Of a DNA stretch of 64,000 nt, positions 1 to 64,000 are shown one piece after another; position 1 is the first letter of the stretch, and each line of letters begins with the position of its first letter. The notes under the pieces were generated by a model. That model was not told where the DNA came from, made no database searches, and saw nothing but the letters and a program-made list of their open reading frames with translations. This stretch comes from Hysterium pulicare CBS 123377 (lineage: Eukaryota; Ascomycota; Dothideomycetes; Hysteriales; Hysteriaceae): positions 124,001 to 188,000 of the forward strand of contig AJFK01000112.1 of assembly GCA_000467715.1 (NCBI GenBank). Direction: 5' to 3'. Made by a program: the position numbers and the translations under genes.

Positions 1-935
1 CACCAAAGTCAGAGTCTTCTAACACCTCAAGATCACAACCCTTTCGACTGGAGAACGAGTCTACACAGGCTCAAGAAGCTGACCCACGACAATTAATGTT
101 CACGAACACGCATCTTACCAATGATACGGAGCCTCAGCCACGTAGGCTGCAAGATGGAAAACTGCGTCGAGGCTATCCCGTCAGCCAGCGATTCTCACGA
201 GCTCGAAAGGTAGAGAGAAACAACACTAACGCTTCGGAAGCAGCCAGAGAAAGGATGGACTTGCAACGCAATCGCATGCATCGGCAGCTGCGTTTCATGT
301 TTATTTATCCCCTCGTCTATCTCTGCATATGGATCATTCCGTTTGTTGTGCACTGCATGCAGTATCAGGACTACTGGGCGCAGAATCCTCCCTTCGTTCT
401 CGCGATATTCGCCTCAATTTGTCTCACTCTCATGGGCGCTGTAGACTGCCTCGTCTTCAGCCTGCGCGAGAAGCCATGGCGTCACATACCTGAAACCAAT
501 GCAACTTTCCTGGGCAGTTTCTATTGCTGGCGGGCTTCGGAAATGCCTCCAAACATGAACGACAGTTATCGAGGACCTCAAGGAAGTGCAAGTGCAGTAA
601 CCTTCTCTGGTGGATCTGTCCCGATGTCTCAATCGGTGTTGCCGATGCAAGTGCCCAGGATCCGTCAGCTTAGATCATCTGGGACGTCGGACAGTCAGAA
701 AGCGGCAGCACAAATGGCATACCAGCGGCTACAGTGTGAAAAACGGGAACGTAGGAAGGCAAGCCAAACTCCGGAGCGGATCGCGGAGGAGAAGGAATTG
801 GGGCCAGTACGTAAGCGGTTCTCAAGGACGGAATCACTAGACTCGATTCTGACGAGTGAATTGGACTCACACGATGAGATTGATACCGACATTGTTGTTG
901 ATAAAGGAAAAGGAAAGCAGGTGGAGGAAGAGTAA
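1..935 (+). CDS. Git3-family G-protein-coupled glucose receptor, C-terminal part (partial)
   Basis: The reading frame is open from the window edge (first full codon at base 3) to TAA at 933-935, so the 5' part lies outside the window. The visible 310 residues hold a basic juxtamembrane stretch, then two hydrophobic helices (around FMFIYPLVYLCIWIIPFVV and FVLAIFASICLTLMGAVDCL), followed by SLREKPWRHI. This matches the C-terminal block of fungal Git3/GprC/GprD-type receptors, which couple sugar sensing to G-alpha and cAMP-PKA. The rest is a long hydrophilic, Ser/Arg-rich and finally acidic cytoplasmic tail, as expected for a signalling tail. Family assignment is firm for the two-helix block. 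The ligand is unknown, and which paralogue it is cannot be told without the first five helices. Confidence 0.85.
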   Translation, partial: PKSESSNTSRSQPFRLENESTQAQEADPRQLMFTNTHLTNDTEPQPRRLQDGKLRRGYPVSQRFSRARKVERNNTNASEAARERMDLQRNRMHRQLRFMFIYPLVYLCIWIIPFVVHCMQYQDYWAQNPPFVLAIFASICLTLMGAVDCLVFSLREKPWRHIPETNATFLGSFYCWRASEMPPNMNDSYRGPQGSASAVTFSGGSVPMSQSVLPMQVPRIRQLRSSGTSDSQKAAAQMAYQRLQCEKRERRKASQTPERIAEEKELGPVRKRFSRTESLDSILTSELDSHDEIDTDIVVDKGKGKQVEEE

Positions 936-1008
936 GGTCGGCAAGGGCGCAAACTGTGTTTAGGTAGTATTCTTTCTCAAATCTAACTTATAGTGAAGTG
1001 GGACTCAA

Positions 1009-2184
1009 TCATGCGCTTGGCTGCTTCCCATCTTTGAGTGGCAGATAGATAGATAACCATAGCTCGCTTGCTTCACCGAGGTAATATGTAAGACTGACAT
1101 CAGCCATACCCGCATCTTCATTCCCTTGCATTGCCTCAAGCTGGCCGATAATACTCTCAAGACCCAAAGCTTTGCCTGTTGCTTGAGTTCCCCCGGCTTC
1201 AAGATTCACATGTACAATGTGTATATGGAAGTGGTAGTATGTAGGTTGATCTGACGATCAGTGAGTACGCCACAGGCCTAGTAATTGAGGATTGTTAGGC
1301 TTACAATGGACATAAAGCTTCAATTGATCTTTCTCCAGCTCTGGATACAGCTTTACTGTCGAATCCAGCAACTTCTCGCGCATATGTTTCATCCAGGTTA
1401 TGTGGCTTTTTCTTAGGTCTCGAATGGACCAGATATCTCGACGCTCTACTATACCGAGCAAGTGAAGACTTGAAATTGTTTTGCGATCCCAGTTCCTGTC
1501 CTCGACTTAGCCTTCTGCCAACAATAGCATTCTAGCCTCACGCCGGCCAGAATGAAATAGGAAAGGGAGAAATACGTACAGGTCTGGTAGTAGGACAAAC
1601 CCCTCTTTCCCATGCTCGCGGTATATGACGTCTTCTTGCTCTTTCTTCCCTTCGATTATATTGAATACCCAGTTCAATCTCCCTTCTTCCCTATACCGCT
1701 GCATGTACGGCCGCACGTACTTTCCATAGATCTCAGGCGTCTCAGTCACCATCCTTAGGCCCTGCTGAGAGTACTTCCGGATGTGCTGCTCCGTGCATGG
1801 CCAGATCAAGTTCAACTTGAGATCCGGTGGTTGCGATGCCGTGGGGGATGGGCTCGAGATTGTCGATGCAAGAAACCAGCTGTAGATGTCATTGGCGCCC
1901 AGATTCTTAATGTTTGTCAGAGAATTGCTGAAGGTGCTGAGGAGGGCTGGGTCGGACGCGAAGGCGGCGCGTTCGGCGAGCATGATCCCGGGTTGGTCTT
2001 TGATCATACCGAGGAGGACGATACGGCGGCCTACTTGATCTATACAGGTAGTTTTAATGAGCATGTCGCTCTGAATTCGGCGGACAAGGACTGTGATACC
2101 TTGATTTAGAAGTCGACCGACCTTGAATTGAGGGATGAGCTTCTCTGCATCTTCCCCTCCGATAGGTGTCGAGTTGGAAGCCAT
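1009..2184 (-). CDS. DCS1: Scavenger mRNA decapping enzyme DcpS (m7GpppX diphosphatase)
   Basis: Three exons: 2184-1580, 1495-1305 and 1250-1009, giving 345 aa, close to yeast Dcs1 (350 aa). The product hydrolyses the cap left after 3'-to-5' mRNA decay. The N-terminal half matches the swapped DcpS domain. The C-terminal HIT domain carries FVLLPDLNWD, VERRDIWSIRDL and the histidine triad YYHFHIHIVHV near residues 268-278. The joins restore LLPDL|NWD and YVH|YQPTYYHFHIH, both family-diagnostic. Introns are 84 and 54 nt with GTACGT/ACAG and GTAAGC/TCAG ends. The start is the ATG at 2184. The gene is divergent to the polymerase delta subunit gene. Confidence 0.95.
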
Positions 2185-2779
2185 ACGGGCTGTGCGAGAC
2201 TGCAGGGTTGAAACCAGTATAGTCTGTACGAAAAGTCTAATACCTGAGTTGTCGTCCGTTATAGAAACCTAATTTCTTGATATCAGCAATCGCACTTCCA
2301 CAACAAAGCTCTTTCGAATAGCTCATTATGAAATTACGCCACCCAGAAGTAACTGCGATAAGCATTGATAGAAGCGGGGCTTTTTGACTGCGAGACAATT
2401 TCCGCAGGAAGCAAGAAAGCGCATAATGAGAGATATTCAGGTAACTCATGATAGAAATGAGAGCTTTAAGGTTGAGAAAAAGAAATAAGACTGATAGAGA
2501 CTCTATTGACCGAAATAGATGAATCTATTAAACGCACCTTCACGCATTGATAGACTGATATCCACAAGAAATCTACACGACAGGTAATGATTGGACGTGG
2601 GCTGGGAGATCTAGAGAGATCAATCACGTGAGTTCGTGAGCTCGTGCGTTGGCGCAGCAACCCAGCTAGAATGCGCTACTGGATCATGGCGTCAGGGAGC
2701 TTTTCTATACTAGACACCTCTACTATCTTAGGACAACAACATTAAGTTGCATACATACGCATCGTCTCAAAGCCTGATT
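2185..2779. promoter_or_regulatory. Shared divergent promoter region, DCS1 / POLD4
   Basis: A 595-bp gap lies between the start codons of two divergent genes. No ORF in it resembles a known protein. I saw no MluI-type (ACGCGT) cell-cycle box that would mark the polymerase side as S-phase regulated. Shared use of the region is inferred from orientation only. Confidence 0.45.
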
Positions 2780-3441
2780 ATGCCTCCAAAACGCCGCAGC
2801 ACCGGCGGTCCCTCCAAATCGACACAATCGACACTCGCTTTTCACGGCGCATCGAATAAAGTCACCAAGCCTGGCGCATCCGGCCGCGGCTCCAAGAAAG
2901 ACCTCGTAGCTTCAACTCCTTCGAAACTAATCCCATCTGATCCTCCGGAAGATGAGTCGCCAACCACAGCCGATGCCGCTATAATAGAACAAGCACGGCA
3001 GGAACTCGCAGCACAGGAGGTGAAACCGGCGGCAGAAGATGAGCAGGCGAGGAAATTGACAGAGGCGAAGATCAAACAGTATTGGCAGAGGAAGGAAAAG
3101 GAGAGGAAGGCACCCAGAGTGCATCAGCAGGGCTTGAGTCTGCATGAGAAGATTTTGCGGGAGTGGGATACCAGCGGGCAGTACGGGGTATGGCATCCCT
3201 CACATTTTACTGCGCAGTTATCAGGCCTGCTATAATCAGAGTTTCGCTAACTTGGGGCCGGTAATTTCAGCCTTGCATTGGTATTGCTCGACTAAAGCGC
3301 TGGAAGCGGGCCCACCGGTTAGGGCTCAATCCACCCATTGAGGTTCTTGCGGTGCTGTTGAAGGAGGAAGAAATTGATAGTGTGGCTGCTCAGAGGGCGC
3401 ACGTGGATGAGCTGATGAGCTCACGGTTTGTGGAGACATAG
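2780..3441 (+). CDS. POLD4: DNA polymerase delta subunit 4 (Cdm1/POLD4 family)
   Basis: Two exons, 2780-3187 and 3271-3441, give 192 aa. This is the smallest accessory subunit of replicative polymerase delta. The N-terminus (MPPKRRSTGG) is basic and is followed by TQSTLAFHG near residue 16, a PIP-box-like PCNA-binding motif in the usual place for the family. A low-complexity linker leads to the conserved C-terminal block: LREWDTSGQYG, then after the intron PCIGIARLKRWKRAHRLGL and NPPIEVLAVLL. The intron is 83 nt in phase 0 (GTATGG...TTTCAG). An in-frame non-ATG extension exists upstream, but the ATG at 2780 gives the family-type start. Confidence 0.92.
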
Positions 3442-5043
3442 GGTGAGGGACATGGCACGGCGTTCGGTGTTCAGATGCACAGGATGAAAGGCATTTCTCC
3501 GCTTGGATCAATACAACAGACTTCTCTGTTGTGTGCGATGTCGAAAGGGACACAACAACTCCATGGCGATGCTTCTGTTGAGCTGCCATTCTGATATTGC
3601 ATACTTGACCCCAGAACTTCAATGCTCTGGGCACATGGAATACACCAGCAATATCTAGAGATGTACCCGCCTAAGTTTTTCATTGTGCGTGACCTATGTA
3701 ATCCAGTGCTAACTGGACTTTTCCCTCCAACCACAAGGCTCAATGGACTTGGTCGGTCATGATGGAAAACATTCTTCTGAAAGAGCGATGGCACAGCAAT
3801 GGAGTTTTATCTACGGGTTGCAAGACATGTCAGCAATCCTGCCGTTTTCGGCCCGAACGATGATGAAAGAAGCGAGGGGTGTAGTACCGATGACGGTGAT
3901 GAATTGCGCACTGACCCTGCGGTCAACGAAGCCTAACTTTTAAAGCATGTCGAAATAGTGGACGGGTACTCCAGTGTAGTCGGTGGGGCTTCTCCGCAGC
4001 CGGGACGGCTTTAGGGTTGAAGCTTTGTTCCCTATCGACACCAGGCAGACAAAGGAGGCAGACTGCATGTGTGCTACCTATTGCACACTCAACAAAAAAC
4101 ATATATTACTCGCTACGTATCAGATTGCTGCTGCATGTGCGAAGCCTATAGGGCCGAAAGAGGCGTTCGTCGACAGGCCGTGCAATATGCGGATTGTTCA
4201 AGGTGCATATGCTGGTCTGTTGAAATGGTTTGGTTCGGGAGTCTAGCGATGGTCTGTAGGCTATCCAGCTTCGACATGATGAGAAAGCCTCCGAAAATGA
4301 AGGAGAACAAAGCGATAACGAGCCCATCGGACTCGTCTATTTATACGACGACTGCGACGCTTTGGCTGAGATTGCAGCGATGCAGCGACTCGGACCCCAG
4401 GGATGGCCGATAGCAGCGCCCTTTCCGGCGGTTGATAGGTGAAGGGCCCAGCACTAACACCGTGGGCGGGCGACTAACAGCTGCGGGGAAGTGAATTCCT
4501 CTCTGCACAGACCCCCGATCCATTATCAGCGTCTATCACCACCATCACCACCGCCCTGCGCTCACGTCTCCCTCCTTCACCATCTCAACTCCAAGTCATG
4601 GACACCATCTTCGCCTCCCACCACTTCCACGCTCCTCTCGCGAGCGCCTCCATTCTGACTTTGCTGTGAGATCCTCGCTGCCTTTGTTCTTCCATGTTTC
4701 AACCCCTCGTCTCCTTCACTCCCCGCCTCAAACGGTCGCATGCCGATCACTCCAGCAGCGACGTTGAAACAATCTATGCAACGATAACACCCGCCATTGC
4801 CACATAATTCTTCCCTTGCTACTTATCAGTTTCTTCTTCAAGCCCGATTGAATGATTTTTACACGACACTCTTAACTAGCTCGCTCACTATTTACCCCCA
4901 CCACGTTTGTCCACCTAAAGCGACTAGATACACGCCGCCCCGTACACGCCTAGTCGCTCGTCGTATTCTCTGCGTAGTTTCGCTGCGATTCATCATCGCC
5001 TTGCAATCTCCGCTGACGATATTGAACTATCAATTCAATCGTA
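3442..5043. other. Intergenic region and probable 5' leader of PPS1
   Basis: About 1.6 kb separate POLD4 and PPS1. Several ORFs of 60-114 codons occur on both strands but overlap each other and show no recognisable domain. The last 500 bp are C/T-rich with a short ACC/ATC-rich patch (about 4535-4555), typical of a fungal promoter and leader. I see no RNA gene. Confidence 0.4.
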
Positions 5044-7377
5044 ATGGCTACCATCGTTGCGAGGGCGCCTCCCTTGCCAGCCCGGTCGTCCACACCTCCA
5101 CCACATCTTACTCTGAACACCTCTTCGAGAGGCACACCGGCAGCAGTACCAAATAAGCACATACCGGTCTGTTCGCCAGGCCCGGTACCGATCCGCGGCC
5201 TAGAGACTCCTCCGGCATCTCCACCGTCAAAGGATTGTCTAATCGAGACATCGTCGCTCATACACCCGCCAGAAGTGTACTGTACAGAATACTCGCGAGA
5301 TCCGCCTGTGTGGATGATAACAGGCCAAAGGTTAGCCGAGGCGTTAGAGCATATCTCGACCCAGCCACTGCCTTATCCCGAGCAGGTATTTCCATGGCTG
5401 CACGGACTCCATGCCGAAAACCAAATACAGTTGGCTTTCTTCGTCTCTCGGCGAAAGAGCATTCGGAAGGTTCCTAGATGCATCCGAGGCGTCACCATTG
5501 TTAAGACTGGCGGCGACCTATCCGTGTCAAAATTGAAGGGTGCCATTTCTCCTGAGGAACTACTTCAGATTAAACCTGCTTCCGAGGATTCCGGGGCTTT
5601 CCTCGAATGCGATCCGAGGGATGGGTTTTCCGTTCGTAATTTCCAGATCCAAGCGTGCAAGATGGCCATGATTTCGGACATTATCATCTACGGCGACGAG
5701 CAGACAGACCCGGGCGACACAATCGCACTTGCTAAACGGATATCTAAAGCACAAAGGGCGTACGAGATCAAAAACGGGTTTCAAAGAGGATTGTTCAATA
5801 CGTTTATGTTATCGGGTCAGTTCGCCTGTCGAAGAATGTTGGTCTATTTGCAACTGACCGTCCCAGAACCCTTTAGTCAGATCGAGAAGAACCATTCCAA
5901 CCTCATTGCCGTAGATTCTTCAGGATGCCTGACCGGAAAAGTAATGGATTTTTGTGAGTAATTAGGTCGAGACTATGGCGATTCAATACTTACTTTGGTA
6001 CAGTCTATTGGGAGCGGCTTGAGATGTGCGAAATGTCGAAAGCTTCTGAGATTAGCTCTAACGTATACCTTGGGCCTACTCCTGATCCATCTTTAGGTTC
6101 AGAATGCGCGAATGAACAGGATTTTGACGTCCTATTCGAAGCCAACGATTTGGCTCACATACCTGATGCCAGGTCACTCAAGAGTCTACGTGCCGGTTTA
6201 GCTGACGTCAACCACCAGCCTCTCCATATCGAATTCCCTTCGTCGGGTAGTATCATGCCCCCAACCTGGTCACATGCAGAAGTGGACGGTTTGATGGAGA
6301 CCCTTAGATGGATCTATGAAATAGCCAACCCCCAGGATGTCAACAAAGCAACGCAAAGGAAAGACATGGACGGTGATATCGAACTGGCAGATACTGCGAG
6401 ACCACAGAAGATTCTGATCCACTGTACCGATGGCTATACAGAATCCTCTCTGCTTGGCTTGGCTTATTTTATGTATGCCGAAGGGTTACCAGTACACGAC
6501 GCCTGGATACAGTTACACCGCGAAAAAGGACGGAATTTCTTCGCATACCCGACCGATGTCGCTCTCTTGACGGCTATTCAACCCCGCATTCTCCAGGAGT
6601 CTCCCCGTTGGGAAAGGGATGTTCTCAGGATCTCTGAACCGCAATGGCTATCTCGCATAGATGGCAGTCTACCTAGCAGGATTCTTCCGTATATGTATCT
6701 AGGCAACCTCGGTCATGCGAACAACCCAGAACTGCTTAAGGAATTGGGCATTACACGAATTCTCAGTGTCGGCGAAACGATTTCGTGGCAAGAAGATATG
6801 AAGAGAAAACTCAATTGGGCGGCAGAAAATCTAATGTCTGTTGATCGAGTTCAAGACAACGGAGTAGATCCCCTATGGGACGAATTTGATCGCTGTCTCA
6901 AGTTCATAGGTTGGCACTCCTTATGTCGTTGTCGACTCGGAATTTTTGCTAATATAAACTGAAAATATAGAGAGCGGTAAATTAGATGGCACAGCAACAC
7001 TTGTCCACTGCCGTGTCGGTGTGTCGCGCTCGGCCACGATTTGCATTGCGGAGGTCATGAACGAGTTGGGTTTGTCGTTCCCACGTGCCTAGTAAGTTTC
7101 CCTCTTCAAGTTGGCCAGCACCGTATCTGACCCCGGCGTAGTTGCTTTGTACGAGCTAGACGTCTCAATGTCATAATTCAACCTCATCTTAGATTTACGT
7201 AAGTCCGATCTCCCCAAGCTGCTACTGGGCTTTTGCACTGATATTGCCTGCAGATACGAACTTCTCAAATGGGAGGAGTATCAACGTCAAAAGCGCAACG
7301 AGGCTTTAAGCCGAGAACTCGAGTGGGCCACCATTGCGCGAGAGATAGCTCTCATGAACAAACCTTATTCGCGGTAG
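5044..7377 (+). CDS. PPS1: Dual-specificity protein phosphatase PPS1
   Basis: Five exons (5044-5953, 6004-6909, 6971-7091, 7142-7198, 7254-7377) encode 705 aa. In yeast, Pps1 dephosphorylates Tyr and Ser/Thr and acts around S phase. The C-terminal domain carries the active loop HCRVGVSRSA with catalytic Cys619 and Arg625, followed by FVRARRLNVIIQPHLRF. Upstream, residues 443-451 read HCTDGYTES, a second phosphatase-like loop in which the essential Arg is Glu. The N-terminal ~60 residues are Pro/Ser-rich and the middle matches only the Pps1 family. Introns are 50-61 nt and in phase at every join. It is convergent with the DUF3112 gene. Confidence 0.93.
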
Positions 7378-8127
7378 TCGCATTCCACCTGCGCTTCCGA
7401 AACCTTTCGCCTTCTACACTACTATTTTGGACATGATTTTGGACGATTTATGATTATATGACCCTGTGTTAACAAATTGGGATCTTCTAACGAGGATACG
7501 AAACATCGCGACACAGACGGGCTACGGCGTTCGACCTTCTACGTGGGGTCGTCATTTAGGATATGTACGGATTGTTAGTTGCCCTATCCAGGTTGATCTG
7601 ATCCTCAGGACGAGAAGAAACTCTGGGTAATCTTGAACACTCGTGTCTTCTTACTTTTTTTGCCTAGCTCAAGGCTTGGTTGTAGGATTTCTTCTTCTGT
7701 ACTTTTGATTCCTACTTCTCTTCCTTCGTCTTGGGTTAGCTGGTGCATCCGAAAGGTGTCTTTTCTATTTTATCCGAACGTGCTCGTGGAAATATAAATA
7801 ACCACTGGGCTACGAGGTCTTTGTGCGACGTACGATATTGGTAGTTGGCGTTCTCTTAGGCGACTTCGTTATGGACCAGGAATGCCTACGTCTCTCTATG
7901 TTGAAAGGGTGTAACGGGGTAGTTTCTGAAAAGCCCGATTTTGTTAATTATGACTTGACTTGACTGTCTGAATTTTGACTTGTGGAACCCATCCAATTTT
8001 CAAAAACATAGACCAAACACTATGGTATTCCCACTCTGTCCGTACAATATGACTACACATACCATCGCAATAGCTATGCTAATATACAAATTCCGCCATA
8101 TGAACATTTCCACTCTCAACAATCCAC
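7378..8127. other. Convergent 3' intergenic region
   Basis: 750 bp lie between the stop codons of PPS1 (+) and the DUF3112 gene (-). The stretch is T-rich with no coding evidence. It probably holds both 3' UTRs. No terminator or polyadenylation signal can be assigned with confidence. Confidence 0.4.
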
Positions 8128-9424
8128 CTAAGATGACTTCTCCGTTCTGCCCTCCCTCGCCCCCAGTACTTCATCAGGTTCTTGCGCCAACGTCTCAAAG
8201 CCATTGCTTTGGCCATTCGCCCGCTTCTCAACGTCATCGCCACTATCCGCGTTAACTGTGTACGAACCGGGGCCTCTGGCTCCGTCTGGCACATGGAATC
8301 TTAGATCCACACGCATCAGAGCGTACAAGTAGACCACGAATATTTCAATGGTGAAGTTGAAGATGTAGAAACAGGCGCGTGAGAAGTATCTCGGTAGAGG
8401 CTGTGTTCTTGGCACAGGTGTCTTCCAATTGGTACCGCATCGAAAGCAGGCGCCGAGGCAGAGGAGTGTGGAACTCGTGAGCAGGACCGCTAGTTTCGTC
8501 CTCATGCGTCCGGCGCCGAATTTTTCTGGTCGTTGAGTGGAGCGACGACGGGCGATCAGAGCGACCAAGATCATTGGAATAGGCAGGAACGATATCATAG
8601 CAAAGATCAGGCTCACACAAAGCTGGAAGTCGCGGTCAATCGTCCTTGTCCTGGGCCTGAGGGTGTAGAAGCTTTGCACGGTGACCGTGATGATGATGGC
8701 CAAGCTCAAGACGACTAAGACGAAAAGAAGGGGGAAGAAAAGCGAGAAAGGCTTCGACCACCCAAAGCGAGGGTGGAAAGCGCGCAGGAGTCGTTGCGTG
8801 AATACTAGGTTCACAATGTAAAGGATGAGAACACCAGCTGCGACGAAGATACTGGCAGCTATGCCTAGTCGGATATTGTGTGGCTTGCTGGTTGAGGCGA
8901 TGCGGAGGGTGCAGGTGGCGGTGCGGGCCATGCAGAAACCTGAGGCAAGGATTAGTGGATGAGGCGAGAAACTTGAGACCTATGATGCTGAAGGGAATAA
9001 AGAAGTGCGAATAAGGAACGCGCGAGCAGGTTCAAACCCACACTGGCAGCTTGAATAGATACAAATGATAGGCTACTCTTGCTCCGCGTAGGGATAGGTG
9101 TGTGAACCAAACAGTTCCTTCTGGCACTCACCGAATATCAAACCTGAAAGAATGAACTTCCTTCCCTGGCGTCTATTCAATTGGAATATGGTCATGTGCA
9201 CGATTGCCCCAACGATAAACAGAAATAGGAAAACAGCTGTAATGGGAATATCAGTTCCCACTGTGGGAACGCCGCCGAGGGACCAGATCATGGGGATATA
9301 AGGCGGGCCAGTTTGAGGCTGTTATAGTCATCAGTATACATATATTCTGATTTAAAAAAAAAAGCTGCATGCATTGGCTTACAGGCATGGCAGGGGCCCT
9401 TTCTCCCTGTTCCTGAGACGCCAT
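8128..9424 (-). CDS. Fungal multi-pass membrane protein, DUF3112 family
   Basis: Three exons (9424-9383, 9318-9132, 8939-8128) give 346 aa. I count about seven hydrophobic helices, beginning at AVFLFLFIVGAIVHMTIF near residue 45 and ending at FYIFNFTIEIFVVYLYALM, then a hydrophilic acidic tail of roughly 65 residues. Family-like landmarks are QTGPPYIPMIW, TDIPITAVFLFLFIVGA, NRRQGRKFILSGLIFGFCMAR (split by an intron after FG) and HPRFGWSKPFSLFF. DUF3112 proteins are common in Pezizomycotina and have no assigned biochemical function. The 192-nt second intron is longer than its neighbours. The 14-residue first exon is inferred from a good donor and phase match, so the exact start is less sure than the rest. 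Confidence 0.8.
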
Positions 9425-10401
9425 CTCTTGATTGTGAGCTCTCTACTTCGGGGCAGACAAGGTCGACAACGACTGAAGGCGGCGCCAAGTGGGCATGATC
9501 AACCTGTGCTACGGTCGAGAGTCGCTTTAAGTTGAAACGCACGGTTCTGGGTCGGCCTTCCATTGACGCCGTTCGGCTGCAAATCTCGTTCGGATCGGGT
9601 GTTGGGTAATCACGACGAACAGACCTGCAGGACAAGGCCAATAACTGGTCCGCCTCCTTGCCTCATCCAGCTGGAGCCCATCGCCACTTGAGGTGTGGCG
9701 GCGTCACGGGCTATTGTCGGCCTCACTTTCGCCGACCGTTCTGCTACCGCGACGTGCAATCGCCGAGACCGTTGTTTCTATAGGTTTACGTACATGCATG
9801 TCGGTGCTACATACTAGCAGGTGTCATTAAGGGCATTCTCCCGACTGATAAGATTGGTTAATGCACATACTAGTAACGCTTCAATTTATTTTCCCTTGTT
9901 GTTGTTGCTTTTTTGTTGCTACGGAAGATTTGTTAGCGGTATTTCGTACATATAAGTATGTACAATCACTACGACTCTCTGCATATGTTCAACATATGCC
10001 TTCCGTAACTCTTAGTTGATCTAATGTGTTCCTTCCCTTTTCCTTCCGAGTGTCCATACCTCGCCAGACTTCTCGCACATTCCAAGAAGTGTAAGCCAAT
10101 CAAGAGGCGTGCTCTGTTAGCTTGAGAGGCTTACGACTTTCAGCTTCAACCCGACCCATCTGATCAGCTTCCGGGCCTTCCAGGGGTGGAGCATGGCTAT
10201 TCGAGAAGTCGTGGTATTGCCTCGTATGTCTGTATGGTGACAGCTCAGGAGCAGAGTTTTCGTTTGAGGCCGCAGAAGGCCTTTGATCATACGGATTACG
10301 TTGAGGTGAGTTGACGAGTTGCCTTGGAGAAGTAGCTGGGATATTTCAATGTTTCAACCACAGATGCTGTGAGTCGTTAGACAAACTTTCACCGGGGATG
10401 A
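9425..10401. other. Intergenic region
   Basis: 977 bp lie between the 5' end of the DUF3112 gene and the 3' end of the acidic-protein gene, both on the minus strand. A minus-strand ORF (9288-9641) overlaps the first exon in another frame and looks spurious. The remainder holds short T-rich tracts and no supported gene. It should contain the DUF3112 promoter. Confidence 0.4.
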
Positions 10402-12228
10402 TCAGGGACTTTGGTCTACATGGAACTTGAGCGTACTTTGTATGAATTCTGACGTTGGTCGTGACCAGGAAGCCATGTTTCTATGGCTCCTCCAGCCACG
10501 TCCCCCAACAGTTTCTTGATGAGGACACTGAGTTCTCTCAGTGCCAACGGCGTTGGTTTCTATGTTTATCGGATCGTAATCGCCTGACATTCTTGACGGA
10601 GATCCAAATCGTCGAAATGGGCCGAAATCGTCGAAGTCTTGCAACTCATCATTTGATTCTCCAGTCTCTCTGGGAACAAGATCTGTAGATGATACTAATG
10701 CTCTGTTGGATGTAACCTCAATAAGATCATCTTCAAGAATATTCATGTCATCTTCGAATGCGTAGTGATGGCGCTGCTCATTATTGTGAATTATAGTGTC
10801 TTCTGATACGAACGACTCTTCCATTGACTCGCAGTCACTTCCCTGCATTGCATCATCATCATCATCATCCCACTCGCTATCGCTATGAGACTGATTGCGA
10901 GCTGGAGCGGTGACACCCGAGAGTTTGAAAAAGATGTCATCGCTGAAGGCCACATTCTGCTGGTTTCTCTGACGCCCGGTGCTTGGGAACTCTCTCAACA
11001 TGCGTTCCTTTTGTATGGGAGAAGCTCGGCAGTTGTCAGGTCCGGCATTCTCAAGGTGAATCGCCTGATCAAAATGACTATACGGTGAAGTGATTTGGCT
11101 ACTCTGACCGGGGAATCGCGATACTAGGTCAACATCCGGCGTGGTGATCTGAAAAGACGGGTCGGGAAGCTTCCCCGTCGTTAATGCTAACCCACGAGCA
11201 TTTTTTCGCGCCAGTTTCTTCAGAACTTTTGTTCTAGGCAGGTCACGAAGAATAAGTCGCTCAGAACCAACAAATCCATCTGAGTGAACATGTTTGGGAG
11301 ACTGAAATCGATCATTTGGGCCAGCACTCTTGGCAAAATAAGAGTTGATCAGATCTCTTCCGGCCTTTCTCGTGACGTTGGACTTCTTGAATGCCTTGCA
11401 TGGACTGTTGGATTGGATACGGGAGATATAGCTAGGTTGTAATCTGGTGAGAGTGGTTGAAAAATTCGAAATGCTGTGGATATCCTCGATGGGGTCGAAA
11501 TCATTCGGACGGCGAACCTCATTTGTCTGCGGCTTCCCATGACATGTTGCGTTAGAGTAAGCGTAAGACTAGCAAAGAAAAAACCCTACCACTTGAAATA
11601 GGCCGTCCTGAAGTGTTTCTGTGCGCACAAGTGAGAGTTGGTTGATAGGCAGCCTTCTTTTCGGCCGGTCGGTCTTTGCGGCACGTTTCCGATCTGGCCT
11701 TGCTGCTCGATCATTGTCTGCTTTCGGCCCTACAAAATGGCTGTGTGAGCCACTCGAAGGAGCTTTCAGTCCTGGGGAGTCAGTACCAGTGCTGTTAGTA
11801 CCTAGTGAGTGAAGCAAGATACCGCGCTTATCTTCATTCTCACTGCTGGATTCAGCTGGAGTGGAAAGAGGATTGAGGTGCTCAGCGTTGGCCAAGTCAG
11901 CATCAATGTCTGGGGTAATAGGAGAATTGTGCGTCTGAGCGCCCGCTGGACTCAATTCCCTGAATTCTTCCTGTCCATGGCTTTGGCACAATCCCTGTGA
12001 TTTCGGGTCTAGATAGGGTTTGGCTATCTGTGAGTCTGACGGCAGAAGTTGAGGACTTTGAGCAGCAAGCCACGCTGTTTCACCCAGGTCGGCCCCGACA
12101 ACGTCTGCTTGGGCAAAGCGTCGTGACCGCGCGGGATTATGAGAGGGCCAGATGGCAACGAGTTGCAAGAAAGCATCGACTTTGATCCGGTCGCCTCGGA
12201 AGTTGTCGTTAGCCAGCGAGGTTAACAT
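10402..12228 (-). CDS. Unknown acidic, disordered protein with a C-terminal PIP-box-like motif
   Basis: Two exons, 12228-11590 and 11526-10402, joined by a 63-nt intron (branch CTAAC, acceptor GCAG), give 587 aa. I recognise no catalytic domain. The N-terminal ~90 residues look folded (LTSLANDNFRGDRIKVDAF). The middle has a basic cluster (DRKRAAKTDRPKRRL), likely a nuclear signal. An acidic run of six Asp is encoded by an (ATC)n microsatellite at about 10850-10868. The protein ends TSEFIQSTLKFHVDQSP, where QSTLKFH resembles the PCNA-binding QSTLAFH of the POLD4 gene in this window. The first in-frame ATG is 12228; an upstream exon cannot be excluded. It is divergent to YVC1. A DNA-replication or repair role is inference only. 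Confidence 0.65.
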
Positions 12229-12538
12229 GACTGGCAAGGGCGTGGGAACAGGCTACAGTTGATGGGGAAATGCGTGTAGCACAGCACCTTAGGAGATGCA
12301 TTTCCATTCGAGATGCGCGTGGCGAGGCTCTGCGAGGCTCTAGAAATGTGTGAGTTCCAAGGGTGGTTGGGGGTGCCAACCCACTACACCGATGCGGAAG
12401 GGACAACCCTGCGAAGCCGACGCGGTTTGGTGATCGCTGCAATGTCATAGTGTCCACTAGTGAGACGGCCAAATCTTTGCACCTCACAGCTTCTTGCAGC
12501 CTCCATTCCTGCCTGGCGACTTCGCCGATGGAATTGAA
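12229..12538. promoter_or_regulatory. Compact divergent promoter, acidic protein / YVC1
   Basis: 310 bp separate the two start codons. No motif stands out. The large antisense ORF covering 12209-12712 crosses both gene starts and has no domain, so I treat it as a shadow. Confidence 0.4.
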
Positions 12539-15500
12539 ATGACTTCCAGGCCAACCACTCCGTGGACTCCTGTCCCTGAACCTGGACTGCCCCTCATCCA
12601 CGACGATGAGCCTTTCGCTGAGCTCGTCAGGAAGCTTTCTTTGTGAGTCCGTTCTTGACCCTCGATACCTCTGCATCGGCCATCCTACCAGAAGTATCCA
12701 GCCTCTGTTCAACTATCGCTGGCTGCTAGCATCCAGATCGTCTCGCAATTGACCTTTGTCACATGACCTATCTTTCCTCTGCCTGCAGCGGGTCGCTTGC
12801 CACCATTCTCAATTCATTGAATCTAACGGCCATCAGTTATCTTATGGGCATAATCGAAGCACCACATACTTTTGATGAACTACGCACCATCCCTGCAGGC
12901 CGTGCGCTTGCCCCGCTCATACGATATCTGTCCGACGATGTTCAGCATCCTGCCATTGTTTCCGCCCTTCTGTGAGTACAATTGGCGCTTGAAGACTGCT
13001 GTCAGGATTGATGGGTAAGACTAACGCACTTCTAGCGCCCTCAAGACGCATTTTTCTGCTCTCGAATCCGACGATGATCGGGGCGTGAATGAAGCCAGGG
13101 GCTATGCATGCGAGATCGTTGCATGGCGATTCGTCACTCATCTCTCCGGGCGAGATGCTATTGACTTCCTTCTTTACGAATTACCGTCACCCCCGAAAAC
13201 TACCGATCGACGTCATGAAGCGACATCTGAAGCCTTATCCCACGAAAATGGCCATTCACTATTAGCCACGGCTAGTGAGGAGACAACTCTCCTCCCCGAA
13301 CCGCCTTCAGAGCGTCCTCAGCTTTCGGCAGCATCTTCTTATTTTAGTTCCGATCCTATATCACAATCTAGTTCGGAGCTAGCTGCGCAAAGCAATGAAT
13401 TCACATCTCAGTTCGTGAACTTAAGCGCACTGGAAATTGCCGCCGTTTCGGGCTCGAAAAAGTTCCTCAGCCAGAGAGCGGTACAGAGAATTATCGATGG
13501 TATATGGCGGGTGCGACTATCCGGGGATGTCAATCAAACTCGACTGATAGCTAACTTGCGTAGGGAGATATCGTTTTCTGGGAAACATTGAGTGTCAACT
13601 CTGTCAAGCACCCGAAATTATACAATCGGAGGTAGGATTTTTGTGCATATACCTAATCGTCTCTTCTCTGCTGGATATTTCACTAACGAGGAGGGTTTAG
13701 GCGTGCAGATCCCTTTTGTAGGCTCAGAGTTCCTCGTTATCTTAAAGCCTTCGAAACCGTGTTCTTCGCTACATGTACGTAAGCTCCGGGTACATGGTCT
13801 ATGTCCCCGTCTTTGTACTTTTCCCTTACATGTTCACTACCCACATCCCACTCAAGTCGTATCTGAAGATTAGAAGACTATACTTATAGAAGTGTTAAGC
13901 GGGTTCTGGCAGTACTGAAGTCCCTTTCTGAAGATCATGCTAATTGTACCCACACCTTTAGTCCTGGCGCTATATTATGCTGTGCTCGTTCAAAGAAGCT
14001 TTTCTCATGTCACTCTCACGGAAGTCCTACTGTACATTTGGATCGCAGGATTCGCATACGACGAACTCGGAGAGATGAGAGACGCGGGTCAGACGTCCTT
14101 TTACACTGCCGACTTCTGGTTTTTATGGGACCTTGGTATCGTGGCCGTGGGCACAGCATTCCTGATCCTCAGTGAGTAAGCTAAAGACGTGCTAATCTAC
14201 CTTCGATACTGAGTGCGTTAGGGATCGTCGGTCTGAATATCCACTCGGCTGAAGTCATCGAAATGTCGTTTGACATTCTCGCTCTTGAAGCACTGCTGTT
14301 GGTTCCGAGGTATTACCACTTATTCTTTAGGAACAGCCCGGTCATGACTTACACTCCTCTAGAGTATGCTCACTCTTATCCCTATGGCCTTATTTCGGAA
14401 CGCTGGTAAGTAAATTCTAAAAACACTGCGCAGTTTCCAAGTGGACTGGCATAGAGGCACAAGAGTGCGTGTCTCTTCAGGTGTTGAGGAATACCTGGAG
14501 CTTTCGGCCTTTCGGGGACCTATCCAAAGATTACGGCACAGCAACCTCCCTGCTAACACAAAAGCAGATACCATGCCTCAAAGAGATGGTGGGTGTCCTG
14601 ACCCAATATACGGTGTACTTGACCGACTCTAATCTCTCTGCAGACGAAAGACTTTATCAAGTTTCTATCACTAGTGGTCATCCTGTATCTCGGTAAGATC
14701 CAATCCACCGCTTCAGCCCCCATACAACGATGGAGAAAGCTCATGGACTGCCTAGGCTTCCTCACAACATTCACCTTGCTAGCTCGGGATCAGGTCACTC
14801 CCAGTGATATGTCTTGGATTCTAGTGAAGGTCTTCTTTGGGTGAGTGAGGCTGTGCCTAGCCACAAAGTGTATTCTAGGCTGGCTAATGATGCATACAGC
14901 TCAAGTTACCTAGGATTCGTAAGTCCACCAATAACCTAGATGGTGAGCTCCGCCACATGGAGATGCCAGGAACTGACGGAAAACGTCAGGACGTGGCTAA
15001 GGAAATGTAAAGACTACCACCGAATGAACAGTTACGTAGGTGACTCGATCGCTGATTGGCCTCCAGATCCCCATACTTTGGGCCGCCTGTGATGGTAGGG
15101 TTTTGTCCCCTACACTACATGGACTTTCCGTCTGCTGACTGAGGCCGCAGCTCATTTTTGTGGCTTTGACCAACATTCTCCTCATCACGTCACTCATATC
15201 TCTTCTCTCAAACAGCTTGACAAAGGTACGAGAGTCCCGTTCCCATTCTGTGAATATTGCATGGGCCTAGTAAGCGAATTTAAAATCTTGGCAAATTGAT
15301 TGGATGACCGCGTCTTTCGAACAAACCCCTGCAAAGCGCCACGGTCCACCATCTACCCCAAGCCTCACCAGCCCGCAACACCCGCTCCGCTACTCTCTGC
15401 TTGCACACCGTTTGCCTTTTCGAACACTTGGACTTTACAACGTGCAATATGTCGAAAATTCTGCTTCGGTCGCCGGTGGAGGCGGAGATCGCGCTCGACC

Positions 15501-16491
15501 GAACCGTCGCTAACACCCCTACCTAGGTCCTCGACCATGCTCGTGATGAGTATCTCTACATGTGGGTACTTTTGTGCCGGTAAGGCTCACTTCACCGCAT
15601 CGCCACTGACCGCAGGTTCTGAATAGTTATTCGGTATATGTCCTGGAAGCTTCGACATCGAACCGTTTGACGTACTATCTACCGCCGCTAGTAAGTTCGT
15701 CGCTATTTTCAGTGCCTCTTGAAACGTTCCAGGTAACCGCCGGCAATGCTCCACGCCGCAACCATAGCCTTGGAACGTCTTCATTGCTGTTCATGAGCCA
15801 ACCGCTTATGATGTCTGGATGCCGTGAAGACTTGTGGCCTAAGCTTGGGTTGGTATGGACTGTTGTCCGGCGGTCATCGAATAAGTCTCATTTGGTGAAC
15901 CCAAGTCCACAGACAAGTGCGCTATCATCGGCAGGGCATTTTCATTTGGCTACTCCCGTAACATTGCCAGACGTAAACGTTGGAGGCACGTTCAAGGCTG
16001 TCACTGACGATTCCTTGCAGAACCTGATTCCGTTGTTCTTTCGACCCCTCAGGCTCGTTCTTCCCTCAGAGCGGCTACGACACACTCGTATTGTGCTGCT
16101 AAAACTGACCCATTTCCCCTTTGTTGCTGCAATATGGGTTTATGAACACGGTAGCAGCTACTTTGCGGGTCGTTTGAAAGGCCAGAACTCGCGCGTATCA
16201 TCAATGGGAGGACCTGAAACGTCGACGGCGGCGAGGCGGCCATACCTAAAATGGACACTTAATTCTCCTCGAGCGCTAGCAGCTGCAACGGGGGTCCAAG
16301 CCTCGCTGGATGGAAACCTTGGTGGTAGATCTCCTACAAGGAATCGCCATGATACCGCAACGGGCCCATCCGAGTCGGAGGCTCAGATGAGATCATTGGT
16401 TGTCAAGCTTAGTTCACAGGTGGAGCAACTCACTGCCATGATCGCTCAGCTTCAAGGGCAGCAAGGCACGGGGTTCGCCGATGGAGAGTAG
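12539..16491 (+). CDS. YVC1: TRP-type vacuolar cation channel (Yvc1 family)
   Basis: Eighteen exons are inferred (12539-12642, 12837-12971, 13036-13510, 13564-13631, 13701-13774, 13962-14171, 14222-14309, 14363-14405, 14568-14588, 14644-14692, 14756-14840, 14900-14918, 14990-15006, 15067-15094, 15151-15225, 15527-15561, 15627-15690, 16021-16491). They total 686 aa, near yeast Yvc1 (675). Yvc1 releases Ca2+ from the vacuole under osmotic stress. Evident parts are a cytosolic N-domain, six hydrophobic helices (such as FLALYYAVLVQ, LRIVGLNIHS and FIKFLSLVVILYLG), a pore loop with KVFFGSSYLGF, a final helix, and a C-terminal coiled coil (LVVKLSSQVEQLTAMIAQL). Exons of 17, 19 and 21 nt are required. 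The last intron, 330 nt, is stop-free and a multiple of three. The exon 1 to 2 junction is the least certain. Confidence 0.88.
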
Positions 16492-17369
16492 GCGCTTCTG
16501 GTGCCGGGTAGGCATGCGAGCTTGGGATATCCATCACATGGCAATCAAGGGAAGGACAAATCTATATGAAGGTCATGCCAACCCCAGAGCGGACTGAAAT
16601 TGGCGCGCGTGCGCACGAAAGTGTTGGTATAGAACGAACCCAAAGTTTAGCAAATGGAAGCACGGGTGTCAGACACTGAGCTTAGCACAGACCGGGTGAC
16701 AGATGCTGGTGGCGGCCCTCGAAGCGCGAACATCACACAGCACCTCAGGATGCAGGGGCCAGTGCTCACCGTTCGATTGCGGCTAAGTTGGAGGCGCGTG
16801 AGTTTGGCGCAATCTGATTCGGACCGCGATGCGGTTCCCACTGCTCGGGACGCGCTAGAGGTGCAGCACCACGAACATGCCACCCGCCCCATGCACCTTC
16901 CCTTCTCCTGCCCGGCCCACACCCCCTCCTGCTGCTGCAGCTTCTGCGCGACATGCCCCCTCCTGCGCCAGCCTCACTAGGTAGCCCTTCGAGAACGATG
17001 CTGGCCTTTGCCGCCTACCGCTCGCGTCTCGAGGGCCGGGGTCTTCTCTCTCATCTCCGAAGTCTGCCTCGTCCTCATATGCCGACTGTTCTGCTGTTTG
17101 CATCCGCACACCGCCGCATCGTTGTAAAAATACCCTTCCATCACTTGGTCTCTGCACTGCGGCTATCTGTTGTCTTGGATGAGGTAGATTTATACTTCAC
17201 ACGCCGTATCTTCGTATCTTCGTATCACAGAAATCCTCCTGCCCGTTCTCTTCCTTTCTTTACGCGATAGTTGCGAGGTAAACATCAGGGTACTTCAAAG
17301 TAGCCACGCTCTCTAGCTTCTTGCACCAGCTCCAGGCCAACACTCTTCACCATCGCGCCTCCGCTCGTT
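16492..17369. other. Promoter/leader region of the C2H2 gene
   Basis: 878 bp between YVC1 and the zinc-finger gene. Overlapping ORFs of about 100 codons on both strands are GC-rich shadows of each other with no domain. The last 250 bp are C/T-rich as in fungal 5' leaders. Confidence 0.4.
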
Positions 17370-18663
17370 ATGGACTCCAGGCACCAACACTCTCCTCCAA
17401 CTTTGTCGCCATTCCAACGAGCACTCAAACACGCTCCGTTGACTCAATCGCCAACATACCCTTCTCCAGCGCGGAGTGACTCCGATTCCGTCAGCTACAC
17501 TCCTGAGGGACTGGGTCTCTACAACTACTCGATGCCACTTCATGGTACCGGAGCGCAATCCAATCCGTTGTACCCCCCGTCTCCACAGCCAACCGAATCT
17601 TGGAATGGACTTCCGAGTGAACCGTCTCCGTTGCTGAACGATAGTCATGGGGATGCTTGGCCCCTTTACGAGCAACCGGTATCTCGATCCCCTTTGCCGT
17701 GGAATAGCCAGTTTTCATTTTCCCCATCAGGATTTATAGGCGGCCAACGATCGCCTGTACATCCACAGAACCCTGCCCTCTCTCATCGCTCATCTTTATC
17801 CTCCTCTAGCGCATTGCCAATGTACTCCCGAAGTGCGTCGGAGACTGTTTTCGCTCCCCGGGTCAAACTCGAGGTCAATTCGGACTGGCCCTTGGACGGC
17901 GATTCACATGACGTTCTACAAAACCAACCCTTGACGGTTTCGCCTGAACAGCTTTCCACGGCGACGTTTCCATATACTTATAGCTATACATCACCTCCAA
18001 TGCTAAAGTACGAGTCCTCCCCCGATGGTGGGAGGACAGTTGAACGAACCAGGTCTGATCGATCGCATTCCAGAGGAAGACGCAGGACCTCAAGTAGGAT
18101 GGATGAAGTTGCTGGACCAATTCCACGTCAACGTATGCGCAGGACTCCAACGACTCCTGATAATGCGAATTTTCGTTGTGATTTCTGCGGAAAACTCTTT
18201 CAGAGAAGCTACAACCACAAGACACATTTGGCTACCCATGACCCAAAAAGGCCCAAACCTAATCACTGCCAGTACAAGGGGTGTAAAATGGAGTTTGTAA
18301 GAAAGACAGATCTGCTTCGTCATGAGTCAAGTGTTCGACACCCTGTGGATGTCAAAGAGAAAGCCTCACTAAAGCAAATACAGGTACATATCAAGTCTCG
18401 AGATTTCAAATGCTCCCTTTGCGACCAGAGCTTTGCGCGAAAAGACACTCTTCGAAGGTAGCACCTTCTTTACCTAACGTCTACTGTGTGCTATGCTAAA
18501 TTCTGCAAACAGGCATGAGGAGGATGGCTGCCAGAAGCGCAATCAAATCAGGGACGCGAATGCCGAAACAACACGCATGCCAGCGAGGTTGGGGGGTTCG
18601 TCCAGTCGACTGGACTTCCGTCATTCTGACCGTACACTCTTCAAGACCGAAGATGACTACTAA
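17370..18663 (+). CDS. C2H2 zinc-finger transcription factor
   Basis: Two exons, 17370-18457 and 18513-18663 (phase-2 join), give 412 aa. The first ~260 residues are Ser/Pro-rich and low in complexity. A basic stretch (SRGRRRTSSR) precedes three fingers. Finger 1 (about 270-290) is C-x2-C-x12-H-x3-H with FRCDFCGKLFQRSYNHKTH. Finger 2 is C-x4-C-x12-H-x5-H. Finger 3 is C-x2-C-x12-H-x4-C, its last ligands supplied by exon 2. This is a sequence-specific DNA-binding regulator. No ortholog name can be given from the sequence. The 55-nt intron inside finger 3 makes correct splicing essential for that finger. Confidence 0.88.
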
Positions 18664-21600
18664 AGCATAGAGCAGTATGTGGTGGACGGAACTGGGAGGA
18701 TTCGTGAAAATGGCACTATGGGACTATGGTATTTGAACGCAAGCCAATCAAGGCTTCGGAGCTGACAGACTTTGAGCATCACCGGCGTTGGTAGGTCCAT
18801 GTATTTCCAATAGCGATAGATATATTTCTTTGGGGGTCACTTTGGCACAGCCAAATCGGCAATCGGCCATTTAGAACAGCTCAACTGAAATGGAAGATCC
18901 ATTCTACTCAATCTACTGATATCACTTGCGACCAGGTGTCAAGTGCTGGCCTGCCGCCGTCGCCATGGCCGTAGCCAGGCAGCAGCACTTAAAGGATTCT
19001 TAACCGGCTAGGATACAGGGAAGAGCGGAAGGACAAGGACTACGGGCTCTAAACGTTGTACTGCCGTCGGCAAGGATCAGCTCCCGCGAACCGGGGATCT
19101 GCGCAGCAGCCAACCATCGAACCTTGACGTGTGATCGCCTGCATCGCACTGTGGGGCATCTGCAGTCAGTTAGCCGCTGGACCGCCCCCTATGTGGCAGC
19201 TTGATAAGTGCCAACAACCGCTTGCTGTCGCTCCCATATGCCAACATACGGCACAGCGTCTACCAAACAACCGCTGCAGAACGCCGTCAGAAACGGTGGC
19301 CTTACGTAGGAGCTCGCTGTTCTTTTTTTTTTTTGGAATCATCTGGCACGATCTCGCCCGACGTCTCATTCAGCACTCTTTGTTCTGCAGCGTGCAGAAT
19401 AGGGACAGGTCTCAAGCATCTCGCTGGCCCATGCTGCTTTGCTTGTTTCACGCCCTTCCCCGCTGCACCGTGCAGTGCTAGGTCTCGGCTTCTTATCCTG
19501 TGCGAATCAGCGCGCTTAAGCATGCACGGCTCAAAGCGCCCTGCCTAGCTCTAGCCCTACGTCCATTATTGCCCTAACGCTGGGCGCAAAGCTGCTTCAG
19601 TCGAACAAAACCATCGTTTCCCGCTCTCCTTCCCGGATGCGGGTATGTTGCTTGTAAGCCTAAACCTTTCAAGTACAATACACACACAGACTTTGTATAC
19701 CTAGACACTTTCCGGCGGGAGTCAATGAGGGCAACTGGCTTTAATAACCTTTATTAAGTCCAAACGAACGATGCACACCCTTAGCACTGGTGTTGATAAA
19801 GGTAGCTACACCCTAGACTTTCATGATACAGTTGTTAAAGGTACGAACCTTGGAAGGCATAAGGATTACATGCTCCATTATTACGTGCACGTCCCCGTCA
19901 ATAATTTACAAGCATCTTACGCGCGCCCTCTTTCCCATCCCCACGCTGCAACCGACATTCATTAACTCTTCTCACTGCCTGAACCCGATACAATGGAAAA
20001 CCACTCAACTTACTCCGAATTAACCCCCATCTTCTCAGGGTTGTCAGCTGGCATTACTTCAGCTGCTATTTTTCTTTTCTGCCCCATCGTCACCTCAAGT
20101 GTGTGCTTATCGTCCTCCGCCATGAGCAGTCATGGGCGGCGAGTTCCAGCTCCGACATGCATGATATTGATCCCTCGATGGCCGAGACCTTGTTGGGCAT
20201 TATGGAAGACTCAGCCACTCTCCGTCCGGTTCACTGCGTTGGCCGACAACAACACATGACCGTGAAAAGCTGCGGGCCGAGTTGTCGCATCTGCGGACCG
20301 CTCCTCCATTTCGTTCCGTGCGCAGACCACCAAACGCACGCCGTACTTTCAAGCGTTGCACAAAGATCTGCCCATTGAAGATTCTCAAGCACCGAATGAA
20401 GATCAAGCAGAGACGCCACCAACGGGGTCGTGTAGAGCGTGGTGCACAGCGAGTGGCATTGCTGGACCCGACGTGATTGAATTTGACGCTCTTGGGATCT
20501 GCAGCAGATCCCTCCAATCATCGGGCAACGCATTCCGCGCCACCCGCCTCTCGGGCCATCTGCAGATCCCTAATGCACTATGTAATCCTCAAAGCGAGCC
20601 ATGAAGCCCGATCTGTCTGCCTGTGCGCCGTGCGTCTTATCCAAACAGCAGCAGCAATGCAGCATCCTAGAAAGTGCCCGCTCCCATCGCTGTCTGTTCG
20701 TCAGCCTGTATTCAATTAATTATGTTCCAACAAATGGACATGACGGAGTTCCCAAAGTCCGCTGGTGCACTGGATATGCTTAATTCCTACCAACAGAAGA
20801 GTTGTCCGTCTGACACTTTACCGGGAAGTTTTTCGGCCGACCCTTGTGCCACGCCATGTGAGAGAAAGCAGCATGCGGTATGCCAACTAAGCTTAATTTT
20901 AAACAGTAAAATTGAGGCCTCGACAGAGGAGCATGAGAGGATTTCGTTTCGAGATCTTTTCATGCAATTTTCTGATCACAATCGATGAAATGGCGACGGA
21001 AGAACTTCTAAGTTTCCGCCGCAATCGGCGGAGGTGGGGGTATATACAAAGCCCAAATGAGACTTCAAGTGATACTCTAGAAACCCCTATCCAGTTGATA
21101 AGGTCTATTCCATTCCAACGCAGATTGTATATTCGAGTCCAAACATAGCATGCTCCACGAAAGACACGACCCATCCGCGTCCTCCAAAGTTTTACTCCGT
21201 CAGCTGAGTAGATAACCTGATCGCCGGTACACGTCCACATCCACGTCCTCATATTTATAGCAATAAACAAGCTTATCCCATAACGGTTGTGTAATCCTCC
21301 GTTCCTCGTGGTCGATCTGCGTGACATTGAATTTACCGCGGGCTGACTGCATACACTGGGGCCAGGCGAACAGTCAGGAAGCCTTCCTTCGCTAGGTCAT
21401 TTGCAGCTGCATGACGTAAGCCACAAGGCTGTAAGGCTGGGACTCTGGAGCGCATAGGCGGTTATCATCGAGGCTGCGGCGCCAAAAAGTGGACTTTTAC
21501 CGCCAGAAGCGCGGTGCATAGCCGCTGCAGCTCGCTAATCGTCTATGTGCGCCTAAAAGACGCTGCATCCGCAAGGGTAAGCCCGAAGCCGTGGCTTTGG

Positions 21601-22429
21601 CGTTTCCAGCGGCCTTGAAGCGCCGAGAGCTGAAGCTTTACTTTAACGTCAGGTCATGAACGGTTGGTTGGATTCACTTCCTCATTTACGACCAAATTAA
21701 TGGGCCAAAAGTGCTGGATTTAATTCTATGCTAATCCAGATCCCGAAACAGCGCATACTATATACTATTATGCGCGTTGGCACGCTTTTTGTCGCGGCTA
21801 ACTCTGAACGGTGAGCGCACCCTGGCCGCGAGTGCTCTGAACGGTGAGGCGGGCCAAGCCAGATGCACAACACTGAATGTCGACGACAACGATACAACAA
21901 CTACATAGGTTTTGGAGGGAAAGCAAAAGATATTGTGTTCTCAAAGTCTTTGAGAGCCTTCTAAATACTTACGACAAGAATATCGATGTTTTTCAACAAG
22001 TTCTCATGAATTGTTGCAGGGTTCTGGTCGGGAGCCAGAAGTCACGAATTTGCAGATAGCATTGTGTGCATCATTTTGGACCTTTACTCGGGGATTGAGA
22101 TACGTCTTTTGGGATCATACTTCAGGCAAGTAGTAGCTGCGCTTTTGTGTAGAGATTTGATATCGAACAGCTCTGCACGTTCAAGGCGTGTTTAACAGTC
22201 ATTGCGGTCTCATTTGTAAGGTTTACTATATGTTATGTCTCTCCGTGAGCTCCTATTACTGTAGCAGGTCTTTAGTATGCATCATTATTCCCATGACTCA
22301 TCAGCAGTTTCGTACTGTACAAACACACTGAAACATACACAAATGTCTCATGAAGCATTCGCAGCCTCACATGTTTTGAGTTTGAAAGAACTCGACACAA
22401 ATGCTCGAGCATTCCACACAACTCCGCCT
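18664..22429. other. Gene-poor 3.8-kb region with unresolved ORF fragments
   Basis: No gene here can be supported. Base composition is not AT-biased and I see no long terminal or inverted repeats and no transposase motif. A T12 run lies at 19323-19334. Overlapping plus-strand ORFs at 19993-20720 include a basic Arg-rich frame (20282-20476) and an acidic frame (20356-20604). They could be one short multi-exon gene, decayed sequence, or chance. A 14-bp direct repeat lies at 21802-21815 and 21835-21848. The region may also hold long promoter elements or noncoding transcripts, which sequence alone cannot show. Confidence 0.35.
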
Positions 22430-23618
22430 CTAGATGAAATCGCCGGACCCATAGCCTCCAAAGGGGTTTGGTGGTCCTCCCATTCTACCACTGCCAGGAA
22501 ATCCGGGCCCTCCTCCACTCCTCCCATGCCTAGGGACACCGCCAGGCCCAACAGGATCAAAGCGCGCACCAGGAGGCGCCATTGGGTCGTATCCTTCTTG
22601 CCCTTGCCCCGCAAACAAGGGGTCATCAAATGTAGGATGCATTCCTCCACCTCCACCTCCTGGTCTTGGAAGTCCGCCTCCAAAATGAGGTCGAATAGGG
22701 TCATGTGGGCCAAGGCCTGGCGGATAGAGATCATCCTGGCCAATATTAAGAGGGTGACGCCCGCCTTGGGTAAAACCGTGCGGGGGCCGATTGACTTCGT
22801 ATTCATCCTCAAACCCGGGCATAGGTTCCGGAAGAGGACGATGGGGATCGGGGCGTGCAGCAAGCGGGTCGTTAAAGGGATAAGGGCGAGCGTGTTCAGG
22901 CGTTGGGCTGGGATCATCTCGTGTACGTTCGGGCACTCTCCCGGGGGCACGCCGTTGGCCGGGATCTGCAGATTCCGATTGAGTGGTGGTCTCCTCGTAC
23001 CCTTCCTTATGAAGACCGGGGGCTATTTTCTGAATGACCGAGATCTTGAGGAGGGAGGCAAAATCGTCTAGACGGCCAGGGGATATAAAGACATGTTGAA
23101 GAAGTCGGGCTGCATCTTCTAAGGATGTATCGACTTCAAGAGGTGTAGCAGGTAAAGATGACTCGGAAATGTAGTCTTTGACGGCCACGTCAAAGCTCGT
23201 AGTCTTGTCGTCGCCGACAGCGATCCCGAATATGACTGCCTTCCCGCCAAGTCTATTTACTTTGACTAGGTATTCCATTGCGGACTGGGCATGAGCGTAT
23301 CGGAAGGCATATGAGGATGTTGCGTTCCATTGCCCAGGTAGAGGTTGTGGGTTTTGGGCGTCAGCCTGTGCTTCTAAACAGCTGTCAGCAGGCGGAGGCG
23401 AAAACATGGGAGCAGCTGTTTTTCTTGCCTATCTTGTGGTCCTCTCCAAGACCTATCAGTCGAAACCCCACCGCGATCATGCCAGCGTGAACAGCGAGGG
23501 CAATCGCATCAAAGGCATTCTTCAGCTGCGGTGATACGCTTCTCGATAGACTTGTCGCCATGAAGGTCGCTAGCGATCCCGCGCTAAGCGGGTTTCCCGC
23601 AGTATTCCGCTGTGCCAT
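22430..23618 (-). CDS. FUB1: Proteasome regulator PI31 / Fub1
   Basis: Two exons, 23618-23429 and 23373-22430, give 377 aa. PI31 proteins bind the 20S core and modulate its activity and assembly. The N-terminal PI31 fold contains FDAIALAVHAGMIAVGFRLIG and, after the intron, QWNATSSYAFRYAHAQSAMEYLVKV and GKAVIFGIAVGD. The second half is the typical long Pro/Gly/Arg-rich tail ending GGPPNPFGGYGSGDFI. The 55-nt intron joins correctly only with a GC donor (ATAG|GCAAGA ... TTTAG), with a TGCTGAC branch-like site. The next gene, ATG18, is on the same strand. Confidence 0.9.
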
Positions 23619-24005
23619 TGTTCTTACAGTGAATATCGTATTGCAAGGATTGGACGGGGTGTGGCAGGAGAAGGCAGATGGTGGACTACCATGAGGAGGT
23701 CCTTATATGTTCACAGCTACGTTAGGCAGAATGAAATACGCGGTGGCGCTGGCGGGACGCGGAAAGCTTTGACCTTTGCCGCTTGGTGCGGGTCATGCTT
23801 ATGTCATTTGCACGTGATATAGGCCTCATTACTAATCGAGCTCATTCGTCGAAGGGAGTCCTTCAACATGGTCCAACCTTTGCGCCTTGAAAACGTCATG
23901 GCCTGCTACCGAACAATAAACGCCGATGATGCTGGGTACAAAATGCAAGGTCGCTAAACATGTACGAAGAAAGTCCGAAGGTTCAAGGAGCCTCAGCGCA
24001 CAAGA
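23619..24005. promoter_or_regulatory. Promoter region of FUB1 and 3' flank of ATG18
   Basis: 387 bp between two minus-strand genes. I see no ORF of note. Proteasome genes in yeasts often carry an Rpn4-type GGTGGCAAA box; I did not find that exact string here. Confidence 0.35.
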
Positions 24006-25526
24006 TCATTCATCCACAAGCGATCGGCCGAGCTGATCGTTTGGTTCTTGAAGTACCCTAAGAAGATTGCCCTCAGCATTGAGATAGGATAGTAGAGACA
24101 TTGCGAAACTTACGAGAATTGCTTGACCAAGGTCCCTTCGCCGCCTTTTTCCAAATCCACATTGAAAACGAAGAAGTTCCCCTCGCTTGTAACAACCATG
24201 ACCTGAGGACCATTGTTACTTAGCGCAACGACGGTTCTCATTGGACCTGAAGATGCCCCAGAAAGGGAACGTGGTATTTTCACCCAAGCAAAATCCCGTG
24301 TCGGCTCCCAGATTTCCGCAACGGCGCTCGGTAGATAGCCCCCAACCGTCGCTGCAAACGTCTTCCCCACATTTTGCGATGTTCGCCGTATCATACTCGC
24401 GAAGGTCGGGTTCAAAGGCTTTCTTTCTACAGCAGATTCCGCATTGCTCTCCTCACATTCAGATTTGTCTCGCGCCTCCTCGCTGTTGGGACTGTTGCTG
24501 CGCTCTCGTGAGGCTGAAGACGGTCGTATCAAGGAGGAGATACTATTGCTTCGGCTTGCATCAGGACTCGCTAATCGGAATATATGGACCGTCTCAGTTG
24601 CCGAGGAAACACAGAGTAATGTCGAGGTCGAATTAAACGACATGCTGAATATGCGTGCCGGTATCGAGCCTCTTCGGAACTGATAAAGTTTCTGCGCGTC
24701 TGGAACCGAGAATACACGTATTATAGTGCCCTTTTCCGAAGCCGTCGCCAGAAGAGTACCCTCGTTATTCAAGGCTATACATGACAGCGGAGAATGGTGT
24801 GCTTCAACCACGTTGACCGCTTCCATCTTTGTTGCATCGAATATAAGTACCTCTCCAGTTGTCGGTGCGATGTGATTTGCCGTAGGCGGGGCGTGTGAAG
24901 GAGGCGCGAACGTGGAAGGAGCGGCTTTCGTAGGTAGAGGATACACAAGATAGTTATGCTCTGAGGAGGGCGACAAGGCACAAATCGCTAGCTGACATTA
25001 GTTAAGGTCGAAGAAAAGCAGGCGACAGACTCGGGCGTCGTACCATTGGGATTCGGAGAAGTGTCGGCAGTATATAGCATTTTCATGTTGCTAATGTCAT
25101 ATATGTATATCTGATCTTCCAATACAACGACCAGTCGTTTCCTGTTCAACCTCACTGCTAGCACCCGAGTAGGAAAAGTGAGTTCACAGATCGTTGAATG
25201 TCTCTGACTCGAGTCAGCAACCGTTTTGGAACGATTCCTTTCAGAATCTTCCGCACGTACTTTGGTGTTCTGTATGCGAAGAACTCGGGGTGAAAGGATC
25301 AGAGCGACCAAAGAAGTCGAGAAGAGCATCTCTAGAATTGCAATGTCGCCCTCTTGGGATTCGAAGCATTTGCTGAAGGGGTCGGTGTAGTATAGGCGGA
25401 AGCCCTTGGTTGTGCCTATACGAAGGGATGAGCTATTTGATGCTGGATTTGTTTTGATTGGGAGTTCGTACCAACACCGAGAATACTATGATCCTGGTTG
25501 AAAGTTACGAAGTTCATAGCCGTCAT
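24006..25526 (-). CDS. ATG18: Autophagy protein Atg18 (PROPPIN, WD-repeat)
   Basis: Four exons (25526-25472, 25415-25044, 24987-24114, 24057-24006) give 450 aa. Starting at the second Met (25517) would give 447 aa and the usual Atg18 start MNFVTFNQD. Atg18 binds PI3P and PI(3,5)P2 and acts in autophagosome formation and vacuole shape. WD-type blades are visible throughout. The lipid-binding LYQFRRG motif is present, with [17 protein letters not shown] just before it. A Ser/acidic insertion after [14 protein letters not shown] corresponds to the variable loop of blade 6. The short last exon supplies the C-terminus. Introns are 52-56 nt and all joins keep frame. Confidence 0.95.
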
Positions 25527-25926
25527 TTTAGCTAGCTGGGAAGGAAGTGAAGCTGCGGGAGGAGATGACCGTCGAGCTGGCAGTGGTCGCAGCGCTGTGT
25601 GGAGGGCGAGTTTGGGTTCGGAGTAAGCAGTGCTAGCATGGAAGACATGTATATGTAGTCTTTCGTGGAGGACTGTGGGTGTGTGAACGGAGCTCCCAGC
25701 TGCAGAGCTTCAAGTTGCGAGGTATCTCCTAGGCCCCCGCCAGTCGGGTGTCCGTGCCGCCATTCACGTGCTCTCCACCAGATATTTTTGGCGAAATTCA
25801 TTCCGAACGTACATTCACAACCTAAGGTTTCCCACTCATCGCTTCTTCAATCCAATACAATAATACTCACATTTTCCTCCTACGCAATTCCCGCATCGGC
25901 ATACTTTGGTGGCCGATGTTGGAGAG
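25527..25926. promoter_or_regulatory. Shared divergent promoter, ATG18 / TYW4
   Basis: 400 bp between divergent start codons. The only ORFs overlap each other in opposite frames. No specific site is recognised. Confidence 0.4.
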
Positions 25927-28900
25927 ATGCCTTCTAAATCCATACGCCCCACTCGCCGGGCAAAAAGCGATAAGTCTATCATGGGCGTGAGCGCATCTCA
26001 CCATCACCTTCCCACCTATGATGCTGAGTGTGGTGCAGACGAATGACAGCAGCATTGTTTCGAAACGGAGTGTCTCCAAGCTATATTACCCACTCGAGCC
26101 GGACTTCTATGAGCCCTTTGCATGCAAGTTCCAGAGAAGACATCCTCTCATCAACAGGGGCTATTGGCTTCGCATGCACCTTATTGAGCATGTTGTTCGC
26201 CAGTTTCTGGAGCAAGATGTAAAGACAGAAAAGGTGGTCGTCAATCTCGGCTGTGGATAGTGAGTAAGAAACCCCATCATCATCGTCTCTCGGCCAACCC
26301 CCTAAAGTAACTAGTGATCCCCTACCGTTCCAGTTTTGGCACAGGTATGCGTCGCTATGCGAACGCACTCTGTTCATCGACGTCGACTATCCGCAGCTGA
26401 TAGCGGAGAAGAAAGATCGCATTCTTTCTGCCAATCTGCTCGAAGCTACTGTTCGGCGACAAAATCTTACCACAGCCGATGTTCCCATTTTTCTTCGCTC
26501 TGAGAAATATGTTGCCCTCGGCTGTGATCTACGAGATCTCAAAACGCTCGAAAAGGTACTAAAAGAAGACCTGGCGATTACCTCTCAGCCGATACTCTTC
26601 ATTTCAGAGGTCTCCCTTACATATATGAAAATTGAGGAGTCTGACCCCTTGATACACTGGGCCAGCTCCTTTGACAATGGTGTGTTTCTCAATTTTGTAG
26701 CGTGACCGTCTAATATATCGCGTCTAGCATGCTTTTGCTTGTTAGAACAATGCCTTCCGAACGGCGTTGAGCATCCATTCGCACAAACCATGATCAAGCA
26801 TTTTGAAAAACTTCGTACCCCACTACAGGCAATAAAGACATACCCTCGAATTGATCAACAGAAATGTCGCTTTCTGAAGCTTGGTTGGTCTTCGGTCCAA
26901 ATCATTAGGACTCTGTGGGATATCTGGTTTGATCCGCAAATTGTAAGCCATGAGCAACGGCACTCCTTAGACGCTGTTGAGCCATTCGACGAGTGGGAAG
27001 AGTTTGCTTTATTCGCTGCTCACTACTTTCTTCTTGTCACAAAGAACGCTTGCGGTGAACGCCTCGACCACGCCGCGCCGAGAGCCGAGGATACTGTTTC
27101 AGAATGCAAACCAGATCTGACATTTCTAGAAAGTCAAGACATTGAAGCCGATCGCTTTTCCTTCCAGTCCCAAGGCGCATCATCAAATCTGCGACGATTT
27201 CCCGCCGCATTTGCATTGGGACGCAACGTTGTCGCTTTTCACGGGGGCCACGGCACGCAAACACGATTGAATTCAATCGACTTCTACATGAGAAGTGAAC
27301 CGAACAGACTGGTTGACAAATACCCATCCACACGGGCATATATGTGCCACACAATCACGGCTATCGACGAGGACAAAGCTCTTATGGTGGGTGGACGAGC
27401 GTCGCCAAATCAAGCATCCCCGGATTGCTGGTATCTGAATGGTGGAGCCTGGAACGCGGCACAGAATCTTGAGCCCGCACGCTTCAGACACTGTTCCGTG
27501 CGAGTCGGTCTATTCTGGAAGGGCACCTTTGCCAAGGCAATCCTTGTGTTTGGTGGTAAAACAAGCTCTGGAAAGGTCTTAGGAGAGTGGAGACTGTGGA
27601 TCTCAAATCATGGCTGGCAGAAAGTTCTTACCAAAGGCTCTTGTCCATCGCCAAGATTTGGTGCCGCTATGTCCACGCTGGGGAATTCAAATAATCGAGG
27701 GATTCTCATCGGAGGTATGTCGGCCGAGGGAATGATTTTATCTGACATGTGGGAATGGGAGTTGAGAGACGGTGAAATTATAACGATCACTTTCAAAAGC
27801 CGCATGAGCGATGTATCTCCGGACTATGCACGGTCAAGCTACCCGAGGATAGGCGCGTGTTTGCTAAAGCTGGAAGACGAGCTCCTCCTCTTAGGTGGGG
27901 TCACCGCCGGACGATTACCTAGCTCCACGGACGAAGTCCTACGTATTCGCTGTGGAAAAGTCGTCCATATCGAAAAAGTTCAGATTTCATGGTCTACTGG
28001 CCCACGCCCACTCTTTATCGGATTTGCAGCAGCCAACGTTTCCGACTGTGAGTTGCTTGTCGCCGGCGGCGGGGCAGTGTGCTTTTCGATGGGTAGTTAT
28101 TGGAATGAAGGCCACATTCGGATCAAGAAAGTCAACTCTCCCGCTGCTGACCCCTGGAGACTTATCATCGACCGTGGGCATTCCCTGTCGCAGCCATCGG
28201 CGCCGAAACAGTTATTCAGGGAAGCTTCTGATTTTTCTACTACGAATGATTTCCTGGGGGCAAAGCGTATTAGCCCAAAGATAGCGATAATTCCAAGGAT
28301 TTCGATACAAACAGGTGAACAATTTCTAGACATAGTTACTTCTTCACGACCGGCAATTCTAGAAGGACTTAACCTGGGTCCTTGCACGCATTTATGGACC
28401 ATGGATTATCTTCGAGAGCAAATCGGGCCGGATCGACCTGTAATAGTACATGTTTGTGATTCCGACAGAATGACTTTCACTGACAAGAACTTCGCCTATA
28501 TGAAAAAATCGTTTATGGACTTTATTGACGGAATATCTCAAGGCGACAAGTGGTATATGCGTTCAGTATCCGCGACACAGCCTACAAAACATGCCGCGAA
28601 ACTTGAAGATGATTTTCCCTCCATCGCCGCAGACTTCCAACTACCAGAAATACTCTCATTTGTGACTGAGAATATGCATAGTGCGCCTTTGCGGATATCT
28701 GGGCCTGTTTCACTTTGGCTGCACTACGACGTTCTGGCAAATGTCTTGTGTCAAATAAGGGGAACAAAAACACTCAGGCTCTTCCCGCCGTCAGACGTAG
28801 CCCATTTAGATTTCCCACCAGGTGGATCCAGCTCGAATGCCAACCTTTTAACGCTCGATAATCCCATTCTTTCCTATCTACATCCCCACGAAGCTGTACT

Positions 28901-29186
28901 CAAACCTGGAGATGTTCTATTCATCCCTCCCTTATGGTCGCACACTGCCACTCCAACCGATGGAGTAAGCGTAGCAGTGAATGTGTTTTTCCGGAACCTC
29001 CACAAGGGATATGCACCAGGGAGAGATGTATATGGAAATAGAGACCTCCAGGCATACGAAAACGGAAGAAGGGATGTTGAACGTATTGTGAAAGCTTTCA
29101 GTGAAGTACCGGTTGATATAAGTAAATTCTATCTTGAGAGACTGGTCGGCGAATTGAAGGAGAAGATCGGGAAACTTGGTTCTTGA
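25927..29186 (+). CDS. PPM2: tRNA wybutosine-synthesizing protein 4 (Ppm2/TYW4)
   Basis: Four exons (25927-25986, 26039-26259, 26315-26679, 26728-29186) encode 1034 aa. The enzyme methylates and methoxycarbonylates the wybutosine side chain on tRNA-Phe position 37. Three modules are seen. Residues ~25-340 form a leucine-carboxyl-methyltransferase-type SAM domain (SIVSKRSVSKLYYP, NLGCGYDPLPFQFW, ILFISEVSLTYM). Residues ~385-700 are Kelch blades with GG pairs (LVFGGKTSSGK, ILIGGMSAEG, LLLLGGVTAG). Residues ~750-1000 are a JmjC/cupin domain with HYDVLANVLCQIRGTK (His/Asp metal ligands) and FIPPLWSHTATP. The order matches fungal TYW4. It is convergent with DCL1. Confidence 0.95.
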
Positions 29187-29608
29187 ATCTAGAAAAGCTG
29201 GATCTATTGGAACTGAGCTTAGATGGAATTGTGTGATACTGCTATACCTCTATGGTAAACAATGCCCAGTAAATTACTTTGGACACAAGGTTCCTACAAA
29301 CTATCCATATACTCTCTAGTTTCAGTGCGGCTGTTTCACTGTAGTTGACATATCCGGCTGGACTGCAAGGAGTGTGCTTGTCCCTGGTCACAATTCCTGG
29401 AAATCAAAGTCTCGAGATTTGGGGTAGTGTCGTATATCAGAAAGTACCCCAATGGCAGGCTTGGGGTTTATATGCTATCCAGGCACTTATCCCAGTACTA
29501 GGTATTCTACTTGTTCTAGAGGCATCGAATAATCAGTGACCTGCTCCCTGACAACCATCACACACTGTGTTCAAAAGGCAAGGTAAGCGTGCCGAGACAA
29601 TGAATCCA
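29187..29608. other. Convergent intergenic region, TYW4 / DCL1
   Basis: 422 bp between two stop codons. A 64-codon plus-strand ORF (29345-29539) ends in a hydrophobic stretch but starts without a good context and has no family match that I recognise. The segment is best read as 3' UTRs. Confidence 0.4.
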
Positions 29609-32600
29609 TCATATCGCACTACCGACAGCCTCCTTCGTCCGCTTTTCGGCCGCCTCGGCATCCTCGACGTGATCTTCGCAGTCGCATTTATACAGCCGTC
29701 GAAACTCGTATTGGGGAAGCCCCTCGAGGAGATCTAAAGCCGCGTTACTGGCTTTGATGCGGGCGTATCGACCGGACACCGCGGTCCCGGATGCAACAAC
29801 TTCCCAATGCAGAAGGACCATTGCTACAACAGTTGGGCGAGCATGCGGTATAGTGGATTCGCATAGTCGTGTTGCAATCCTCCATTCGCGGCATCCTAAG
29901 TTGATGTTGAGCAACTTGGTGAGACGGGTCTAGTAAACGATTAGTCTTGAGCCAATGCCATATTGGAAGCAGATGACGTACGGTAGGATGGTTGTTTGCG
30001 AATGTATCGTAAATTGACATGTCTTCAAAGTATCTTCTGACGTGCAATTCAAAGAATCTCTGCACCTCGTTGAAATCAAAATCGGAGTCAACAAAAAGGG
30101 CAGCCACATAGGCTTCCACAACGTCCGCAAGACACTACGCAGTATTAGCAGGCTGAAATGAGTTCGGTGACAATACTTACTTTGGGAGGTTCGCTAACGG
30201 TCGTCCAATATTCAACAGATCCATTGGCCTCGCGCTCTGCTTCTCTGACCTCGGTCACGTACTCACTGATTTGATGATGTAGAACGGCGTTATTGTGACG
30301 AATGTGGCCGTGGAAATCCAGCTTGACGCATAGCGCTCCCAAAAATTTATTCGACACCATAGGCATCTTATGTTCCGTAAGCCACTGGGGATCCTTGTCC
30401 GGATAGCGGTAGAACAGATGCATGACGAAGACCATGTCGAGAAGGGAATCACCCAAAAATTCTAAGCGTTGATAATGAGGGATCTTCTCCCACATGAAAG
30501 ACTGCGATGGATGAATGAACGCAGATCGTAAAACTCGTGGGTAGCGGAAATGGTAGGGGTGCTGCTGCTCCACTTTCGCTGCGAGGTCAGTTTGTGAGGC
30601 TGTAGCCTCCCCGGTTTGGTATTTCGGCTTGGTGTACGCCTTGAGATAGTCCGCCCACGTCTCCATCGTATGATCGTCATTGGACACCATCACTTTGACA
30701 GCCTTGACCGCTTGGTCCCAATTTGTCGGATTGAAGACCCCGGGTTTGTTATGTTCCATGAATGCGGCCCCGATGAAAGCTTCGCACACGTCTGCGATAG
30801 ACTTGTCCCCCAAGGAGTGCTTGATCATCTGAACTCCTGTTTTCTTTGCACCCTTACCTTCAAGTAGCTTTAGACCCTCGGGATACCATGTCCGCCTAAT
30901 TTATGTCAGTAAGATAGTTTAGAGTGCAGTTGCTCACAACTTACCGAGAGAACGCCATGCTGCGGACAAATTCATATAACTTTAAATCGATCGCGCTCTT
31001 GAACAGATTCTTGTTGCAGAGCAGACACATCCGCCGGACGTGAAATTCAAACTCGTTGTCGTCTGGCCTCTGAACAAATACTGAGATCGAGGTTGCCATC
31101 TTCAGAAAGCAATCGCCCATGAACTCTAGACGTTCATAATTCGGACCCATGCCACTCCTCAAATTGATCTTCTCATCTCCATGTTCATCGCTGTTATCAG
31201 AGTCTTTGGTGAGAGCCTCTAAAGCAAGCGCTGGACCTATTCTAAGCCCTAATAGCTTGCAAGCATCTACAGCAATGAGATACGACTCGAGACGATGTAT
31301 TATCGCAGGGAAAACGTAGCACATGGCAACAAAATGGGTAGGAAGCTGTCGGGATATTAGTTACGAGAAATTGAAGATGCATCATAGACTTACGGCTGAA
31401 ATTCTGATTGGCTGTGGACATACGAAGCAGCGAGTTACACCAGCAAATTCATCAACCTCTACTGGCGCTAACAAGTTTCGTCTGAAAGGGACTTTCTCCA
31501 CTTCCACAACCGGTTGCGACAAATCCCATGTCCTCAATGCACGAGATTTATTCCAGAGACTTATAGAATAGTCAAGTATATTGGCCATGAACTTGTGCTT
31601 AGGAGCAGATGAGGGCACTGGATCTGTGGGGCTCAATCCCGGCGAGACTCCCACAGAGAAGAAACGTCTGCCTCCATCCCAGATGTCGACGAAGTAGCGA
31701 TCCGCAAGACTCTCATTCGTCATTTCTGGCGTCCACCTGTACTCTTCATGTGTAGAGATCTCGTGGATAACGTCCCAATCAATAATATCTGCCGGGTTGT
31801 CATTACCAGACGACGGTGGTGTGTGCCACTGGGTCAGTGGCGCTATCCAATAAGACATCTTTGAGGTATCATGCTCAAAGGTCTTGGCGAAGACATCTTT
31901 GTAGACGCGCAAAGTTACCGTCGTAAGTTGTTCAAGCATGTCCTCAGAGATGCGGAAAGGCGAGCTTAGGGAATTAGAAGTTACCTGAGTTGCTCTCCCG
32001 TCGTTGAGGTAGATGGGAAATCGTGGTATGTTTGGGAGGACTGATTTCGTAATGAAACCAATAGGCCGATATGGCCTGTCTAAACCCGCCGTTACATTAA
32101 AAATAGTAAGGTATAGTTCGTCAGTAGTTGTGCTCCGTCCGGACTTCCAAATTTCGGGTTTGAGACGCATCGGGTATAGATCTTTTTTCTTTACATCGAG
32201 TGCAAGGAGAGCATTTTGCATAGCAGGACGTTCTTTCGAGACTGTGGAAAGCAGATTCTTATCCAAATGCTCTTTCGATCTAAGCAAAATACATGCCTGG
32301 AAAGCTGCTGAGCGCTTGGCCACAGCCTTTTTAGTGGCCGGACGACCAAGGGCAGAGTGGACCGGAGAAGTCTCTGGAAGCGTGACCTCATACACGAATT
32401 TTCCAGCCTCGGCGACCACTAATTCGTAGCTCGGCTGAAGGAAAAACTCGCTGGGTTGCTGCAATGAGGAAACGTAGTGTGCTAAGACCCCTAGGCTCGA
32501 GCTGTAAGTCAACTTGGCGCCGCTTGACGGGTCGGTGTAAGTCGGGGTCTTTTCTGTCGAGAGCTCTAAGCCCATGTCTGCATCTGCGCCGAGAAGCAGA

Positions 32601-34534
32601 CGATCAGCTGGCAAGGTTTGACAAAACTCGCGCATGAGTTTCTCTGAGCTGCGGGCCTCGAATACCGCTTGTTGGTGGATTAGGTTGTCTTGCTCCATCA
32701 TGTGTAGGTACTTCGAGTTTCTGTGTCTCGCTCGGCCTCGTGATTGGATGTAGGAGATCATAGTCTTGTAAAGATCGAAACGGACGACAAGATTGCACTG
32801 TGGAATATCGAGTCCTTCTTCGGCCACAGAAGTAGAGAACATGCAATTGAGTTCCCCTCTTCTGAAATTTGCTACAGCCAAAACTTGGTTGCGCAGGGAT
32901 ATGTTCAGATCACTAATCGTGGAGTTCACACCTACGAGTATGCCGCTACGCAGATGAGGGCCACCAAGATGACTGAAGATCAGATGCAGGAGACGCGCCG
33001 TATGTCTACGTTGAACAAAAACTATGCATCTAGAATCTGAGACTCTACAGAAGTAACGTTGGAGCCACTCGTGAAGATGGAGGACTTTGTCGCTTAGATC
33101 GTGAGAGTTTGGCTCAGGCATTCCGAAATCGTGATCTCTGATAAAGTCGGCAGCTTCCCGTAAATGGGCTATCTCTTCGTCCAGCTTTGAGATCGGTCTG
33201 ACTTCTTTCTGGGCATGGAATTTCCGCTCTTCTCGCATCTCCATTTTCTGAGACTCTTCATCAGAAAGTGCATATGACCAGTATATATCGGATGCCCATC
33301 GGCCAAGTTCGGAACTGATTTGCTTCGACGCATCGAACAGTTTCTTGAAAGCCTCCAGGTTCCCGAAACGGGCTTTGAGTTCTTGATGCAAGGAGGTTTC
33401 GAACGGGGCTCTTAATCGGCGGTACGTGATGACTTGTTCCGATGGTCGAGAGATGTTGTTTCTCATTAGACTCAGGTCACTCGTTGTTGCAATCTTGCAA
33501 TGAAGAAGATTTTCTAATTCCCTACACAGTATTAGAGTGGTAATGGGCAATAGTTAGCCGACTCACCTTGCACCCAGTTGGACATCAACCTTTGCATCGA
33601 TAGGAGACGCTGTCATGCCAAATATTCTCGGTCGTTTGGACATATCTCCTTCGGCTTGGTAGTAGTCTTTGATAATCCTTAATGGTAGGCAGAATCAGTA
33701 CTGATACGCTAATTTGCAACACTCTTCACTCACCTTGCATATGAGTGGTTTTTCTTCGCGTGATGCGCCTCATCGAAGATGAGCAGATTGATCTTGTCGA
33801 TGCTAATGAATGAGTGCATGAGACATTGCACAAGAACCTCGGCGGTGCAGACGATAACCATATTGTTTCTGAAAAGCTTATCCCAAGTCTTCTTGGCCCA
33901 CAATTGGGTCCCCATTGCTCCACAAATCCCCTCGACGTTCTGATCAAGACCACATCTCAACACATTCGCCTGCTGGAAAACGAGATTGACAGAGTCGACC
34001 TGCGCACACGTTAGTGGTAAGATAATATAGCAATTGATCAAATCCCACCAGGAAAAATGAGATCCTCTGAGGTTGACCGGCTGCCCTTCGCTCCAGTTCT
34101 TGATCAATGACATGGCGAAGCAACAGTGTAGCAATGTGTGTCTTGCCAGAACCAGTATCTAAAACGGCAATGATGTTTTCGTCTTTGGCCTTCAGGAAAA
34201 GCTCTGTTTGATAATCCCTCGGGTTAGTAATGTGTGAACTAGCCTCTTGTTTGGCTAAGATGTCTTTGATTGACAATGTCTCATCGTCAGCACCTTGGAT
34301 AGCTTCTTTGACTTCTTGCTCTGTCATCTCTTCGGTCTTCTTGTTTGCCCAGGCTTTTAAGATCTCGTTCTGCGCCATTCGTTTCTCTGACGAAGTACGA
34401 GGGCCGTGTGGGTGGGCAATGTCCGTGTCAATCTCATCGTCATCAGGGTCAAGGTCAGACACGTCAGGTGTTTGTACATCGTCCAATTCTTCCTCGTCCT
34501 GGCGCAGAGTGGCCAGCTTGGAAGACCAGGCCAT
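29609..34534 (-). CDS. DCL1: Dicer-like protein 1 (DCL1)
   Basis: Eight exons (34534-34049, 33999-33734, 33677-33567, 33521-31394, 31345-30945, 30895-30181, 30134-29982, 29929-29609) give 1526 aa, a normal length for fungal DCL1. It cuts double-stranded RNA into siRNAs for RNA silencing. Domains in order: acidic N-terminus; helicase with [30 protein letters not shown] and [11 protein letters not shown]; dimerisation domain; PAZ-like region; RNase IIIa ([14 protein letters not shown], later [11 protein letters not shown]); RNase IIIb ([14 protein letters not shown], later [13 protein letters not shown]), so the acidic catalytic residues are kept in both; and a C-terminal dsRNA-binding domain with a Cys-His-Cys-Cys set (LGCREW, LLHWEV, YKCDCED). 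All introns are in phase. The gene looks intact. Confidence 0.95.
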
Positions 34535-34991
34535 CTTCAGCAGCTGAGCAAATCCGTGTCAATGGATATCAGTGTGGTGACTTAGCTGCGCCCTTGACCT
34601 GGACGGAGTGAGGTGGGCCAGAAGAGGAGCACAGAACTCGGGTATATATAGTTTGGGGCGGTGAAATGGGTTCCCAGCACAAACAATGTGCAATTGGGTT
34701 GATGCCGGGTAAGTAAGTGTGGCTCATCCGTAGCAAACAACTGAACAGGCCTTCACCGCATTTGAAACTGCGGCAGCCTATGGAAGGCGCGCTACTCCGC
34801 CACATTGCGAAGGTCGGAAGTGCTTTCTTCTTCGCCCTGGTGGAGGAACGAGAGCCGTATGAGAGCTCGAGCTTGCGCTATGGTGTGATCGGGACTAGCG
34901 TAAATCATTTCACGTGACCTACTAGCCACATGCTTTTGAGCTACTATAGGACCTGCAGAAGCTGCTCATTGACCCGAAAACACATTCATCG
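34535..34991. promoter_or_regulatory. Shared divergent promoter, DCL1 / TAP42, with TATA element
   Basis: 457 bp separate the start codons. A TATATATA run at 34643-34650 lies about 110 bp upstream of the DCL1 ATG and about 340 bp from TAP42, so it is better placed for DCL1. Strong TATA boxes often go with inducible genes, but inducibility here is inference. Confidence 0.45.
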
Positions 34992-36168
34992 ATGGATTCT
35001 CAACCCGACAGTATTCGCGGTCTGTTCGCCAGAGCGGAGGGAAAACGCCATGAGCTGGATTCGTCCTGGGATTCTAACAACGCCGCTTTCCAAGAAACTC
35101 TCGCCGCTGCTATTGCCACCTATGAAGAATGCTTGAGGCTGGCTGAACATGTCTCACTCTTCAGCCCAAATGAGGCTCTGGATGACATTGCGACGAGCGA
35201 TTTGCAGTAGGTGTTCCATGCAAGGTTCGCCATGGCTAGTCCTGAAGTCTCATCCGTCATAGGTACATGGCAATCAACTACCACCTTGCAGAGTTGGTAT
35301 TGAAAGTTACGGGAGGGGGACGCAAAACATATTTACAGCGTGCGAGAGATTGTTATGAACGATTCCTTAAACTTCTAGATTCGTACGATATTCTATCGAA
35401 GACTGATGCGACATTGCTGGAAACCTATCTAGAGAGTCGGGATTCGTTCTCTACGGCTTCCACCACAGATCCTGCTGCGCGGAGAGAAATGAAAATCGCT
35501 AGGTTTAGAGAGGAGAAAGATCTGAAGCGTAAACTTGAGGTTGGTACTTGCCATTCGTGAAGCAACACTTTCTAAGACCAGACTACATGCTTTAGTATCT
35601 TCGGCAAAACCCCCATGCGTTAGAAAGCGATGATCTGGCACTACGCCAACTTCACCTGACAAGCATCATGCTCCATGTTCTTCAGTGTTTTCAATCGTTG
35701 GAATCTATTGCACTTGAACTACAGATCCTAGCTCTGGCACCGCCACCTGTACCCCATTCCCCGAATGCCATTTCGGAAGATGTTCGCCAGAGGAACGGGG
35801 GAGCCCGCGAAGGATATTCGGAACGCCTTGACACGTCTTTATCGGGAACGATAAATGCGGGCCCTATTCTAAGTAGTGATGGTAAACCGCTTAGACCGTT
35901 TACTCTACTAGATACTCGACAAAGGTTGCAGCAGAGCGTATTTAGGCCCGATCACAGCTTGCCGACAATGACAATCGATGAGTATCTAGAGGAAGAAAGA
36001 CGAAGGGGCGGAATTATCGAAGGCGGTGGAGAGCAGTCTGGCATCAGACCAGAGCCGGACGAGGACGATTTGGAAAAGGCCGACGAAGAGACAATGAAAG
36101 CACGGGCATGGGATGAATTCAAAGAAGAGAACCCGAAGGGCTCAGGGAACACCCTGAACCGGGGTTGA
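34992..36168 (+). CDS. TAP42: PP2A-associated TOR signalling regulator Tap42 (alpha4/IGBP1)
   Basis: Three exons (34992-35206, 35263-35539, 35596-36168) give 354 aa. Tap42 binds PP2A-type catalytic subunits downstream of TORC1. The N-terminal two-thirds is the helical TPR-like domain (IATYEECLRLAEHVSLFS, YERFLKLLDSYDIL, REMKIARFREEKDLKRKLE, DLALRQLHLTSIMLHVLQ). The C-terminus has the conserved PTMTIDEYLEEERRRGGII and an acidic tail ending in the family-like AWDEFKEENPKGSGNTLNRG. Introns are 56 nt each and in frame. TSC1, another TOR-pathway gene, is 3 kb downstream. Confidence 0.95.
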
Positions 36169-36368
36169 TTTCACAGGTCTAGCCAGAGCATGTCGAGCGT
36201 AGGGGAATGTATAGATTGCAGTCAATTAGTTGCCTCACCAGTCCTCAAACCAGAACGAAGACACAAATAACCACACAAACTTTGAAACAGTATTAGGGAG
36301 ACTTGTTCTGAAAGACATTGTATTCCAAGCTTGGTACGAAGTCCGACCCATGTATTTCCCTTTAAGAT

Positions 36369-37468
36369 CTACTCCGGTGAGTATGGCTTCAACCAATTAT
36401 CCTGGCGATCCATGCCACTCTCCATGCTTTCTGGGAGGTTTGAATAGCTCCCGGGTGGCCATATACTTTTTGTAGTCTCAATTTTGTCGATTTTCTCAGA
36501 TGCTAGTCCAGGCCACTTCTGATAAATCAATCCCATAAGTTCTTTCGAAAGGACATCGTAACCCTGTTTGGAAAACAATTGGTTAAGGCTCGCTCGATAC
36601 CAGTATTGGGAGATCTGATCGCTCACTAAGTAGTCAAGGTGCAGTCCGTCCGTAAAATATCCTTTAGGGAATGCTTTTGCAGTTGATAAGCCACATCCTG
36701 GCAGTTGATCCTCAGTACCAGTTCCAGATTCAGAAACTGCGTTCACCAAGGCTTGCCAGTAATTGAGACCAGCGACACGATCCGTCACACGCTCATAAGA
36801 CTCCGCAATTTCCAATACCTTCTCTGCGTAGCATTTCTTGCTCATATAGGTGAGGTAAGCCCGACTCTCTCTCTCGGACTTCAAACGGTCATCAGGCGAT
36901 TGACAAGGATTCATGGACAGAGGACTTTGAGGAGGCTCTAGGACATTAATGGGTGGTGGAGTTATCAGCACCACTTTTGTTTTCTGCATGGCCTCCTCGG
37001 TCAAGATGGCCTCCACGAATTCTCGCAAATTTTTTTCATATGTATCCAATGGTACGTGAGCGCCGCTGGGGGGTAGACAAGCATCGTTGGCACCTAAGAA
37101 GAGGCTAACTAAGAGAGTGGGGGCCGCATACAGTTCTTTGGCCCTTTCAATGATGTGCGCGAAATGTAATTTGAGCCAAGTTGAATTGTATCTGGTTGGA
37201 GTGTCAGGTCAAGTATCAATAGGCTTTCCAACAGGCCATTGCATACCCTGCAACTCCTACACAAGTTTTCAGTGGGGGTTGCGTACAGATGGCTTAAACG
37301 GCGTGCTTAGTTGCATTGATAGGACCTACCTTCGTTGACAACTTCGGCTTTTCCACCATAAGCATTCTGTAACGCCCAACCGAAGCCGCGGTGAGGTTCA
37401 TCAAATCCCCACTGGGTGAGAGAGTCGCCGAATAATACGATCTTCGGGAGTTTGGGTGCGTTACGCAT
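36369..37468 (-). CDS. IAH1: GDSL esterase, isoamyl-acetate hydrolase (Iah1) family
   Basis: Three exons: 37468-37330, a 10-nt microexon 37256-37247, and 37191-36369, giving 323 aa. The family is SGNH hydrolases that cleave short-chain esters. Block I is KIVLFGDSLTQWGFD (catalytic Ser), block III is LFLGANDACLP, and block V is YFTDGLHLDYL (Asp and His). The microexon GAGTTGCAGG restores NEG|VAG|YNSTWL, matching the GxxGYNT-like block II; without it the frame breaks. The protein is longer at its C-terminus than yeast Iah1 (238 aa). Upstream in-frame starts (ATG 37480) are possible. It is convergent with TAP42. Confidence 0.88.
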
Positions 37469-39183
37469 ACTAAGTAACATTTTCAAAACAAGAAGTAGAT
37501 GAAGATTATCTATTAATTCTGTCGACAACTACATCAGTAAGTTGCTGCCTGGATCAGTGTACTGCGGTTGGCTAGGCAGCTATGTTTGCTGGACAAATCC
37601 TTAGTCATCGGACTCGACTACCGACGACAAACGAAGCTGACGAGCAGACCCATATGGCTAAAAGCACCTTCGCATCCGAATCACAAAAACTTGCACTTGC
37701 CCGAACTATGGGGACGCTCTCCGCAGCTTGCCGGTGCTGGAACCATTGGTGTCTGCAGCCGGAGGATGGGGGTGCATCTGCAAGGTACGCGAAGCCCCAA
37801 TTGGAGAGTACTTGGGAAACGATCAGTCTGCCATTCTTCATTCAGCGAGAAGGTTACAACGGAGCGACCGCTTGATGGCGAAATGGCCCTCGCCAGCCGC
37901 GAAAGCGTTGAAGTAAGGTTGCACGATACAAAAAGGGGGACGCTGATCGTTTGATAGCACGAAGCAGAAATTCACAAGCGAAGGACCGAATCAGATAGCG
38001 AACACAAGGGCAGTTTCCTTGCTTATCTCCCCGTCGCCCTTGTCGAAAACATATCGATAATCCGCTGCTACAACGACAGGGCATGGGTGCAATCCATGCT
38101 TAGAACCTTCGCTCATCGATTCCTGGCCTTCAGGCCTCTCACAATACTCCGTCTACACACTCCCAGGACGCTAGTGAGACCCAATACCCGTTGTTTCTAA
38201 CGCTTTTTCACGCTCCAGATTCCGCGCGTCACGGCGGGAAGGAGGCGCCGCCACAGAGTCAAGGGGCTACCTAGTCGTGGGGGAAACGTCAGGCCAATGA
38301 TTCTTTGCAGACTTCGACTTCTGGATCGGTAGCAGGCATCTGATCGAACACAATCGCCGCTACGGTCCTGACTGCATAGAAACCACTATTGGGAAAAGGG
38401 AATGTGCCTCGGTGCTGCCAGGCGGCTTGACAAGCTCGGCCGGCAGCCCGGAACGGGCATCGTACAAATGCAATAAAGCGATGGGTGACGAAGAAATGTA
38501 ATAGCCTCGGATTGCGCGGTGTTGATGGGATTGATGGGATTGATGGGATGGCGAGAGGCGATGGCGAATAGGCTTCGTTCCAGACGAGGGAAGGATGGCC
38601 TCCCACACGGCGGGCGAAACGGGGTCAGTAATTCTCATTATTTTATTTATTTGATAGGACGGCGGGCGCGGACGAGGGCAATTGCGCGAGCGAGGGAGCG
38701 AAAAGCAATAGTGCATGCTAAGACTGGCTAAGACATGTGGCGTGCAGCAAGCCACGCCCGCTTTGGCCAAGAGAACATGTCTGCAGGCAATATATGCATC
38801 CACATCCATATTCTATTGCAGCGCTGCTCCAGTGCTCCCCACCAGATGGACCGTGTTTCGGGCTTTGATTGCTTCTGACGCTCTTTAGACGACACTGTAC
38901 TTCCCTCCGCTGTCCCTAGACTGCCTGCCAGGCCCTCCGCAAAGGACAATGCTGGCCGAGGCAAATATCAATCGCTGACACCCCACGCCAGAGCTTGTGC
39001 TGCCACCTCCAGTTCACGGCCTTCAGCATGCTCACATTCCCAATTCACCTGCCTAGCACCCTGCATCACGAAGCCTACCGCCCTTCTTCGCGACACTCGT
39101 CGACTTGTCCGTCCCGGCTCACTGCCTGACTTTGCTCGTGCGCATACGACCGTGGACCACCGCGCTGACCCTTAAGCAGCGTC
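37469..39183. other. Intergenic region upstream of IAH1 and TSC1
   Basis: 1.7 kb between divergent genes. It holds overlapping non-homologous ORFs on both strands and the short tandem repeat listed separately. The last ~250 bp are C-rich and CT-rich, typical of a fungal 5' leader for TSC1. No RNA gene is seen. Confidence 0.4.
38522..38548. repeat. Three perfect tandem copies of a 9-bp unit (TTGATGGGA)
   Basis: Three head-to-tail copies are seen directly in noncoding DNA between IAH1 and TSC1, followed by a partial fourth. The length is typical of a minor minisatellite. No function can be assigned. Confidence 0.9.
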
Positions 39184-42100
39184 ATGGCGACTGGGTGAGA
39201 TCTCTTCACCTTCTTTACACCACAGATGGTGACCTCGCAGGCTGACCCATCTACCCACGCAGGTCGATGAGAGAAGCCGTTAAGGCTCTAACCACCGCAT
39301 TCTCGGCCCCAACTGTACCCTACCCTCTGCCAGTCGATCTCCAGCAAACAATCGAAGCATTCTTGGACAGACATGATGAGATTGACGACCACGACTCGCA
39401 ACGCCTGCAAGATGAGCTCCTCGCGCTATATAAGAGATATGTCTTGGGAAATCCAGAGAAGCATGGCCCATTTATTAGTGTCTTGAAGGCCCTCCGGCCT
39501 GCCATCCGCGGGGAAGCTCGTCTTGAAGAATGGTGGGATCTTGTCATTAGACCTACTATAGACGCAATAGGACACAAAAGGTCTGAGATCGAAGATGCGC
39601 GAGACTTCGTTCAAGGGATCCTGGTCTTCGACCTTGATGATGATAAAGACGGGGAAAACGCACGATTATCCGCTTTTATCTCGGCAAAGTTGTTGAACGC
39701 ATATCTTTTACGGACCAGACTTCCATCTACAGAAGAGGAGACGGTGTCTCCGGAGGATGAATTCATTGCTCGTGAATTGGAGTCTATACTGGTGGGATTT
39801 GGACGACGGAAGCCAAAGGTACGCCCCCTCTATGCATATTAGTGGCAAAATCCGTGGTCCGTAAAGCTCCAAGAAACCCCGTTGGTCTAAAGTTGCATTC
39901 CTTCAATATGTTACTGTCAAGTACATTACGGACAGATAGCATAGGATCGAGTCTTTCTTCTAAGCTCAGTCCATTGAGATACGACAAAGCAAAATATTGG
40001 CTGGCTGGGCACGAGTTCCGACGCCCACTGTCATCATTTTTAGTTTCCCGTCCAAACTGACGTGTTATTCAGGAGCTTCTTTTTGCCTTGGACGATCTAT
40101 TCCTCAAGAAGGATCACCGCGTTCAGGTACTAAACCTTCTAAGCGCTTTTGTCAGGCTCCAACCGCCGCATCTCCATCTTGTTCTAGATACACCTCTGAT
40201 CCAGCATCTCGAAAATTGTCTCATGATCGATACCTCCTCCACTGTGATTGAACTAGCGTTGATGGTTCTGATCATGTTTCTTCCCCATATCACAAGCTCA
40301 CTTACTTCGGACCATCATCTCTCTAGGCTGTTTTTGATATACAGTAGGGTTTTATGCTGGGACAAGTTTGGGGAGTTGGCGCACGAGGAGCAAAATGGAG
40401 ATGAGCAAAATCCAGAAAGTGGAGGCGGCGAACCATATGATGGCCTGGGAAGAGAGCAATCATGGGAAAAAGTCAAGAGATCATTCGATTACCCCGAAAA
40501 TGCGGCCCCTGGACTCTTACATTTTTTTACGTTTCTTTACGGACTCTTCCCGCTCAATTTCATGAGCTATATTCGAAAACCACGCAAGTATCTGAAAACC
40601 ATCGATTTTCCGGGGGCGGATGATTTTGATCTGGACCAAGATCTGATACGCAGCCGGACCGAGCCTTATCGCCGGGTTCACTTACTGCATCCCCATATGT
40701 TCACGACGACTGTCGAAGATGAATTAAGCGAACACCGGTGGCTGAAAAGTGATCCTGCCGACGTCGTGACTGAATGCATGGAACTTTGCGTGGCTGTATC
40801 GTCGACTCTTGACGACCCCGGCCCACCACCCACTACGAAATTACCTGATATTCCGGGGCCAATGGTTCCCACCGAAGACATTCCCCAAGATGGAGTGTTT
40901 GCTCTAGATGAAGAGCCGGCAACAAGTTGGAGGAATACCCAATCGACGATGTTCTCACCCTCGAACAACTGGCCTCCAGACAACATCGAATTTCCTCCAA
41001 ATTCCAACCAAAGTACCTACAGTCAATCACTTCCGAAATGTTCCAAACCCACAACTCCTGTTCTAAAGTCTCGCGATGTCATGGATAGCCCGACCCTTCC
41101 GGCGGCTTTGAAGGATGATGCTGATCATAGGAACTCACAGCTGAAGAAGCAACGGTCTCAGACTTTGCGAAAGGAAGGTTCTCTTCCCGGACCTCGGAGC
41201 ATCATTCCACCTTCGCCACGTCTGGAGAATTTTGCGCTTTCACTGTCTCATTCGCAAAGTCATCATTCAGGTTCTCCAACAAGGCCGGATTTTCAAGTGC
41301 AAAGCATTGCATCTCTCCAACGCGAGATTATGCTACTAAGGAATGATTTGAATTTCGAGCGGTACCTTAAGCTGCAACATCTTTCTCATATTGGCCAATT
41401 GCAGCGCAGGCACATCAAGGAAGTAACGGTCGAAGCAGAAACTCAAAACCTCATAAACACGAATCGCACCTTGAAGGCTAAGCTTGCGAAGGCCAACGAA
41501 TTGTACGCCCAGCTGAAAAAGGAGACTTTGACAAGTCGAAGTCAGTCCAAAAAATGGGAGAGTGAACTAAGCTCGAAAGTACGATCTTATAGAGAAGAGC
41601 AGAAGACTTGGCATGCCGATGAGGATAGTCTTCGCTTTGACTTGCAGAAAGCGCAACAGGACTGCGACCGCCTTAGAAGACTTGTTGTCGAAAGCGAGGC
41701 ACGAGAGTTGAATGCAACTCAAAAACTGCGTGCGCTAGAGTCGGATTTAGAGGACTTGGAGAGTCTCCGAAAACAGAATGAAATACTGCAGGAGAAGGTT
41801 CGAGACCTGCAAGAAAGCTCTGCGGAGTTGGGCGCAACGAGACAGGAGCGCGATCAGCTGCGAGACGATCTTGAGGTTGCCACCATGAAGCTGAGTAGCA
41901 GAGAGATGGAGCGAGAGCGGTCGATGAGATTGTACGAACGGAAAATATCGGAATTAGAGTCACGTCTACAGTCCTCGCAAAGAAATACCCAGCCAGGTCA
42001 GCTACCTGGCTCGGTGCAGCAGATGCTTGATTCAGCACTGGCTGCTAGCCAGGCGAAGTTGCAACAAATGAAGAAAACGCATTATCGTTTACTGGAGCAG

Positions 42101-42763
42101 TACACGGAGTTGCAAGTGCGTTACCAAGAGTTGGAAGGCCAACGGCAAGCGGAAACAAGCCGATTCGACATCTATAACCAAATCCCAGATGAACTTACCC
42201 CCAGCCAGCCTCCTACCCGCCAAAACAGCGGACTCGGCGGTTTTGGCTCAAAATATCCACGCCCACTTGTTACCAGCTCCCAGCAAGACTATGATTACTA
42301 TAACGAATACCATTCGCCCATTTCAGCTAACAGTCCGTCGAGCCAATTGTACACTCCGCGTCCTGTACGCCTCGAGTCTCTACACCATCAGAGATCAGTC
42401 AAAGAACCAGTCAGCCCTACCTTAGACTTATCCGCGGCATACGAATCATCCCTAAACGCGTCGTTTCATCTGCAAAATGCGCCTGACACTGTTGTATCAA
42501 GCGGTAAGAGTGGCTACTCGGTGGACACAAATAGCAGTAAAGGTGAGATGAAGGACAAGATTGTACCTAAGTCTGAGGTCAGGGTTTATGGACGTGGTAA
42601 GCATCCACTTAACTCTTAGGCTGCTTTCTGAACGCAATTAGTAGCTAATAGTGATCAACTAGGCGGTGCACAGAACATTGGCAAGAAATCAAAGGACAAG
42701 CACGACAAAAAGGACAAGCAACCGAAGTCAGGCGGCTTTCGAGGCTTGAGAGGAATCATGTGA
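39184..42763 (+). CDS. TSC1: Tuberous sclerosis complex subunit 1 homolog (Tsc1/hamartin)
   Basis: Four exons (39184-39194, 39263-39818, 40073-42596, 42663-42763) give 1063 aa. Tsc1 scaffolds the Tsc1-Tsc2 GAP complex that restrains Rheb and TORC1. The N-terminal ~350 residues are the helical hamartin core (DRHDEIDDHDSQRLQDELL, LLHFFTFLYGLFPLNFMSYI, RKPRKYLK). A disordered Ser/Pro segment follows, then a long coiled coil at about residues 600-880, and a basic C-terminus ending GGFRGLRGIM from the last exon. The first coding exon is only 11 nt (MAT plus two bases). The second intron is 254 nt. All joins are in phase. Neighbouring TAP42 is in the same pathway. Confidence 0.92.
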
Positions 42764-43502
42764 TTCAATCCGACGAGATCTCTGTGCATCATTTGTCCAA
42801 TCCAGCCCTCATCTTTACTGTGACATTCCTTCCGATGCTCAAACCGACGGTCCCCCAGTGCCAACGTTATCAAGATAAAACAGCACGAAGTCAACTCCGA
42901 CTTACCGCGATATTGGTCTGCACCACGCGAGTTTGAAAGGGAGTATAATCCAATCTAAAGTGTTTTGTTATAAGATATTCGATATGGATATGCAGGCGTT
43001 TGGTTCTCAACATAGAGACTTCACGCCGAAATCTACATCCTACCCACCGGCACAACGATCTCCGATTTGGGTCGAGGCCGTAACAGCTGGTAGACGCTTG
43101 GGCTCTGGCGTAGGTATATATGCTGCTACTTGCGTATGTACCTTAGTTAATGACCAAATGTTAGGCGTATATCTTGCAGATATGTGGGTGTATTTTCCTG
43201 TTGATGTTGGAAAAATTTAGCGAAGCAACTTAGGATTCTGGCACACGGAGCTTGTCATGAGGTTATTTAGAAGCTCTTCCTATAGACATGGTAGCCATGT
43301 GGCTGTCATCTGAACCCTGAATAATTTACTAAAACCATGTTTAGTCGGACATGTAAACTTAGGAAAATCTGGGTTGCTGTTGCTATCTGCATGATACTAG
43401 AGAGCGCTGCCTATTTCTCAAGACCTTATGTACGCTAATCGATCATGTTATATAATCACATAGTGTGGTATGTCCTATCACGCCAGCATTCCATGAATCG
43501 AT
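42764..43502. other. Convergent intergenic region, TSC1 / MLH1
   Basis: 739 bp between stop codons. A 95-codon plus-strand ORF (42933-43220) has no recognisable domain and poor codon character. The segment is otherwise AT-richer than the genes around it. I see nothing else. Confidence 0.4.
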
Positions 43503-45758
43503 TCAGCAGCGTTCGAACACCCTATATAACCCCTTCAAATTAGCCACCTCTATCACTCCACGCAACAACCCCTTTGTTGCCACCAACCTCGCCTTGAAAG
43601 CCGGAAAAAGCACATCTTCAATAGACCTCATCAACTGCTTCCTCCTTGCTGCTGTCTCGGGATCTCCTGTCGCCGTGGTTGGTAGACATTCTGGAACATA
43701 AAAACTGGCCAATTCTTGAAGAAAGGTATGGAAGCATCTCTTCTCATCCATCCAGTCGACATGAGGACCGAGCCGTAATAGGAACCGGGGGAGTTTGGCG
43801 AGAGAAGGCGTGTAGCCCTTGATGAGAAGGGGTATGGAGAGCAGCTGCCCGTCTTCCGAGATTTCCAGAGCAAAGTACTCGGAAAGCATGTCTCGACGAT
43901 CGAGGAGTCGCGACTTGACCGTAATAACGACCTCCTTCCAGTCAATTTCGTCTGCCGTATCTGTCAAGTCTTTCTCTTGATTTGCAGCAATCCGCAGGAG
44001 CGCTTCTAGATTCAATGTCGGATTGAACCGTATGCAGCCATAGTTTCCAAAGTCCGTGAGGCCGACTTGGTAGAAGTATTCGTTGGAAACCATGCCATAG
44101 TCAACGAGGTAGAGCTTTACGCCGCCTTGGATAGCTGCGATCCTTTTCTGCTCGTCAACTACTCCTACGAAAGTGTGGCTGGCGACGATATCCGTCAGTT
44201 CATTGTGCATACTTTCTCGGACCTCCGCGCGCAGTTCTTTCACAGTAGTGAGTCGGCAGAGAGTGGGTTCTTTCTCGGAATATTCGTATTCCATATCTTC
44301 GGGGATTGAGTCATCCTGCAAAGCGGCGTCTGAGGACCGTTGGCCTGGACGCAGCATTGAGGTAATCTTCCTTGCGTTTGCATCGGTTCGAACAAGATTG
44401 TTCTCATAGATTCTCTTTGCCGAGGACTTCTGCGTTCCGGATTTTGGAACAGGTCCATTGAACTCTAATGCCGTGCTGGAACCTGGATTTTTTACTGGCG
44501 TTGCGAATGGAACCTTGGGTCCTGATAGCAGACTTTGTGTCATGAATGAGCGACTGGTATCCACGCTGCTGAGGCTAGCTCGAATCTCGTCACAGATAGT
44601 GCTGATGATTTCATCCTCGTTTAAGAAATGCACTTCACGTTTGGTAGGATGGACGTTGACATCGACGCGTTGTGGATCGATGTCCAAACGCAGGTAGATA
44701 AAAGGATGACCTCCTTTCGGAAGGAAAGTAGTATAGGTTTGTTCTATAGCTCTCTTGATGGCCACGGACTCGACAGACCGATTGTTGATGAAAAGAAGGA
44801 GGGTGGTCCGCTTTGCGCCATAATTCGCATTGCTGATCCAGGCCTCGCCTTTGAAGCCCCAGCGTTCATTTGCGGTAATGAAGTGAACCAGCTCATTGGC
44901 AACAGAGCCCCCGTGAATCTGGCGAATACGATCGACGAGACTCGCATTAGCTGGAACAGATATCCCCGCGCCTGCATCACCGTGCTTTTTGCACGAGACC
45001 GAAACTCCGCTGCAGTGAACTGCATATCGCCCGACGAGGTCTAGGATTTTTGCATACTCTTCACTCGCGGAACGGAAAGCTCGTCTGCGCGATGGAACGT
45101 TGTAGAAAAGATCCTCGACCTGAGGAGTTTGAGTTTAACACCTGCGTAGAGAGGGGTAAGGCTTACAGTGATCTGAGTTCCAGGTCGACCGGCAATGGGC
45201 TTTGGATCGGCACTTTGTCCTGGCTTTGTTGATACAAGCTTGCCATCCGCGTAATGTGCGCGCCATGCACAGCTTGACTCTTTGGTCCTCGTCGTAACGT
45301 TCAGATGGGCAATATGGCTGATGCTAGCCAGAGCTTCGCCACGGAAGCCATATGTTCCAATGGAAGTGAGATCTTCAAACGCCTTCAATTTTGAGGTTGT
45401 GAAACGTTCGCAGAGAATAGTCAGATCTTCTTTCTGCGCCAGTGTTAGCATGCCGGGTGAAGGTACGGGGAGTAGAACTCACCTCTATGCCATGTCCATT
45501 ATCTGTGATTTGAAGAAGCTTCAGGCCTCCGTCCTTGACCATGATTTCAAGAGCAGTCGAACCTGCATCAACTGCATTTTCCATGAGTTCCTTTAAAGCA
45601 TGTACTGGGGCCACTATAATTTCCCCTGCGGCAATCTTGTTCACGACATCTTGAGCAAGAGCTTTTATTCTGCGCGGCGCCGGCAGCACGATATCTGCGT
45701 CGGCCTTTCGTTTCGTACCCCTCGGGGAGGCCGAAACGTTCTCCGTGCCATCTTCCAT
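43503..45758 (-). CDS. MLH1: DNA mismatch repair protein Mlh1
   Basis: Three exons (45758-45483, 45433-45167, 45119-43503) give 719 aa. Mlh1 pairs with Pms1/Mlh3 in mismatch repair and meiosis. The GHKL ATPase motifs are intact: [19 protein letters not shown], then [20 protein letters not shown] and EALASIS, and [20 protein letters not shown]. The transducer domain has FINNRSVES and [14 protein letters not shown]. The C-terminal dimerisation domain has [22 protein letters not shown] and the protein ends YRVFERC, the invariant Mlh1 tail that completes the endonuclease site of its partner. Introns are 49 and 47 nt, both in phase. Confidence 0.97.
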
Positions 45759-46195
45759 ATTTGTCGTCGTAATATTGTTGATGCAGCGAACCTTGGACGA
45801 CGGATATGGTGAGATGTAGATGGGTAGAGTGTAATCACGTGGTAACCGGCGGAGTTCACTCGCCCCTAAAGTCTCGAAGAGGTATAGAGAGAATAACCTT
45901 CAATCCTCATGGCTCAAAGACAGCAACCATCCTTGGACAATTCCAGCAGTAATTTATATGAGAGCGACATAAATGGTCAAACGCGGTTGATGCTAAGACA
46001 TATTTGATTCTTTTGCGTCTTGATACAAAGGTAATGGCCCACATCTTCCGCCGTCACAAGGAAGTTGTTCTTGCTTCACAGAACCCCGAGTTGAATGGCA
46101 AGCACGTGCTAGGGCGGAGGTACAGCCCTGGAGGTAGTCAAAACATTGCGCGCGTCTTCCACTTCAAAGTCACAAACCAACTCCACAAGCTCGCC
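45759..46195. promoter_or_regulatory. Shared divergent promoter, MLH1 / MZT1
   Basis: 437 bp between start codons. An in-frame extension of MZT1 reaches back to ATG 46034 but does not resemble the family, so this stretch is treated as promoter and leader. No ACGCGT box is seen. Confidence 0.4.
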
Positions 46196-46565
46196 ATGCC
46201 GCAACCCGACGTCGATAAGCGCCAAGCGGCGCGCGAAGTTATCGACATTCTTCATGAAATCGCAACTCTGCTTGTCCGTTACTAATACCTCCATTCCGCG
46301 TCCCTTGCCAACACTGCTAACAACAATTAGAACACCCAGCTCAACCGCCAACAACTCTCCTACTGCGTCTCTCTGATTGAGAATGGCGTCAATCCTGAAG
46401 CATTAGCGGTAGGCTGACACCCATCAGAAACCTGCGGGCCCCCACGCTCTCGGAGCGGATAGTCTGCTTATCAAGATACGATTCTGATAGCGGATGTAGA
46501 ATGTGATTAGGGAGCTCAGGACCCAGTACCCGCAATCGCTGGATGAGGAGCAGCAGCAGAGATAA
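46196..46565 (+). CDS. MZT1: Mitotic-spindle organizing protein 1 (Mzt1/MOZART1)
   Basis: Three tiny exons (46196-46273, 46331-46408, 46500-46565) give 73 aa, the normal Mzt1 size. Mzt1 binds GCP N-termini and helps recruit and activate gamma-tubulin complexes. The whole Mzt1 helix bundle is present: QAAREVIDILHEIATLL, then NTQLNRQQLSYCVSLIENGV, then NPEALANVIRELR, with a Gln-rich end. Both introns (57 and 91 nt) fall in phase 0. The donor of intron 1 is GTCCGT, a weak form. The ATG at 46196 is chosen by family length; an in-frame ATG at 46034 would add 54 unrelated residues. It is divergent to MLH1. Confidence 0.93.
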
Positions 46566-47222
46566 AATGTTTGGGAGCTGCATGAACCGTCTTCTAGCTC
46601 CCACCCCTCGGATTGTCTACACAACTCACGAGCTCCGGAAGCTCCATCCGCTGCTGTCTTCGCTGAGAGCGATATTACGATTTAAGCATACTCTACGTTC
46701 TGCATCAGGCCTGAAGAAGTTTTCCCAGTGTAACTCTAATAAGGAGCATGTTCGCTGCCAATGTTGACTATTGGTACTGCATGTGCCCTTCTAATCCTGC
46801 GTGGGGCAGAGTGGAGAAGGTTTGCCTTAAATCGTCGGAGGTACGCTGCGAATCTCTATACAAAGTCAATCATAGCACTAAGCGCTTGGTAGCTAGCAAT
46901 CCGAAGTATGATCTAGAACCTAATCACACGGAGTGACACTATGCCAAGTGACATGCTTGGATGCAGCCTCTTTCCAGGAAAGTGACTTCGGCGTGGTATA
47001 TTTTTATGGTTTTCGACTACGCAATGCTCTTGACATGGAAGCCATTCCCAATCCCTAGTCTAGTCTCCTAAAGAGATGTACATATAGAAACACACAGGAA
47101 ATATGCATAATTAAGGCTAGCTTCTTGCTCTTGGCTTCGACTGTCTATATCAATGGGGTATAGGTCTACTTATAATACGCCTCTAGTACATTTACTCCAA
47201 TTTCGGCAATTTCCCCAACATA
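46566..47222. other. Convergent intergenic region, MZT1 / GNAT gene
   Basis: 657 bp of convergent 3' sequence. Only short overlapping ORFs occur, with no domain. Probably 3' UTRs. Confidence 0.4.
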
Positions 47223-48524
47223 TCATCTCCTCTTCCCAAAACTCCCTTTCTCATTTGCAACCTTCTCCAACGCCATTTCGGCCTTGCTGTCTCTTCTATC
47301 CAAGAATGCGTTATAAAAGTTCGGTAAAATCCTTTTTGAATCTGCGATTGTGTCATGAGCCTCGGGTGCCAAGTGAATCAGATATCGAATCAACTTACTC
47401 GCATGTTCTTCCGCAAACTCAATACTCTCTGCTCCCTTTTCGGACGCAATCCTTACCGCCTCTTCCAACAAGGCCTCTCCGATGCCCTTCCTTCGATACT
47501 TTAACTTGACCGTCCAAGCCCTCACAAGCGCCTTGCCCCTCCGCTTCCCTCTCCCACTCCTCTTCTTCCCGCCATTCCACTCATCGGACCACCCCAAGAT
47601 CAAACTCCCGATAATCTCCTCGCCCCATTTCGACACAATCAAAATATCATCCCCTACCCACTCCCAGCCAATATCCTCGGCGAGGAAGAGATAGCCACCA
47701 GTAGCCCAGCGGACCGAAGCAAGAAAGGCCATTGTGATGCCAGCGGAGGTAGTAATTAAAAACATGAGGTCCTCGGATGAATGATAGGTTTTTTGGGTCA
47801 GGATGGCTATGATGCCGATGTATATAGCCACGTGTAGGGGGTGAAAAATGAGCATTCGCGATGCGAGCTGCCGCTGCTGAGCCACGCTGTCCGCGACCAA
47901 CTTCAATCCATCGAACCTATCGTCTTCCTCCGAGGCAATGTAGGTGCTTAGCGGGGGAAGTGGTTGCGGTCCGGATTCAGCCGGGACGTTGGAGGGACTG
48001 ACAGAGGATACTTCGGCGGCAGAATGGGAAGACAGGGGACCTGAGAGAGCGGTTGAGGTCGATACGGAGAGCGGAGAAGGTGGTGGGAGCGGAAGTGAAG
48101 AGGTGCTTCCGCGCATGCTTGGTGGGGTGGACATGGGTGATGGCATGGGGTCGTCGTCGCCGAGGCGCAGATTCGCGCTGAGGGAAGTGAGGAAGGCTGG
48201 TGAAATCAAACTGTTAGCTAATCCATCTTTGCTAATCTGTACAACATTACGAGAGTGAAGGGATGGTCGCGTGCTGTCAAGCTTGAATTCCACCATGAAC
48301 AACACATTTTCGGCTGGGCGCAGCATCTGCAAATCCCCTTCCAAAGTTGCCAACAGAATACAAAGGGAGAAAGACTCGCCAGCACTCGTTCTGAATCCAG
48401 GTATAGCAGGAATGAGCTTATCACCAACAGCGCCGGCGTAGTGATTGACGACCAGATCCGACGAGAATCTGTGAGAGGGAGGAGGAACGGGCTTGAGGTG
48501 CGGCGGAGGAAGCTGGCGGACCAT
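47223..48524 (-). CDS. Membrane-associated GNAT-family N-acetyltransferase
   Basis: An open frame of 433 codons starts at ATG 48524 in a good context (CAATATGG). The N-terminal third is Pro/Ser-rich and otherwise unrecognised. A hydrophobic region follows with two likely helices (HVAIYIGIIAILTQ and LMFLITTSAGITMAFLASV). The C-terminal part is a GNAT fold: ILIVSKWGEEIIGSLILGW, then AWTVKLKYRRKGIGEALLEE, where RRKGIG is the acetyl-CoA loop, then AESIEFAEEHA. This type of small membrane GNAT is common in Pezizomycotina; the acceptor is unknown. A 54-nt stretch near 48200 has intron-like ends (GTAATG...GCTAAC...CACCAG) but is stop-free and in frame, so it may be spliced or kept. Confidence 0.75.
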   Translation of the reverse strand: MVRQLPPPHLKPVPPPSHRFSSDLVVNHYAGAVGDKLIPAIPGFRTSAGESFSLCILLATLEGDLQMLRPAENVLFMVEFKLDSTRPSLHSRNVVQISKDGLANSLISPAFLTSLSANLRLGDDDPMPSPMSTPPSMRGSTSSLPLPPPSPLSVSTSTALSGPLSSHSAAEVSSVSPSNVPAESGPQPLPPLSTYIASEEDDRFDGLKLVADSVAQQRQLASRMLIFHPLHVAIYIGIIAILTQKTYHSSEDLMFLITTSAGITMAFLASVRWATGGYLFLAEDIGWEWVGDDILIVSKWGEEIIGSLILGWSDEWNGGKKRSGRGKRRGKALVRAWTVKLKYRRKGIGEALLEEAVRIASEKGAESIEFAEEHASKLIRYLIHLAPEAHDTIADSKRILPNFYNAFLDRRDSKAEMALEKVANEKGSFGKRR

Positions 48525-49716
48525 ATTGACAAGGCCAATTTCCTCTGCGAAGGAGTCGAAAGAAAAAAAAATAGGCTGGCAACGGCGTCAACGGTGACAT
48601 TGAATCTACTCCAAGAACGGGGAGCAACGTGCCATAAAGTATTGGTTCTAACATCGCCAAGGACCAAAACTTCAGCCACTCAGATGGGCCGTGCCAGTCA
48701 GCGCAAGAGATAAGCAACTCGTCGGAGTCGTCGTCAAACCTTTCCCTCTGGGTAGCCAACAGGGAGACCAAGCAGTCGTCATCATCCCGACTCACCCAGG
48801 CCAGAGAGCTATATCAGACCTGTTACTGCTCACCATTCCCCGCAGCAGCTGAAACGCCAAGATCTCACTGAAACGGTCTCTTCCACTCTGCATGCCGTCC
48901 CATGAGCATAATTGCATGTCAGCTGGGCCCCGTGTCGCGGAAAGAGTGCCGCTTGAGGACAACTTAGTATCATGTAGCAGCGTCCCGCCGTGGTTCCTGT
49001 GCACAATTCCGACATCCTCGGGCAGGCAGTCATGCTACCCTGCATACCGGTCTTATTCAGATCTTAGGTATTGTTGTATAGAGGTAAGAGTATCTTTAAT
49101 ATTAATTGAATTGAAGTCACCTTTACTTGTTCATGGTTTGCTACCCATAGCCGAGTTATTGAAGCGGAGTCTACCTCACCAGTTTCCACTCCAATGAGAA
49201 CAGTCCCAAGAACCAAAACAAAGTCCTCCCAACAATGTGAAGCATGCCGCATGCCGTGGCGGGACATCCCGATGCAACTAACGAATGCTTGTCCATCCTC
49301 ATAAGTCTATTTCAAAACTCGGTTATATGTCAAACAAAAAGTAACGCTCTATAGACAACGCCCAACACTACCCAACGCTTACCCGAACGACGAGTTCCCG
49401 ATTCTCCCACAGTATGCAATTGATAGCAAATCTTTGTTCGTATGGACACAAACTGAAAAGCTTTGCTCACAGAGACTGTAGTCCACAAAAAGTGATACAG
49501 TTTGTGACCGGAGGCAGCTCCAACCAACCAGTTAGTCAGGTCTCAATCCAGAAATTGACGTTTGTTCCATACAAAGTTTTGAATGACCGACTTTTTGGGA
49601 CCTTCTAGTATAGACAAGATCTTCCTAGGCCACATTATGGTTCTGGAGCCGGGTTTTGAACGGACCAGTAAAAAGGAGGCCTGTGTATGTCGATTGGAGC
49701 ATCAGCGAAACCTGGC
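48525..49716. other. Intergenic region
   Basis: 1.2 kb between the GNAT gene and the HAL4-type kinase gene, both on the minus strand. Upstream of the GNAT ATG a frame beginning at a GTG (to 48795) is open to an A9 run but has no ATG until late; I treat it as leader. The rest shows nothing recognisable. Confidence 0.4.
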
Positions 49717-52238
49717 TTACTTCTTGCTCGGTGTTGTTGACGGAGCCCCCGCGCCTGACCCAGGTTCAAGTGTATGCTCGTGGCCCTCCGCCCTAAATAT
49801 CGTGCCTCCCTCTTCTTGCCGACAGATCGGGCTATTGAGCACCCATTTGTCTTCCAATATCTCTTCCAAAGTCGCGCGCTTCTTCGGATCTACCTCCAAC
49901 ATTCGTCCAACAATGTGTCTACTCTCACGAGGCAGCAGACGCAATAATCTCCAAGGACCTTTAATGACTTGTTGCTGTTGTTGCTCTTTGCTTTGCAGAT
50001 TAGACGTCGGCGTCGACGGTCGATTCTCATTGGTAACTGGATCCGACTGGTTACCATCTTTGTGCCGATGATGATGATGGTGATGATGATTTGTGGAGTT
50101 GGTCGCTGCTGAACCCTGGCGCGATGCTGGCTCCGAGTAGGGCCCTGATTGTCGGCGGTCATCAGTTCCTGAGTTTGGAGAGAGCTCCGATGCCGATTTT
50201 GACGGATTTGTAATTTCCTTCGGCCCATCGTTAGGAGGTGATACAAAAAGCTTGTAAGAATTATCCGAGAGGCGAGGCGCCTTCCAAGGAAATCGTCGTA
50301 GCGTCATGCAGCAGAAGATGATTGCGAGAGACCATATATCGGTAGGTTGAGGATCGTACTTTGATAAGTCGTACACTTCGGGGGCGAGATAAGGGTCTGA
50401 TCCAACGATACCTACAAAACATCAGTTGCATTCTCTACTCTCCAGAAAAATATGCTTACCACTGGCGAGTACAACGTCATTCTCGAAAGGATAGCGAAAG
50501 ACTGCGGCGCTGCCGAAATCTATTATCTTCATGATACCATGTTCATTGACGACCACGTTGTCCAACTTCATGTCTCTATGGGCCAATCCCATGCTGTGCA
50601 AATACGTCAATCCGTTGAGTATTTGGAGGGTTGCACAATTGATCTCTTCTCGACTCATCTTACCAGTCATGACAATGGCGAACAGATCGTATGGTGCATA
50701 TTCCATAACAACATACCAATTTCCTTTCTCATGAACGAGGTCCATCGTTTCAATGATATTCCCATGGTGAAGCGTCGAACCGATACAGAATTCAGCCGTT
50801 ACCTTTTTGTTGTAGTCCCGTTCCGTTTCATAAGAATGCCGAGCTCTGAACTGTTTGACGGCGAAAGTCACTCCATCGCTGCTTCTCTTCATGAGTCGAA
50901 CTGAGCCTCCAGCGCCAGATCCGAGAACTTTTCCAAATTTTCCGTATTTGCTCTGTAATCCATGATCATCCGCAAACGGAACACCGGCAGATCCAGGGGT
51001 CGGTGGAGGAGTTTGGATTCCTGGTTTGATCGGTTTGGTTGACTTGTCCGCTCTTGTGGATTTTGTGGATTTTGTGGATGGAGCTGGAGAACTGGCGCGT
51101 TTGTCCTTCGAATGTTTGTGGCCACCCAGCTTGAAGAATCGCTTTAACTCGGACATCGATCCATGCTGTTTTCCTCCCAGTGTAGATCGTGCATCGCTAT
51201 CATCATGCTTACCTCCACCAAAGAAACTATGCCTTTTCTCCTCCTTGCTCGATATTTCCGAGGCGTTACCCCGCGAACGAGGCAATGGAGTTGTCGATGT
51301 GGATGATGAGTAACTATGGCCCCGTCGTGCATCTCTGCCACCAAAGATGAATCTAGCATCGAGTGCCTCAAGATTCCTGGGTTGCGGAGGACGTTTCGCA
51401 CGAGCATAAGGATCATCTTTGTCGCCAGTAGGCGTAAACGGTCTGGTGTAAGTTGGTGTAGTAGCGCCTGGGGTATGATTTCCAGGAGTATGAATACCGG
51501 TAGATCCGGAAGGACTTGTGTCCCTGGAAGGAGGAAGGGAATCACCGGCGGGGCCAACGGTGAATGTAGGAGCATGCTTAGGGTGTGTTGCGACGACTCC
51601 GCTCATATCAGATAGTGATTTTGGGCGTGGTGATGGCTGTGGAGAGTGTCTGGGAGACCCAGATGGCGCGGGAGATGCTTGTTTTCGTTCATTATGCATA
51701 TCCATCGATATAGGCGGGGGCTCATGCGGCGGAGAGACTTGAGGAGTCATCATCGCCGGGTCCGTTGAGACTTTCCTCTGATCCACACCTGGAGCGGGTT
51801 TCCCGTCGTTTGACGATGTACCAGCAGGGGTCAATGGCGGGGAGTGCATAGCAGAAGCAGGAGGAGATGGTCGTGGAGTATTACCCGAATGGTACCCAGA
51901 AGAATGTGTACGGGAAGCCGAAGCGGGAGAGGGTGCCTGCAATGTTAATTAGTTACAGCTATACAGCTACCGAAGAAATCACTTGCCCTAGATGCCGGGA
52001 GAGAAACGGGTTCGAAAGAGAAGTTCTCCAATCGTCTAGCTTGGCATCGTGATTTCTGCAGTGTCATTGACAGATTTCTAATCTCTTCCTCGGCTTCAGG
52101 ACCTAGTTCGTCATTGGGTTTATCGGAGTTGGAACTGAGAGTTGTCACATGTTGTAGGGACGGTACTGGATCGATTTCCTCGTCGACAGAGCTAAAGCGC
52201 ACTGCCTGCTGGGGTTGTTCGCTTTGCGTGGACGTCAT
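49717..52238 (-). CDS. SAT4: Ser/Thr protein kinase, Hal4/Sat4 family
   Basis: Three exons (52238-51987, 51936-50460, 50411-49717) give 807 aa. Sat4/Hal4 kinases stabilise plasma-membrane transporters such as Trk1 and support salt tolerance. The first ~410 residues are Ser/Pro-rich, with conserved landmarks [24 protein letters not shown] and [13 protein letters not shown]. The kinase domain (about 413-775) has [33 protein letters not shown] and [10 protein letters not shown], so it looks active. It holds an inserted linker with seven His in a row and a Gln run. Intron 1 (50 nt) reads only as GC-AG (TAGG|GCAAGT...TTGCAG). The gene is divergent to SVF1. Confidence 0.92.
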
Positions 52239-53097
52239 CTTCGGCGTATAACAGCAGGATAACTGATAGAACACTGGTTAGTAACAAGACACGTATAGAT
52301 TGAATGATCATAATGGCGCAGGGGACGTAGAAGTACTTGGATAGGTAACATCGGTATAGGATATCCTTACATGATAAACTTAAAAGCCTTCCTACTCGAT
52401 TAACGTATCTTTCACTGAGCCCAGGATTCCGCAATCAATTGGACGGATAGCATGCGGCAGTTCCAATCGGCGCAAGTATGGCAAACAGACAGACTAGCTG
52501 GCAATGAAGGATAGAAATGAAGAATCTGGCTCGTCTGTAAAGATATGAGTCGGCGCACGATGGTATGAAGGATTTGACGAGTGTGAGCCGGAAGATAGTC
52601 GGGATTACCTAGGAATGACGGCGGGCCCGGAAGCTTTCGGCAATCCACGCCTCAGCAGCGAGGCAGAGTTGAGATACAGAAAGGCGCGGGGAGTGAGGTA
52701 GCCGTAGGTCGTCGAGAAGGAGTGAAGGAGCCTTGGAGGAAGAGCTGGTTCTGGTGATATGCGGGTTGGTGAGGGGCAATCAAAGACATGCCGGCTTCCC
52801 TTATCAGGCCCTTGCAGTCCTGTACACAGTCCCTCAACCGGGTCTGACATTGCTCGTCATAAACGTCGGACTGGGACCAGCTGCTTACATACCACCGCCG
52901 AGTGTTTCATTTCACCTGCAGAAAGTTTCTTCAAACCACCCAGCAACCCGTAACAGCTGGTTGCAGCGCCTTACTATTCCTAGTTAGAGTGGCATAAGTA
53001 ACCGTCCTCCAACTGCCCGCGCCGCCCACACCCATACACATCGTCATTCTCTCTGCTTATTCTGGGTTTTTGGATAGTGTCTCGACGATCCCGCAAA
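52239..53097. promoter_or_regulatory. Divergent promoter and leaders, SAT4 / SVF1
   Basis: 859 bp between divergent start codons. Short ORFs overlap on both strands without domains. It likely includes a long 5' leader for the kinase, but no specific element is recognised. Confidence 0.4.
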
Positions 53098-54398
53098 ATG
53101 TTTAATTGGGCAAAGCAGACGTCAGTATTGGTCTTCCCAGCTCCTGTTGCTCTCACTTACGTCCAACGGCGACTTCTAGACTGGCCAATGTTGCCGGCAC
53201 TCAAGAGCCTATCTATGGCACTTCCGCCATACAGCCCGTTGGTCAACAGCCAGGCGATCCTGCATACACCGAGTTGACTAAGGATGGCCTCAAATGGGTA
53301 GCTATGGAATCAACCTGTGTTGAAACGCAGAGTTTCTACCTAATGGGAGACAACGGCCACATCGGCCTTGCTCAGGTTATCTATAGTAACGTAGCGTGAG
53401 GTTCCCGTCAAGGCCTCAATTTATGGCCATACCAAGAACTTACTGTGCGCAGAGGCATTCGAACCACCTGCCAGTTCAACACCAAGATCTTCTACCCGGA
53501 TAAAAAGACTCCTACCCTCTGGTCCTCCGATCCTCTCAGCAACTATGGTTTTGATGATGGCATGTTTTCTTTCTTCGCCGACGGCTGTTCACTCGATTTA
53601 TCCGAAGACGGCACGTTCTATACTATTAAGTCAGCGATAAATGAGAACAGTATGGTGAATCTCAAGGTCACGAGGGCAGCTCCTGGCTTTGTGGCCGGGA
53701 AAAATGGCTCCAGCTATTATGGGACGGATCCTAAAACTCCATGGGGCTCGATGCGACATGCTTTCTGGCCTAGATGCAATGTAGAAGGCAGCATCATAAC
53801 CAAAGCGGGGGAGGTCGATTTTAAAGGTCGTGGCTTTCTTTCGCACGCTTTGCAAGGAATGAAGCCACACCACGCAGGTATATCTTAAACTATGGGTTTC
53901 TTCCTGCCTTCGCTAACAACCCATGTAGCTGCTCGGTGGAACTTTGCCAATTTCCAATCCCCCACTTATTCCGCGATACTGATGGAGTACACAACACCAC
54001 CTTCATACGGATCGACAGTGGTGCGTGTGGGTGGAATAGCGACAGATGGCAAGATTCTTTTTGCAGGAAGCACCGGTGAATGCACCCACACCGAAGTGAA
54101 TAACGATTCGGATAATGATTGGCCGGCACCCAGCGCTGCAAGCTATCATTGGGAAGGCAAAACAGCAGATGGCAAAGAAGCTCGTGCAGATGTCAAGGGG
54201 AGTCTCGGCGAGAGATTAGATCGTGTGGACGTGATGGATCATTTGCCAGGTTTTGTGAAGGCCATTGTGGCAAGCGCGGCGGGCACAAAACCATACATCT
54301 ATCAGTGGGCCCCCAAGTTGACGCTTGAGCTGCAAGTGGGAGAAGAGTCATATAAGGAGGAGGGGACCCTGTTCACCGAGGCGACATTCATCTGTTAG
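53098..54398 (+). CDS. SVF1: Survival factor 1 (Svf1)
   Basis: Four exons (53098-53120, 53180-53395, 53453-53877, 53929-54398) give 377 aa, typical for filamentous fungi and shorter than yeast Svf1 (481). In yeast Svf1 is needed for survival under oxidative and cold stress and has been linked to ceramide transport between ER and Golgi. The lipocalin-like fold is signalled by [85 protein letters not shown] and [19 protein letters not shown]. The first exon encodes only seven residues (MFNWAKQ) plus two bases. All joins hold frame. Confidence 0.95.
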
Positions 54399-54767
54399 TC
54401 GGGTGTTCGCCGCTTTTTGGCTCTGATTATTCCTTAGTTGTAATGCCTCAACGTCGCAGGCCTGGTGCTTGAGACTTGATTAATTCCTTTTAACTCGGGT
54501 TTCTTCACTCAATTCTCTTTTTGTGAATAAATCCTCACTTCACTGATCTTTCGTTGGACAACGCCTATCTCCAACAACCCGACCGTCAGGATTTCTCATT
54601 GCTTCACTTCCTTATAGGTAACTCTCACATGAGAGCGCGTATTAGGGCGTTTGCCGTGTCGCGGTTGAAGTGGGGGAAGTGGCCCGTGCATCTAGTTACT
54701 TTCCTGCTGCCTTACAAGGTTGCCATCGCCAACCTCATGCAACGAACCGCCACAAACAACGGCCAGA
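54399..54767. other. Intergenic region upstream of the H4 variant
   Basis: 369 bp between SVF1 and the H4-variant gene, T-rich in its first half. It may hold an upstream untranslated or coding exon of the histone gene, because the chosen ATG at 54768 is not secured by conservation. Confidence 0.35.
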
Positions 54768-55581
54768 ATGGTGCAACCAAGATCAAGCGCTCAGGCACCC
54801 TTTGCAGGGTATAGTCGATATACGACTCTTCCTCTCCCCGCTGACCGGAAAGGTCTCGGTGGAAAGGGCTTAGGGAAGGGTAAAGCCTTCAAGAGGCATC
54901 GGTCAGTCTACTACCCGCGCCACAATTTGTGTCTAATCTGGCTTGAACTTGCAGAAAACTCCTCAAAGACAACATTCGTGCTGTAACTAAAGGCGATATC
55001 CGGTATGAAGAATGACTTACTGTACACTTTCACTATTTCACTGCGCCTTCTCGCCATCAGTCGCAGTTCCCGAGAAGTCATCGAGCTAACCAATTGCTTA
55101 CCAGTCGTCTGGCTCGTCGCGGCGGTGTCAAACGCATTTCGGCTCAAATATACGATGAAACCAGGGCGGCATTGAAATCCCGGTTAGAGATTGTGAGTGA
55201 TCCATATAAAATAGTCAACATTGTCATTTGTCTAAATCTTCTGAAGCTGTTGAAGGAAATCACAGCTGTCGTAGGTACGTTATCAATCAAAACTGCGTCT
55301 CTGATCAATTGATTCTAATTGGCATTAAACAGAACACTGCGGCAGGAAGACAGTGTGCGTCACTGATGTAAGTTGACTCCATACAATTTCACTTGGGTAT
55401 TAGCTGATGTCTTTTCAGGTTGTTTTCATCTTGAACAGAGTAAGCAGAGTCTCTGTCATTAACCAGCTGTGGTGCTAACATTTGACAACTAGCTTGGCAG
55501 TCCACTCTACGTAAGTATCATCTCCCTCAATATCGCTACCTTTACTGATCTTCTCAGGGTTTCGGACCAGGAAGGAAATAA
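54768..55581 (+). CDS. Divergent, intron-rich histone H4 variant
   Basis: Eight exons are inferred (54768-54901, 54955-55002, 55105-55192, 55247-55274, 55333-55367, 55419-55439, 55493-55510, 55558-55581), giving 131 aa with an N-terminus longer than H4 (103 aa). The core aligns along its full length: GLGGKGLGKG, KRHRKLLKDNIRAVTKGDIR, RLARRGGVKRISAQIYDETR, LEILLKEITAVVEHCGRKTV, CVTDVVFILNRLGSPLYGFG. The tail lysines equivalent to K8, K12 and K16 remain. Divergence lies mainly in the second half of the fold. Neurospora and other ascomycetes carry such an H4 variant (hH4v) beside canonical H4. All seven introns have good ends and conserve phase. The start at 54768 is the first ATG in frame and could be wrong. 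Confidence 0.88.
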
Positions 55582-55982
55582 GGTAGCGGCAATGTCCAAT
55601 TCTTTATGTTGAATACCCTCGGCGTTTTGGTACGGTTTGAAAACTCATTTTGGTCAATGGTACTTCAGTCCTGTTGTGTCTGATGGAGACTTGGGGTGTG
55701 GTTCAAAGGTGTCAGTACTAAAATTGTGGGAGAAGTCTGATACCAATCATTGTGAAATGGCAAGAGTGAGCGAGGCGGGGACACGAGTTCATGATCATGT
55801 TTCAATTGAAAATGTCATAGGCGAATGGCAGGGGACCTTCTAGGCTTAGTGATTGGTATGCTCATGAGCCATGCGACCCCGAGCGCAGTAGTGTAATTCT
55901 CTTAAACTAGTTACTAGTCCTTTGTTGCCGTCAGGTTTCCATATCAATGCATCCTTTCCTCGCCCTTGGAGCCTGAAGAGCT
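55582..55982. other. Convergent intergenic region
   Basis: 401 bp between the H4 variant and the 2EXR-like gene. A 68-codon ORF at 55637-55843 has no recognisable domain. Nothing else is seen. Confidence 0.4.
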
Positions 55983-56981
55983 TCATGAAACCTGCCACTT
56001 CGTTAAGGAAAGCCTCATGCGCTCAACCTTGGCCTCCCACTTCTTGAGACCTGGAAGATCGTGCTTTGTGCGTAAGCTCTGCAGGTTTCCAAGCAGGTTG
56101 TGGGCCTCCCCTGCCATTGACTGTTTTTGTACTGGCGTGATCACAGCGTACCGTACACAATTTTTTTGAAATAAGCCTAGGGTTCGGCGCAACACCTCCA
56201 CGAAATCGGATGGTCCCAGGCGTTTCGTTGCACCGAGCCATATCCGGTATTCCACACCGTAGTTCCATCTAATATCGTGATGAATGGGTTTGGCACACCA
56301 TAGAAACCATTTTGAGAGGCGGTTGAGATGCAAAAAATTCTGCCTATGGCTATCGGGTACTTCATAAAAGTTCCCGAGAAGGCGACATTCCGACCAAGCA
56401 GCCTTGCCAGCTTCTGGATCATCAATCCATGGGCGTCTCCACCAGAAGGATGGTTGATCAACGAACTGGAGCTCAAGAATGATTCCGTGGTTTCGTTTTA
56501 GATGAACTTGATGAGCGGGCGGTACCATCTCAACCCATTGCATTACCTTGTCGAATGAATTGTCATAGATATACCCTGTGAAGCGGGTCTTGGCGTAGAA
56601 TTCATACGAAGCTTCGTGGCGTAGGAGGCGACAGACGCGAAGGAGGGGCGGCCACAAAGTTCTTGATTTTTGACATCCAGTGCGTAGGTCAGCGCGACGA
56701 TAGAATGGAGTGATGGGAACTACTGCATGTTGGGAAAGGACGAGCTCATATATCAGTATTCTGACCTCGGGAGGCAGCTTCGATAGATGGCATTGCTTGC
56801 CAGGAAGAGGTTTGATGGTCAGCGGTTTCTCTAGTCTGGTATTGAGTCTAAAAGGTACTGGAGGTGAGTCTGCGAGCGCAAGGTTGCGTCGGACCTTCGG
56901 AGATTCCTTCGACCGGGAGGAAGATGTTGAGCGAGCGAACGAGGGGGATTTGGTAGGGGTATGTGGCATAGAAACATTCAT
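55983..56981 (-). CDS. Hypothetical protein with 2EXR/F-box-like motif
   Basis: An uninterrupted frame gives 332 aa from the first ATG at 56981. A Ser-rich basic N-terminus (~60 residues) is followed by CHLSKLPPEVRILIYELVL, the 2EXR-type motif found in many expanded fungal families and thought to act like an F-box. Next come LWPPLLRVCRLLRHEASYEFY, also typical of the family, and a Trp-rich C-terminal half with no named domain. The role is unknown; substrate-adaptor function is inference from the motif. Its start codon is 214 bp from that of the divergent CCDC25 gene. Confidence 0.7.
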   Translation of the reverse strand: MNVSMPHTPTKSPSFARSTSSSRSKESPKVRRNLALADSPPVPFRLNTRLEKPLTIKPLPGKQCHLSKLPPEVRILIYELVLSQHAVVPITPFYRRADLRTGCQKSRTLWPPLLRVCRLLRHEASYEFYAKTRFTGYIYDNSFDKVMQWVEMVPPAHQVHLKRNHGIILELQFVDQPSFWWRRPWIDDPEAGKAAWSECRLLGNFYEVPDSHRQNFLHLNRLSKWFLWCAKPIHHDIRWNYGVEYRIWLGATKRLGPSDFVEVLRRTLGLFQKNCVRYAVITPVQKQSMAGEAHNLLGNLQSLRTKHDLPGLKKWEAKVERMRLSLTKWQVS

Positions 56982-57195
56982 TTTGATCTTCGCACTTGAA
57001 GTTTCTTTAGTTGAACATATTGTTGAGCATTTGGGGTGGAGTTTGGGGTGGAGATGTGGTAGACAGCACTCTTTCACAAAAGTTTTATCGATAAGCAAGC
57101 GGCTTCATGGCGGCAAGAAGTCAGCCCCACCAGAAAATAATCCAACCCAACAGCACTGCAAATTCCAATACCAAACACCTGAGATCTGCACAGAA
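56982..57195. promoter_or_regulatory. Very short divergent promoter, 2EXR-like gene / CCDC25
   Basis: Only 214 bp separate the two start codons, the tightest divergent pair in the window. A non-ATG in-frame extension of the minus-strand gene reaches 57098. No clear TATA box is seen. Confidence 0.4.
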
Positions 57196-58188
57196 ATGGT
57201 CTACTACTTCACCAGCAACGTAGTCAGTCCGTCTGCTTTCATATATGTTGGCAAAGATAAGGTAGAAAGTACGAGGGAATCTGTTCACATCGGCACGGCT
57301 ATGCACTGATTGTGAGGTCTCAGATGAAGAATTGATCAAATACGGTCTCGACGAGGATGTCTGGTAAACATGGATCCTAATTTTACGTTTAAAGCTTTGG
57401 CTCTGACAATGCGTTACGGCGTTATAGGGTACGTAGTCCTGGTAAAAGGACGGGCATCTTGCACAAATTCATTCGTGATAGTTTCACGTCGACAACCTCT
57501 CGAGTGCCCACATATATCTCCGCATGAACGAAGGGGAATCATGGGAGGGAATATCTGAGCAGCTTCTAGAAGATTGTGCACAATTAACAAAAGCAAATTC
57601 AATTGAAGGTCTAACAGATGCCACTTCATTCCTTTTACAGAGGCTAAATTCCTCGAAGGGAATAAAAAGGACAACATCACCATCGTCTACACGCCATGGT
57701 CGAACCTTAAAAAGGATGGAAGTATGGCCGTCGGTCAAGTGGGCTTCAAAGACCAAAGGAAAGTACGTGAGCCAGTTTTCAGCCTAATTCTACCCCTTGC
57801 AGCTTCTCTAACCCAAACGCAGGTCAAGCGAATGCACGTAGTCCAGCGTGAAAACCCGGTCGTCAATCGTCTCAACAAGACAAAGATCGAGAAATTTCCC
57901 GACTTGAGGCAGGAGAAGGAGGCTAGGCAGAAGGAGCTGAGGCAGCGAGATAGAGCAGCGCAGCAAGTCCGGGTAAGCTTTAAGCCACCTTTAAAAATAT
58001 GAGTATGTTAATGCCTCGAGCTGATTTTTGTTTTGCTGTAGCAAAAGGAAGAGGCCCGAATCGCGAAAGAGAGGAAGGAAAAGGCCTGGCAGAGGGATCA
58101 TGCGTACGATGATATGATGTCTGAGGAAAACTTGGCGGCATCAAGTAATCAAGATCGGGAACCGGACTTTCTTGATGACTTCATGTAA
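57196..58188 (+). CDS. CCDC25: CCDC25 homolog (NFACT-R / coiled-coil protein)
   Basis: Seven exons (57196-57261, 57317-57363, 57428 alone, 57482-57608, 57659-57762, 57823-57972, 58042-58188) give 213 aa; human CCDC25 has 208. The NFACT-R domain reads [95 protein letters not shown] charged coiled coil ([20 protein letters not shown]) and an acidic end DFLDDFM follow. The W-F join (TG|G|TTT) needs one extra G that no single GT-AG intron supplies. It is present as a lone base flanked by TTATAG and GTACGT. Related NFACT-R domains act in ribosome quality control; the fungal protein's role is not settled. Confidence 0.88.
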
Positions 58189-58548
58189 AAGGCAGAGCAT
58201 GTTCGCCTCTAAGCCAAGCCCACCATAGTACACTGACTCATGTCGCCCATTCATGTTATTTCGACCGCTACGGCATTCACCTGTAGCCAGGAATATGCTG
58301 ATCTTCTTCTATCGCCTTCATGGTGGATGCGAAGGGTTCGGAATATGCAAGCCATTATTTGCGCCCCATTCGGCTTTGATCAATAGATGTCGGGTCGGAC
58401 GTTTGAGATAGGAAGGCACATCCCCATGCTCTCATTGAGCATTCGAATGTTATGCTGAAAGGCATCGTAGGATGTGATCCTCATTTGAATCTCTTCATTC
58501 TTCCTGACTCATGTCAATCAACCGGCTCTATTAAAGAATAATCGATTG
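58189..58548. other. Convergent intergenic region
   Basis: 360 bp between the CCDC25 and DUF1763-type stop codons. No ORF or element is recognised; likely 3' UTRs. Confidence 0.4.
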
Positions 58549-58836
58549 CTACGCGTACGCTTTGGACTTGACTACTCTCGTGGGACTACTCTGGTGGTAC
58601 CACACCAGGAGGATATTTTTCAAAACTCTGTGCTCCAATCCCTTCACCCGAGCAGCACCCTCAAGAAATTCTAGGGTATTTTCGACCTTTTGTTGATCAA
58701 AGTCCGCCACGTTCCCTTTTCGAAAAGCAAGTCGTAAACGATCCCGAAGCGTGAATCGGGCTGGTTTCGAGAATTGGATCGCTCGTAGGCCTTGACGATA
58801 TAAGTGACGATAAGAGCGTATGATGTCGGCGGACAT
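58549..58836 (-). CDS. Small LYR-type protein, DUF1763-like
   Basis: A single exon gives 95 aa from ATG 58836. The protein is basic with SADIIRSYRHLYRQGLRAIQ at its start, where HLYRQ fits the LYR motif of mitochondrial assembly factors. PARFTLRDRLRLAFRKG (with a downstream acidic-basic helix) and NTLEFLEGAARVKGLEHRVL follow. I recognise it as the fungal DUF1763-type family. LYR proteins generally bind acyl-carrier protein and help build respiratory complexes or Fe-S proteins; that role here is inference. The frame continues upstream to 58998 without improving the match, so the LYR-proximal Met is preferred. Confidence 0.75.
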   Translation of the reverse strand: MSADIIRSYRHLYRQGLRAIQFSKPARFTLRDRLRLAFRKGNVADFDQQKVENTLEFLEGAARVKGLEHRVLKNILLVWYHQSSPTRVVKSKAYA

Positions 58837-59208
58837 GGGAGAAAAAATGGCTTGAGTGTGATGGCCAAAGGCAAGGCTTAGGAATACACTTGGGGATTCG
58901 TAGATGGTTTGATGACCACGTGCCTCGGTAGAACCGGTTGGAACCTTGGCATGGCCCAGCCGCGCTACTTTTAAGCGCTTGCTCTTCACCTCCAACACTC
59001 AACAACTGAACTTCCATCAAGTCTTAGCTGCAACCCGCATCGCGGACTGTAGCCCCTAGAGCAAATCTTGTGGATTCAGATTCAACGCTGAACATGCTCT
59101 ATAGGAGTTGTTGACTGCTAACTGCTTAGGCTTTCTTCCCTTTGTCTTCTCCAGTCGGGTTTTTCTTTACAATCAGGCGTCGTCCCATGACAGTGACGCA
59201 AAGACAGC
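58837..59208. promoter_or_regulatory. Shared divergent promoter, DUF1763 / DUF2293 genes
   Basis: 372 bp between start codons. The in-frame upstream extension of the DUF1763 frame covers part of it. No motif is assigned. Confidence 0.4.
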
Positions 59209-61885
59209 ATGACCAGAGTCCATCATCATTCGCACGTCGGGCTGACAAAATCATCCCTGTATCGTGCCAGAGTCGCGCGGAAGAAAAAGCCATATAAAAT
59301 CCTTCTGGAGTCCGTTACGCAGGAAAAGAAGAAACTGCATTCCGCCGTCCGTTGCTCTCTCGTGTCGAGTGACGAACTAAAGCACTGACACTTTGTCTAG
59401 ATTTCGTACGATGCACACGCCCCGGTCGGGTATACCTTTGTGCCCGCCGGGACTCCAGAGCTTACAGACTATTGCAAAGAGCTCTGTAGAAAACGAGGGC
59501 TCATTGCACATATTGTTTCGGTCAGACTTGTTGCGCTTGTTACGATTACCGGAAACTAACGAAGCTTGTAGGCCAAGCCCAAGAATAGGGCTCATGCGAA
59601 TCCGGACAAGATAGCCCATCATGTTCATCGTATTGGACACCATTTCCCAAATGAGGTTGTTGATCAAGCTTGTGATTGGCTTGGTTACGTTTATCGTGGC
59701 GGTATCTACCAGAAAACCATGAACAATTTGGGCACGGATGTCTTTGCACGCAGCCTTGCTACTCATGGAAGCAGATTGGGTCTCCACGATCGCCCCGTTA
59801 CCGTTCAAGAAACCAGCCAGCAAATCAAGGCAGCTATACTCGACCTATTTCCCAAGATTCCTGACAAAGACGCAGAAGCTATTGTCAAACATGCGTTTCG
59901 AGAAGTATCTAGCCGCTCTTCTTCCCCAGGCTATGGTGTGGTACTGATTCTCTTCTAGGGTACCAAGAGGGTAGGTAATGCGCAAGAACTACCTTTGCCA
60001 CGACGAGTCCAGCTTGCAGTGGTTGCCCATATCCGCCACGAGTACACAGATTATGACCAGCTTTTGAAGACGGGATCTTGGATGGATGCCAGACAAAAGG
60101 TCGAGGAAGCTTCGCTTGATCAGCTGCGGAGATGGCGTGGCGAGAATGAGACTGGAATTATAGAGATGGAGGAAACATTTCGTGAGGTCATTGTGCTGGA
60201 CGACGATGAAGATGACGGAGAGGATAGCAGTGAAGAGCAGTCCAGCACCGACGATGGAGAGCGAAGCATCGAGATATTCTCGAGCCAGGCAGCTGCTCAC
60301 GAACTTCAACCAGATGATGCACATGATGCCGAATGGACTGATATGCACAGCACGAATCGTGCACCTGGCAAGGTATATTTCGTAAGACCTGCACCTCGAC
60401 GGACTCGTGTCGTCCAACCTCGATCTGCTGCGGTGTATTCCAACCCACGCACGGCGCCCACTCTTGTCACAGCACCTCGTTTCAGAAAGGAGCCAGCTTC
60501 GCTCAGCTATAGCCAAGCACATTCAAGACCCGTTCGCCATCTCCTTCCGCCCGTGCCAACTGCAAGTTATAGGCGCGAGGTGCATCATGAGCGCGATGAC
60601 CGTCGACTCGTGCTCGAGACGTAAGGAGAGATGGTATTCTCGCATAGTCCAACCTGCTCATATTGAATAGGGCTCCGAAAACCCCATTCACTCCATCTGC
60701 ACTTGATCAACCTTTGCGATATTGCGATGAACACGGAAGGCTCTACAATGTGAGTGTTCCCGGATCATTGCCCTTAACTGACTTGATATGTCTTGCATGG
60801 CTGGTTTCCGCCACAATATATTCATACCCGATATCGACTTGCGTATATCCACACTATATCTTTAACCCAGGCGAACATAAAAGGTAGTAGTCTTGTCATG
60901 GTCACCGAATCGTTTAGTCTTTGACGCGAAACTGGCTGTGCAAGACATAGCACTTCCGAAATTTCTAAGTCAAGGGCGCTGACTTAGCTAGCTACAACGC
61001 ATTGATGACAGTTCATCCACGCCGCCGAATCACAGCTCAAATTACTTACGAGCTACAGAGGCTGTTCATCATACCCACTTACCACAAAAAGCCCCTTTCC
61101 AAAAGCATGCTCCGCTACATGACCGCAGAGATTTTCTCCCTCCCCCCATTCCAATAGCCCTGACAAACAGAGACCGCCAGCCGATAAGGTATGTGCATAG
61201 TAGAGAACATACAGTTCAGGAAAGCGATGTCGCAATCCCATCGATAGAGCGGGATATTCCCGAGCCTGCTGAATTGTCTTCCATGCGGAATCTTGACATT
61301 GCACAAAGATCACACGATGATCGTGCATCGGGCTTGATTGACCCTAACGCATTATATCGAGGTCAGATGCTACAAGGACAAGTCCAGAATGAACGCCACC
61401 AATTTGCAAAGCGCAAGTCGTGGCCTTCTCCCCGACGTGATATTCCACATGATCTGGAGCCTTGTGTGCCCAAAAGACAGAAGGTCATCCGCGATCAAAT
61501 GCAATATACGAACGACGGCAGGTTTCAGGACTCACGACAAACAGATGTGATTGACCTTACATCCAGCCCACGGAAACCACTTGGCTACGTGTCGCAAGCG
61601 TCATATCCTTCAGAAGAGCCACAGCCACAGCCATCAACATCAAGATTTCGTTCTGCTTTCGATCGGAGTCAACCGATATACAATCAGAGCGCATACGCAC
61701 AGCTAGAGCGGTCCCCCTCGATTCCTCGGGCAGATGAGCGTTTCTTCATTACCGAAAATGAGCATGTTGACTCCAGTGCGAATTGGCGGCACGCTAACCA
61801 AGATGGCCTGAATGATCAGTATCAAAGCCGAGCGATCAAGCGATATGTCCCACAGAATCAAATTGTGGATTTATCCTACTCCTGA
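59209..61885 (+). CDS. DUF2293-family protein with SUMO-interaction-like motif
   Basis: Supported exons are 59209-59346, 59401-59520, 59572-59904, 59959-60620, 60671-60749 and a final exon from about 61220 to 61885 (665 aa if these join directly). The N-terminal part is the DUF2293 domain: SLYRARVARKKKPYKILLES, GYTFVPAGTPELTDYCKELC, AHANPDKIAHHVHRIGHHFP and VVDQACDWLGYVYRGGIYQ. An acidic segment (VIVLDDDEDDGEDSSEE) follows, then a long Arg/Pro/Ser-rich tail. Near the end, QTDVIDLTSSP has the shape of a SUMO-interaction motif. The 470-nt gap 60750-61219 is long for this genome and may hide another exon, so the C-terminal join is provisional. No biochemical function is known. Confidence 0.75.
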
Positions 61886-62885
61886 GGATGAAAAAGCCTA
61901 CACCAATGGCTAAAGCTCGTTTGAGACCTCGTTGCTCTTGAATTGTTGACCGAAGCTCATTTCACATCTTGTTGGGTCTCAGTAAGTGAAATCATTTTGT
62001 GTTTGGACGCTGCTCCGCCTCTGCCATTCAATCAAGGCCACCATTCATCGTCCCCTCCATAAACGGTTCAACCTTTGCTTGGAGCAATGAATCTAAGTCT
62101 GTAGCTTATATATACCCTGGCAATGACCTATTATTGTGGGCCAATTCTTCGATGGGTCCTCCAAAGGGCGCATGGGTTCTGGATGTTACTTCGACGTGAA
62201 TCTGACGGTTTCCAGGGAAATTTACCACGTATAAGGCTCATCAATCAGTAAAAGCGTTCACGTCCCTCGAATTTGGACAATGAGTCTCGATAACAATTTC
62301 CTTTCTGCGCCCACCACAGAGGATTGCTGCGTCAAGTTGAAAATACCACTATACTAGGTGTATCTGAAGGTATTTTTTTGACCTTCAAGTTAGAAGACGA
62401 CTATTCAAGAAGGTGAGTAATCCGATCTTTCCAAGCAAGTGGCAGAATTTGATGTCCACAGCCTGCAATGCGAAAGGAGGGCTCTTAAGCACTATTTTCA
62501 TAAATGGCGTGCACTTAGGATTCTTGGTGGAGAGCATGCTTGTGCGGGCTTTAGGCAGACAATTCGGACCCGGGGAGAGCAGAAAAACACTTACGAGGCA
62601 AGTGTGCGGGGGCTGGAACCTGTATGAGTTATTGATGGGAAAACTGAATGTATTGTTTTGAAGCTCCGAACCTCCGTAAAATAAAACATGTCGATTTGAC
62701 CCTACTTGTGGTTTGCCATAGCTAATACTAGATGTGACCGCCTACTGGACACCATTTAAGTGCCCTGGCTCTTAGTACAGAATATAGAGCCGAGACGATC
62801 TTAACCACACCCACTACACACACTTCGCTTGAACTATTCTCAGGTCTGGGGAACTCCCAAACTGCAATTCCAACAAAAGTTGTTA
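61886..62885. other. Intergenic region upstream of TYW2
   Basis: 1.0 kb between the DUF2293 gene and TYW2, both on the plus strand. ORFs of 62-82 codons occur without domains. The region should hold the TYW2 promoter; no specific element is seen. Confidence 0.4.
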
Positions 62886-64000
62886 ATGACTGAAAATGAG
62901 CGTAAATTGGGATTTATCGTCCCTAAGCAACTGGTCAACCACGTCAAATCGGCCCTCGAACGTCATGTTCAATTGAACCGCGAATCGAAAATCCGTCCCC
63001 ACTCAGAGCATACTACTATTCCACAACACTCCTTCGTGGTTCCCACCAATATCTCAGCGCCGGTCCACAACAAATTTGAGGATGTAGCACACTACTTTGA
63101 AAAAGAAGCAATCCTCATAGGCCTTGAGCTGCAAGCCTATGTAGACGAAATATCCTTCACCAGCTACAAAGCTGGGTCCATCAGCAATCATCCTTGGTCA
63201 AAACGAGGCAATCCACTTCTTCGTGTAGTTGAATCATGGCTTCAAGACTTGCCACCTACCATTCTCCCATCTCTTGAACTTGAGATCAATCCGCTTCTCA
63301 CCACGTTTCCAAACACTTACTCCGTCTATACACCCATGCTACTTCTACCACCTCACATATACCAAACTTCTCAATGGGAAAGGCTCATCACCACGTTAAG
63401 CAGCAAAACAGATCTCACTCATGTTCTTTACCAAAATCTAGTAACCACAGTAGGTTGTTCACACCTCGCCATCAATGCACCTATTCCGCTTCGAAAGTCT
63501 CACTCCCAGTGCGACGGATCCGAGGAAGGTGTGAACTTCCTTCGTAGTCCTACTTCTCTAACACCTCTATACGGCAACTTTGGACCTTTACCGACGACGA
63601 ACCCGATATTGTATCTAAACCCGACTTCTACAGATTTCGCGTCGGCATTCTGGGTGTCGGTACGTCAAAACGGTATCCAGCAGACTTGGGCTCCGCTCTA
63701 CACAATGTTCTCGCGAGGGAACATCTCCGAGAAGACTCGGCTACTCTCATTACCTTCCGTGATTGATCTCGCAAAGGAGAAAGAAGGATGCACGGCCGTG
63801 GATCTCTACGCCGGCATAGGATATTTTGCATTCAGCTACAAAAAGGCTGGTATCAAGAAAGTTCTTTGCTGGGAACTAAACCCCTGGAGTGTAGAAGGCT
63901 TGAGGCGCGGTGCACTCTCTAACAATTGGACTTCCGAGGTTCTATCGTCGACTTTTCTTTCTTCGGATTCCTCCGGCGAAGGCTTGCCCCACGACCCGAA
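62886..64000 (+). CDS. TRM12: tRNA wybutosine-synthesizing protein 2 (Trm12/TYW2), 5' part
   Basis: The frame is open without a stop from ATG 62886 to the window edge (371 codons), so the 3' end is missing. TYW2 transfers the aminocarboxypropyl group of SAM to the tricyclic base of tRNA-Phe. Diagnostic blocks are APLYTMFSRGNISEKTRLL (shared with Trm5-type enzymes), CTAVDLYAGIGYFAFSYKKA (SAM-binding loop) and VLCWELNPWSVEGLRRGAL. The N-terminal ~240 residues are less conserved, with PLYGNFGPLPT before the catalytic part. No intron is needed in the visible part. The pathway partner TYW4 lies 34 kb upstream in this window. Confidence 0.93.
   Translation, partial: MTENERKLGFIVPKQLVNHVKSALERHVQLNRESKIRPHSEHTTIPQHSFVVPTNISAPVHNKFEDVAHYFEKEAILIGLELQAYVDEISFTSYKAGSISNHPWSKRGNPLLRVVESWLQDLPPTILPSLELEINPLLTTFPNTYSVYTPMLLLPPHIYQTSQWERLITTLSSKTDLTHVLYQNLVTTVGCSHLAINAPIPLRKSHSQCDGSEEGVNFLRSPTSLTPLYGNFGPLPTTNPILYLNPTSTDFASAFWVSVRQNGIQQTWAPLYTMFSRGNISEKTRLLSLPSVIDLAKEKEGCTAVDLYAGIGYFAFSYKKAGIKKVLCWELNPWSVEGLRRGALSNNWTSEVLSSTFLSSDSSGEGLPHDP

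Follow-up and report, generated by a model that had tools for sequence, protein, structure and literature searches.

The locus described here raises the question of whether a conserved gene of Hysterium pulicare contains a coding exon of a single nucleotide. The gene lies in a window of 64,000 nt (the whole stretch of DNA that was analysed), which covers positions 124001-188000 of contig C94. The draft genome amounts to 37.2 Mb, distributed over 596 contigs. An earlier reading of this window, made from the sequence alone and referred to below as the sequence-only reading, had assigned the gene to CCDC25 and had proposed that the interval from 57364 to 57481 contains either two introns around a lone G or a recursive splice site. 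The letters and coordinates on which this proposal was built were exact: TG ends at 57363, GTAAAC begins at 57364, TTATAG ends at 57427, the G is at 57428, GTACGT begins at 57429, GATAG ends at 57481 and the next exon opens with TTTCACGTC at 57482.

The CCDC25 orthologue was rebuilt from the sequence between 57196 and 58188 on the forward strand as seven coding pieces, one of them the single G (Table 1). With this G included, the coding sequence is 642 nt long (213 codons and a stop), and the 213-aa product contains a full-length NFACT-R_1 domain (114.9 bits, profile positions 1 to 112 of 112) above the curated cut-off of 29.8. Three solved CCDC25 chains matched the product, with E values of 3.8e-60, 5.2e-60 and 6.4e-60. 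Residues 1 to 179, starting from Met1, were colinear with chain 7eof_B (Coiled-coil domain-containing protein 25; E value of 3.8e-60), which we take to be the human protein. The VWFHVD region of the product faces EDIWFHVDKLSSAH in the solved chain without a gap, and the solved CCDC25 chains have the same Trp in this motif. The assignment to CCDC25 was, therefore, borne out by both the full domain and the colinear match. The stated length of 642 nt for the coding sequence was also correct, and within the domain part the alignment is interrupted just once, by a single-residue gap near residue 15.

A genome search detected the CCDC25 locus once. A domain search of the genome detected two genes with an NFACT-R domain, namely, the CCDC25 orthologue and a gene on another contig (C112:23303-23611; 113.7 bits for NFACT-R_1, in a 584-aa open frame), which probably encodes an Rqc2/NEMF-type protein. 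As placed by eye, this second gene has DIYVHAD where the CCDC25 orthologue has DVWFHVD; hence, the Trp is common to the solved CCDC25 chains but not invariant in the whole domain family.

Table 1. Proposed structure of the CCDC25 orthologue. Positions are those of the window; percentiles refer to the 78 confident introns of the gene-finder run described in the text.
Feature	Positions	Strand	Length (nt)	Remarks
Exon 1	57196-57268	+		Start codon at 57196, MVYYFTS...; aligns to solved CCDC25 chains from Met1 onward
Intron 1	57269-57323	+	55	GTACGA..CTCAG; joins DKVE-N-EELIKYG, facing DKYENEDLIKHG; same choice by gene finder
Exon 2	57324-57363	+	40	Ends ..GTC TG, with TG as bases 1 and 2 of the Trp codon
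Intron 2a (predicted)	57364-57427	+	64	GTAAAC..TTATAG; donor at 54th and acceptor at 14th percentile
One-nucleotide exon, G (predicted)	57428-57428	+	1	Third base of Trp codon TGG; based on DEDVWFHVD and choice by gene finder
Intron 2b (predicted)	57429-57481	+	53	GTACGT..GATAG; donor at 86th and acceptor at 15th percentile
Exon 3	57482-57608	+		Starts TTTCACGTC (TTT CAC...), ends ...SIEG; aligns to CCDC25 chains
Intron 3	57609-57658	+	50	GTCTAA..CGAAG, weak donor; ANSIEGNKKDN faces ANSIQGCKMNN ungapped; gene finder preferred donor 57576
Exon 4	57659-57762	+		Aligns to CCDC25 chains
Intron 4	57763-57822	+	60	Rebuilt gene and gene finder
Exon 5	57823-57972	+		Aligns to CCDC25 chains
Intron 5	57973-58041	+	69	Rebuilt gene and gene finder
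Exon 6	58042-58188	+		Ends with stop TAA

The donor of intron 3 is at the 5th percentile of the confident introns. Two in-frame acceptors are available to this intron, at 57640 and 57658 (18 nt apart), and the family favours the longer form. A 32-nt intron (57609-57640) was considered; it preserves the reading frame, but its product would carry six residues that the family lacks, and the 50-nt version was adopted. Use of acceptor 57640 may nevertheless give rise to an isoform with these six additional residues. A 2EXR domain is encoded by an open frame (55983-57098, reverse strand) divergent to CCDC25 and upstream of it. This frame opens at a TTG, with about 100 nt between it and the start codon of CCDC25, and a promoter region shared by the two is possible. 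Elsewhere in the window, part of a Dicer-like protein is encoded by a 722-aa open frame (31385-33550, reverse strand) with helicase C, Dicer dimerisation and platform domains. An 815-aa open frame (26739-29183, forward strand) combines Kelch repeats with a Cupin_8/JmjC domain and represents either a fusion or two genes without an intervening stop. A scan of the 64,000-nt window found no Rfam families at the gathering threshold and no tRNAs.

Positions 57422 to 57434 read TTATAG-G-GTACGT, in which exactly one base separates the AG from the GT, both of them canonical. Retention of this G between the two GT-AG introns restores TGG|TTT (Trp-Phe). The sequence-only reading had stated that a single GT-AG intron would join TG to TTT and destroy the frame, and this was the case: without the G, the frame is lost after DEDV and a stop is reached at 52 aa. 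The frame-broken 52-aa product scored 28.3 bits for NFACT-R_1, below the cut-off. If intron 2b is kept, a 70-aa product results, and if intron 2a is kept, a stop follows right after the Trp.

Alternative joins between exons 2 and 3 were enumerated, allowing GT-AG introns of at least 30 nt and a middle exon of 1 to 60 nt, with the other exons fixed and an open frame to the natural stop. A total of 145 in-frame joins were listed (8 with a single intron and 137 with two). Only one of these listed joins gave DEDVWFHVD, and this was the arrangement of the sequence-only reading, with introns of 64 and 53 nt around a 1-nt exon. Its splice score of -1.48 was also the best, the next double-intron join having a score of -5.95. 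The best single introns were 57364-57504, in which WFHVDNLSS is replaced by Cys (-7.61), and 57359-57481, in which Val-Trp is deleted (-8.42), while a plain 118-nt intron scored -5.75 with the frame broken. The acceptors flanking the G are both below average (Table 1). Lengths of 64 and 53 nt are within the normal range for this genome (median of 58.5 nt and 5 to 95% range of 46 to 93 nt for the 78 confident introns), and introns of at least 110 nt are found once among the confident set and five times among all 190 predicted introns. CCDC25 seems to be correctly read only with a one-base coding segment. Very probably, the interval consists of two ordinary short spliceosomal introns around a one-nucleotide exon, G 57428, which supplies the third base of the conserved NFACT-R Trp codon.

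A gene finder that made no use of homology was trained on 264 kb of the genome, namely, the window plus stretches of four contigs totalling 200 kb. The run used had an intron penalty of -5, a value settled on after seeing the runs, and yielded 80 genes and 190 introns, 78 of which had coding sequence on both sides and were termed confident. A branch-like CTRAY was present in 44 of the 78 confident introns, compared to 7 of the 78 reverse complements and 11 of the 78 reversed sequences. This run picked introns 57364-57427 and 57429-57481 and, hence, the 1-nt exon. Nine of the 126 predicted internal exons were of 15 nt or less, and the only one of 1 nt was G 57428. The eight others, of 4 to 15 nt (window positions 7193-7198 and 35932-35937 and other stretches of the genome), may be false. 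Two errors were made by the finder in the CCDC25 gene, with donor 57576 being chosen for 57609 and the start being placed too far upstream, at 56815. An earlier run that had been set aside (introns were too cheap and genes were merged) likewise placed both introns. In a self-training run at -7, no gene was reported across the site of the 1-nt exon, and there were at most 40 confident introns, too few to retrain the splice models.

The finder was also run in a held-out form. Here, none of the genes in 55000-60000 contributed to the coding, splice-site or length models (78 of the 80 genes and 73 of the 78 introns remained), and the background model was kept as before. The 1-nt exon survived at penalties of -3, -4, -5 and -6; at -7 and -8, the finder omitted it and truncated the gene at its front instead. 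Blocking of the inner donor at a penalty of -5 left exons 2 and 3 unconnected and lowered the total score from 20.74 to 17.23. Without homology, the preference of the finder for the 1-nt exon is modest. For RPL3, a gene outside the training DNA, four predicted introns led to a gap-free match to 7r81 (presumably from Neurospora crassa), with 346 of 347 aa aligned; the model was wrong upstream of the compared part. Among the 16 chains listed for this part of RPL3, 7r81 (696.8 bits), 7olc (683.8 bits; presumably from Chaetomium thermophilum) and 8oo0 (682.3 bits) were the closest, the other 13 reaching 597.9 bits at most. These matches point to a filamentous ascomycete (Pezizomycotina) as the likely source, and the neighbouring 2EXR-domain gene is in keeping with this.

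Chance expectation was estimated using splice models from which the CCDC25 introns had been removed, leaving 74 introns. The inner part of 57364-57481 was shuffled 20,000 times with dinucleotides kept, both introns having to fall within the 95% length range (44 to 99 nt), and the rates count AG-N-GT with any middle base rather than G alone. A 1-nt exon with both sites as strong as those observed was present in 0.05% of the shuffles. The proportion increased to 0.275% for a summed site score as high as that observed, to 1.9% for sites above the 5th percentile of the genome and to 8.4% for sites of any score. Among 5,888 real pieces of the genome (103 nt, overlapping, from both strands and outside predicted genes), the numbers for the same four criteria, strictest first, were 2, 7, 71 and 578. 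When exons of 1, 4, 7, 10 or 13 nt were allowed (10,000 shuffles), the rates in the same order were 0.08%, 0.6%, 5.3% and 25%. Where the sites are required to be good or typical, the chance of a 1-nt exon arising at random is about 0.05 to 2%, depending on the criterion, and an AG-N-GT of any strength at a fitting spacing is not rare.

The main rival to a one-nucleotide exon is a one-base assembly error or a true frameshift. According to this explanation, 57364-57481 is a single intron of 118 nt, a G has been lost from the flanking exon (either erroneously in the assembly or through a genuine one-base loss in a recent pseudogene) and the inner AG-G-GT is due to chance. The break in the frame would be accounted for if the exon border differed by one base, and an assembly of 596 contigs is a draft; however, an intron of 118 nt exceeds nearly all of those predicted (at least 110 nt in 1 of 78 and 5 of 190, as given above), and a motif of this strength at normal spacing occurred in only 0.05 to 0.28% of shuffles. 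Moreover, the remainder of the 213-codon frame is open and the base situated between the introns is exactly the one needed by the Trp codon. We regard a lost or missed base as an unlikely explanation.

The frame could also be kept by one intron running from an upstream donor at 57359 (GAT|GTCTGG) to 57481, with an in-frame deletion of Val-Trp (..LDED-FHVD..). The result is an open frame of 211 aa and the intron has GT-AG ends, but it would be 123 nt long, would remove the Trp found identically in those solved chains of CCDC25 and has a splice score of -8.42 as against -1.48, and we give this possibility very little weight. Lastly, the interval could be a stwintron or a zero-nucleotide recursive splice site, with nested introns being removed in two steps and nothing being retained. 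Stwintrons have been described in ascomycete fungi (PMC12403724, PMC8469720, PMC6616335) and the splice sites of the interval stand in the right order, but full removal leaves TG+TTT with a broken frame and the base after the inner AG is a G, rendering this reading highly improbable. The specific form [D1,2], in which bases 1 and 2 of the external donor are separated by the inner intron and full removal keeps the frame, was rejected on both of these points, and the zero-nucleotide recursive site was rejected on the grounds that the frame is broken once nothing is retained.

In the arrangement with a one-nucleotide exon, the AG of intron 2a occupies positions -3/-2 of the donor of intron 2b, and the two splice sites overlap. 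Positions -3/-2 of a donor lie within the stretch contacted by U1 snRNA. As the AG of intron 2a sits inside this stretch, both sites could hardly be occupied at once, and the introns would, therefore, be removed successively by intron definition. Removal of intron 2a first would produce TGG|GTACGT, a usable donor for intron 2b. The opposite order would also be workable, with prior removal of intron 2b leaving TTATAG|GTTTC. Intron 2a may be the first to go because it has the better branch candidate, a CTGAC with the A located 21 nt from the intron end, compared to a weak TTCAT at 10 nt from the end of intron 2b. The spliced junction, with the G retained, would read ..GATGTCTGG TTTCACGTC.. in the mRNA. 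Skipping of the G or retention of intron 2a or 2b gives early stops, and splicing errors would produce possible targets of decay. The suggestion of a recursive splice site in the sequence-only reading was, thus, correct in part: the sites overlap and stepwise removal is likely, but one base must stay in the mRNA, unlike the situation at a zero-nucleotide site. With its overlapping 3' and 5' splice sites, the 118-nt interval would, if the exon is confirmed in RNA, constitute a compact natural substrate for spliceosome tests on sites that cannot be occupied together.

Searches for related copies were performed with regard to the origin of this arrangement. No introner-like copies of the 118-nt stretch were found in the genome, the self-match being the only hit at an E value of ≤1. 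The likeness between introns 2a and 2b was no more than that expected by chance, with 513 of 1,000 shuffles scoring as high. With no second genomic copy and no likeness of introns 2a and 2b beyond chance, neither introner spread nor tandem duplication was seen. The 12-mer TATAGGGTACGT has one further occurrence in the genome, at C301:7149-7160. Searches for orthologous loci produced 4 pattern matches in viral contigs and 58 in contigs of prokaryotic genomes, none of which was confirmed. Rescue of a lost exon base by a cryptic AGGGT within an intron has been suggested by Nelson and Syed (PMC12940212). The normal lengths of both halves fit equally well with gain of a second intron one base away from an older intron.

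The sequence strongly supports the CCDC25 case as being a further instance of a known but very rare structure, the one-base exon. No published one-base exon of CCDC25 was found in the literature, as searched by title and the opening of the abstract. If confirmed in RNA, this would be, as far as the literature searched shows, the second fungal nuclear gene with a one-base exon, unrelated to the first. The gene concerned is conserved from fungi to animals, and annotation that disallows a one-base exon can break such a conserved gene. It is conceivable, although we consider it somewhat doubtful, that the AG-G-GT arrangement recurs among filamentous ascomycetes. The single base would double as the preferred first exon base after an acceptor and the preferred last base before a donor, the overlapping sites would impose a strict order, missed steps would lead to an early stop and CCDC25 output would depend on the efficiency of two-step splicing. 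If this is true, the independent occurrences in Fusarium CYP621A and in CCDC25 would indicate that fungal 1-nt exons are not unique accidents but are under-annotated.

Nuclear one-base exons have been reported in print for plant APC11 (PMC4674806), plant VPS55 (PMC8831610) and Fusarium CYP621A (PMC12940212), the last of which was termed the first in a fungal gene by its authors. The sequence-only reading had referred to very rare precedents in plants; APC11 and VPS55 are indeed such cases, but the Fusarium gene extends the list beyond plants. One-base exons between two introns are also described in mitochondria, in placozoan cox1 (PMC5436844) and at Ophiostoma rnl-576/577 (PMC12308204), but these cases are organellar and not spliceosomal, involving group II introns in Ophiostoma. 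The stwintrons of ascomycetes share with CCDC25 the presence of neighbouring U2-type introns and consecutive removal (as proposed here), but differ in that a splice signal of the external intron is interrupted by the internal one and no base is retained (PMC12403724, PMC8469720). In plant APC11 and VPS55, as proposed for CCDC25, a one-nucleotide nuclear exon between two introns restores the frame (PMC4674806, PMC8831610). The Arabidopsis APC11 exon differs in being an A within a 422-nt stretch, and the plant APC11 exon was demonstrated by cDNA and reporter constructs (PMC4674806). The VPS55 exon was demonstrated by RNA-seq and RT-PCR and is alternative in some species (PMC8831610).

Fusarium CYP621A (PMC12940212) is an unrelated gene, in which the G stands in the middle of a Gly codon rather than at the end of a Trp codon as in CCDC25. 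The CYP621A exon is documented in 20 Fusarium orthologues (24 sequences) and by 18 RNA reads from two species, whereas the CCDC25 exon is predicted from the sequence. Both are nuclear genes of filamentous ascomycetes with an AGGGT core and a G exon (predicted in CCDC25), and in both the interval is about twice the length of a normal intron (139 nt in F. graminearum and 118 nt here). In CYP621A, as in CCDC25, the single base falls within a conserved protein motif and is needed for the reading frame.
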